Positions 1 to 64,000 of a stretch of DNA of 64,000 nt are shown here, piece after piece; the first letter of the stretch is position 1; every line of letters begins with the position of its first letter. Below the pieces are notes generated by a model. It worked only from the letters and a program-made list of their open reading frames with translations, had not been told where the DNA came from and ran no database searches. Position numbers and translations under genes: made by a program. The DNA lies in the NCBI GenBank assembly GCA_916610825.1, contig OU744450.1, positions 1,612,001 through 1,676,000 of the forward strand, written 5' to 3'. The DNA is from Haliclystus octoradiatus (lineage: Eukaryota; Cnidaria; Staurozoa; Stauromedusae; Haliclystidae).

Positions 1-140
1 GCTTTTGCTGTTTGCCATAACAATTTGACTTATGCAATGTCATATGTGTTTTCAACAAGACAACAACATCACATTTTGTATGCTGTACACATTTCATTTA
101 TTTTATTTACCTCACGTTTCTTATTTATATTATTTTCCAG

Positions 141-3100
141 AGTGCCTTTGTTGTTAGAAGTGAAAGTCAAGCATATTTCAGTCGGTCACTTTCTTTGGCT
201 TATGTTGCAGTAAGTTTATTCTTAGTAATAATAATAATAATAATATACCACAGTAACAATATGAATTTATAAATATTTTGGTCACTCAGATTATTCAGAT
301 CATTCAGATTGATTTTCAAGTGATTAACAAGATGTCAAACTTCTGCATATCCCAGACCAACATATTTGTTCTTTGTCTTTAATTAGAACCTTATATTGCA
401 ATCAGATATATATTGAGTTCAGTGATAAGCATCCTCTAGAAATAGAAGAGTGATCATGGTGCCTTCAGTAACACGATACCATTAATTAATACTACTATAG
501 TGCACGGCTCCAAAGTTTCAAGCTCTCCTAAACGATCCTTCCATGTTTGCTGCCATCCACATTTAATAATCTAAAGGGTTACCAAACTGGCTCCCCTATT
601 AAGATAACATGAATGAAGTAGTTTACCATCATCATTCCATTTTTATTTTTATTATAGAACTTTGCCCTAACACGTGCACATGATGCCTTTGAGACAGGCA
701 GTATGTCAGCTTCATTGCGTGCCGTTTTACGCAGAATGCTTATGCTGTTTGGTTTGTGGTCCTTGGAACCTTATATTGCAAGTCTGAGTCAAGGTATGAA
801 TATTTGTATTTTATTGAGTAAAAAAATGTTGTTTCTGTTTATTGTATATTGTGTGGAGAGTATGCAGAAAAATAGCGTGGGTCGCAAACTATCAGACTTG
901 CCATGTGAGCTAATTTATCCGGTGAAATTTGATATCAAAAATGAAAGCCATACAATTATAGAAACAGTTAAAACAGTAGATTTTTTTCACTTAATAATTG
1001 CGAAACAAAAAGAGAAATGACAAAATTCATGAATTAGCTTCGTATTCACGTAGCTTCCCCAGCGCACACACACTCCAAAATACTAACCAACCATCCCAGT
1101 GAAAAAAGCTACTAGAGTACCTGTCATACTGTTGCATGATTTACATGGAATTGAAATTGATTTGCGCTTGTTTACTTTCAGGCAATTATTTTAGCTGCGG
1201 AAAACAAATTCGATATCTTCATGATGCAATTTTAATTCTATCAAAAGAGGTAATTCTGTATATATGTTTATTTAATTACAAAATTTAACCTTGTCTTTTC
1301 TTGCATTCCTCTGACCTGATTATTTATTATTTATCAATATGTATCATCAACATGTGTTCACGTAGCTTCCCCTGTGAAAACAATTGGGTCATTTGACGTT
1401 CATGAACTCTTAGTGAACTGTTTAAATTTGTTCATGAACAGATGTTGAAAGTTTGAAGTATGCAGGAAGCAAAGCGTACATTTCCCAACTTGTGTATTAC
1501 GAACCATGTTAAATGCTTACTGCATAATATTTATTATTAAATATGTTAAATAAATTGCAACTAATGCTGTTAGTTATGTATCCACAATCCACATATAATG
1601 TTAGATTTTTAACAAATGAATGGATTCGGCTGGATTACCCCTGCTAAAAACAGTTCAGGAATTCATGAACAGTTCATGAATGTTAATTGGATCCAACAAT
1701 CCTGAACTGCTCATGAACTGTTCATGCACCCTCACAGACAGTTTATGAACAGTTCATGAACAGTTCATGAAAAATTGGGGCCATTTAGCGTTCATGAACT
1801 GTTCATGAACTCCTGAACTTTTGGGGTAGACATTCAAGTTAAAGATTTGGACCAAACATAGTAGTAGAACACCCTTTTAAATAGGGATGCACCGAAATTC
1901 CGTATATTTATACCGAAATTCGGCTGCTTTGAATTTAAAATTCACAGTGACATGCCATTGCAAAAAAACACACAATTTTGAAATTTTCAATAGCGTTTGT
2001 AATTTTGTTTTCAGCTCAAAAATGACTCCATAGCATTAACTGATTCTTTTGGTTTATCTGATTTTGCCATTAAATCACCGATTGGTTATAAGCACGGAGA
2101 TGTAAGTTGAATTTTTAATAGTTTTATTTATTTATTTTGCATTGTCCTTTTATTTATCCTTAAGTTATTGTTGTGAACTGGTGCTCCAGTGGAATTACAG
2201 GACCCCTGTCTCAACAATGCTTAGTCAACTAGATTGGCTTGGTATCAGAGACAAGGTGACATTCAATCAGCTTTTCTGGGCATATAAAATAAAATTTCAG
2301 CAGGCTCCTCCATTGCTTCTTTTCTTCTCCATACACCACTAAAACACGCTCCTCCACAAACAATGATATCTACATACAATCCAGCCATCGTCACTCTTTC
2401 CAAACCGCTGGTGCTCACAAATGGAATGCTATGCCATCCTCGATGAAGGAGACCTCTGACAGTGCAGCTTTTAAAATATCTTGTAAACTTTTTTTAAAAT
2501 TATAGTATGTATGACCAATTATTTTATTATTAATTATTTGTATAACTATGTATGAGCCCTTTGGGTGGCTTAATAGGTAACTCAATAAATGATGATGATG
2601 GTTGACTAGAAAATTAGAGAATGATTCACTTTGTATAATAAAAAATAAACAGTCACCAATCTGATTGGTTTAAAGGTACGACATAAGTCACTAGTCACCA
2701 TATCAATCATGTACATATAGAAAATGTGTATATGTAACTCCCCTGCGAAAAAACGTTCATGAGTTCATGAACGTGAAGTTGCCCAAAAGTTCTTGAACTG
2801 TTCATGAACTTTTGGGCAATTTCACGTTCATGAACCAGTTCATGAACCAGTTGATGAAGTGTTCATGAACTGTTCATGAACCAACAAAAAAATGTTCACG
2901 AACTGTTCATGAAGTTCATGAAATGTTCATGAACTGTGCATGAACTGTTCATGAATTAATGGATTTTTTTCGCAGGGGCTGTTTATACTAAAACCCTGCT
3001 ACGTTGCTTTATGACGCACGTGAGGCATTTGAAAAGAAATCGAAAGACAATAATCACTACTTACTCGCAATGGCTCGTAATTTTCTGATGCCTTCTCGTT

Positions 3101-3302
3101 TACGCCTTTTTTCTCTATTTGCTAATTGCTTCTTAAAGCTATTTCACATGTTTCTGTTCATTCCTCTTCGCAGGCTTTAAAGCATTTATTTGATGCCATG
3201 GTAACCAATAGTCCTGAAAGTCAAAGGCGAGTTTCATGGTGGAAAGAGGTCGTGACGCCACCTGAAATTGGCTCAAAATCACATTTGGTCGCAAAGTTAT
3301 AA
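141..3302 (+). CDS. ACOX3: Peroxisomal acyl-CoA oxidase 3 (3' part, last five exons)
   Basis: Partial gene entering from the left. Coding exons at 141-209, 658-793, 1182-1249, 2015-2101 and 3174-3302 join in phase (0, 1, 0, 0) with AG/GT borders and end in TAA at 3300-3302. The product is the C-terminal alpha-helical domain of acyl-CoA oxidase. Family-typical stretches are LSLAYV, ALWSL-like FGLWSLEPY, NYFSCGKQIRYLHDAIL, DSFGLSDFAIKSPIGY and VSWWKE. The order matches the ACOX3 C-terminus as I recall it. The enzyme catalyses the first, H2O2-producing step of peroxisomal beta-oxidation of branched/long acyl-CoAs using FAD. The last three residues AKL are a PTS1-type peroxisomal import signal. 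The flavin and active-site parts lie upstream of the window. The last intron (2102-3173) holds a truncated LINE and a palindrome-rich element. Confidence 0.9.
1050..1125 (+). repeat. SINE 3'-tail fragment
   Basis: Short stretch resembling the 3' part of the tRNA-derived SINE at 28308-28540: CACACACTCCAAAATACTAA, then a CCAGTGAAAAAAGCT-type motif. It lacks the tRNA-like head, so it is a truncated copy in an ACOX3 intron. Confidence 0.5.
1368..1815. repeat. Palindrome-rich GTTCATGAAC repeat, degenerate copy
   Basis: Multiple copies of the perfect 10-bp palindrome GTTCATGAAC and its variants, separated by short AT-rich sequence. It starts near CCCCTGTGAAAAC and includes a CCCCTGCTAAAAAC inside. 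These ends resemble the inverted-repeat ends of the cleaner copy at 2740-2978. It lies in the ACOX3 intron 1250-2014. Confidence 0.6.
2180..2610 (+). mobile_element. 5'-truncated LINE fragment (CR1/Rex-like 3' end)
   Basis: Plus-strand translation aligns with the C-terminal end of the full LINE ORF at 37093-40293. NYRTPVSTMLSQLDWLGIRD here matches NYRTHVSDMLNQLGWLPVRD there, followed by KIKFQQAPPLL, a broken HSHNDIY-like stretch and AGAHKWN-type residues. It ends in AATAAATGATGATGATGG, the same 3' tail type. The frame is broken, so it is a dead copy in the last ACOX3 intron. Confidence 0.8.
2740..2978. mobile_element. TIR-bounded element built of GTTCATGAAC palindromes
   Basis: Starts CCCCTGCGAAAAAA and ends TTTTTTCGCAGGGG, a perfect 14-bp inverted repeat. 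The interior is almost entirely overlapping GTTCATGAAC-type palindromes. No coding capacity. It looks like a MITE-type non-autonomous element or a satellite carrier, and it sits in the last ACOX3 intron. I could not identify a clear target-site duplication. Confidence 0.65.
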
Positions 3303-3815
3303 AGCACTGTAAGAAATGAAATTACGTACTAAGTATCCACTACAATTCGATTTAGATCAATCAATGATTATATTTGGGATAATACTTTGAAATGACATTC
3401 TCAGATCACTAATTTTTTATATATTTTACCAAAATTGTTAATTAGATGATTTTCTTGAATAATAGACGGTTCGATAAACAGTATAATTGAACAGTTATTG
3501 AATGAGTTTGGCTTTTTGAATAGCTGAGTGATTTATCTAATTGGAAACGCATCTAACCGACACTTTAGTTTATTTGCATGTGTTGATATCTATTACTTTT
3601 ATGAAATCTTTAAATTAAATTAGATTTCTCAATTGAACCAATTATTCAATATATATTTGATAGTATTTAGAAGTTAAGCTTTCACTTCACATCAGATTTA
3701 AAAGGTGATGATCTACCATTCTGCGATATTGGATTAAAACCCTGATTTAATTGAACGATTCTTTATGATTTATGATATCGGATTAGAAACCTCGATTTAA
3801 ATATATCATTGAAAA
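3303..3815. other. ACOX3 3' flank, no gene seen
   Basis: AT-rich sequence after the ACOX3 stop. No exon, RNA gene or repeat family is recognisable. It leads directly into the minisatellite. Confidence 0.5.
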
Positions 3816-4747
3816 TTCGGATTTGATTTCTTTGGATTAGGATTTGATTTCTTTGGATTCGGATTTGATTTCTCTGGATTCGGATTTGATTTCTTTGGAT
3901 TCGGATTTGATTTCTTTGGATTCGGATTTGATTTCTCTGGATTCGGATTTGATTTCTTTGGATTCGGATTTGATTTCTTTGGATTCGGATTTGATTTCTT
4001 TGGATTCGGATTTGATATCTCTGGATTCGGATTTGATTTATTTGGATTCGGATTTGATTTCTCTGGATTTGGATTTGATTTCTCTGGATTCGGATTTGAT
4101 TTCTTTGGATTCGGATTTGATTTCTCTGGATTCGGATTTGATTTCTTTGGATTCGGATTTGATTTCTTTGGATTCGGATTTGATTTCTCTGGATTCGGAT
4201 TTGATTTCTTTGGATTCGGATTTGATTTCTTTGGATTCGGATTTGATTTCTTTGGATTCGGATTTGATATCTCTGGATTCGGATTTGATTTATTTGGATT
4301 CGGATTTGATTTCTCTGGATTTGGATTTGATTTCTCTGGATTCGGATTTGATTTCTTTGGATTCGGATTTGATTTCTCTGGATTCGGATTTGATTTCTTT
4401 GGATTCGGATTTGATTTCTTTGGATTCGGATTTGATTTCTCTGGATTCGGATTTGATTTCTCTGGATTCGGATTTGATTTCTCTGGATTTAGATTTGATT
4501 TCTCTGGATTCGAATTTGATTTCTTTGGATTCGGATTTGATTTCTCTGGATTCTGATTTGATTTCTTTGGATTCGGATTTGATTTCTTTGGATTCGGATT
4601 TGATTTCTCTGGATTCGGATTTGATTTCTCTGGATTCGGATTTGATTTCTCTGGATTCGGATTTGATTTCTCTGGATTCGGATTTGATTTCTCTGGATTC
4701 GGATTTGAAATCTTTGGATTCGGATTTGATTTCTTTGGATTCGGATT
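3816..4747. repeat. 21-bp minisatellite with 252-bp higher-order structure
   Basis: About 44 head-to-tail copies of a 21-bp unit of the form GGATTCGGATTTGATTTCTT+T, with T/C variation at one position and occasional other changes. Distinctive variant units (TTGATATCT followed by TTGATTTATTT and a GGATTTGG unit) occur at 4012 and again at 4264, exactly 252 bp or 12 units apart, so a 12-unit block was duplicated. Because 21 is a multiple of 3, long ORFs exist on both strands (ISLDSDL repeats on plus, NPNPEKS repeats on minus). I see no start context, signal or flanking exon that would make either a gene. Confidence 0.95.
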
Positions 4748-5663
4748 CAAATCAAATAATGATAAATCTGAAATTTCACACTGAAAGATAAGTAAGTTGT
4801 TATATTGGACATTCAAGTTCAATATTTGGATCAAACATATGTAGAAAGGCTATATTTAGTTAATGACCATATTGACAATTTCGGATTGACGATAATATCA
4901 ATCTTTCAAATCAAATAACCTGTACATAAAGACCAATGTACCTTATGATTTGCTAGGTGTATGCATATTTTACTCAACTCCTTATTATGCATATTTTATA
5001 TTTTACTTATTTTATGAAGTTAAGTAGAATGCATATACTACATAATGTAACATGCTTTTTTATTTTAACTAGCAGCAAACGAGTACTTTTCTGGCCAATT
5101 GGCCATTCGCAGTGAACGAGGGACCAACTTTTAAGTATATCGCTAGGTCAAGATGAGTTAGACAATAATTATGGTTAAAAAAAATCATCACCTGAGAAAG
5201 TATTTATTTAAAACAGATTGCTAAAACATGATATAAAAATACCTTGCTATAAATACACTTATCTAACATATAAGTTAACCAATAAATTAATTCTGACATC
5301 TATCATGAAAAACCATTCCTGTATTAAATGTTTTGAAGATTATGCACATTATTCAAGTATTGTTCATTTAGAAGTTCCCATTGAGCTAACTGCATTTCCT
5401 CTCTGGGTAGCTATAGAAATTTTCTCCTGTAGGTTTATAGACGTGTTTGAAGAGCTTTGACAAACAATGACACATTCAAATAAAGTTATTCAGAATTTAT
5501 TTCCCTACTACAGTATGTATATATAACAAAAATGCCTGCATTTATAATAAATAATTGTACATTTTTAATTTTAAAACAGTCTACGTATCTTTTTACATTA
5601 TGATGTTTATATATTTTGTTAAACTAAAATAAATATACCAGAAATAAATCAACATTTGAAAGA

Positions 5664-5901
<238 letters not shown>

Positions 5902-5911
5902 GATTTTTTAT

Positions 5912-8747
<2,836 letters not shown>

Positions 8748-8772
8748 CTGTGCAGAAAAGAAATTGAGTTTG

Positions 8773-8929
<157 letters not shown>

Positions 8930-8930
8930 G

Positions 8931-8997
8931 TATAGGTTTATCTAATAGCAGACAAAATAGTGCTCAATGTCAACATTTGGCAGAGCGGTAAATCAAA
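8931..8997. other. Unique spacer between the tandem copies
   Basis: About 67 bp not repeated at the right edge of the second copy (13165 onward differs). The duplication junction lies here or in the neighbouring AAT array. Confidence 0.6.
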
Positions 8998-9749
8998 TCA
9001 AATAACCTGTACATAAAGACCAATGTACCTTATGATTTGCTAGGTGTATGCATATTTTACTCAACTCCTTATTATGCATATTTTATATTTTACTTATTTT
9101 ATGAAGTTAAGTAGAATGCATATACTACATAATGTAACATGCTTTTTTATTTTAACTAGCAGCAAACGAGTACTTTTCTGGCCAATTGGCCATTCGCAGT
9201 GAACGAGGGACCAACTTTTAAGTATATCGCTAGGTCAAGATGAGTTAGACAATAATTATGGTTAAAAAAAATCATCACCTGAGAAAGTATTTATTTAAAA
9301 CAGATTGCTAAAACATGATATAAAAATACCTTGCTATAAATACACTTATCTAACATATAAGTTAACCAATAAATTAATTCTGACATCTATCATGAAAAAC
9401 CATTCCTGTATTAAATGTTTTGAAGATTATGCACATTATTCAAGTATTGTTCATTTAGAAGTTCCCATTGAGCTAACTGCATTTCCTCTCTGGGTAGCTA
9501 TAGAAATTTTCTCCTGTAGGTTTATAGACGTGTTTGAAGAGCTTTGACAAACAATGACACATTCAAATAAAGTTATTCAGAATTTATTTCCCTACTACAG
9601 TATGTATATATAACAAAAATGCCTGCATTTATAATAAATAATTGTACATTTTTAATTTTAAAACAGTCTACGTATCTTTTTACATTATGATGTTTATATA
9701 TTTTGTTAAACTAAAATAAATATACCAGAAATAAATCAACATTTGAAAG

Positions 9750-9943
<194 letters not shown>

Positions 9944-9953
9944 GATTTTTTAT

Positions 9954-12780
<2,827 letters not shown>

Positions 12781-12805
12781 CTGTGCAGAAAAGAAATTGA
12801 GTTTG

Positions 12806-13163
<358 letters not shown>

Positions 13164-13165
13164 TA

Positions 13166-16100
13166 ATCACTTTTCAAATTGTACTAATAACACAATGGAT
13201 CACAATCGACTATAGATTGAGTGCGTGGTCACACCCCATGGGGCACCCCCGTGATCTACAGCAATAATACGCGCGACGGGCAGTCATGCGAATTGGACCC
13301 TCCACAAACAATCATATATGCATTATTCCTTATACAAAAACTCTATAATATGACTTGATATTAGGGTAAATTGAGCAAAACATAGTCACATGTTTTTCAA
13401 CTTTTGTACGCCTGGTTTGTGCGGTATCCCGCTGATGTTTTGCACTAGTTGGCGCTTGGAATATGCCTGATCCTGGTCGTGCATTGGTTTAAACACTAAG
13501 ATTTGAACTGAAGAGGCTAGATATAACGTAGCAGTTTAGTTTTAATATTTGAAAATTTTCGGAGAAAAATTTTTGAGGAAACTTTCTAATCTAGTTCAAT
13601 GAAGGATAAATTTACATTGCATTAGTAAAGTTGTCACCAAAAAGATACAATTATTATTATTTATTTTTCAATGAAATTATGCGACTAAATTTCTCTTCTT
13701 TTCATTTTTTTTTTTAATTTCTCAATCTTTCTTAACTGTTTCTTCTGAAACAGTAACTCAACTATAACTCTAACTTCTTCTTCGAGTTTCCAATCTACAG
13801 AGAATCTACAGTCTTAATTTTAGGATTCTAGATTTTTTCGGACACACAGCTAGAATCGCATAGTTATTAAGACGATTTAAATTGCAAATGCTAATGAAAA
13901 CCTCCTGAAAATCATCGAAGATGAGTGAGGCTTTTCCTCTTTAAATATTAAATATATATATTAGAGTTGGATATCAATTGTTAGAAAGGTATTCAAATAA
14001 TACAATTGCAATATTAGGTACTTAAATAATGTCATGAGATCAAAACTATTTTAAAATAAAAAGGTTTTATACCGTTTTATGGTTTTGTTTCGAAAAGTAG
14101 TGCGCGAGTCACGCGACTTCACAGATTGCTAAGAAAGTTCAACATTCGGACTTGTAGAGCTTGTAGGTTGCCAATTACTTGATTTTACCAAATTTTGTCA
14201 GTTTTTGTTCATCGTGTCTCTGTTTGCTTGAATCGTGTACTCCTTGCTTTATGGTTGATATTTGTAAGAGAAATCATCTTGTTAACATGCTGATAGTTAC
14301 ATAAATGCTTCAATCGCATTAAACCAGTAAGAATTATTGAAAATCGAATTTCTATGCCGATTTTGGTATTTGAATGATAAGAAGTTTGGATACTGAAATT
14401 ACTATTAAAGTTTCAATACTGGTGGATTCTACATTTTCCTATAAAGAAAACGGATAATGACCATTATGCCAAATTCAGTATCATTATTATTTCTTATCCT
14501 TTCTATATTTCCTTTCATATTAATATACTTCTTGCAGGCATTTGTGAAATAAAACAGGATATAAGTATTATTAATGTGTAAAAACCGGCCGACTTTCCGC
14601 CAATTTTGTAGAAGAAAGATTCGCGCAAACTGACAACCTGCTGTATAGTCTTGTATTATTCGATATAAAATAATTATTTTAATTACTTACCATCATTGAA
14701 AGATTTCTTACTCGTCTTCAAATTTCTTGTCAAAAACTTTATTTTACTCTTCTTCCAAAATCGTTGTCGCTAAGAGTTAAAAAAAAGTACATTATTATCT
14801 GGCTATTAAAGACGATATTCTATAATATTTTTAATACCGTTTCAAATTGGTAAAACATACAATTGTTGCCATAAAAGTTGCTGAGGGCTGTGCAGAGAAA
14901 AGAACATGAAATAAAATAATTTGTTTTTGACAATCTTTATAGATATGTAATAATTTATAAATTGATATGCTAATAATGTTTTTTTAATGTTTTTTTTACT
15001 AGTAAATCACAATATTTTTGAAAATATACTAACATATATATAGTAATATACAGCTTCTGATCAAATGTAAATCCTAGCATTTTATGCTAACAATTAATTT
15101 GTTTCGGATAAATTAACTGAAGATAGTTTATAATCAATCAAAACTTTATGTCGGGCAAATTTACAGCGTTAAATATACTGTGACTTACATTTGACCTATA
15201 TCTAATGACCCCTTTTGATGATGAAATTTTTATACACTTTTTTTTCAATGCAACCTTGTTGGCGCGACTCATTTTTATAAAAATGATGACAGAAGATTTG
15301 CAAGCCAAGTAAAGTACATGAAAACCGACCCAAAAAAATGTTGAGATTTTGAATAAAATAATTTTTTTGATCGATCTATTTGCATTAACTCCAAACTAAC
15401 CTACCAAATTATTGTACGTCCGATATAGTTAAAAGGCACTAATTGACACTGAAATCAATAAAAATATTTCCTAACAGTTTTCATAAATAGTTCATGAACT
15501 TAACTTACCTTGAAAAATCAATGTTCGCGATTTGTCCTTCAGTCTTTCATGTCTCAAGTCTAATGATTTAATGCTTTGGTAGATGTTACCAATGTATATT
15601 ATATACCCTCTATTGTGTTTATTTAATGACGTCAACATGTTGCACTCCAATCCTATCTGTTATTGTCTGAAAACCCACTCATCTCCGGCGGCTAATTGAA
15701 TACGAGGGGGTTTCTGTACCGCTGTTTTTTTAAAGCCCTTTCATTGCATTTGTTTTGACCAAAGGTCTGTGGGAAATTATTCCTGGTTATTGATTTGATG
15801 TTGCTATTTATACTATTAAACTGTTCTTTGCAAAACAGAAATTTTCAATGATGTTAAAAAAAAAACATTTTATAGAACCTACAGTACTTCCACGTTTATG
15901 TTTCTTCATAAATGACGTCATGTAAATAATTATTACTTATTCCGGTATTCATTGATGTGTGCCGTTAAAGAGCCACATTTTGAACGAAAAACCAATGAAA
16001 TTATCAAGGCTCGGTTTTTGAACAAATCATTTTCTAAAGTTTCATAGAAAATATAATGTTTCAAACATTACATCATGAATAATTTAGCTAATGACTTTCA

Positions 16101-16940
16101 AAGATACCTTCTATGGTTATAATTACAAGAATAATTACTGCTTATGCAATTTTGATTGGTGTGATCATACGATTAATCATAAAATCGTCATCAATTTTGT
16201 CCGTAAAGGTTTGGCGTAGATCGTTTTTGCGTGGTTGGCGCAACAATAGACCACCATTGAAAGTGCATACAAAAGTTTCCGTAATGCCTTATAAAGCGTT
16301 GCGGAAACTCGTACAAATTGCGGTACATTTTCAATGCAAAATGATTTGAAAATTCTGGGAATTATTCCAATTCATATTGATTTGTCCCAAACTTTACTTC
16401 TGCTTAATGCAAAACACCGATCTATACGCTATAATGTTATAGTATGTGTTAAAATCGATGTATTTAGCAAGCGAATTCAAGTTACATCTTCAAATGCAAG
16501 AATGCATCGAAATATAAATTACCAAACAATTATTTATAGTAATTAAAAAGGATGTCAAACTAAATTCCAATGTTTCCTTTCTCGATCACTTTCCTGCATT
16601 GAAAAATACCTGTACGTTACAATTATTTACTTTAAATATTTTAGGAAGATCTTGAAGTTGTGCATTTAATTTCCTCTTTCATTTTACGTATATTTAGTTT
16701 CTCTTTGCGCAATAATTTTGTTACCCTTTCTTATTATTGAATAAAAAGATACACCCCATGTTCCGTGTTTTGCGGCTTCTTTAATACCGTATTATTTCTG
16801 ATGAATTTAAATATTCACATCAAGAATCATTCTGTTTATCCACAGGCATTTATTTACATGCATATCCGTCTACGCATTTCTACTATCTTTATTTTGATTA
16901 CGTACTGTCTTTACGGACATTATCAACAATTAATTGATTG
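13166..16940. other. Long intergenic stretch, no gene recognised
   Basis: AT-rich, with only short ORFs (for example 16113-16349 and 16334-16546) lacking recognisable domains, and no clear TE. The start (about 13200-13280) is locally GC-richer. I see nothing I can support as a gene. Confidence 0.5.
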
Positions 16941-16952
16941 TATTCATAATAG

Positions 16953-17160
16953 GCGTAGGTTTTGCTTTGTTATGTGAACTTCTAAAGATACTAACAGCTT
17001 ACCTCTACAGACCAACTCCTTTGGCAGTCAGACATAACTTGAGAAATCTGTTCTTCACTACAGATTATACATATGAAAAGAATAGATATATATCGCAAAT
17101 ATCTAGTCGTTCAAATTCAAATTTTTTCAAAAGCAGATCAAAGCAACTAAAAGATGAAGG
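16953..17160 (+). CDS. Possible orphan exon, copper-transporter (CTR)-like
   Basis: An open stretch bounded by an acceptor (CATAATAG) and a consensus donor (GAAG|GTAAGAAG). It encodes GVGFALLCELLKILTAYLYR, then PLAVRHNLRN and a polar tail. The pattern of a small-residue helix ending in a [YC]E-x-LK motif, followed by a basic segment, resembles the end of TM1 and the start of the cytosolic loop in CTR/SLC31 copper transporters. I could not find exons for the N-terminus or TM2/TM3 nearby. It may be a real exon of such a gene, a remnant, or coincidence. Confidence 0.25.
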
Positions 17161-17170
17161 TAAGAAGTAA

Positions 17171-18530
17171 ATTTCATATTCTTATGAATTCAAGCTATTT
17201 TTATTTTCTACTACATAACTAATCGGTGTGATAGAGTCCTGTCAGTATAAGATACCACGGACTTAAATTGAAACCATTTTGAAATCTAACAATTTAAAAG
17301 GGAATAGACTTTAAAAGATTTACTGGTTACGGAAATATACTGTAATTTTGTTTTGCGTAACAAACATATTTATGTTTATAATTTGGTAGCAAAAATCATT
17401 AGGCTTCATTATAGATACTAAACTAGTAAATATTTGGTTGTGAGTATCTTTGAGTCTGGTAAAAGTGTGAGTTATCCGTGCGAGCCGTGACGGCGCGGCC
17501 CATAACACATAATTTATTTTCCAAAACATTCGAGCAATGAAATATTTAATTTCCAATATACTGCGAGCCATGACAGTTGCCCAAACTTACGTATGCTCGC
17601 GTGCAGTAATCATGCGAATCATTTAATTACACAACAATAATTGATCAGTTTATTAAATTGGATTTTAATTTGATGTATTTCTTAATAAAAATTATCAACT
17701 GAAAAGAAAATTCTCTTTTGTTCTTGTTTATAAACTATAACGCTGTCTTGCAATATGCCCGCATCTCACCTTCAAAATTTCATATTGATTTTGATCTTGT
17801 ATTCTTATTTCTAGTTATTGAGAAAATAAATTCTGTTCACTTAGAAATGCTTGTTTCTCGATCTGACAGCATAGTCGTCAAATATTTTACCCCCCCCCCC
17901 CCCCCCCTCCAAAAGTGACCTTGCTTTTTGAACTGGTACATAAGCCCTGTTTCGACTTCTTCTTCAATAGTATCTATTTTTGCCACTGTTTTCAAAATTT
18001 AATTCGCATCCACAATGAAAGAAGGAACTTCTCCTGCGTCAGTGTTTAATAGCTTGCATGGTTGGTCAGTCAAATGTCTATTTTTCAGCTACAAAAGCAG
18101 CGTTTATGTCAATCTCAACCTTTTTTGTCATTATTATCGAAAGTTTGAATTATTTTCACAATGGGTGAATGAATTCATCTGCGTCAGTGTTTATAATACT
18201 GTAGCTTGCATGGTCGGTCAAATGTCTATTTGTGTGCTACGAAAAAAGTTTAATATCAACTTCTATTTCATTGTTCTTTTCATAATTTGAAGCTATATCA
18301 TCTTCACTTCCCAATCCATCAAGATGGGCATAACACAGAAGTGAGACTTGAGCAAGTCAAGAGCAAGGCAGGCATGACGTAATTTGTTATTTTTTTCCGA
18401 CAACGAAATTTTACGTAATGATGTAATAAATTCTAATTAGCTTGTTAAGATGTTAAGCAATTTAAATTTCAGTATATTCTTATAAACTTTATTCTTATAA
18501 CAATAAAGTGTAGTCCTAATTTTAAATAAT
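17171..18530. other. Upstream region of the 701-aa gene; imperfect duplication
   Basis: No exon is recognised. Contains a poly-C run (17890-17908). It also has an imperfect duplicated block of roughly 120 bp (about 18030-18150 and 18175-18290) sharing CTGCGTCAGTGTTTA and TCAAATGTCTATTT. An upstream non-coding or signal-peptide exon of the next gene could lie here. Confidence 0.4.
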
Positions 18531-20636
18531 ATGATTTTTGAACTATTTCAGACTCTTTTCTTCGTTGCTTTGGTGATGGGCGTGGCTATTCTCGGTTGTG
18601 CAGCAACGGAGTTACATTCATGGACGGAAGAAATGACAAATGCCGTAACATTAGTGAGAGACCAACTGACAGCAGCGACACACACAATGGAAACTGTTAA
18701 TCGACAAATGATGTTACAACATTTCTATCAAGATGAACGTGTTCGTTCTGAAGGATTTTCTGGTATCAAAATACCACGCAGTCATTTTGGTGGTAGTGAA
18801 AACTATTTTGCTGGATCACATAATAATTATAAATCATTTAGTAGTATACATGACCACGCAGAAAATAAAGATACTCTTGGTTTAGCTGAGCTTGATGTTA
18901 TATTAAATGGAGTTGAATTCCGCACTAGACATAATGACTATCGTTTAGTTATGCCTAGTAGAACAAGTAGTGATCTACATGCAACAGAACCGATTCCATT
19001 TCCAGAAGTACCCGTTGAAGTAACGAGTAAGGTGGAATTAGAAGATCAAATAGATGAGATGAGATCATGGTTTAAAGCATGGCGAGATCAAGATCATTCT
19101 GTAAGAGATTATCGTCAATATTTTAAACCCGTTTTATGTTATTTAGAAGGTGCTTGGATGGAGGCTGGTGAGAATGTACATGAATCATTTAATAGCTTAA
19201 GACATAGATTAGATGCTCATACGTGGGAAAATCTACATGATATTTCAAAATATTTATCTGAAACTGGTTATCAACAACGTTATCAAAATATACCAATGTT
19301 ACCGACACGTGTTGATAAGGTTAGCGGGGCTGATACAACTACAGTACAATGGAATTATCGCATTTTATGTCATCCACTTGAAAATGATTTGCCATTAAAT
19401 CGTTTTCATCTTACTGATGATTTAGCTGCAAAAATGACAGCAAATCTTGATGATGATAAATTTTTACATTCAAGACATGCGCGGTTTCAATTAAATCCTA
19501 AGGATCGAGATGATCTTTATGAAAGTTTAATACAACATGAATTGCTTGATGAACTTATGGAACAAATTCCTGGTAAAGATAATTATATTGGTGATATTAA
19601 AGGAGTTGATGTTGATGGAGATTCAATGTTAGATATGGATGGCATAACTGAAAAAAACATTGCAAAATATCATCGAATGTTTAAATTAGGTCGTAAAGAT
19701 GCAAGTGGTTTGCAACATGTTAATAAAGGATTTTCTGATCGTTATATGTTTGCTGCAAGAACAACACAAGAGAAAGTATCCGCAGCTCATTACGAGTCAT
19801 GTAAAAGATGGAATCCCACTGACTGTTATTCAAAATCAGAAAAATGGTCATATGCTATCCCCTTAGAGGTTGTTTATTTAACCCCTTTATCAAAATGGAA
19901 CCCATATGATTTGGAATATAAAGGAGAATGGGGAGATGATGGAGCTGGGGATACAGCATCAGCAGGTGGTAGGTGGGGCTCATGTACTAACCCGTCAAAA
20001 ACATTGAATGGGATAAATAGTTATTATTATTATCAAACGCCACCACAATTTTACGATGGTCTATTTGAAACGGAACAAGATACATCCGATAGCGGAAGAT
20101 GGGATGCTTGTGTAAATGACCGTAATGGTGCTCCAGTAAAAGTGAGAGGGTCAGGTACTAGAATCTTATTACCACCAATCCGTAATGTTGGGATTATGCG
20201 TTTAAGATATCCGATTATGCCTGTTTCACCAGAAGGTAGTTCTGTATGGAAAGAATTAAATGCTTTGCGTAAAGCTATTTTAAATCGTCATGAATATAGA
20301 CATTTAATGAATGAACCAACGATTGATAATGCGCATCGTGTGATGCTTGCAATGACTTACACTGGAACAGGAGAACACCGTCATACGCATTTGCTGCGTT
20401 TAGAAAAAGCTGAATATTTGCAAATTAAAGCCGGTTATTCGATGGTTTTTACAACGAAACCAGCTTTAAACTTTGAATTAAGTGATGGACATACGCATAA
20501 GATTGAAGTACGATGGAGTGATACACATCGTCATTTTTATGCCAACAAATGTGATGATCAATCTACATGCGATCATGGACGTGATTTACATGTCGTTACC
20601 CTTGGTGATGACCTCGATATGAATAAATTATTTTAG
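18531..20636 (+). CDS. Unrecognised secreted-type protein, 701 aa, uninterrupted paralogue
   Basis: Open from ATG 18531 to TAG 20634-20636. The N-terminus (about residues 8-26, TLFFVALVMGVAILGCAA) is a good signal peptide; mature sequence would start near ATELHSW. It is collinear with the tandem copies at 5912-8747 and 9954-12780 and lacks the intron they share: the junction CYLEGAW-MEAGENVHESF is continuous here. His-rich pairs EHRHTHLL and GHTHKIE, plus THRHFYANKC and a C-terminal CDHGRD, suggest a metal-binding or disulphide-rich extracellular end. The sequence CAG|ACTC at codons 7-8 matches the paralogues' acceptor, so transcripts may instead splice in from an upstream exon. AATAAA lies at 20686-20691. 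No known domain is recognised. Confidence 0.8.
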   Translation: MIFELFQTLFFVALVMGVAILGCAATELHSWTEEMTNAVTLVRDQLTAATHTMETVNRQMMLQHFYQDERVRSEGFSGIKIPRSHFGGSENYFAGSHNNYKSFSSIHDHAENKDTLGLAELDVILNGVEFRTRHNDYRLVMPSRTSSDLHATEPIPFPEVPVEVTSKVELEDQIDEMRSWFKAWRDQDHSVRDYRQYFKPVLCYLEGAWMEAGENVHESFNSLRHRLDAHTWENLHDISKYLSETGYQQRYQNIPMLPTRVDKVSGADTTTVQWNYRILCHPLENDLPLNRFHLTDDLAAKMTANLDDDKFLHSRHARFQLNPKDRDDLYESLIQHELLDELMEQIPGKDNYIGDIKGVDVDGDSMLDMDGITEKNIAKYHRMFKLGRKDASGLQHVNKGFSDRYMFAARTTQEKVSAAHYESCKRWNPTDCYSKSEKWSYAIPLEVVYLTPLSKWNPYDLEYKGEWGDDGAGDTASAGGRWGSCTNPSKTLNGINSYYYYQTPPQFYDGLFETEQDTSDSGRWDACVNDRNGAPVKVRGSGTRILLPPIRNVGIMRLRYPIMPVSPEGSSVWKELNALRKAILNRHEYRHLMNEPTIDNAHRVMLAMTYTGTGEHRHTHLLRLEKAEYLQIKAGYSMVFTTKPALNFELSDGHTHKIEVRWSDTHRHFYANKCDDQSTCDHGRDLHVVTLGDDLDMNKLF

Positions 20637-20691
20637 ATAGTATACGAGACTCATAAATTATGATAGTATATTTGATGAGATGAACAATAAA

Positions 20692-20788
20692 ACATGCGAT
20701 CACGGACGTTACATCAATTGTCGTTACCCTTAGTGATGACCTCAATATCAATCGATTATTTTAGATAATAAACGAGATTCAAAAATTT
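20692..20788 (+). repeat. Partial duplicate of the gene's 3' end
   Basis: About 95 bp closely resembling 20565-20660, the last codons, stop and start of 3' UTR of the 701-aa gene: ACATGCGATCA, then GTCGTTACCCTTAGTGATGA and TTATTTTAGATA. It is offset by 127 bp and carries several substitutions and an indel that destroy the reading frame. It is a decayed tandem duplication. Confidence 0.8.
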
Positions 20789-20789
20789 A

Positions 20790-21671
20790 TTATGAATTCA
20801 GAAATAAATTATGCACATACATTATTGTTAATTAATGGTTATAAAATAAAACCAACTTAAATTAATTTTATGGAATAAGTTCAATCTTAAATGTATAGGT
20901 AGATGCATTTATTACTGTAGTATCGTTATTATAACTCTGTAAAGTTATTTATTCATCTCTTATTTAAGATGAAAACCCAGGTAATATTAAAGTGCTTTTT
21001 GAAGTACATAATTTTCATCGTTTATTATTTTGATTTGGAATTCTTCCAAGTTGGGGGGGGGGGGGTAAACAGGATTAATAAATGACCTTCAGTGACATAT
21101 ACACATTTCACGCGAATGATTGACACTCGTTACTTGTCTTACAAAGATCCCATTCATCTGTATTGTTTTCAAATGTTGTGTTTACAAGCACAAAATATCA
21201 TCATTCTAACAATAGTAGCACTGTAGTAAACGGTCACATTATAGGTGTGTGTCGTCCCTCTTTCGTCTAACCTATTTGCTACACAAATTCTAACAATGGA
21301 ATAGTGTCATTAAGAGACAAACAAAGAAAATATTGAAACATTACACTTTTTATACAGTCTTGGCCTTTATTTTGAAAATCACTAACTTGTCTGTTATTAT
21401 TATTAAGAGAATTAAAATATGAATCTTTGATTCTAATGAAAAAAATCATGGTTACAATCAAAATGGAAAAACATACTTTGTCTATCTTTATGTTACAATT
21501 TATCAACAAATATATCGTCATCACAGTTTATGTAGAAACGTGTTTACTTGTTGATTAAAGTTGGTTTGTTGTTTGTTTTAAAACATTTCTGAAGTGATCA
21601 ATGATTGTGTTGTTGATGTTTATTTAGATGTTTGTGATGATGATGACATCAGTGTTATTGTTGTTGTTTAT
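20790..21671. other. Intergenic region between convergent genes
   Basis: Separates the plus-strand 701-aa gene from the 3' end of the minus-strand PP4 gene. Contains a poly-G run at 21054-21065. No gene seen; it should hold the PP4 3' UTR. Confidence 0.5.
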
Positions 21672-24600
21672 CTAAAGGAAATAATCTGGTTGTGGTGTCT
21701 TCATTGGAATGCCTCGGACTTCCTACAAATTTTAACGACAAAGTTGGTCAATTAGACATCTAATAAAAAACAGAGACCAATCAGGGCAGCGGTTTTAACC
21801 TCTAGGCACTTGAAGCACATGCTTTGGGCCCACGATTTTGAATAGGCCCTTTTAAAAACAATTTGTACAATTTTCAACTATTCAAAGGAAATTTACAAAA
21901 AATACTAATATTATAAAGTAAGTCAAAATGAGCTTAGATAGCTTCTAGAAAAAGCATATTTAAAAAATTACTTTGGAAGCACGTCAAAAGAACCCCCCCC
22001 CCTTTTTACCCAGAATTACAAAATCGGGCCCGCTGTCTAACAAACACCATCATAGTGCTTTAGGCCTCAAAAACCTAGACTAGAAACGGCCCTGCTCAAC
22101 ACAATCATATTCAATATTCTGCATTCTGATTGGCAAAAGTTTATTGACATCGATTGATATTCAAGAAGCGGTTATTTTTGCGGCAATCCAAATTAATTAT
22201 TGGATTCAAGTAAACTTGCATACACTGCCTATGGAAGGTCTTCATCATCATCATCATCATCTACAGTCTTCAATAGTCATATACCGTGCTGACAATATGC
22301 CTCAAAATGACTATATACAATTCTGTTTTACTGAACGATTTTCAATAGTGTGGTTAGTGTAATACCAATGTATGCCTTACATCATACAGAAACCCCAGGA
22401 CAGAAATAAACATTAAAAGCTCCCAATTTAATTCCTTAGTTTTATTTCTTGAAAATGACACTTTGAATATGATTATGATTTAATTAGTATTTAGCCTGCC
22501 AAGTTCAGCATTCTGCTCAAATATTTGGAATGTTGGGATGATAAAAAAGGCAAGTATGAAGCAAGTTTGACTATATCAACACATTTGGTTACCGGTATCT
22601 AAATTTGGTTTGGGTATCCAGCCCCCAGTTGGTAACCTTCTTTGTACTTTCAAAAGCCACTCTTTGTTGGGTGTGTGTTTCAAGAAACATTGCGCCAATG
22701 CGTGTAGGTGTTATAGACAATAACTAGTAACAATATAACCCGCCTAAAGGGGCAAAAATGACCGATGTGCTCTACGCGCTTAGAGTCACATGCGTGTTTG
22801 TCATTCGTATTTTTTTCTGTGTCTGAAACCATGCTGAAACTTGAAATTTGAAGCCTGGCCGAAACCATTTAAGCTTGTAGCGACTGCCGGTCAATGTTGC
22901 CTCTTTAAGTGCAATTCAGATCAGTGAAATTCTCTCTAATCTGCAACCTAGTATTGAAATCCCATAAACTATATTGTAGTTAGGTGCCCGTTGAACAATT
23001 TTGGATGATAAGTGCAAATTAGGATAAATGCAATGAAATTCAATATCCTTTGCAATTTCGACTAGCTCATCTGAAAGTCGAGAAAAATGTTTTGTAATCA
23101 AGTAATTATACAGTTTGCAACAGAATAGGCTACTAACCTGAGGCGCAGCTTCAAATATTGCAAAATTCTTCGCTTGATGTTCATCTAGTTCCAAGATTGC
23201 AGCAACATTTCCGCACCTGAAACAACAAAAATGGGACGTGAATCAAATGGTAATTTACATGATGTTGTGCCATCAAGGAAAACAGCAGGGGAAGAAAATG
23301 TTGGGATCACTGAGACGGGCGGAAGCAGGCACAATTATTGAACAATAGAACTACTACATGCACATTTTTCAAAAAATTAAAAGTATTCTCAATCTGTAAA
23401 CAATTCATGAAGTGTATTAATGGAACTGAGTAAGAGGTGCACAAGGATGAAACTAATTACTCTATGTATTTAATGTAGATAAGGAAAATTCCCGGTAAAA
23501 TGTTTGCAGGTAAAAATTATGTGGTCACAGGCACTGCAAAATGTCTTTGGCCCCTGACAAACAACATGTAGGGTGTGGTATTACATTCAGAAGGTGTTAG
23601 TAAAGCTACTGGCATGTTTTCAGTCTCATCCTTATCGACCCTATAAGAACCTCAAGCCCTGACAAACAACAACAACTTTAACGCAACAAATCTGATTTTT
23701 ATTGTCTTGTCTGACGTGAAACAATCTTTACATGTGTGGAAACGGATTCTACACAAATCCAACATTTATACGACTTTTTAGGAGTGACAAAGATATTTCA
23801 TAACAAAATTTTGGGCAAATGTTTAATGGCCATCAAACACAATACAACAAATAAAATATATGGTCCAACACAACAAAGATTTTTGAAGGAGAAATGTTTT
23901 GGTTGTTTGCCAAGGGCTTTACGCAACGTCTATAACAACAGAGTAGCTATTTTTATTCATACCTATAACAGTAATTTGGTGCCGACCATACAGTGAGAAC
24001 GGTTTCGTTAAAATGCCATTTGTATCCTTCCATGACAAGCTGATGGGCGCGACAGATCATATCAAGACCATTCATTTGGTTAAACTAAGTAAAGAAAGGC
24101 ATCATTCGTTAGTCCAATCGTTATATAAGGAATAAACACAACTCAATCACTGCCTGAGTTACAGATTAAATACCTGTGCAACTACGTCACTGCCAAAGAG
24201 GTATCCCGCTCCACGTGGACTCACTCCCCAGTCAGTAGTATCTACAAAAATTAAACATTGATGAGAATTAAAACTCTATATCTGAGAAACCAAACAATTA
24301 TGGAGTGAGATCAATGCGGCATTTTCTTACCATCTGGGTCAGACCATAACAGGTCACACATAGGTCCGTCATGTGGCACCTCCTGTTTTCTATCTATTGT
24401 TCGAATCTAGGAAAGACAAATCATAAATATTAGAAATTGAACACATTGATGAACTTGCATTCTACAATGTACAATAGCATATGGATTGTGTGTTGCTTGT
24501 TTTGACATAAACCAAAATGCAGTTAACATTGTTGACTATGTAATGACAATGGAAGTCAAGATGCAAAATAAAATATCTTAAGTTTTCTCTGAGATTTGTA

Positions 24601-27600
24601 CGAAACTTAGAAGTATACTACATGTGTCCAAGGTCCTACAAAAGGAATCCTGAAATAATGTCAACATTTTCTTCTGAATGTTTTGTTGAAGTTTGACCTA
24701 TCTTAACCTATAAATAAGTGTACGTCTGTTTGCAGCAGTTTTTCACAATAATCTAAGCCATTTTAAAACCAAATGAATCAAATAGCATATCATCTAACTA
24801 ATAGATAACTGCAAATAGTTGTACCTAACAGGCTTTGATTTTTTGACTGTTCCCTTTGCTTTGCATATCGAAAAAAAAAAGTCATTTCATGCACTGTTTT
24901 TGTTTTGCTTTTTGGAAGCGCAATAGCATAATATCAAATACATATATACAAAACTTAAACTACATTATTACATATATACATTGCTCGACATTCTGTAAAA
25001 CATGCCTTTGGCAACTTCACAATTTTTTTTCTTTTTCGGAATTATTTTTGTGAATGTAGAATTTGAGGTGAAATAAATAAATTGATGATGAACCGGGTAA
25101 GACATCGTTAGTAAATAATTAAAAATATCAATTTTTCTGAGTTTCATCTACCCTTCCAGAATCTAGGATTAAGGGTTCCCATTCCCCAATTTTATCGGAC
25201 TCTCTGTCTGTGTGTCCTTACCAATTAAATAAAACTTATCGTACATATAATTTGATTTAAAACACCCAAACACATAAAACACTGTACGTTACGCATTATT
25301 GAAAAATAAGATGAAATTAATAACAATTAAGATAATTACTAACTTGATCGAGTGTCGTTATCGAAGGGGACAAACCACCGTGAACGCAAAACGTCTACAG
25401 AAGAGAAAATTCATAATCATTATTCTTCGCGACGACATTGTTATAACTGTCATTATGAAATTGTCAAAAATGGCGATTGATTAATTAAGAGACAACAGAG
25501 GCCTTCTTGAAAAAGCTTAATCTTAATCAAAACCTACACAGATTAATGTTGGGGCCATACACTGTATACAGATAAGCTTCCATGAAGGGTCCGACAAAAG
25601 GTTCAGCCGTCTAGTATCCTAGAGGCATTTCAACATTTTCTTTGAATTTTTTGTTAAAGTTTGACCTATGCATCATAAATTATCAATTTTCTTCTGGATT
25701 TTCTGTAACCTTCCGCAATCTATTTGTTTCGGGCCCTGCTTACATGATAACGAAGTGATTTGAATAAATCAAATACAGCTTCAAACACAACGATTCATGA
25801 ACCCATATTGCATAATTATCAAGACTTACCCTATCATCAATTATAGCAGACAAACTAAGATAATCAAAGACTTCTGTACAACATTTCCACACTGTCGCCG
25901 TCCCATATTTTCGTAAGCATTCGTCGTAAAAGCCATATACCTTTAAGATTAAGAAATTAGCAGCAAGAATGAGTTATGAGTAGAAATACTTGTATACTGT
26001 ATATTTACACAATATATATATATATACCGGTACCTAGACAAACAGTGGTCCTTCTATAGGTTACACACTTTATTTTATGTTTCATGTGGTTGTAAGTGAA
26101 TGTTCCCTGATAAACAAGCACCTATGCTTACAAGGCAACATGAAATATGTTTTGACCAGAATGAACAAATATTAGGTTTGTGTGGACATTTCAAATACAT
26201 GCATGAGATAGGAAAACCCTTGAAAACCTATAGAAGGAGCATGCAGGTTCCTGGCATCTGTGATTCCGCAAGGTTGATAAAATTGATATTTTCATGATTC
26301 ATTGGTCAAACATCAACAACAAAAATATTATTAGACGAAAATATTGAAATGCCTCTAGGATTCCAGAAGGCTACATATTTTGTCGGACCCTGGAAAGAGG
26401 AACTCCACTGATTGGAGGACTCTCCTGTGCTTGCAAATAGGAATGATATTAATGACTTCTTTTTCACTAGAATCATTACGGTACTTTGAATTATCGAAAG
26501 AGCGTTTGCATCACATTTTTGTATAATATACTACACAGTAATGTAAAACGGTATTTGAGTGCGTACTGCACACTAAATATTTTTTACAGAGAGTTAGAAA
26601 TGTCTCGTTTGTTTACTGTAAACTTACAAACATACTTACTTGAGTGATCTGTCGACTTTCATGATTTCCTCTAATTAACGTAATTCTATCTGGATAACGA
26701 ACCTAAAAGAAATCAACATGAATGAAACAATCTGGAATAAATATTTAATTTTTAGGCCTGAAGTTACACAGATCGTAATCTTCTGAGAACGATTTAGGTC
26801 GGTGGCACCAGAGCACCATCTATTTATAAGAGTTGGGACACAAAACTTTTAAGGCTTGAAAATTACTATTTCCGTTCCATTGGAAACGAGGTTTTGGTTT
26901 TGAATGAAAAGATTTTGAATTCATGATATTATTTTTGCAGGTTTTTTCAGATTTTGTGAGCCTGGGTAAGACAGAAGATAAAATAATGTGACTGGCATCT
27001 GTCCAATGCGAGCCGAGAGCAGCACATGAAAGAGCACGAATCAACTCTTGTAAATAAATGGATCTGGGTGGCATAGGCTAACATTACATGTCATCAGGGT
27101 TATTTCAAGGTTGAGGAACAGTCATGCTCAAACAAAGTACAAAAACAGAGGAAAGTTTCTGAAAATTCAGAAGGAAGAATTCTCTTCACCCTCATTGCCT
27201 CATCAAAATTTCAGATGACAAATGGAGCTTGAACACTGGTCGCACAATTTACGATAATCCTACAATTACTTGGCTTTGAGAATGGAATCAAAAGGTCTAT
27301 CTCAGTGCCTAAACCCAAAAGGTTTGAGTACGGCCCAAAAATGATAGGGATACTATTTGAAGAATATTCTAATAGCTTTCTAAAGCTAACTACTTAAAAA
27401 AATTATTACAGTGTTCAATTGCTTGGAAAATATTGTGAAAAGTTATTATAAATAGGTATAAAACGACAAAATAAAACGGATTTGATAAGCAACTAATAAT
27501 GTGCCCTTTGTAGCCCTTATCTTCAAAAATCTTCAACGCATCAGTCTACCAATAAATCTCGATGTGTTCAGGTTACAAATTAGTCAACAACTCTGCTTGA

Positions 27601-30590
27601 CTTACCTTTAAAGCTAACAGTAAAAGAAAAGTTTCGACACTATAAAATCCACGATCGACAAAATCTCCAAGAAATAAATAATTTGTATCTGGTACATCTC
27701 CGCCAACCTGTAAAAATGAGTAATAAGTAAACTTAAATGTTTTACAAATTTAATAAATCATTTCAAAATTGCTATGGCTAGGGCACGTGAGGATCCTGGT
27801 ATCCTAGGTCCCGGAATGCAAGAGCAAAGTCTAAAGAGAATTTTTATAGGCCGAAACTCAACAAAAATTTAGAAGAAAAAGTTGTAAATTGTCTAGGATT
27901 CAGGAGGGCCAAACCAACATTCGGTTTGAAAATACAAGCAATTGTTACCAGAACAACAGGCAGGCCAGTTAACTTTGTTATCACATGTTGTAAACAAGTG
28001 GTTTCTGTTAATTACAGTCATCAAATAAATACCTGGAATAACTCTTTTAAGTCATAAAACTGACCATGAATATCACCACAAACCTAAAATAGAAATAAAG
28101 TGACATGTATACTAGGAATGGTGGCAGCAGGATTTTTCAAATAAAACTACTACAAAGACCTCTTCTAAAATATGGAGGGAAAATGTTTCACTTGGGAAAA
28201 ATTATTTATATTAGTAAGTCACTGTATGTCAGATGAGATTAAAAACTCACAAAAATAATAGATCTTTCAAATCTTCATTATATTTTTAATTTTCAACAAT
28301 AATAAAGTGCGCCTTGGTGTAGTGGCTAGGGTGTTGGACCACGGCCCGCAGGGTCTCGGGTTCAATCCCTGTCCGAAGCACTATAGGTTGGCGTCAGAAA
28401 GGGCATCCGGCTATTAAACGCACACAAGCTTCAAAATACTAACCAATTTAACCAACCACCCCAGTGAAAAAAAGCTGTAAGCTTACCCGGTTCGTGGAAA
28501 AATGATAAATCCAACAAAAAAAAAAAAAAAAAAAAAAAAGATAATGTAGATAATGATTGACGTCAATGAACATTACTGATGATATCATCACATGTAATAT
28601 CTAGACTAACTTAATACATGTTGGCTAACGCTTCGGAATCAGACATTACAAATTAGCAGGGTCGGATCAACATTTTGAGGCCAAAGTATAAAAGCTTTGA
28701 TTTTAAATCAATGATTTATATTTTTTGTTTATTAATTATCATAATACTGTTGAACGAAAGTTATGAAACCAAAAGATCAATGATGCTCTTCTGTGAAGTA
28801 AAGTATATAGTAAGGTCGTTAAATTTAGAAAGGGAATATTTTCTTTTTAGGTCTAAAGTATTTGCTTATTTTCTATTAGAACTAAATCCTGTCCTTGAAA
28901 TTGGGATAAATCTGACATTGGCCAATCAGAAGACATTTGATTAATAATCTTCTGCATGCAGGGTCCGACAAAGTCTGGAAACTTAATTAAAAATATTACA
29001 AAAATACGAAAAATAAAATGTTGTTTTTACGATTTTCTGTCAGTACAGTTACTCAAATGTTTATCTAAAAAGTTGAGGTTTGTGGAAGGTAAAACATTTT
29101 GTCGGACCCTGTCTACATGCAGTAATTTTATTTATCTTACTTTGAGCAATTAGCTATCATAACGAAACAAAAGAGCGATTATAATCTAGAAGTGAAAATC
29201 GTTAGACTTACTGTTACAGGAGAATCGACGCGTTGTACATTGCTTTCTTCGACAAGGATTTCTCTAAAACATGAATAATTGAATAACTAGTTTATTAAAG
29301 GGGCAAAATTGACCGGCGACCGCTGCGAGATCAATTTGAATTTATGCTTAGCGTAATTCAACCGTCTCGCTTTGATACTATTGTTATACGCAAGCCTAAT
29401 TTGTAATAAATTCATGTCAACAATGAACATTGTGTTATAAACAATAATCATGCACGTGATCCTAAGTGCGTAGCGTCTGCCGGTCATTTTTGCTCCTTTA
29501 ACTTGAAAATCAAGTGTGCAGTAATTGATCATATAAAAATAATGCAATAAGTAATTTTTGAAAAGAAAGAAAAATTTGAGATGAAATCTGTAGATTCAGT
29601 GTAAGAGAAAAGTTGGCATCATAGGATCTAGTAAGTATGAGCTAAATTAACTAAAAATCAAAAGTTTTTGTAATTTAACAAATTGAAGTAGGCTAGAATT
29701 TGTTTTCGGGGTTCCTTCCCAGAAATCTCCCTAAATGTTGTCAATTGAGAGTTCTGATTAAGTATCTAGGGTTATAATCATATTTTACGAAACTGCAAAA
29801 ACCGGACCAGAAAGTTTGATGTGTGTGCCAGAGATCTCAGGGGTACATGTTGTGTGCATATTCCTCAGTCGGAATCCAACGGAATATAATTAGATCTCAG
29901 TAGCGCACAGTCAACATTTTGAAATCCTTTCTGGAAGCCGGGAACTCTGGAAGCAGCGACAGTACTTTAACAAACCAAATAGCGTAACTAAACAGCATTT
30001 TTAAAGTTGGTGAGGAATTTCCAATCGACGCAAAGATATAGGGGAAATATGCCATGTACTTCATTGGACTCATCCAGTGTGGAACTGAGCAGAGCTTATT
30101 TTGACAAAGTTGGTTTAGAGATATCTAAGATACAAATTGTTTATATTGTTTTTAAATAATACAACATGCTTGTGAATTCTTAGAATTCTAAATTAGCGTA
30201 AGTTTATATTTGGCGTGAATATCCGGCACTGAGGTCTGAGGGGGATGAAGGGGGCTCATTCAGACTTATGCCTGCACTACAACTGCAAGTGCAATATAAT
30301 TGTACATAAACTGTGTAGTGTTAGTGTAGCCTATTAACGGTATTAACGAAGTCAAGGTAAATCAGACGTACCTGGCTTTTGCACAAAGTGCACTGACTTC
30401 TCTTTCTTCTATAACTTCACAACGTCGTAGTTGCTCAATTTGCCTAGCCATTAAAAATATTAACCAGCAATCAGTTTAATTATCCCATCAATTAAAAGAA
30501 CTTAAAGTAACAGATTTAGCTGATAAAAATAAATTTGGATAATATACGATATATTATCACATACCGGTCGAGATCACTACAGTCTCCCAT
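21672..30590 (-). CDS. PPP4C: Serine/threonine-protein phosphatase 4 catalytic subunit
   Basis: Complete minus-strand gene of 13 coding exons: 30590-30565, 30443-30372, 29263-29212, 28083-28033, 27707-27606, 26702-26640, 25940-25830, 25394-25344, 24406-24331, 24241-24174, 24084-23963, 23216-23138 and 21722-21672. Phases agree at every junction and total 924 nt, or 307 aa plus stop, the usual PP4C length. PPP signature motifs are present in order: [28 protein letters not shown], and the metal-ligand histidines in ICRAHQ and [13 protein letters not shown]-terminus [18 protein letters not shown] and C-terminus PDYFL are PP4-type. The terminal Tyr-Phe-Leu is the methylated tail in this family. 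The enzyme binds two metals and works with regulatory subunits in DNA-damage and centrosome control. The last intron (21723-23137) carries MITE sequence. Confidence 0.95.
21782..22094. mobile_element. Non-autonomous DNA element, degenerate
   Basis: Bounded by imperfect inverted ends CAGGGCAGCGGTTTTAAC and GACTAGAAACGGCCCTG. No coding capacity and no clean target duplication. It lies in the last PPP4C intron. Confidence 0.45.
25587..25738. mobile_element. MITE copy of the GGGTCCGACAAA family, degenerate
   Basis: Starts AGGGTCCGACAAAAGG and ends near GTTTCGGGCCCTGC. It shares internal words (CCTAGAGGCATTTCAACATT) with fragments near 24610-24715 and 26340-26395. It lies in a PPP4C intron. Confidence 0.5.
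28308..28540 (+). mobile_element. tRNA-derived SINE
   Basis: Head with a Pol III A-box-like TGGTGTAGTGG (28316-28326) and B box GGTTCAATCC (28359-28368), spaced as in a tRNA. A body follows containing GGGCATCCGGCTATTAAAC and AACCACCCCAGTGAAAAAAA, ending in about 25 A residues (28515-28539). It is antisense to PPP4C in an intron. A near-identical copy lies on the minus strand at 41587-41812. Confidence 0.88.
28959..29111. mobile_element. hAT-like MITE with CAGGGTCCGACAAA ends
   Basis: Inverted termini CAGGGTCCGACAAA and TTTTGTCGGACCCTG enclose about 150 bp without coding capacity. Flanking 8-mers TCTGCATG (28951-28958) and TCTACATG (29112-29119) match 7 of 8, fitting an 8-bp target duplication as in hAT elements. 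It lies in a PPP4C intron. Confidence 0.75.
29295..29501. mobile_element. MITE with TTAA ends, copy A
   Basis: Begins TTAAAGGGGCAAAATTGACC and ends GGTCATTTTTGCTCCTTTAA, good inverted repeats bounded by TTAA. That fits TTAA-targeting (piggyBac-type) insertion. It is very similar to 32476-32683. Confidence 0.75.
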
Positions 30591-31139
30591 ATCAAATGGT
30601 TGAGTGTTTTAAAGTCCGTCCAATAGTTCCAAAATAAAAATGTTGACTGACAATTAGAGGAAGTCAACAATAAAATAGATAAAAATTACACAACATCTGC
30701 TGGGAAAATGGTTGGGTTTTATTTGTGCTGTAAAACCACCATAGGATACTAAACCAAAGCACTATTGTTTAACTTTTATAAAGGCTTTCTTTTATAGTAA
30801 TAAAAACCGCCAATTGAGTTTGTATCACTGTAACAAAACACCAAGTCAAGAAAATGTCATGTTTGAAAAGATTGAATAAAAGCAAGGCAAAAACATGAAA
30901 TAATGATGATTCAAAATGGCGGCAAAAAAAGCGCAAGGCAGCCTGGGAAATTACAAAACACAAATCAAAGGCGTCGTTTCTAGGAGGGAGTAAAACACCC
31001 CTGTAGTGCAAAAAAATTAAAATGGGGGTGCCAAGAATACTTTTTGAGTTATTGCAAAAAATGTACTTAACAGGATATTGTATGCTACCTTTACTCAAGT
31101 GTTGTCAAGCCAACATGCGAAATAATTAGATCTCCATTT

Positions 31140-31560
31140 CTTTTTCACCATATGATATGATATGATATGATTTATTTGTCATAAAATGAAAATGACAGGC
31201 AAATATAGGGAATTACCGCAACAGTTTTTAAGTGACGACATATTCAGGTAAAGAGTTCCGCCAAGGAATCACCCTGTTGTGGAACGTATGTTTGAACTAT
31301 TCAATCTGAAATTTTGCAGAAGATATAGTTTAAATGGATGACCATGCATAGAATATTTCTTTACATTGTATTTACAATTGATGGAGGGTAGAGATAGATC
31401 AATCAGATTGTGTGTGATTTTGAACATCATAACTAGATCTATCTTCATCTGCCTCAGTTCTAATCTTTCAAGATCAAGATATTTTAATAGATTTTTATAA
31501 TCATTGAACTCTTTCAAATTGATGTCTACTGTTCCAAGCATCCTCGTTCAAAAACGATGC
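31140..31560 (-). mobile_element. LINE reverse-transcriptase C-terminal fragment
   Basis: Minus-strand translation contains YLDLERLELRQMKIDLVMMF, followed by KITHNLIDLSLPS and NFRLNSSNIRSTTG. This resembles the post-RT region of CR1/Jockey-type LINEs (LxLxxLxxRRxxxDLxxxYK). It is truncated at both ends and the 3' side carries a short TGATA repeat (31153-31170). Confidence 0.65.
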
Positions 31561-31848
31561 CAGGGCTATATGCTCACTTTTAAGATTTTAAATAAAGCAA
31601 ACAAAACAGTAAACATTGCAGAGTTTCAGATGAGATTATTCACAACTCATTCGAAACCGTCACTGTATAGTTAATTAAGGCTTCGTGACAACGGAACAAT
31701 GGTTATATATATAGTAGATAAAATGTGTCAGTAAAGCAAGAGCAGTAAATAAAATCACATTGTAAGAATTATCATCTCCTTTTAATCCAAGCTCATTTGC
31801 TATTTAATTAACCCTCTTTATAAAGGCCACTCTCTATCGTCGTAAACT

Positions 31849-31970
31849 TTGCCTGTGCGCAGACCCAAATATTTTTTGATGATTAGTTGGAAAATTTTTA
31901 ATTTTATTACATAGTTATTTATGTTATAATTAATCATAAAAAAAAGATTTGGGTCTGCGCGCAGGCTATC
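31849..31970. mobile_element. Hairpin MITE, GCGCAGACCCAAAT family
   Basis: Inverted arms GCCTGTGCGCAGACCCAAAT (left) and ATTTGGGTCTGCGCGCAGGC (right) enclose about 80 bp of AT-rich DNA. Related termini occur at 45410-45492. Confidence 0.7.
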
Positions 31971-32148
31971 GTAAACTTACTACATCTTATATCACGTGAT
32001 TTGTTATATACAGGTTCCATTCATTATACAGAAACTTAAGGAAAATCCTTTACATTAGATTGTGAATAATTTGTCAATTTATTATTATTATTTTAATGCA
32101 AAAGTCAAAAGCAGCTGATGTGAGATAATATAATGCATCGTCTATGAA

Positions 32149-35100
32149 TTAGAATGTTAGTCTTTTTACCCAGATTGTTATTTCTTCTCTGAATTGTTTC
32201 CAGTCCCCAATACCAGTTGCTGCTACATTATGAACAGGTAAAGCAGGATCTCTAACAAGAGGCAGTGTTTGAAAATGAGGTAAACGAGATACTGGGTAAT
32301 CTTCAGAGTAATAATAATCTTCCCATTGTATACTACAGAGAAATACAGTAGATAATATTAGATCATAGCTTTTTCGTAAACATGTGATGTAATGTTAGTG
32401 AATGGTGACTCGAGATTCTAGATTAAATACTAGGCCCTTTACCACTAGATCTTCTGCTAAGCTTTTTGTCAACTATTAAAGGGGCAAAATTGACCAGCGA
32501 CCGCTGCGAGCACAAGTTGAGTTTATGCTTAGCGTAATTCAACCGTCTCGCTTTGAAACAATTGTTATACGCATGCCTAATTTGTAATAAAATTTATGTC
32601 AACAATGAACATTGTGTTATAAACAATAAGCATGCACGTGATCCTAAGTGCGTAGCGCCTGCCGGTCATATTTGCTCCTTTAAGGTACTGTAAGTACTTT
32701 GCGTCAGGCATCTTTGTTCCCCTTATTCATATTCTCGGCAGCAGACTATATGTCAGGCTCACTGATCTATACAATAACATCTATTATTATATTATTATCT
32801 GTATTATATAGATCAGTGGTAAGGCTATGTTTTAACACACGGTAAACATAGATTACATCATGCATATTAGTCCCATAGTTTATGCAATTTCTAAGAAAAA
32901 CTTCCAAGAACAAATAATTGTTTTATAACCAGCTTATGATTTAATATGATATGTAACTTACTCTAGCTGTTCATCTTTAACCAGGATCGCTAATTCAGTT
33001 AATACCTCTTTGTTAAATGATGGTGTTCTGGCCACACAGTCACTGAAAAAAAGGAAAAAAATCTCATTGAAAAATATTCCACAACCAATACGATTTTAAC
33101 TTTGTACTTTCATCTATCATCTATCTCCATATAAATATGATACTATACATAAAAATAGAAATAATTCGGATTGGATCGGCTATACAGGGCCCGATAAAAT
33201 CTGCATGCCTGCCAATCACGGTTGGTTTGAAGACCAAGAAAACATGAACTACCTCAGTTTATAGATTTTCTTAATCAGATACCTGACAGCCAGGGTTGCG
33301 ATTAAATTAATATTTCTAATTGGATGAACTTTTTATAGAAAAATTCGAAAATATGCTTAATAGAAATGTTGGTATTCCAAATGACTATAATATTATTGGG
33401 CCATGCTACCATATGAATGATGATGCTATTATAAGAAATGTCATCTTCTGTAGTTTGTTATCAAATGATAAAATACAGTATAATGCATTTTATTCAATCA
33501 ATTTAGCATCAGAAAGTAGATAGAGTAGCCTGGATTAATCGAGCATGAGCCGTTGAAAAAATGGTTTGTAGCATAAGCAATTATTGGATATACCAAATAC
33601 AGGCAGCCATTGAAAGAAAGAAAGAGCCAAGATTTATCTTTACTAGCAGCAATTCTAAATACGATTTTTGTAGAAAAATTCAATATATTGAATACCTTTT
33701 AGCATTACATTCGCGAAGTGTTTGAATGCCAGAATGTACAGAGTCTTCCAATATAGGGAAGACGGAGTTAAGCAAAGGCGTACATCAAATACTTCGATTA
33801 CATCTCGGAGTACATTCCCCATCCTGGGGGAAAGGGGATCGGATATCGATTGAGATATTTCTTAATGTAGATCTATCTAGAGGCTTACTTTTCAATTTGT
33901 TGATACGCGTAAATTGTAAGTAACGCAAGTAGGTAAGCATTTGGTCGATTTAGAACACTCAACCAATCGACTTTTTCACTCCATTTCTTTACAATTCTTA
34001 TAAGATCTTTACACTGAAATAAAAGAATCCAGCGCAGCCGTTATATAAGTACCAGTCTATAGCAATTGTATTTATCAATTTAGTAGAATATCTGATTATC
34101 GGCTGTTAGCCACAAAACGCTGGTAAAAGCTACATAGCTATTCTCACTGGCGTAATTGGTTAGGTTCGGGTTTTACAAGTTGTAATTTCTGGGTATTTTT
34201 AATCCAAACGTAAACTGAATTTCAGATACAATTCCGTTACTTTTCAGTTATAAATTCTAATAATCACACCAGGGACAGACATATGTGGAGGTGAAATGAA
34301 TATAAATTATAAATCACTAAACACATAGTGCTACATTGATAATTTTTTTAACTTTATAAAATGCTTCTATGGGGATAGAGCTTCAACAAACCTCTTAAAA
34401 AGAACATCCGGAATTGTCTCCACTGCACTAAGGCCACACACAGGCGAATATAATAATCATTGATATACATTAAGTTCAGACTATGCACTTACTTTACTGG
34501 TTTGCTTAGAAATGAATTGCACTTGACGATCCGACGCAGCCACAATATACCTTCAGAAAATGATAATAATAAAAGTGGATTAATTACTCAATGTTTTTCA
34601 AATTTAATTTCAACTTTTTAGAGTTTAGCTGGACATTTCAAATATCTTGTGATTAGAGAATGTATGTCATACAATTAGGGGAGGGGTGATAAGTTGATAT
34701 ATATACACAAGGACCGTACGGTATAAATTGATCATATTGCAACATTATGAAATTGACCGCTGTGACAGGTACGTGGCTGCTCTTTAGGGCGGTGTATACA
34801 GGGTAAGTAGCACAACAGACAGGTCTGAAGAATATTGAGTTAACATAAATCACTGAAATTATTATGATTATTATGCATTAGGGATTTGATTGATTCGAGA
34901 GGAAATCCACAACTCCAATGAACTTCACTTTGACCCCATTTGTCCTCGACTGTAACGGCCGTAACCAACAATAGAGCTTTTTCACAGGTACCCAAAATGA
35001 GTCCATCGAGAATTTTGAATTTTGAAAACACTATCAATGCCGATGTGAAAAAGATCTACATATATAGCTTCAGCTTTAACCTGAAATTCACTTGACAATT

Positions 35101-38100
35101 TCTGAAATTGACAACAACAAAGTTTGAAATTAACTTAATCAATTTTGAAATTAAGTTGGATATTATTTTTTGAAAAAAAAAATCCATTTGAAAAAGGAAA
35201 TTCCAGAATAATTATGAATCGGTAGAATAATTATGAATAATGCACAAAGAAATATGATTACCTGTATAGCATATCATGCGATTGGTTCATACATGTCTTG
35301 TATAGCGCCCTGTTGCCACCAGTTAACTGCCAATCAATGCTCGGTAAAACCGTAACACTAACACCGTTACATTTAAATAATAATGCAGTTGACGTTTTTA
35401 GGAAATTCGTGCATTTGATTGAATCGACTGATCGTCCTAAGTTGCCACGATTCTTTCGTGTTTCTTCTTTAACGAGTGATTCGATTTTTTCAACTATTCT
35501 TGAAATCCATTTCTCTTCATCGTGTGGTGGATCTATATGGATAGATTGGAAGAATTTTTTATATTTTAATGTTTTCTTTGGGTTGGTAACCTCCGGATCA
35601 ACGGACCATGTAGAGCTTTGTACTCGTTAATTTCAATACACTCTTCGAGGACTGTGAATATGATCGAACTAATGTCTCATTCTTTTATTCAACTCAAAAT
35701 ATACCAAAAGAAGACTCAAACAACGGTACGAAAATGAAGCCTATAGGATATTCAATCAATCTGATTCAGCTTATATTATTCAAACGGCTTCCAACAATGT
35801 CTGGCGATAACATGCAAATGCGATCATACAATTTATAGGAAACTGAGTTTGCCCCAGATCCCTACTTACATAACTTGTTTTGTTCTTGCAAGTAGAGTGA
35901 GTAAAAATCATTTATGGATCCAGTTTAGAAGATTATCAAAGGGCCAGTAAAGAAAGGTCTGGAAGATCTCTCGGTCCACCTGCCTCTTTGGTCCACCTTC
36001 CGTAAAGGTCTAGACGACAGGTCAAAATACAAACGGAATATGGATGTGAACTGGATGTGATAAAACACTGGCTAGATAAATGGCATTCAATTCGTCTAAA
36101 ATCCAAGTATTTCTATACCTCCTAAAAACACAATCAAATCCAATTGTGATTTCCCTTTCACTGTAACTCCTTGACCATACGCTCCAGCTCTTAGAACACG
36201 TGTTACAGAAACATCTCTTTCTTCCTAAAATATATAAAATATGTATCGTTGAAACTTCAGGTACAGTACTGCACTGACAATCATAATAGGTTATCGAGGT
36301 ACAGTAATTAACAATGATGGTTTCGTTTCCGGTTGTTGTCGCTGTCGGCCGCGTTTTATTTTCTGCTCTTATTTTTTTGAGAATTTTATTCCAAACATCA
36401 AATAGAAATAGTATATTCTTTATTGAAATAGCCTATGGTTAAATCATGTGTATATAAGTTGTACATAGAAAGACTAAGCAGAAAAGAACTAATGGAAATG
36501 AAGCCAAACTGTTATTCGTAATTTCGTATGTATATCTTGTCGTCTGAGCTGAAAACTTTTGAAACCCGTGTGTCCGTGTTGAATACGTTATAATTGTTGC
36601 TGATTGGTTGTTTATCATTGATATTGGTCTCTATCTGGTTGGCTATCTGTATTTTGTTTGTATACCTGTTCTATTAAAGTATTATCATTGTTTTTGATGC
36701 AATATTCTATCAATTTTGATTTTCTCAAAATTCAAACTGTTTATTACCGTTAAAACTATTCAAATCTTGTCGTCAATATTTCTTGTTTGCTGATTGGTGT
36801 TTTGTCGCTGCTATTGTTCTCCGTCTGGTTTGGCTATTTATATTTTGTTTGGATCTATCTATTTCTCTGTCACTGGTTTGTATTGAAATGATATCGTGTT
36901 GTTTACTGTTCTAAATTTGGAATACTGTCAATTGATTTTAATCTTGCTTTTAATTCGTTATTATTGTTCCTGATTGGATTTTGTTACTGAAATTACTGTA
37001 TTTCTATTCGTATTGTTCTCTGGTTTGCTTACCTTGCATTTTTACATTGCCTCTATTTTATTGTCGACGCTGTTTTCTGTTTCAAAATTATAATGTTCCT
37101 CCCGTATCTTGTTACATGCTGTCTCATATTTATAAATATATATTCTATATTTCCTGTTTGCAAAAGTTGTCGAGCTGAATCAGATGTGACACTCAATGAA
37201 TCCAAGACTGGCTATAATTTTCTGTACATACAAAACAATTATTTTAGAACATATCCTTTACCTTTATTTAAACATATTTTAATTAGGAAACATTCTTATT
37301 GTTGTAAATATTATTTTAACTTTTTGCTATTGCTTTTGCTTCTTGCTGGAGATGTTGAGCTTAATCCTGGTCCGCCCATTTGTGCTCTTGACATCTTAGG
37401 CGGTCGAACTCTCTACGACAGTACCAGCGGTTTGAAGATCTGCCACCTCAACTCTGGACAAGGAGGGGTACTAACCCATCTAGATAATATCATTCAATTC
37501 ATTGCGGAGTATTGTCCGGATGTCCTCTGTTTGACAGAGACCTGGTTATCACCTGAGATACCAGATAATCTTGTGTCTCTGGATGGTTACAGTTCTCCCG
37601 TCAGGAACGATAACAGTGGTCGATTTGCTGGCAAGCAAGGTATATTAATTTATGTTAAGTTAGGTTTTATTTATTCTATTAATACTATTTACAATAATTT
37701 CAATTTAATGAGCGGAACCATAGAATTACAAATTCCACGTACCCGTCAGAAACTATTAGTTACTTGTATATATAGACACCCTCAATCCCCCGTAAGTTAT
37801 TTAGATGAATTTTCAAATTTTTTAAGCTTTGTAGATAGCAATAATGTAAATAGTGTAATTTTAGGAGATTTTAATATAAATATGATAGATACTAATTCTT
37901 CGCTAACTAAAAAACTAAACTCAATCCTAACTGATAACAATTTTAATCAACACATAAAATCACCCACGCGTATTACAGACACATCATCAACTTGTATAGA
38001 CCTAGCAATTTCCAATTTAGATACTAATTTTGTGAGTGGTGTTACATTGGCACGAGTAGCTGACCACCAAATGAATTTTTTCATTCTCAAATGCACTTCT

Positions 38101-41100
38101 AGACCTTCACAAAATACACACAAACTAACATTGACACGCAACTATAAATCACTCGACGCTAATTTATTAAATTCAGCAATTAATCTAACAAATTGGGATT
38201 TTTTAAATCTATTCCCAGATGTCAATGACTGCTACTACGCTTGGCAGGCTGTTTTCAACACAATCGTCAACGAATTTGCACCATTGAAACAAATTAGAAT
38301 AAAACAAAAAAAAACTAATATTTATCTAGATTCCCATGCCAAAGACCTACGAAATAAAAGAGACAACTATTATAAGCTATTTATCCAATCAAATAATCCA
38401 CAATATTTAAACCTGTACAAATCAACTAGAAATCAATTTACAAATTACTTTAAAAAATGTAAACGAACCTTTTACTGCAAAAACATAGTAGAAAGTAGAG
38501 GCCACCCTAAGCAAATGTGGAAATTTTTAAAACAAATTTTACCTAACAAAAATAATAGCATTAATGTAAATAATATAACTGTAAATAATCAACTAATCAC
38601 AGATAAAAATGTCATTGCAAATGAATTTAATACTTATTTCTTGAACATTGCTAATAAATTATCCTCCCTTATTCCTTTAACAGATCTAAATCCAATACAT
38701 ATTACCAGACAATTCATAAACACTATAACCAACACCAGTAACCTTACTAACAAATTCCAACTTGAAGCTATCACAGAATATGATATCCTTCAGTTAATAA
38801 AAAACTTACCTGCCAAACGGTCAGTTGGTATTGATCATTTAGAAACCAAACTAATAAAACTAACAGCCTCAAGCATAGCACCAGCACTAACAAAAATATT
38901 TAATTTATCTCTAAAAAGCGGAAATTTTCCAGAATCCTTCAAAACTGGGAAAGTCTGCCCCCTTCACAAATGCGAATCTGTTATTGAAAGAAGCAATTAC
39001 CGCCCAATATCTGTTTTGCCTGTACTTTCTAAATTATTAGAGAAAATAGTTCACGAGCAATTTAATTATTATTTATCTACTAACAACTTATTAACACCTT
39101 ACCAATTTGGTTTCAGAAAAAAGTACTGTACAGCTTCAAGTGTACTAAATTTTACAGAGTTCTCTTTTGAAAACATCTCAAAACATAAAAATATAGGTGT
39201 GGTAAGTATAGATTTGAAGAAAGCTTTTGACACGGTTGATCATTTGATACTGTTAGACAAACTTAAATTATATGGTAGCGATGAATGTAGCTTAAATTTT
39301 TTTAAAACTTATTTAATAGGTAGAAATCAAACTGTAAATATAAATAATACAAACTCTGATCTAGGTGAAATTAAATATGGCGTTCCGCAAGGGTCAATAC
39401 TGGGACCACTGCTATTCTTGATCTATATTAACGATGTATCTAAAGTTGTAAATAAATGTAAAATAAACCTATATGCTGATGATACCTTATTGTACATAGC
39501 CGATAAAGACCCCGAGATCATTAAAAATTCACTTTCCTCTGATGTAAATAGTATTTATTCATGGCTAAACGCTAATAAACTAACTTTAAATGTACATAAA
39601 ACCAACTGTATGCTAATCGGAACAAAACAGAAAATAAATAGATACGAACCTTTACAATTAGAAATTAACAACGAAAACGGAATCATACATAATGCACCAC
39701 TAATTAATTATTTAGGAGTCCGCATTGATCCAACACTATCCTTCGATCAGCATATCGAAGCAATGATAAAGAAAATAAATAGAGGCCTAGCAGTACTAAA
39801 ATTTGCACGGAAGTTTATCCCACAATATACAGCAAAGATGATCTTCAACACCATAGTCTTGCCACATTTCGACTACTGCGCTGTCGTATGGGGGAATTGT
39901 AAAAAACAACACATCGATCGCCTCCAGAGACTACAAAACAGAGGAATGAGGGTCATTCTCCGCTGTAATTATCGAACTCATGTCTCAGACATGCTCAACC
40001 AACTTGGTTGGCTACCAGTCAGAGACAGACTAACTACACAACAGCTAATATTCACACATAAACTAAAATTCAATTTAGCTCCTCCCTTGCTCTCCAATTT
40101 GTTTCAAAAACCACACTCCATTAGAACACGTGCACATTCCCACAATGACATCTACATTGAGTCAAGCCATAGACACTCATTCAAGTATGCTGGTGCTCAT
40201 AAGTGGAATGACCTTCCGTCTGAGATGAAGATTGTTGCTAGTGGAACCAGTTTTAAGCATCTTCTCAAGAAGCAATTGCATAGCAAATCGTGACAAATTT
40301 TCTTTTTTTAGCCATAGACTTTATTGTAAATATTATCTATATACCAACTATAAACCTTACCTTTTATACTTATCGTGTACACATGTACACATATATATTA
40401 TATTTGTTTCAATCAGTCCTGTGAAAAAAAGCTCCTGTAGCTTATCAGGTTCTGAATAAATGATGATGATGATCTGAATAAATGATGATGTGCATACGGG
40501 AAAATCTTAAATCAAGGATGTTCCATCAACAATTTCAAAAATTTCTTGTAATTGTGCTTAACATAAGAAGAATTGAACTTTTCCACATATATTAAGTAAA
40601 TGTTTCTACCTTCAAATACTAATATATTTGAAATATTATTTATTCTTCTTACACTTACTTCGATAATCTTTGTAAGTGAGTTTGCAACTTGTTCGATGTA
40701 GCGAATATCGACTTCATCGGGTTTGCTGAATTTGATAAGTTTTTCAATACTAAATTCTTGATATCTTGTCATAGCCTTCAAAATAAAATGTTAATAAATT
40801 GGACTATATACATGAAAGGAATTAGATTACGTAATATGTAAGAGAAGCTGGACTACAGGTTTGATCATATCTTTTCGACTGTGATGGCTCAAATCCTCCG
40901 AAGGTCAACTCAGCCTTGATTTTATCTAAAACATTAATGGGTACCATATTCTGTTGGCGGATGGAATGGTCGGTCCAGAGAAGATTGCATTGTGAGTAAC
41001 TGCAGCGTATCGCTCGTATTGTCAATCCTATTTGCCATGACTTGTGTTGAAATAGATCTTCAGTGTTGCGGCTGAGGCAGTAAAGAGTATTTACCATCAA

Positions 41101-41582
41101 TCATTTCTCAGCAAAAGAGCAATTCCTCTAGAAGTAGAAAAGCTGTACTGGTGCCTTCAGTAGGGAGATTACCCTCTCAAATATTATACTTATAAACAAC
41201 GAGACCTGTATATATGAATACATGCATATCAAATCTAGCTATGAGAGGAGATAAATTGCCACCACTATATACATGTGGCCTTATATATATATACATGATT
41301 CAATATATAATGTTGAGACGATAGATAATAGATAATAATAGATAATACAATGTTGGATCATAGTTTTTATAGTATATAACCTATATGAACTATATATAAA
41401 CTATGGTTGGATTGAATAGATTGCCTGGTGATCGCCTTGGCGTGAAACTTTGAGTAGCAAACATGATTGTCTGATTTTTGACTTCATATTTTATATCTTA
41501 TACAGGATTAAATAAAAAATTATAGTTTAGACATACTGTATAAGAGTGACTATTATACGAAAGATCCAATGATATGGGGATG

Positions 41583-41613
<31 letters not shown>

Positions 41614-44230
41614 TCATTTTTCCACGAACCGGGTAAGCTTACAGCTTTTTTTCACCGGGGTGGTTGGTTAATTTGTTAGTATTTTGAAGCTTGTGTGCGT
41701 TTAATAGCCGGATGCCCTTCCTGACGCCAACCTATAGTGCTTCGGACAGGGATTGAACCCGAGACCCTGCGGGCCGTGGTCCAACACCCTAGCCACTACA
41801 CCAAGGCCGCACTTGATGAATATTAAGTTACAAATTTTCTAAAGGCTAGGCTTACGTCATCAGCATCCTCCTCTAGATTCGCGATGTAATCTTGACAGAA
41901 TTCCAATTGTTCTTGTAGAGAATGGATCATGACATCTTTCTCTCTCATTTTCTGTTTTAATGAATTTACCAACTCAACTCTGTTTTCTGTCAAGTTTTTC
42001 TTTTCATCGAGTGCATGATCGAGTTGGGTTTGACTGAAAATACACAAAAACCACCTATACTCAATTAAAGGCATAAAATTGAACGATGACCTTCGTGCTT
42101 AGAGTCTTCGAATGTGCACTGATTCACTATACATTACTTGTGGTTTGAAAAATGGCATTCACTTAGTCAACTTTGGGCCCGCTAATGGTCAATTTTATGC
42201 CACAAACTACTCACAAAATAAAGTGGAAATATAAAAAATATAAATAAATGAATAAATACATAATAGATTTATTATTGTCTTTACTGAATGTAATAATGCT
42301 CAATGCTATACAGCAGAGCGTGTAATATAGGTTAAATTCAATCGATATAATTTAATCGATCATTTAAGTCTACAGGTATAAAGTGTATATATATATTTTT
42401 TTATAGTTGAAAATAGTCAAAAATTAGACATTCATTCAAGTTTAATAAATTGCCTGTTGATCGGCGTGAAACTTTAAGCAGCAAATAAATGTCTAATTTT
42501 TGACTATTTTCAACTATAAAAAAAATCTATATACCTGTAGAATTAAATCTGCAATCAATGCTACTGTATTTATTATATAATCAGTTAGTAACTCACATTT
42601 CTTGTTCTCTCGTCTCGTGTTCTTCATTTATTCTTTCTAATTTCGCATTGTAAGCTGATTTTAAACGTACAATGTAATCTGTATCAACAACGAGGCCATC
42701 AGTCATGTATGTGAAATTTGAAACGAGGATAGAAACATGAACGCAAAGGAAACCATCTTCATCATTGAATTCACTCTTTTCATTTAACAACTAAAATAGA
42801 AATTTAAATCATCATCATTTAGTTTAAAAGATTTCAAGTAGATTTTTGAATTCTTTATTGGCGAACTATACTTAATATACGAGTAATTTATATTAATACA
42901 GGATACATACGTTGAAGCTAGCCTCATTCCACCATGGCTCTCATTTCCGCGCGACTCTCCTTCCTTTGTGGGGCTCATTCAGTAGGTTCTCTGAAGATCA
43001 CGTGGAAGTGAGGGCCGGGATGGATTGAGGCTACATTAAAACTATATTAATGGTATAATGACATACCTTCTTCAAGCTAACAGGCAATACTAACATTTGT
43101 TTTTCTTTACATTTTTCAAACACACTGCCACGGTCTTTATCAACTTGACATACAACGTTTTGATAAGCATTTGCTGGACATAATAATTCCATTTTCCAAT
43201 GCACTTCCATCCGACGTTTTAATTTTGAAATTCTTTTAATTTTATCATTAGTACCTTTAGGATCTAAAATCAATTCACCAACAACGATACCATCTTGATT
43301 TGTATTCAAACCAAATGACCATGGAATACCAATATTATCAATGAAATATTTGGGATCACCAAAACTTATTGGATTTTGTGATATTTTTGTTGAATATAAA
43401 ATATATGGTTGGGCATTATAAAACGTAACACCGGCATGAACGATACCATCAACAGCTAGATTTTGTAATTCTTTTGAAGGCATTATCTTTGAACCATAGT
43501 TATTTGTTGAATAATTATAATATTTTTGATTGATCTCAACATGTGAACCATGTTTAATATATATAAGGGCTTTAACACGATGACGTAATTCATCAAGATT
43601 ATCTCTTGAAAGATATAATTTGGCTAGATTATTATCATTATTGTTATTATCATTTTCTTGTTTTTCATCATCAATTTCACCATCAGGAAATAATAATAAT
43701 GACCAATTAGTACCAGAAAATAAAAATTCTGTTGATCTGTTATAAATTTGATCAGCTTGTATGTGACATGGTAATTTATCTAAAAATGTTGTTGATTCTA
43801 AACGTATATCGATTTGTAAATGTAATGAATTATTTATTATAAAACCTGGTATTAATTGAAGGGTTTGTAAATTTATCATTTTACTATAGCCAACACCACA
43901 ACCATAAATTTCAAATGAATTATCTTCTTTCAATTTTTCTTCTGATATTGTAAAATTAGGATCATATTTATTAACTATATGAAATGCTAATCTAGCATTA
44001 CACCAATTAGAAATTTGTTCCTTATTTTCTTGTTGACCATACCAACGTAAAAACATACCAAAATAATCGTTTTTCTTTGAAATTTGTATTTTCCAAACAT
44101 GACCAGCGTAATTAAATGCTTTGGATATTTTATAAATTTCCATTGTTGAAAATTGTTGTACGGCAAATACAAAATATGCTGTATCACGCGGTTTAGTATG
44201 TAAACCAAAATTAACTAATTGAACAGCCAT
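32149..44230 (-). CDS. MATH-MATH-coiled coil-OAS-like protein (predicted pseudoenzyme)
   Basis: Ten minus-strand exons: 44230-43067, 42790-42597, 42033-41856, 40775-40659, 36224-36119, 35622-35262, 34550-34493, 34013-33889, 33042-32962, 32332-32149. Phases agree at all junctions, giving 855 aa. ATG 44230 has A at -3 and G at +4; an in-frame ATG lies 21 nt upstream. First MATH domain at about residues 40-143 (AFNYAGHVWKIQI to PGFIINNSLHLQI). A second MATH-like domain at about 265-415 ends PVSLKKLLNEKSEFNDEDGF. A charged coiled coil follows at about 430-510. From 513 on it matches 2'-5'-oligoadenylate synthetase: VTRVLRAGAYGQGVTVKGKS, TVLPSIDWQLTGGN, CKDLIRIVKKW, RPNAYLLALLTIYAYQ, and the OAS1_C-type PLVRDPALPVHNVA. 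The acidic triad is largely lost (Q579, D581, T677). The acceptor at 35623 is weak. The MATH and OAS halves could be separate genes (OAS start at ATG 40772). Confidence 0.7.
32476..32683. mobile_element. MITE with TTAA ends, copy B
   Basis: Same structure and about the same length as 29295-29501: TTAAAGGGGCAAAATTGACC at the left, TTTGCTCCTTTAA at the right. It is in an intron of the MATH-OAS gene. Confidence 0.75.
36330..37092 (+). other. Probable 5' UTR/promoter region of the LINE
   Basis: T-rich sequence with three imperfect internal repeats of a TGCTGATTGG...CTGGTTTGGCTAT...ATTTTGTTTGG motif (near 36597, 36788 and 36966), directly before the LINE ORF. Such subrepeats are common in LINE 5' regions. 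The exact 5' end was not found. Confidence 0.5.
37093..40500 (+). mobile_element. CR1/Rex-like non-LTR retrotransposon, intact ORF (1066 aa)
   Basis: One open frame (37093-40293) followed by a 3' UTR ending in AATAAATGATGATG-type repeats. N-terminus: hydrophobic segment (about residues 74-85), then the 2A-like motif AGDVELNPGP (residues 85-94). Next is an apurinic-type endonuclease (LTETW about 147, GDFNIN about 258, ADHQ about 324), then reverse transcriptase (AFDTVDH about 711, PQGSILGPLLF, catalytic YADD about 794-797). The C-terminal region resembles the CR1/L2/Rex lineage. It has no frameshift or stop, so it may be recently active. It is antisense to the MATH-OAS gene, in the intron between 40659 and 36224. 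Confidence 0.92.
37333..37374 (+). other. 2A-like ribosome-skipping motif in LINE ORF
   Basis: Encodes a leucine run followed by AGDVELNPGP, matching the canonical D-V/I-E-x-N-P-G-P consensus in full. In other animal LINEs such motifs at this position promote co-translational separation between Gly and Pro. Here that would release an N-terminal peptide of about 93 residues from the endonuclease-RT. Confidence 0.85.
40815..41195 (-). repeat. Dispersed repeat (~370 bp), copy 1
   Basis: Shares long similar stretches with 60130-60500: GGGTACCAT, GGTCCAGAGAA, ATTGCATTGTGAGTA, CTGCCATGA-like, CTCTAGAA and GTGCCTTC. A fragment occurs near 425-480. Short ORFs in both copies give similar peptides (WQIGL, SYSQCN), which reflects shared nucleotide ancestry. 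Type of element unknown. It is in an intron of the MATH-OAS gene. Confidence 0.6.
41587..41812 (-). mobile_element. tRNA-derived SINE, minus-strand copy
   Basis: Reverse complement of the SINE at 28308-28540: poly-T start (41587-41609), body, complementary B box GGGATTGAACC (41749-41759) and complementary A box at the right end. In sense orientation within an intron of the MATH-OAS gene. Confidence 0.88.
42370..42540. mobile_element. Long-armed hairpin MITE in intron
   Basis: Arms of about 55 bp: CTACAGGTATA at the outer left and TATACCTGTAG at the outer right, with TAGTTGAAAATAGTCAAAAA and its complement inside. The loop is about 55 bp, and similar loop sequence recurs near 41417 and 51722. 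Outer CTA/TAG fits a TA target site. Transcribed in the MATH-OAS pre-mRNA, it would fold into a long duplex. Confidence 0.7.
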
Positions 44231-44251
44231 TATAAAAATCAGAATTGCCAA

Positions 44252-46039
44252 TTAATGATACTTTTTTCGTCAGCTGAAGAACATGTTTCTTACTCTAATA
44301 TACAGCTGCAGAATAAATCACGCATTTGCGGTATCTCGATTGATACAAATTATACGCATCACTTTGTGCTCAAGTAAATATTGATAAAGCATGAAAAATA
44401 ATGCATAATAAAATATAACGTTCATTAAAATATTCAAGCTTATTATTGAAGCTACATTTCAGATTACTCGAAATGATCAACTTTCCCTGTCGCTTGGAAT
44501 AAACATGTGCGTGAAATCTGAAGCGCTTCTTGCAGACGCTGTTTTTTTTGCTCGCTATAACCAATAGACGCTCTCCTACCTGAATGTTTTGATTACAGTT
44601 AGCACCATGGGTTTTTATTGCTTAGGCATGCTATAGCTAATAGATGCAATTTTATTAAGCGTGGACCTGCTAGCTTGCAAACCCCGGTTTTATTTAATCA
44701 AGCGGGTATACGCATCATTTAGAAGTATAGAGATAATAACCGAATTAGCATTACAGGGGGAAATTGCTGGTTTTTAAATTGATTGATTCGGGAATTGCAT
44801 GGCTTGTCACCTGTGATTCCAGGTTAGATTCAGCAGGTTAGATTTCCATTGTTGAATGTTTTTAATGCTTTGACTGTTTTATGCAAAGACTATACTTTGT
44901 CTTTCCTATTACGAAGCTTGTCGCAGGCTCTTTCAACGGAGCAGGTTGTAGCTTTATGCAATATGCGCCGCTATTCCGACCGTTCTTACTGAGTAATTAT
45001 AATGTCCGTGCACACCCAAGGATCAACAAAGCAATGACATCATATCAAATTAGTCCAAGATAAAATTTAAGATATTGTCTAAATACATTTCGCGATTTCG
45101 AGTTAGGCCAGTAGAGTTCAAGTCCGTCCTCATGCCGGTATGCATGATATGCAGAGCCAAACACGATAAAATAGTATCGGTTGAATTTTAGTAGAAGTCA
45201 GCTAGCTAATTGTATTATTCCGTATTCTGAGCTGTGATTGGCTGCTTAACGATGTGCTTTTTTCTTGTAAAAAGTGGCCGAGCGACTGAAGTGAATGCAT
45301 AATGGAATTAAATAAAGCCTGAACTCAACAATGAAGTAGCAACTGTCTATTATACTGGAGCGATGCATTAGCTACTTATTTCTATGGCAAGCAACGAAAT
45401 GTTTAGCCTGTACTGCGCCAGACCTTACTTGAAAACCTTTCTTCCTCCTTACTAACGAGGAAGAAAGGTTTTCAAGGTCTGCGCGCAGGCTACGAAATGT
45501 TTGAATGCTGATAAAGTCTTTGACAAAACACATTCATCCGGTTGTAAGTTCCATCAAGGAATAACACGATTGCAAGATTGATTTTTCACTGAAATATCCT
45601 TTGGAATTGAGTGAGATTTGATTTGAGGGAGTTATCTCGCAAATTATATTCATTCATATCAAAATCGCATAGTGAATTTCAATGTCTGAATCTACAAAAA
45701 TAGTCCAGGGCCGCAAGTCAGATAGTCATTGTTTTGATTTTTCTTGCTAGTTCATTCAACCACTCAAATTGCAGGAATTCCTTATACGTCATTATAGAAA
45801 GCTTTGTGTTATTCAATGGGTTAGGTTAAGTCAGAGGAAAAGTTAGCTGTCAAATAATACACATCTGTAGAAATAATTGGATGAGCATTATATTCTAGAG
45901 TATATTACATGAAAATTTGAAAGAATGAAACAAAAGTACAAATATACCACATAGATTATAATTAGAGGATATATTTCGCGCTGCGAAAGAATATTACAGT
46001 ATAATTTTTTTGTTATTATAACATATCTCTTTTAATAGT
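44252..46039. other. Intergenic, upstream of MATH-OAS gene and downstream of aldolase
   Basis: No gene recognised. Holds the presumed promoter of the MATH-OAS gene (about 44231-44600), a hairpin MITE at 45410-45492 and the aldolase 3' flank. Short ORFs such as 44881-45063 look random. Confidence 0.5.
45410..45492. mobile_element. Short perfect-hairpin MITE
   Basis: CTTGAAAACCTTTCTTCCTC and its exact complement are separated by a 9-nt loop. Outer arms AGACCTT/AAGGTCT and TAGCCTG...GCAGGCTA extend the pairing. The termini match the family at 31849-31970. Confidence 0.75.
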
Positions 46040-49000
46040 TTAGTAAGCATGATTTGCAACGAAAAGACTATCAGAAGCACCATCAGTTGCCTGATCCTCC
46101 CCCTTATATTTTCCCACACATGCCAAACCATTAAGACCAGAACGTCGAATCAATGTCTTTTGAGCTTCCTTCACGTTTTCCTGTTTACCTTGCCATGCTT
46201 TTAACACACTAGCTTGTAAAGCACGACCATAAGAGAATGTTAATGCCCATGGTTTGATTCCTATGGATAAACAGAATCATTCATCTCAAAGAATATCATC
46301 TGGGTATCATTCTTACCACTGTATAGCAAATTCATAAGCAGGGTTGTTTTAATTCAAGGAAGAGGCACAACAGGCAGCGTCCCACCTTCCAGAATTTAAG
46401 ATTCTAACGTAAGTTTGACGGTAACCGCCTGATGAACGCAAAGTAAACGTGTGAAGCTCCGAGTAATGGAAAAGGCTTTTGCCTCATCTTTGTGTCTATT
46501 CTATATTATGTTCTGTCTTAACAAAACATTGAGCGCTCTCACATACATGTGTTCACCTCATATTATATTATATTATTATAAATATTGTAGTTATAAATAT
46601 TCTATCTTACCGTCGGTAGTATTAATAGCATTTAAATTGATTGTTGCATTAACTTCTGACTGTCCACCGGAAAGGAAAGTGACGCCAGGAACAGCAACTG
46701 GTACTGTTCTCCTAAGTGCAGTGACAGTAGCCATACCAATTAATTCTGGTGAACATTTCTCTTGACAACTTTGACCTGTACATAATATAAAAATGTTTGT
46801 GCATTAAAAGGCAATTGTCTTATTTAGAAGTCTCTTTGTCAGCTACAGTCAAATCTGTTATAGCGGTCACCTGTCTATGCAGCAGCCACCTGTCTATAGT
46901 GGTCACTCTTGCAATGTCTAAAATAGTATTTTCTATTGAATCAAACCTGTATATAAAGGTCACCTGTCTATAATGGTCAATTGATCTACCTCTCGTAGCT
47001 GGCCGTTATATACAGGTTTCACTGTAGTAGCAGCCTTGGGTTGTGGTGTAAATTGATTGATGTTTATAAGAATTTATTTTATCTTTATGTCTGAATATAT
47101 TTGCTACAGTGTAACACGCTTATGTGTAATTTGAATAAGTGAAAACCTCAAGGCCCCGCGAAGCGAGGGGCGCAGCCCCGAGCTCAGGCTAGGGGCCGCG
47201 AAGCGGCCCCGACAGCCAGCCCAGATCCGCGCATACGGAGTCAAAATTCAACCAAGGATACTGGAGACCCAAATTTCAGCCGATAGTTTCTCCTGCGCGC
47301 TTTACAAAGATGGTGTCTGTGTCGCAAGAATGTTCCACTAGTTATTAGCATCGTGGTTCTGTTTTTATCAAGATCGATGATGTATTTTATTTTATATGAA
47401 TTTTTAAACTTTTCCTTTTCTGTGATACCCTTTGTTCTACTCTTTTGTCTTTCACAGTTTTTTACAGTCACGTGGTCTTGCGATTTTGTCCGCTCGCTGG
47501 TGTGTTGTGCTCCCGGGCACGTAGTTCTAACGCTGTCACGTTTACACATGGTTGTTAATTGTTACCCTCATTGTTGTTGCTTGGTGATTGCACCTATTGT
47601 TGTTTTTTATTCACTATGTTATGCTCTGTTAAATTCGTCAAGTTTAATCATTTTATGCACAAGGAAGTAGTGCTTTCTATCAACATTGGACGAGATTGTT
47701 TCTGCCTAAGTATGGAATCATTCTGTTAGGCTGATAGTGATTTTTTGCACTGAAAGGCGGTTATGAGGAAATGGGCTTTAATCTGGAGAGTTGTGCCTAC
47801 TGGACTACATGTTTGACACCAACTATTGACTGTAAAATACTTTCTGGGGTTCAAAGAGCTTCCTGGCGGATGGGAAAAGATCTCTGCTGTTTGTTTCTTT
47901 CTTTGCGTTTGTTTAATTCAACGTTAATTTTATTCTTGACAATCCTGTTTAAAGCCTCCCTGAAAAGACCAAAATTCTATGGGGTGGTGGGGCTGATAAG
48001 ATTGGGGAACACTGATATCGCCAGGTAGCATTTCAGAGAGCTTGTGCTCTGCATCAATGAATACATAAATACATTGTGATCAATTCAATCAAGCTATCAG
48101 GTCAACCCAGTCTGTGAACAGTTATTTTACTAAACACTTATCAGGTTATAACTTTGTGGGCATATTGCTGTGTGACATTCTTATAATGAAGTTACTTTAC
48201 TGGTTTTTCTGTACGCAAACACAAACGTAATTGAAAAAATGGCATTTAAACGAAGTTTTTCATCAAATAAAGTTGTTTAATCGTGTTGAATAGAGAGATA
48301 TGCTTCGGAACTGGACTATGGATTATGAGAGTATCCTATGGAAGGACCCGTAAGGGTCCTTCCATACAATTATATCCCTGCTACTGGCGTATCTGAAACC
48401 TGGCTTTGAAACTCCATTAAACTACTGTACATACTTTGATTTGCACCTAAGTGGGTTATAGACTGAGCACCACAGATCTAAAACGGCAGGTTTCGCAGGG
48501 CAACTTTGAATTCACATTCCAAAACATGACAGAAAAAATTAAACTTTGCATTAAGAAGGATCTGACCATGAAATGATTTGTAAATTCCATTTCGGTTCGC
48601 TCCACAATAAAATTTAACAAAAACAAGAAAAGGGAAAACAATAAAGAACAATTTTTATGTGGAATTGGAGACATTGAACATGTAGACACAATATCGATGG
48701 ATTAGGCAATTGGTAATTCTGATCGGATCAATTGAAGATGAGATATATAGATTAAGACTACAGTATAAAGATGCATTGACCTTTGCACTTAGGGAGTCGT
48801 GCAGTTTACCACGCTATGGATGGGATCACCAAAAACAGACAATATCAAGGCAGTCCAACCGGTATGGGGTATCTGAGTTTTTCTGAAAATATTACTACAG
48901 CAGCCTAATTTCAAATTGAGAAATTCAATTTCTTAAATATTTAGCATTTTTCTAAATGAGGCAGGAAACGTCAAGAGTAGGCCAATCTAATAAGAATCTA

Positions 49001-49721
49001 GAACAGCTAAATTCTTACCTGGAGTTACCATGTTTGGTTTGAGAAGAGTTCCTTCAAGATAAACGTTGTGATCTATTAAAGTCTTGTAAACACATGCTAA
49101 AACTCTTTCTGTAACACGCTGAGACGTCTCGATAGTGTGTTCTCCATCAATTAAAATTTCTGGTTCAACGATAGGAACTATTCCAGCCTGTTGACAGATA
49201 GATGCATAACGAGCCAAGACCTGGGCATTTTCTTGGATAGCAACATTGCTGGGTACGTTGTTTTTAGTGGAAATATGAATGACACATCTCCATTTTGCAA
49301 AATCTGCACCATCCTTTTTATATTGTTGTACTCTTTCAGCCAAACCATCTAGACCTTGAGTTGTTCCTTCCTGGCATGTTCCATGCAAAGGAACAACACC
49401 TTTGTCAACTTTGATGCCAGGAATTACACCTTGATCTTTGAGTAATTTAACAAATGGAGTTCCATCATCAGCCTTTTGATAAAGAGTTTCATGAAACAGA
49501 ATCACACCGCTGATATTTTCACTAAACTTTGGACCAGATGTGAAGAGTAGTTGCCTGTAAAGCCGACGATTGGTTTCGTTGTTTTCGACTGAAATTGTAG
49601 CCAATCTTTTTCCTATTGTACCTGTACTTTCATCAGCTGCAAGTATACCTTTTCCTGGTGCAACAATTGCTCTTGCGATACGGCTTAGTTCATCACGTAA
49701 TTCTGGAGTTAAGTGTGCCAT
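46040..49721 (-). CDS. ALDO: Fructose-bisphosphate aldolase, class I
   Basis: Complete minus-strand gene with three coding exons: 49721-49019, 46775-46611 and 46260-46040. Phases 1 and 1 agree; total 1089 nt, 362 aa. Starts [12 protein letters not shown]. The family signatures are all present: [14 protein letters not shown], the substrate loop [36 protein letters not shown] and the Schiff-base lysine segment [14 protein letters not shown]-terminal [21 protein letters not shown] and the terminal SLFVANHAY (last Tyr needed for full activity) follow. It cleaves fructose-1,6-bisphosphate in glycolysis. An ATG 33 nt upstream is in frame but extends beyond the normal N-terminus, so 49721 is preferred. 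Intron 1 (46776-49018) carries MITE and GC-rich repeat DNA. Confidence 0.96.
46846..47024. mobile_element. Mariner-like MITE, TA-flanked
   Basis: 179 bp between TA dinucleotides. Starts CAGTCAAATCTGTTATAGCG and ends TATACAGGTTTCACTG, with internal CACCTGTCTATA-type subrepeats. Further copies at 57357-57532, 57534-57705 and 58114-58290. Confidence 0.8.
47145..48080 (+). repeat. GC-rich hairpin block and putative element
   Basis: 47152-47235 is strikingly GC-rich in an AT-rich intron. It holds stacked hairpins: CCCCGCGAAGCGAGGGG, GGGCGCAGCCCC and the perfect GGGGCCGCGAAGCGGCCCC (47192-47210). The following roughly 850 bp contains short ORFs on both strands and ends near AATGAATACATAAATACATT, a LINE/SINE-like 3' end. 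I cannot name the element. Confidence 0.45.
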
Positions 49722-50665
49722 GATGTAGGTTTTCAAGTTAAGATATTGGTACACAACAGCTAGATTTTGCGTTCAAAATCAAAAGAGAAACGTGTCAAGG
49801 CAAAACAGAAAGTTTATGGGATGGATACCATTTTTAGGGGACGTCTTTATTATTTAAGAAACACGTGATCAGTAAACTGGGTCTGATTGGCTACATCATG
49901 TATGACGACAGAGATGTCCACATTCAAAAGTAAATGTACCAAAACTATAAAACTATTATACTGTTGTTGATCAGAACATAGATCTATGATCAGAAGTAAC
50001 TTTTCGGGCAATGGAAGTCAAATTATTTTAATCTTAATTTGATTCAATATTCTGAATTTAATTATCGAAGTCAGCATGGTATTATATAGTATCATTAGAT
50101 AACATCAAGATACTGTGTAATATTTAGTTGCTTGATAAAAGGGGCGTGTTCCAAATCAACTGAGCACTCACGACAAGCGGTCTCTATATACAGGATAAAA
50201 TCAATGTATGATGTCACTTGAATCCAATTGAGAGTAGATATTTTGAGTTAATTGTGTAATTGTAACTTTTGACAAACTGTTCACGAATTTCACGAACTGT
50301 GCATCATGTTGTGTGAAGTTCATGAACTGTTCAAGAAAGTTCTGCAGTGGCGTACTCATTGTTATTGTAGAATAGTTGTCATAAATCTTGCCGCATTGAA
50401 GATAGATGAAGCAATAAAATCAGACATCCTGTAGCTTCAAAATGAATCTCATTGGAATATTAATGTTATTTATTGTATATAGAAGTGTTTACAAAACAAC
50501 TACATTGCAAAATATTTACATGTTTTAACAAAAATGATTTAATTTGAATTTAAATTGCATTTTGAAAATATTAAAAGGTGCAACTATATATTATTGCTAA
50601 AAGAGATTTGTATTTCACTAATTTTGATCAATTGTACAGCAAAGTGTTTATTTTATATTCTAATG
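49722..50665. other. Aldolase promoter side / RMND1 3' flank
   Basis: Contains the aldolase 5' UTR and promoter region and, toward the right, degenerate TTCATGAAC repeats (50278-50345). No gene seen. Confidence 0.5.
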
Positions 50666-53600
50666 TCACCTATTGACATAATGAGCGCATTCAAATAGAA
50701 TCTAAAAGAACAGAAAAAAATATTTTTAATTAAAATAAGGCATTTTATGATATTGAATGATTTAGGAAATACAACCTGGAAAATGTAATATATATATCTT
50801 GATTTTCTATTTCTGTGGTAAATAATCTGAAAGTTCGATTATATTTGATCTGGATGGGTGATAAATTCCTGTGATACAGTTCATGAACCTCACCAACATT
50901 CCATTCACCGTTCATGAACCTCACCAACATTCTATTCACAGATCATGAACCTCACCAACATTAAATGCACAGTTCATGAATATCCCCAACATTCCATTCA
51001 CAGTTCATGAACCTCACCAACATTCAATGCACAGTTCATGAACCTCACCAACATTCAATGCACAGTTCATGAACCTCATCAACATTCCATTCACAGTTCA
51101 TGAACCTCACCAACATTCAATGCACAGTTCATGAACCTCATCAACATTCCATTCACAGTTCATGAACCTCACCAACATTCAATGCACAGTTCATGAACCT
51201 CACCAACATTCCATGCACAGTTCATGAATATCCCCAACATTCCATTCACAGTTCATGAACCTCACCAACATTCAATGCACAGTTCATGAACCTCACCAAC
51301 ATGCAATGCACAGTTAATGAACCTCATCAACATTCCATTCACAGCTTATGAACCTCACCAACATTCAATGCACAGTTCATGAACCTCATCAACGTTCCAT
51401 TCACAGTTCATGAACCTCACCAACATTCAATGCACGGTTCATGAATATCCCCAACATTCCATGCACAGTTCATGAACCTCACCAACATTCAATGCACGGT
51501 TCATGAATATCCCCAACATTCCATGCACAGTTCATGAACCTCACCAACATTCTATTCACAGTTCATGAACCTCACCAACATTCAATGCACAGTTCATGAA
51601 CTTCATCAGTTGACATTCCATGCATAGTTCAAGAACTTCATCAACATTCAATGCACAATTCATGAACATCATCAACATTCCATGCACAGTTCATGAACTT
51701 CACATACATTCAATGCACAGTTCAATAAATTGTCTGATGATCGCCAAATGCATGAAACTATTAGTAGCAAATATGAATGCCGGATGTTTCCGTTAATTTA
51801 TTATTAATTTAAATATTATATAGAAGTAGGATGCACAATAAAATCTTACCTCTACTGCAATTAATATAATAATAATCCATTCAAGACGTAATGATTGTTT
51901 CTCATTAAGATGGGATCGAATAATTTCAACCATTTCAGAACATAAATTAAACTTTTCATTTGTCACCTATAAATGTAGAATGTAAATTTCATTAATATGG
52001 GTATGCGGTATGGGTATGCAGGTGAATATTATCGTATTATATTTCTAAATTACACATATTGATGACTGAGATTGAGCAAATGTAAGAAGTACCTCTTGAT
52101 ACCTCATAATAAAGTTCATGGATATGAAATTGTATGCCTTTCATGAACAATTCGTCAACTTTTGAAAAATAATATGAACGTAAATGAACTAGAATTTAAT
52201 TTCAAAGTACCTTTGTTCTTCGGTTGATATCAAGGTAATTACACATTTTGTTATAAAGATGTTCAACATTTTCACGATCCCAATAGAAATCAGGTGTCAT
52301 CAACAAATCAGAATAGAGGTTGATTTGATGCCTAGAAAAAAGAAAGACAATTGGGCAAAATACAATGTTACTTTTTATTTTTCTATTACTTGAAAATCTA
52401 AATAACTGTGCTTTACTTGTTAAATAAAGAACTATGCTTTAGCATACCATTACAATCGTAGAATCACTATGAATATTGTATCAACTGAATCACCACTGGA
52501 AACTTACTCACACAAACAGGGAAAGCTAGTAGCTATTCACCAAGTATTTGATCCAGCGTCTGTGCGTTTTATGGCTGGACGCCCTTCTGGATGCCAACCT
52601 GGGAGGCAGGGTTCGACAAAAGTAAGAATCCTGGAATCCTAGATTCTGGAATGTTAGAGAAAATTATGTTGAAATGCGTCTAGGATTCCAGAAGGCTGAA
52701 CCTTTTGTCGGACCTTGCTGGAAGGGATTGAAGCAAATACATGCAGGGAAATTAAGGTCCAAAGCCCTAGCCGCCAGTATTGCAAAATGTATTGAAATGG
52801 TACTGAAATTCATCAGAAAACTTTATCTAGATTCTGTTCATCTGCTGTGAAACTACTAAGCAGCAAATTAAAATTAAAAATGTACTGAATTGTACAGTAC
52901 CCTAATAAGTCAATTTTCAGTAGGTTTGCAGTAAGACTCCAGTGTTTCAAGATTTGTAGTGGATGTGGTGAACCATTCAATTTACATATTCATGAGTATC
53001 AGATTCAATCAATCACGAGGAGAAGAATACGTTTACAGCCACAGTCAAGAGAAATTGGTTTACAGATTATCATTGTTTTGTTTCTGAGGTAGTAGATAAT
53101 AAGGGAATTAACTGATACAAGGAACTGTTATGTGCAAATAATGGAGCTTTGAAAAATACAAATAATCTGAAATTCACTAAAATGTAAGAATTATCTTGTC
53201 TGAGATTGAATATTCTTTGACTTAAGGTCAGGTTACAATTCACAGTAATTTGTATTCATCCAGGGTATTATACAGAACATAGGTTCTTAGTCATTGACCA
53301 AGAAGTCAATATGGAAATTGAGCAATGCAATTTGTTGAATATCGGTGAATTCTAAAGCTTTATTGACCGCTACGTGTTTTCTTACCGTTATGGCGTAAAG
53401 ACTCAGTGGATAATTGCGTTTTTGATGCATTACAATATACTAAAATTCATGTTAGGATTATATCTTACAAAATTAAACAGTTAGTCATTGACTGAGACAG
53501 TTATTGATGATTTGGCCATGTCAAGTTGATCAGGTAATCGTAAATCACAATGCTAATCGTAAATAATATTAGTGTTCAAAATTAACGTATAAAATATGAA

Positions 53601-56600
53601 CGGTAGGCCTAATAAAATCATAAACGTGAGTTGATTGTCATGATAATTACTATGATATCTCATATAATAGGGTCAAAATTGAAACATTGAACATTTATGA
53701 AATGTAAATGCTAATATAGAATGGCAATCTGAACAATTTACCTTAACGACAGAAGTTCTCCTGTATATTGCATAACATCTTTTCTAGATAGTTTGAGTCT
53801 CATTCCCAATTTCAACACCTTTAAAAAACATGAAAAGAGAATAGAATTACTGAACTTGTACAGTAGTAGATCATAATTGTCTATACTTGAATCAAAAACA
53901 TTAAATACCTCTGGGATATATCTCATTGAATCAACAAGACGTTCTAAATTGTTCTCCCAAATTGCTAGTTTTACTGAAACAAAATAAAGCACAAGTTTGA
54001 GCTTCTATCACCACTGACACTGTAACCATGAAAAAAGTGTGACAAATCCTGGCAATTTCCTGGCATTTTAAAATTTTAAAATTGTGAATATCTATGTTTT
54101 CATGGTTTCAAACTTCTCACCGCTAAAAATTTGTGATTTTCCCTTTTTTACATTTTCATGTTATGATCCAACATTATTCAAACGGATCAGACTGACTTCC
54201 AGTTTTTAGATCTGACCGGACTAACATACACTGTTTGAGAAAAATGGATCTGAGTCTAATTGGATTTTAACAAAATGCATGTTTTAAATGTTTATTAAAA
54301 ATTTTAACGATTCGGATCAAATTAAATCTTTAATCTCAAAATTTGGATCGATCTGGACTATTATATAGATGGTTTGAAACTCTCGTCAAATTTTTGGAAA
54401 ATCCAATCAGATCCAAATTTGATTTTTTCTTAAAAAACAGGGCATATAACAATACATACGACTGTGCTTACCTGACAATGCCAGAGCATTTGAGAATGCA
54501 TACTTTTCTAACGCAAGTGTCTCGTCTGATTTCGAATCATTGAGTAACATCGTTCCACTGACAAGATTTGATGGATCACTGTGGAGGGAAAATTCAACTG
54601 TTTTTAGAATTCCGCTATTCTGGTACCTGTTTACGATTTTATGGGGGTAGGCATGGGGCTTATTCCATACCACATGAATGCCCGTTAAAAGCTTTGGGTA
54701 GGTACTCTTTTTGTTTCAGTCTAGCAATCAATTTGCTGACGTAGGGGCCACTTGGCTTTAACTCTTTACAAAATAATATAAAAAATTGCAATTTTTTAGC
54801 AAAATTTCACTGTACCACCTTCAGACAAAAGTTTAAGACAGATCTTTTTAGAGAAGCATATTGCACTGTAGCAATTATAATCTTTTACATAGCTTTTGTT
54901 TATGTTCTGCTATTTTTTAATAAAGTGTTGATATTTTATCATTTTTAAACTTGTGTGGATATTTGTAGGCTATATACTTTTTGAAGTGTATATAGATCCT
55001 TTTTTGATAGAATCTATTTTTCTATTCGAAAATGTCACTGTTGCGTTTTTGCATAGCACAACTCTTTCCCAGTCAAAATTGACCTCGAACATGGGCTTAT
55101 GGGCTAATCTGTTGGATGGTCATCAACAAGTTGTGTAATACCTTTAGCTACCATACTGTCAAGTGTGCTTTTCATCTCAGCCTGCCAAGCGAAGATTACA
55201 TGATTTTCCTCTTAACAATAAATCGACAGTGTTGTCTTAATTATCTTAGAATAGAATAGAATAGAATAGTGTATTTTAAGGCCTTTAAACAACTTAATAC
55301 AAGTATGAAATTACGTTTTTATTTTATACTTTAGCTAACAGATATTTCGTTATTTTGCTGTTGTTCTTACAAGTTTGAGTGTGATTAAAGATACACTATG
55401 GAACGTTTCACACATGTAACAAATATTCTACAGACATTCTTTCGATAAGTAAAGGTTGCAAACAATTTCAAACTAATTAGAAACATATTCATCCTTTTTG
55501 AAAAAAAATATTTTTGAAAAACTTGCCAATTATGAGTAGAAAATATAAAGAGCAGCAAATTATAAGTACTGAAACAAACAACATTTGTGATGGTAATCTC
55601 TTTAAGCAGTCCATTGCAATTCATTAAATGTTCATGAAGATTTGGTCATTTAATGTTCACAAACATTTCATAAAAAATTCATCAGCTGCTTTTTGAGGGG
55701 TGTGGTCAATAATAATGCAAAAAAATTGACAGAATCAGATTGACTAACTTGTTATTAACACTTACTTGGTATATTGATAAAGTAATTGTTCCACTTCACT
55801 ATCAATTAGCTTATCAGAATAAGGAAGCGATTGGAATTTGCTTACAATATGGCGAATACTGATCATCTAAGATAAGAACAAATGAAAGTGAATTTGGCAA
55901 TATTCTTCAAATGGACGTTGATGATATTATGTCACATACTCTACGTGAAAGATCGCATAACAATATGTTAGCCTGTTTAACATTATATTATCTAACATAA
56001 AATTATTATAGCCTGTCATGTTTCATCACTAGTCAGAGCAGAGCTCTTTGATATAATAGACACGTTCTTACAGTTAAGACCAGTTTACACAACCACATTT
56101 CCTGTGACGCATTCCCATGCGATACATGAAATGTGATCGTGTATATAGAAAAATATGACGCATTTTTCATGAAACACCTATGCGATGTCAGTCCTTTGAA
56201 AAAAAAGTTATGTATAACTTAAAGGTTCTGAATAAATGATGATGATGATGATGACGATGGAAGTCTAGTCAGTTAGACATTTTGTGACACGCTAAATTTT
56301 GTGACACAGGAAATGTTCTCATGTAAACTAGGCTTTAGACAACAAAATGTGAAAGAAAACGTTCACGTGATTAACAATAAATTAGCAGGAAATGATTAAA
56401 AAATACGATTAAAAGTGATGATGTGATTACGATATTAGACGACTGCAAATCGCCCGTTCAGCTCCTTGACTCCGCTCTTTGATCCGCTACTCGACCAATA
56501 ATGACATATACATCAAACACAGCCATCACAACTCTTTCCAGTCAGCCGGTGCTTATTTATGGAACAATCTGCCATCCTCGATGAAATCGATTGCTGACAG

Positions 56601-59600
56601 TTCGACTTATAGCAAAATGTGCAAAATTATGTAATTGTAAATTAAGTAATTACTTATTCTTTGTATTTTTATAAATTAAATTGTTTATTTTTATAATAAG
56701 CCCTTTGAAAAAAACCTATGAAGGCTTAAAGGTTTATCTCAATAAATGATGATGATGATGATGATGAAATAACAACTTTGTCTTTAATAGAACCAATAGA
56801 TATTGAAAATATCAATCAAATGGAGTGCATTAATAATAAACAATACCTCATGTTCTTCCATGTTCCAGCAAACAAATGCCCCTAAACGCCTACAAAAGAA
56901 TTATAACAATACAATCAAACCTGTTATAGCGACCACCTCTATAAAGCAACAAACTGTCTATAGTGGCCACTCTTGGTATGAATAATAATTGATAGTCACT
57001 CAAGCGCTTCTGGTCTGCTGATAAAAAATTCAATCTGAATCACACAAACTCTGATCCGATCTGATTTGCAGACCTCTAATCACAAGAAACATTTCTCACC
57101 TAAAGAAGAATACTTCACTTGCTTCAGTTTGGTTTTTATTTGTTTTGGATATATGTAAAACGTCCAAGGCATCTGTATTGAAAAGATCCAAAAGATCACT
57201 GTCAATTTTAGTACATTTATAAATCTTCACTTAAGAGATCTGAGCTAAGATTGGCGCTTACATTGATACTGTATTGCTAGAGGAGTTTCATGACAGCTTT
57301 TCAAATGTAAATTGATGAGATTGATTGTTTTAATTCGAAGGTGTAATTTGATAAATAGTGAAACCTGTATATAACAGCCAGCTATTAGAGGTAGATAAAA
57401 TGACCACTATAGACAGGTGACCTTTATATACAGGTTTGATTCAATAGAAAATACTATTTTAGGCATTGCAAGAGTGACTACTATAGACAGGTGGTCGCTG
57501 TATAGAGGTGGTCGTTATAACAGGTTTAACTGTACAATGGAACCTGTATACAACAGTCAGCTACTAGATGTTAAGAAATTGACTGCTATATGCCGCTGGC
57601 CTTCATATACAGGGTTGATTCCATAGAACATACTATTTTAAATATTGCAAGAGTGACGACATGATGACAAGAAATGACAGGTTTAACAGGTTATAACAGG
57701 TTTGATCTTAGCATGTAATGATTTATACACAACGCAACTCCTCAAAATGTTATTCCCCTGAACAATTCAATCCGCTGCAATAAGATGGTACTCATTTGGC
57801 GTTCTTCAGAAAAATTCAAGGGTTGCCCTGTTAGCTGAACACCCCCCCCTTGATATGAACCAATCACACTTTCTAACCTATACACCAGATTTGCAGCTTG
57901 TTTCTGTAACCCAACTACGAAGCAGGGAAGGATCACATCAGTGAGAATAATACTGTGATCTCTTTCGTTTAAACTACAAATTCAAAAGATCAAATTATCA
58001 AAGATAACAAACCATTTTATGTATCATATGAATAATGCTAAGTTGATCTCTTCTAGATTAGGCTTATTATTGGATATGAGTATTCCTTGAAGACCACAAT
58101 GGTAAAAAGACTACAGTCAAACCTGTTATAACGGTCACCTATATACAGCAGTCACCTGTCTATAGTGCTCACTCTTGCAATGTCCAAAATAGTATTTTCT
58201 ATTGAATCAAACCTGTATATAAAGGTCACCTGTCTATAGTGGTCAATTATCTACTTCTCGTAGCTGGCGTATTATATACAGGTTTTAGTGTACTATATTA
58301 ATCAATAACATTGACAATTAGATAGGTGGTTTCAATGTATTGTAAAAAGTTGAATCGCTTTATAATTTAATAAACAGAATCAATAGACCACTACGAAGAG
58401 TTGGCTGCTTGTGACATGTGAGCATTGTTTCTCATTATTATTATTCAGAAGATGATAATCTAGCATTATATGAATTAATACAACTACATTGGATAAACAA
58501 ATATACCTTTTGGTAAAGATGCAATGTAATATGGAGATCCTGATCGCATGAAATAATCCTTCAAAGCATGCAGATTATACGATTCACTGGTTGAATATGC
58601 TGTACATAACCACGAATCCTGAAACACAAACAAAATGTTTTAGCTTCTACTTAGCCAAAAGTAATTATCACTACCAATACCGAAACCATGAAAATCCCAT
58701 GACAGTGTTGTGAAAACACCATGAAAATGGTGAATATGGATGTTTTAAACCATTAAAACATCCATATTCACCATATTAAAATGTGAAAATGCCTTGAAAA
58801 GGCAATGAAAAGGCAATGAAATTTCACGATTTGTTTTTATGGCTTTGGTGTCAGTAGCATAGGCTATATCATTAGTATATACTGTATTAATAAATGCCTA
58901 TACAATTATTAGAAATGTGGCATTTTTCATATCCGTTGAATATTTATGGCCAGATGGGCAAAAGCGTTTACCGGCGGTATCGGTATAGGCTATGCGGTTT
59001 ACCGTTAGCATAGAATGTAACTCGCTTAAATGCCAGTCAAAATTGTCAATCAATTTCATTGTGCTTATTTGAATTTTCACTTAAATCAAAATTGTTGGGT
59101 TGACTGTACAAAACAGTTTATAAGGTTATAAGGTTAATCATTTTTAAAGCTTAGACTTTGCGTGTCAGGATACTTTTCAGGAACCAGTCTATCGAGTAGA
59201 AAACTTTCCAACATAGATTTCAATATCGCTGAACATTTTGAAGAATGGATTTCAATTGAATTGAATTGAATCAGTCATATGATAAAACGTTGTATCTAAC
59301 TTAAAGGGTTCTGAATAAAATTATAAATTATGATGATGATGATGATAATATAAAAAGTTCCGTTCAGTAAATATATAGAATATTAATTATTTTTTATCCA
59401 AACCGCTTCGTCTTTTGGTTTCTTTCTGTCCAATAACACTTGCCGCAAGCGGACACTCCGGGAAAGTTCATTATTCAAAGTGTAGCTCTCTGGCGCTATA
59501 TTTGACTTATTGAGCGATGGTTCGTGTTTACTGGAATTACTTTGTGATCTTGCAATCAAGACCTAAAGAGAAATAAAAGTAGAAATGGAGATCTAATTTT

Positions 59601-61046
59601 TGACATCAAGCCATATATGACTATAAAATTGGGATAAACATGTTTGTAGCTTACGGTTGCCCTTTCTGTTGTCATGACAACATGATATTACCAATCTGTA
59701 TATAGAGTTCTGGAACCAAACACACAACTCTACCAACCAAAGGCAAATTCAAAAGATAAAGAGAGAGAGAGAGAGAGCTTGTATTCTTATGTGGCCCCTA
59801 CACTGTGGAACAAGCTTCCTCAGGACATTAGGTCAATAGAATCAATTAACATTTTCAAAAGACAAATATGAACATATCTATTCAAACAGATAAAAGAGAA
59901 AACAAGAAAAAAAATGTGATGAAGCGCTTTGTTATTAAATTTATTATTATTATATAAGCTCCATTTTCAGAATGTGCATTGTCATCAGCATATTTTCAAA
60001 ATCCACAGCTCCCGCAATATTTTTCGGCAGCCAGGGTCACTATCATTTATACAGAAAATAGTAATTAAGCAAATAGTTCACATATCAGGTCACTTCTTGC
60101 CGTAATCTCACACGCCTGAAGTACATATATTAGCTGGAGGATTGAATCAGATGGCAGAGCAACTGAACTTCAGACCGGATCATATCTGATTGACCGTGCT
60201 TCAAATCCATCTAAGGTCAACTCGCGCCTTGACTTTATCTAAAATACTAAATGGGTACCATCTTAGGATGGCGGTTGGAATGGTCCAGAGAAAATTGCAT
60301 TGTGAGTAGCTACGGCGCATCGTTGCGCATTGATAATTAAGACCTATCTGCCATGAAATATGTTGAAATTGATCTGCAGTGTTGCGGCTGACATTAACAA
60401 AGAGCATTTAAAATCATTGCTCTCAGCGAAAAAAGCCACTCCTCTAGAAATAGAGGAGTGGTATGTGTGCCTTCGGTAGGGCGACACTGTCTACATCACT
60501 CACTTTGAGTGCATAGAGTTTTCTAATTGGTCAGCTTTCTTAATTCAATGGACATAAAAAATGATGATGATTATGAATTTACGCTCAAAAATATACAAAT
60601 GCGTAGCCTGTTGAAGAGAAACCTGGACAATGATTGATAGATGCCGGTACAGTTTCTTGACATTGACCTCACTTAAATAATAATTTGAATTTAAAGGGAA
60701 AAAATACTGAAGGATCTCTGCATAAAATACAGATATTGGCAAGGATCCATCTCAAACATCTAGGCCTAAGCATCCAAAGAAATTGATAAATGTATAGTTT
60801 ATATTAGGCAGCGATGTGATAATTATCTGTGACTACAGTGACTGAGTCCTCCACTCCTCAGTGACAATTTTTAGTACCTCTAGGCTACGCCACTTCTGAA
60901 AATAGCGTTGCGATCAATTTAATAAGTAATCGCTGAAGAATGCGATCATTTTAATTCATTATTTTTCATCTACTTACAGTCAAACTGCGTTCATTAAATC
61001 GACAAAACTGATTACAAATTGCACGTCGAACAAAAACAACCGCCAT
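50666..61046 (-). CDS. RMND1: RMND1 / DUF155-family mitochondrial protein
   Basis: Complete minus-strand gene, 12 coding exons: 61046-60978, 59562-59404, 58618-58507, 57172-57100, 56889-56847, 55866-55766, 54578-54472, 53973-53909, 53818-53742, 52331-52211, 51966-51850, 50701-50666. All phases agree; 1080 nt, 359 aa. The N-terminus [17 protein letters not shown] is a basic, acid-free mitochondrial presequence type. Family blocks in order: [92 protein letters not shown] and the membrane-anchor region [15 protein letters not shown]. The tail [11 protein letters not shown] is short. RMND1 is an inner-membrane protein supporting mitochondrial translation. The donor at 59404 and the last micro-exon are the least certain calls. 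Confidence 0.92.
50877..51722. repeat. 31-bp satellite with TTCATGAAC core
   Basis: About 27 copies of a 31-bp unit, AGTTCATGAACCTCACCAAC followed by ATTCAATGCAC, with variants (CTCATCAAC, ATATCCCCAAC, CATTCCATTCAC). A mixed order of variants suggests unequal exchange. It lies in the last intron of RMND1 (50702-51849), just before the micro-exon. Confidence 0.93.
52540..52770. mobile_element. SINE fragment containing a nested hAT-like MITE
   Basis: SINE-type words (GCGTTTTATGGCTGGACGCC, then CTTCTGGATGCCAACCT) are interrupted at 52607-52717. The insert starts CAGGGTTCGACAAAA and ends TTTTGTCGGACCTTG. Flanking CTGGGAGG and CTGGAAGG match 7 of 8, an 8-bp target duplication. It lies in an RMND1 intron. 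Confidence 0.65.
56454..56765 (+). mobile_element. 5'-truncated LINE fragment
   Basis: Matches the 3' end of the LINE ORF at 37093 (AATGACATATACATCAAACA, then GCCGGTGCTTATTTATGGAA) and ends in AATAAATGATGATGATGATG. In an RMND1 intron. A shorter tail-only fragment lies at 56195-56265. Confidence 0.75.
57357..57705. mobile_element. Two adjacent mariner-like MITE copies
   Basis: 57357-57532 is a reverse-oriented copy of the 46846-47024 family, ending at TA. 57534-57705 is a second, more degraded copy starting within a few bases. Both are in an RMND1 intron; a fragment lies at 56917-56975. Confidence 0.75.
58114..58290. mobile_element. Mariner-like MITE, forward copy
   Basis: Starts CAGTCAAACCTGTTATAACG, ends ATACAGGTTTTAGTG, flanked by TA on both sides; same family as 46846-47024. 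In an RMND1 intron. Confidence 0.8.
58731..58780. repeat. Perfect 22-bp inverted repeat
   Basis: ATGGTGAATATGGATGTTTT(AA) is followed after 5 nt by its exact complement. It is embedded in a region rich in CCATGAAAA and AAAAGGCAATG words that recur near 54020-54160. It is probably the core of a MITE, in an RMND1 intron. Confidence 0.65.
59775..59955 (+). mobile_element. LINE 3'-end fragment of another lineage
   Basis: Translates to [17 protein letters not shown], then SINIFKRQI, the typical WN-LP-IR-S motif near the C-terminus of many LINE ORFs. Ends in (ATT)n. A GAGA microsatellite lies just before it (59761-59777). Confidence 0.7.
60130..60500 (-). repeat. Dispersed repeat (~370 bp), copy 2
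   Basis: Second copy of the repeat at 40815-41195. It contains a small inverted repeat CCACTCCTCTA...TAGAGGAGTGG near its right end (60431-60460). In the first RMND1 intron. Confidence 0.6.
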
Positions 61047-61469
61047 GTTAGATAATGTTTAGGGATGAATGAAGATGAGGCTCGATTGTACCCATTTATT
61101 CCTAGAAAAGGCGGGACTACTGAATTTGTTGTCCCTATATGTGAATAAAGGGATGTGGAACCTGAAATTATTAAACATTACTGCATCCATGAGGATATTG
61201 AATGAAAAATGTCTCACTAGTTGATCCGTCTAGCAATTGTGTTCTTTTCGTGTACGTATTTCCGCACATTGTAGATTTATCTTTTATGCGAGGTTGCTTT
61301 ATATTTCAAGAGGCCATGCGCACGCGCATTGCGTAACTGAACCACGTTTAAAGTTTATAAAGTTGTTTTGAAAGTAAAAGTAGCTTGCATATTTTGCTAA
61401 TGGTTATGTTTCCTGGCTACATTCATTGCTCAAATATAATCACGCACAGCCAGATAGTCATCTTATCTA
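61047..61469. promoter_or_regulatory. Shared upstream region of two divergent genes
   Basis: 423 bp between the RMND1 start (minus) and the start of the 194-aa ORF (plus). No TATA box is obvious. Contains short GC-richer patches (CATGCGCACGCGCATTGCG near 61315-61333, a near-palindrome resembling an NRF-1-type GCGCATGCGC site). A bidirectional promoter is inferred from the geometry. Confidence 0.4.
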
Positions 61470-62054
61470 ATGGATGATATATTATCTGCTGCACTTGGTC
61501 AAAGTGGTATTGATTTCTTAGATGAAAGTCCAAGACAGGATGGCAACCGACCTCATGGAAATGCTGATGTCAATACATCTTATGTGCCTTTGCAACAATT
61601 TGACACACTTGAAGCTGCTTTAAATGGTTTACCTACTGCGCCACAGGTTGAAAGTGTAGATGATAACTTTGACGATTTAATGGAAATGCTTAAAACTGAT
61701 ACAGACCAACCAGTTTATACAGGTTTTACTAACCAAGCAGTATCTACAGCTACAACTTCTTATCAAACAATTCAAAATACTAAGAATTTAAGTAAACTTT
61801 TAAATGTTCCAGCAAGTTCAAAAACTACTAATCAACTATTTTCTATTATGCCAAATATCTCAAATGTCAAACCTCATCATAAATCTACAAATTCTGTTCA
61901 AACTGTTAAAAAAGAAGCACTTCTTACACCAGATTATTCTAATCTGCTAGAGTTATTATCAGATAAAAGTATGATGCGTTCAGTTGGGTCTGTTACTTCT
62001 CAGCAGTCAACCTTGTCAAACAGGTTTGGATCTTATGACATTCTTAAACATTAA
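61470..62054 (+). CDS. Unrecognised 194-aa ORF (first exon or whole gene)
   Basis: Starts MDDILSAALGQSGIDFLDES and ends SNRFGSYDILKH before TAA 62052-62054. Acidic, Ser/Thr/Asn/Gln-rich and without a signal peptide or membrane segment, so probably a largely disordered cytosolic or nuclear protein. Codon use and composition are coding-like, unlike the random ORFs around it. It could be a short single-exon gene, or the first exon of a longer gene splicing out near AACAG|GTTTGG (about 62022). It resembles an acidic transactivator type, but I recognise no domain. Confidence 0.55.
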   Translation: MDDILSAALGQSGIDFLDESPRQDGNRPHGNADVNTSYVPLQQFDTLEAALNGLPTAPQVESVDDNFDDLMEMLKTDTDQPVYTGFTNQAVSTATTSYQTIQNTKNLSKLLNVPASSKTTNQLFSIMPNISNVKPHHKSTNSVQTVKKEALLTPDYSNLLELLSDKSMMRSVGSVTSQQSTLSNRFGSYDILKH

Positions 62055-62064
62055 TATAACAATG

Positions 62065-62307
62065 CCAGACTGCAGAGTTTGTAATTTGCGCGGCTAATTT
62101 ATTTTTCAAATCATATTTTTGTGCGGCTGGAAGCACTGTTTTCGTTACTTTTCTCCTGTTCTGCGGCTGGATTTAGTTGAAAACGTATAGAAAATTGTAA
62201 AATCAAGACACAATGTGCGGCCAGAAAGGGGCCAGATCAATATTGAAATTCTTGTTCTGCGGCTAAGATCTTAGGCTTAACCGCAAACAGCAAACTCTGC
62301 AGTCTGG
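62065..62307. mobile_element. hAT-like non-autonomous element with perfect 8-bp TSD
   Basis: Inverted ends CCAGACTGCAGAGTTTG and CAAACTCTGCAGTCTGG. Flanked by identical TAACAATG at 62057-62064 and 62308-62315. 243 bp, no coding capacity; the interior carries repeated TGCGGCTGGA/TGCGGCTAAG words. Inserted two bases after the 194-aa ORF stop codon. Confidence 0.9.
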
Positions 62308-62338
62308 TAACAATGTGCCTCCTTCTGTGATAGATTCT

Positions 62339-62574
62339 CCAGACTGCAGAGTTTGTAATTTGTGCGGCTAAGGTATATTTTAGATCATATTTTAGTGCGG
62401 CTGGATACACAGTTTTGGATATTTTCTCCTGTTCTGTGGCTGGATTTAGTTGAAAACGTCTAGAAAATTGTAAAAACAATACAAATTGTTTGGCCTGAAA
62501 AGGTCCAGATTAATATTGAAATTCTTGTTCTGTGGCTAAGATCTTAGCCGCAAACAGCAAACTCTGCAGTCTAG
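62339..62574. mobile_element. Second copy of the CCAGACTGCAG element
   Basis: Same ends (right end mutated to AGTCTAG) and same interior with substitutions. Flanks TAGATTCT and TAGATATT match 6 of 8, a decayed target duplication, so this copy is older than the neighbour. Confidence 0.85.
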
Positions 62575-62582
62575 TAGATATT

Positions 62583-63860
62583 TAAGAGGACAAGACAAAG
62601 ACAATTTGGGTTTCCTAAGTATTTAGAATAGATATTAAGAGGAATGTTGCATATTAGATGCAACTGGCATATTGTAGGAAAGGAGTGTGCTCTTTGTTGC
62701 AATCTCGGCCCGACTGCACTTTTTACAGCTAGATCTCAGGGGCAGCATGGCAAAGTTTGTTGAAGCTTGAATATAATTAATCAGAACCTCAGGGATGGAC
62801 TTGTCATACTCTGCATAAGGAAGTACTACATTCCAGCACTCTTAAAGTGGAACATTATCGTCCCATTCTTACTAGTGTTTATTATAAAATTATTAGTAAG
62901 TTTTAAACAAAAATATACAGTACAGTGAACTGTTAGTTATTCTATTGTGCGATTTAATGTTCCTGAAAGTTTATAGGATGTTTGAAATTTTCTCTAAATT
63001 CCATCTGTAATTTTCAGGCTGGGATTCCACTATACGGAACCTGATCTGTAGATCTCCGTGCAAAGTAAATTCCGTACCGGTTAGGCATTTGAATTCCACT
63101 ACAGTATATGCTACCAAAGTTCCATTTATAAATAACTAATGGTGATAGTCTTTACATGTAGCAATAGTTGTTACGGTAAGACTTGCAGGTAGATCGAGGT
63201 CCAATGTCCTAACAACTACATCAAGGCTGCAAATGAAGGGTTGTTTGTAGGGTAATATGACAAACGTTCAATTTATATATTTTACAAGTAATTTTATAAA
63301 TGCTTGTAAACATTTTCTGTTCTAGGCCAAGTTTTAATTTCGTTTCATCTCTTGGAACTACGAAGAACATCAATTCAATGGTAGGTAGACAATAATAATG
63401 TTGTTGCATGATCAGAACATAGGCTAGTCATCATACTTTTGATAATTCTCTCAAAAGGTGTCATATTCAATGGGACCACATGGTTAGATAAATAGCGGGA
63501 TTCCTTGGAGTCATGAGAGTCCTGAAAGGCTTGCAAAAACAAGAGAAAGGAAAGTTAATAATTTTATTCAAGTACCAGTATCCAACATTGGATTAAAATA
63601 CAACTTTCTTCATTGCAATTATCCCCAAAATAAAGGTATGGGATCATGTTTGCATTCAGTTTGCACCCAAATAATACGAATGACAATCGCAATGTGAACA
63701 CTCACAAGATTATAGGCTCGTAACGCCTGCCTATCATTTTTAGGCTACCCCTTTAATTTTAAGGACTCTGTGGCAATTCATGTTCAATAATACAGATATG
63801 ATAACTATTAATATCAAATAATCAAATGTAGGACTACACTAGGCTACACAATATAAGTAG
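62583..63860. other. No gene recognised
   Basis: AT-rich DNA downstream of the ORF. Contains a probable TTAA-family MITE fragment near 63700-63760 (CTGCCTATCATTTTTAGGCT, then ACCCCTTTAA). Could be 3' UTR or intron of the ORF's gene. Confidence 0.45.
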
Positions 63861-63867
63861 TACACAA

Positions 63868-64000
63868 TTTGTATTGTTTTTACAATTTTCTATACGTTTT
63901 CAACTAAATCCAGCCACAGGGCATGAGAAAAATATCAAAAACTGTGTATCCAGCCGCACTAAAATATGATTTGAAATATAACTTAGCTGCACAAATTACA
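63868..64000. mobile_element. Third CCAGACTGCAG-family copy, reversed and cut by window end
   Basis: Reverse complement of the interior of 62339-62574: TTTACAATTTTCTATACGTT, then CAACTAAATCCAGCCACAG and TGTGTATCCAGCCGCACTAA. It runs off the right edge, so its terminus is not seen. Confidence 0.8.

Follow-up and report, generated by a model that had tools for sequence, protein, structure and literature searches.

OASL proteins bear C-terminal ubiquitin-like domains (repeats), and TRAF proteins carry RING and zinc fingers N-terminal to a coiled coil and a MATH domain, with the helix preceding MATH. The joining of OAS to adaptor domains is a known theme, since oligoadenylate synthase is one of the immune domains with which metazoan TRADD-N is found fused (PMC8195603, in the extract available). 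These TRADD-N-OAS fusions likewise place a TNF-receptor/TRAF-pathway adaptor domain and OAS in one animal protein, and the same extract describes binding of TRADD-N to the MATH domain of TRAF2 (PMC8195603). In the consulted sections of PMC6307210, three D sites are given as critical in OAS, mammalian OASL1 is non-enzymatic partly through mutation of critical D sites, and OAS genes are recorded in three cnidarians, anthozoans by name. In Nematostella, an OAS1 homologue is mentioned as part of the poly(I:C) response (PMC8476169), and its expression is raised in RLRb-high cells (PMC13319465), as far as the extracts of these two papers go. No MATH-OAS protein was found described in the open-access literature on MATH with OAS, covered mainly through titles and the openings of abstracts.

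Here we describe a locus of the stalked jellyfish Haliclystus octoradiatus at which a MATH part lies upstream of an OAS-like part on the same strand. As with the Nematostella homologue, there is an OAS-like protein in a cnidarian and, as in OASL, the OAS-like domain has mutated catalytic aspartates. Unlike in OASL, the extra domain would be an N-terminal MATH domain, not a C-terminal ubiquitin-like one: ubiquitin-like repeats gave no match, and the OAS domain is followed by the stop at 32149. A MATH domain flanked by a helical segment recalls the TRAF family, although here the helix comes after MATH, and no RING or zinc finger was matched in Pfam, the MATH domain beginning at residue 20. In comparison with TRADD-N-OAS, Haliclystus has MATH, not TRADD-N, and the join is a predicted one.

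Gene model and surroundings

The gene model was rederived from the minus strand of the window, i.e. the whole 64-kb stretch of DNA analysed. Its outer coordinates are identical to those of the original prediction, both the start at 44230 and the stop at 32149 being confirmed. The ten exons join into 2478 bases encoding 825 amino acids (512 + 313) with a sole, terminal stop, which replaces the 855 amino acids first proposed. The exons of both parts are real.

Upstream on the same strand is a class I fructose-bisphosphate aldolase gene (46043-49772, minus strand), with three exons by reading. Elsewhere in the window there is a recent tandem duplication (5114-8929 and 9201-12962; 98.1% identity over 3816 columns), the segments of which carry 490-aa frames and long triplet repeats, and a long short-repeat array (3809-4849) with multiple open frames on each strand. 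The mitochondrial contig C33 (18,316 bases) encodes COX1, read with TGA as Trp, and two tRNAs identified by ARAGORN, with anticodons tca and cat; its gene order, judged by eye from the frames, is presumably of the medusozoan kind. The published assembly jrHalOcto1.1 is described, in the part of the source available, as having 33 scaffolds, the longest of 39,977,743 bases, an N50 of 28,991,210 bases and a mitochondrion of 18.3 kb, and polyA RNA-seq (ERR9434978) has been published with it (PMC9975415).

The OAS-like part

Seven exons between 40775 and 32149 encode what is, by homology, a full-length OAS-like protein. The first (40659..40775, AMTRYQEF..., with an ATG at 40772) has an AG acceptor scoring 5.64 and a donor scoring 10.22. 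It is followed by exon 2 (36119..36224), with the GAYGQG loop, exon 3 (35262..35532), with VSVTVLPSID, and exon 4 (34493..34550), placed by splice sites and the joined frame. Exon 5 (33889..34013) and exon 7 (32149..32332, including the stop codon) carry OAS1_C and were located by profile and protein search of the genome, and exon 6 (32962..33042) by protein search. Within the first OAS intron is an antisense frame (36991-40290, plus strand) of 1100 uninterrupted amino acids, LINE-like in that its text reads as endonuclease- and reverse-transcriptase-like.

The OAS homology originally proposed for this part is supported. Pfam OAS1_C (PF10421) matches with an E value of 6e-19 and, at 68.8 bits, clears its cut-off of 19.9. 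Homology of the nucleotidyltransferase core is seen in matches to solved chains of OAS2, OAS1, OASL and OAS3 (7 distinct sequences), among them OAS2 9h1z (E 7.9e-31, from query residue 16) and OAS1 4ig8 (E 3.6e-19, from query residue 44).

We take D75, D77 and D148 to be the catalytic triad in OAS1 numbering, and R195, K199, K204, K60 and K66 to be OAS1 dsRNA-contact residues. OAS1 numbers were counted from the printed positions of the 4ig8 alignment, and the query letters at 75, 77, 148, 60 and 66 were re-indexed. In this alignment D75 is replaced by Q and D77 is kept, so that exon 2 reads QLD in place of the DAD of OAS1, and D148 is replaced by T in exon 3. With two of the three catalytic aspartates missing, the protein, although an OAS homologue, is probably a pseudo-enzyme. 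Of the dsRNA-contact positions R195, K199 and K204 one of three is retained (R195 to V, K199 to S, K204 kept), and K60 and K66 are replaced by R and Q, respectively. The general statement that OAS proteins sense dsRNA, invoked in the original prediction, is therefore not simply transferable to this protein, given the replacement of D75, D148, R195 and K199.

With E values allowed up to 10, the OAS protein has matches at 7 places in the assembly, all of them exons of this locus, and the OAS1_C profile returned 2, both weak (E 0.011 and 0.033) and also from this locus. No second OAS-like gene was thus detected in searches of the assembly, although a divergent one could escape detection, as genes are matched exon by exon and the OAS1_C matches are weak.

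The MATH part and its helical tail

Exon 1 (43067..44230) runs from the ATG to a GT donor as an open frame in phase 0, and encodes a MATH domain (aa 20-142) and an unassigned region (aa 143-388). Exon 2 (42597..42790; AG and GT sites, phase 0 in and 2 out) contains the end of that region and the start of a helical tail, which continues in exon 3 (41856..42033; phase 2 in, 0 out) up to EEDADD and the donor GAC/GTAAGC, with a score of 7.2. An inverted-repeat element in intron 2 (42500-42380, minus strand), perhaps a MITE, resembles by eye the text at 41480-41420 downstream of exon 3.

Of the two MATH domains originally predicted, the first stands, matching PF22486 (3.4e-10, 40.7 bits, cut-off 32) and PF00917 (3.6e-6, 27.7 bits, cut-off 21.2), and the second does not. 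In the region concerned (aa 143-388) Pfam shows no MATH match even with E allowed up to 10, and its two hits there, both to other families, are below threshold. Comparison by hhalign with nine MATH domains of this genome (an alignment of nine of its 14 MATH_2 places, the first MATH domain of this gene included) gave a probability of 0.2%, and BLAST against the first MATH domain gave an E value of 1.9, which is no real match. A second MATH domain was rejected on these three grounds. The region may be a very divergent MATH fold; the fold of exon 1 predicted from its single sequence has a mean pLDDT of 28.8, too low to be informative.

The tail comprises 89 residues with neither Pro nor Gly, and is likely to be helical. 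The coiled coil first proposed for it is unproven, in that 295 of 1000 shuffles equalled its best a/d heptad score, which is not significant in this crude test. MATH exon 1 has a single match genome-wide, to itself (E up to 1), and the 512-aa part gives one weak tblastn match among eight other MATH loci (L007, E 0.76). Frames at four loci (L001, L002, L004 and L006) resemble, by eye, what we take to be TRAF C-termini, and in L001 and L004 a helix is also seen, by eye, ahead of MATH. As MATH exon 1 and the OAS part are each found at this locus only, no paralogue can settle whether they are fused.

One gene or two

In our judgement the locus is somewhat likelier than not to be one ten-exon gene encoding an 825-aa MATH-OAS-like fusion. 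The original claim of a single protein is upheld to the extent that splice sites and phase permit the joining, and amounts to a predicted fusion. As first described, EEDADD ends at 41856 in phase 0, followed by GTAAGC, and AMTRYQEF opens at 40775 in phase 0, preceded by AG. The scores at this joint (donor 7.2, acceptor 5.64) fall inside the leave-one-out ranges of the 10 derived introns (0.8-10.0 for donors, -5.2 to 12.6 for acceptors); the weight matrices were made from these GT-AG introns (8 from this locus, 2 from aldolase), which were hand-chosen and so are biased towards such sites. In addition to these scores and the fitting phase, fusion is favoured by the position of the acceptor, three bases before the OAS ATG, where a first exon standing on its own would require no acceptor.

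The gap of 1080 bases had been described as holding only repeats; 575 bases are repeats and the other 505 gave no repeat signal among the candidates scored (40 of 5975 and 40 of 3714). Nearer the donor is a young SINE of 231 bp (41584..41814), tRNA-like by eye, with at least 39 other copies at 96-100% identity plus one 65-bp fragment (41 matches including the window itself, among the 40 of 5975 candidates scored). Nearer the acceptor is an older dispersed repeat of 344 bp (40825..41168), with at least 39 other copies at 75-79% identity among the 40 of 3714 candidates scored. The repeat-free spacer of 505 bases is like the other introns of the model (276-846 bases, and one of 4434 with the LINE), which also favours fusion.

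Two same-strand neighbours, a MATH gene with its own 3' end and a separate OAS-like gene starting from the ATG at 40772, are a serious possibility, though one we consider less probable than fusion. The MATH part is not, as had been stated, lacking a stop of its own: with the donor unused, translation continues for 10 codons (VSLAFRKFVT, 41823..41855) to a stop at 41825-41823, and the MATH gene could end in this read-through or in another 3' exon. The proximity of this stop and the ATG as second codon of OAS exon 1 both count against fusion, and the OAS1 start falls roughly at this Met, by extrapolation from the alignment of query residue 44 to OAS1 residue 53. So do the four higher-scoring acceptors in the gap (41389, 41380, 41205 and 41125), of which 41125 and 41205 could serve a MATH terminal exon, and the want of a paralogue bearing the fusion. 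An AATAAA lies at 41611, within the SINE, and upstream there is, by reading, a same-strand neighbour, the aldolase gene. There are 13 overlapping TATA-like words in the 1080 bases of the gap, compared with 2.5 per kb for this strand across the window, and the 200 bases ahead of the MATH ATG have none. If this points anywhere, it is to a promoter within the gap; CpG counts did not separate intron from promoter. However, the older repeat comes to within 49 bases of the OAS exon, leaving scant room for a promoter there, and the AG before the ATG demands an extra intron in the leader of the OAS gene, which would perhaps explain that acceptor. Moreover, donors as good as that of exon 3 occur at 0.93 per kb per strand in the window (acceptors at 1.85, true sites counted in both), and this one is sited just where the helical tail ends.

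It is highly unlikely that the two parts share a primary transcript from which the OAS messenger is made by trans-splicing. An AG three bases ahead of the ATG fits a trans-splice site, but a literature search on spliced leaders in Staurozoa and Scyphozoa pointed to work on Hydractinia only. To our knowledge hydrozoans use spliced-leader trans-splicing, and we know of no other medusozoans that do. Least likely of all is a decaying pseudogene, of the OAS part or the entire locus, for although two catalytic aspartates are missing and a 3.3-kb LINE frame sits in an OAS intron, ten exons across 12 kb join stop-free with usable splice sites, and OAS1_C still reaches 68.8 bits against its cut-off of 19.9.

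Under the preferred reading of a single fused gene, an upstream MATH gene was probably spliced into the adjoining OAS gene just before the OAS ATG. The product would begin with the MATH domain, continue through the unassigned region and the helical tail, and end C-terminally in an OAS-like pseudo-enzyme. The MATH domain would grip partner peptides, the tail might mediate oligomerisation, and the OAS fold would bind an RNA, nucleotide or protein partner without 2-5A synthesis. The whole protein would be expected to act as a scaffold, a plausible role that may lie in immunity.

The more secure new point is that this stalked jellyfish has a probably enzyme-dead OAS-like gene, the sole one detected. 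Slightly less likely than not is the full picture, in which a MATH adaptor and an enzyme-dead OAS fold make up one protein, the sole OAS-like one detected, that serves as an adaptor or sensor scaffold. A real join would mean that a medusozoan has combined a signalling adaptor domain with an OAS fold, and that the catalytic centre has been lost although searches detected no second OAS gene as cover. The locus would then be evidence for OAS folds serving as scaffolds, not enzymes, outside vertebrates. In the full picture, the OAS fold of this lineage would have shifted from 2-5A synthesis to adaptor or sensor scaffolding, paralleling mammalian OASL and the TRADD-N-OAS fusions.
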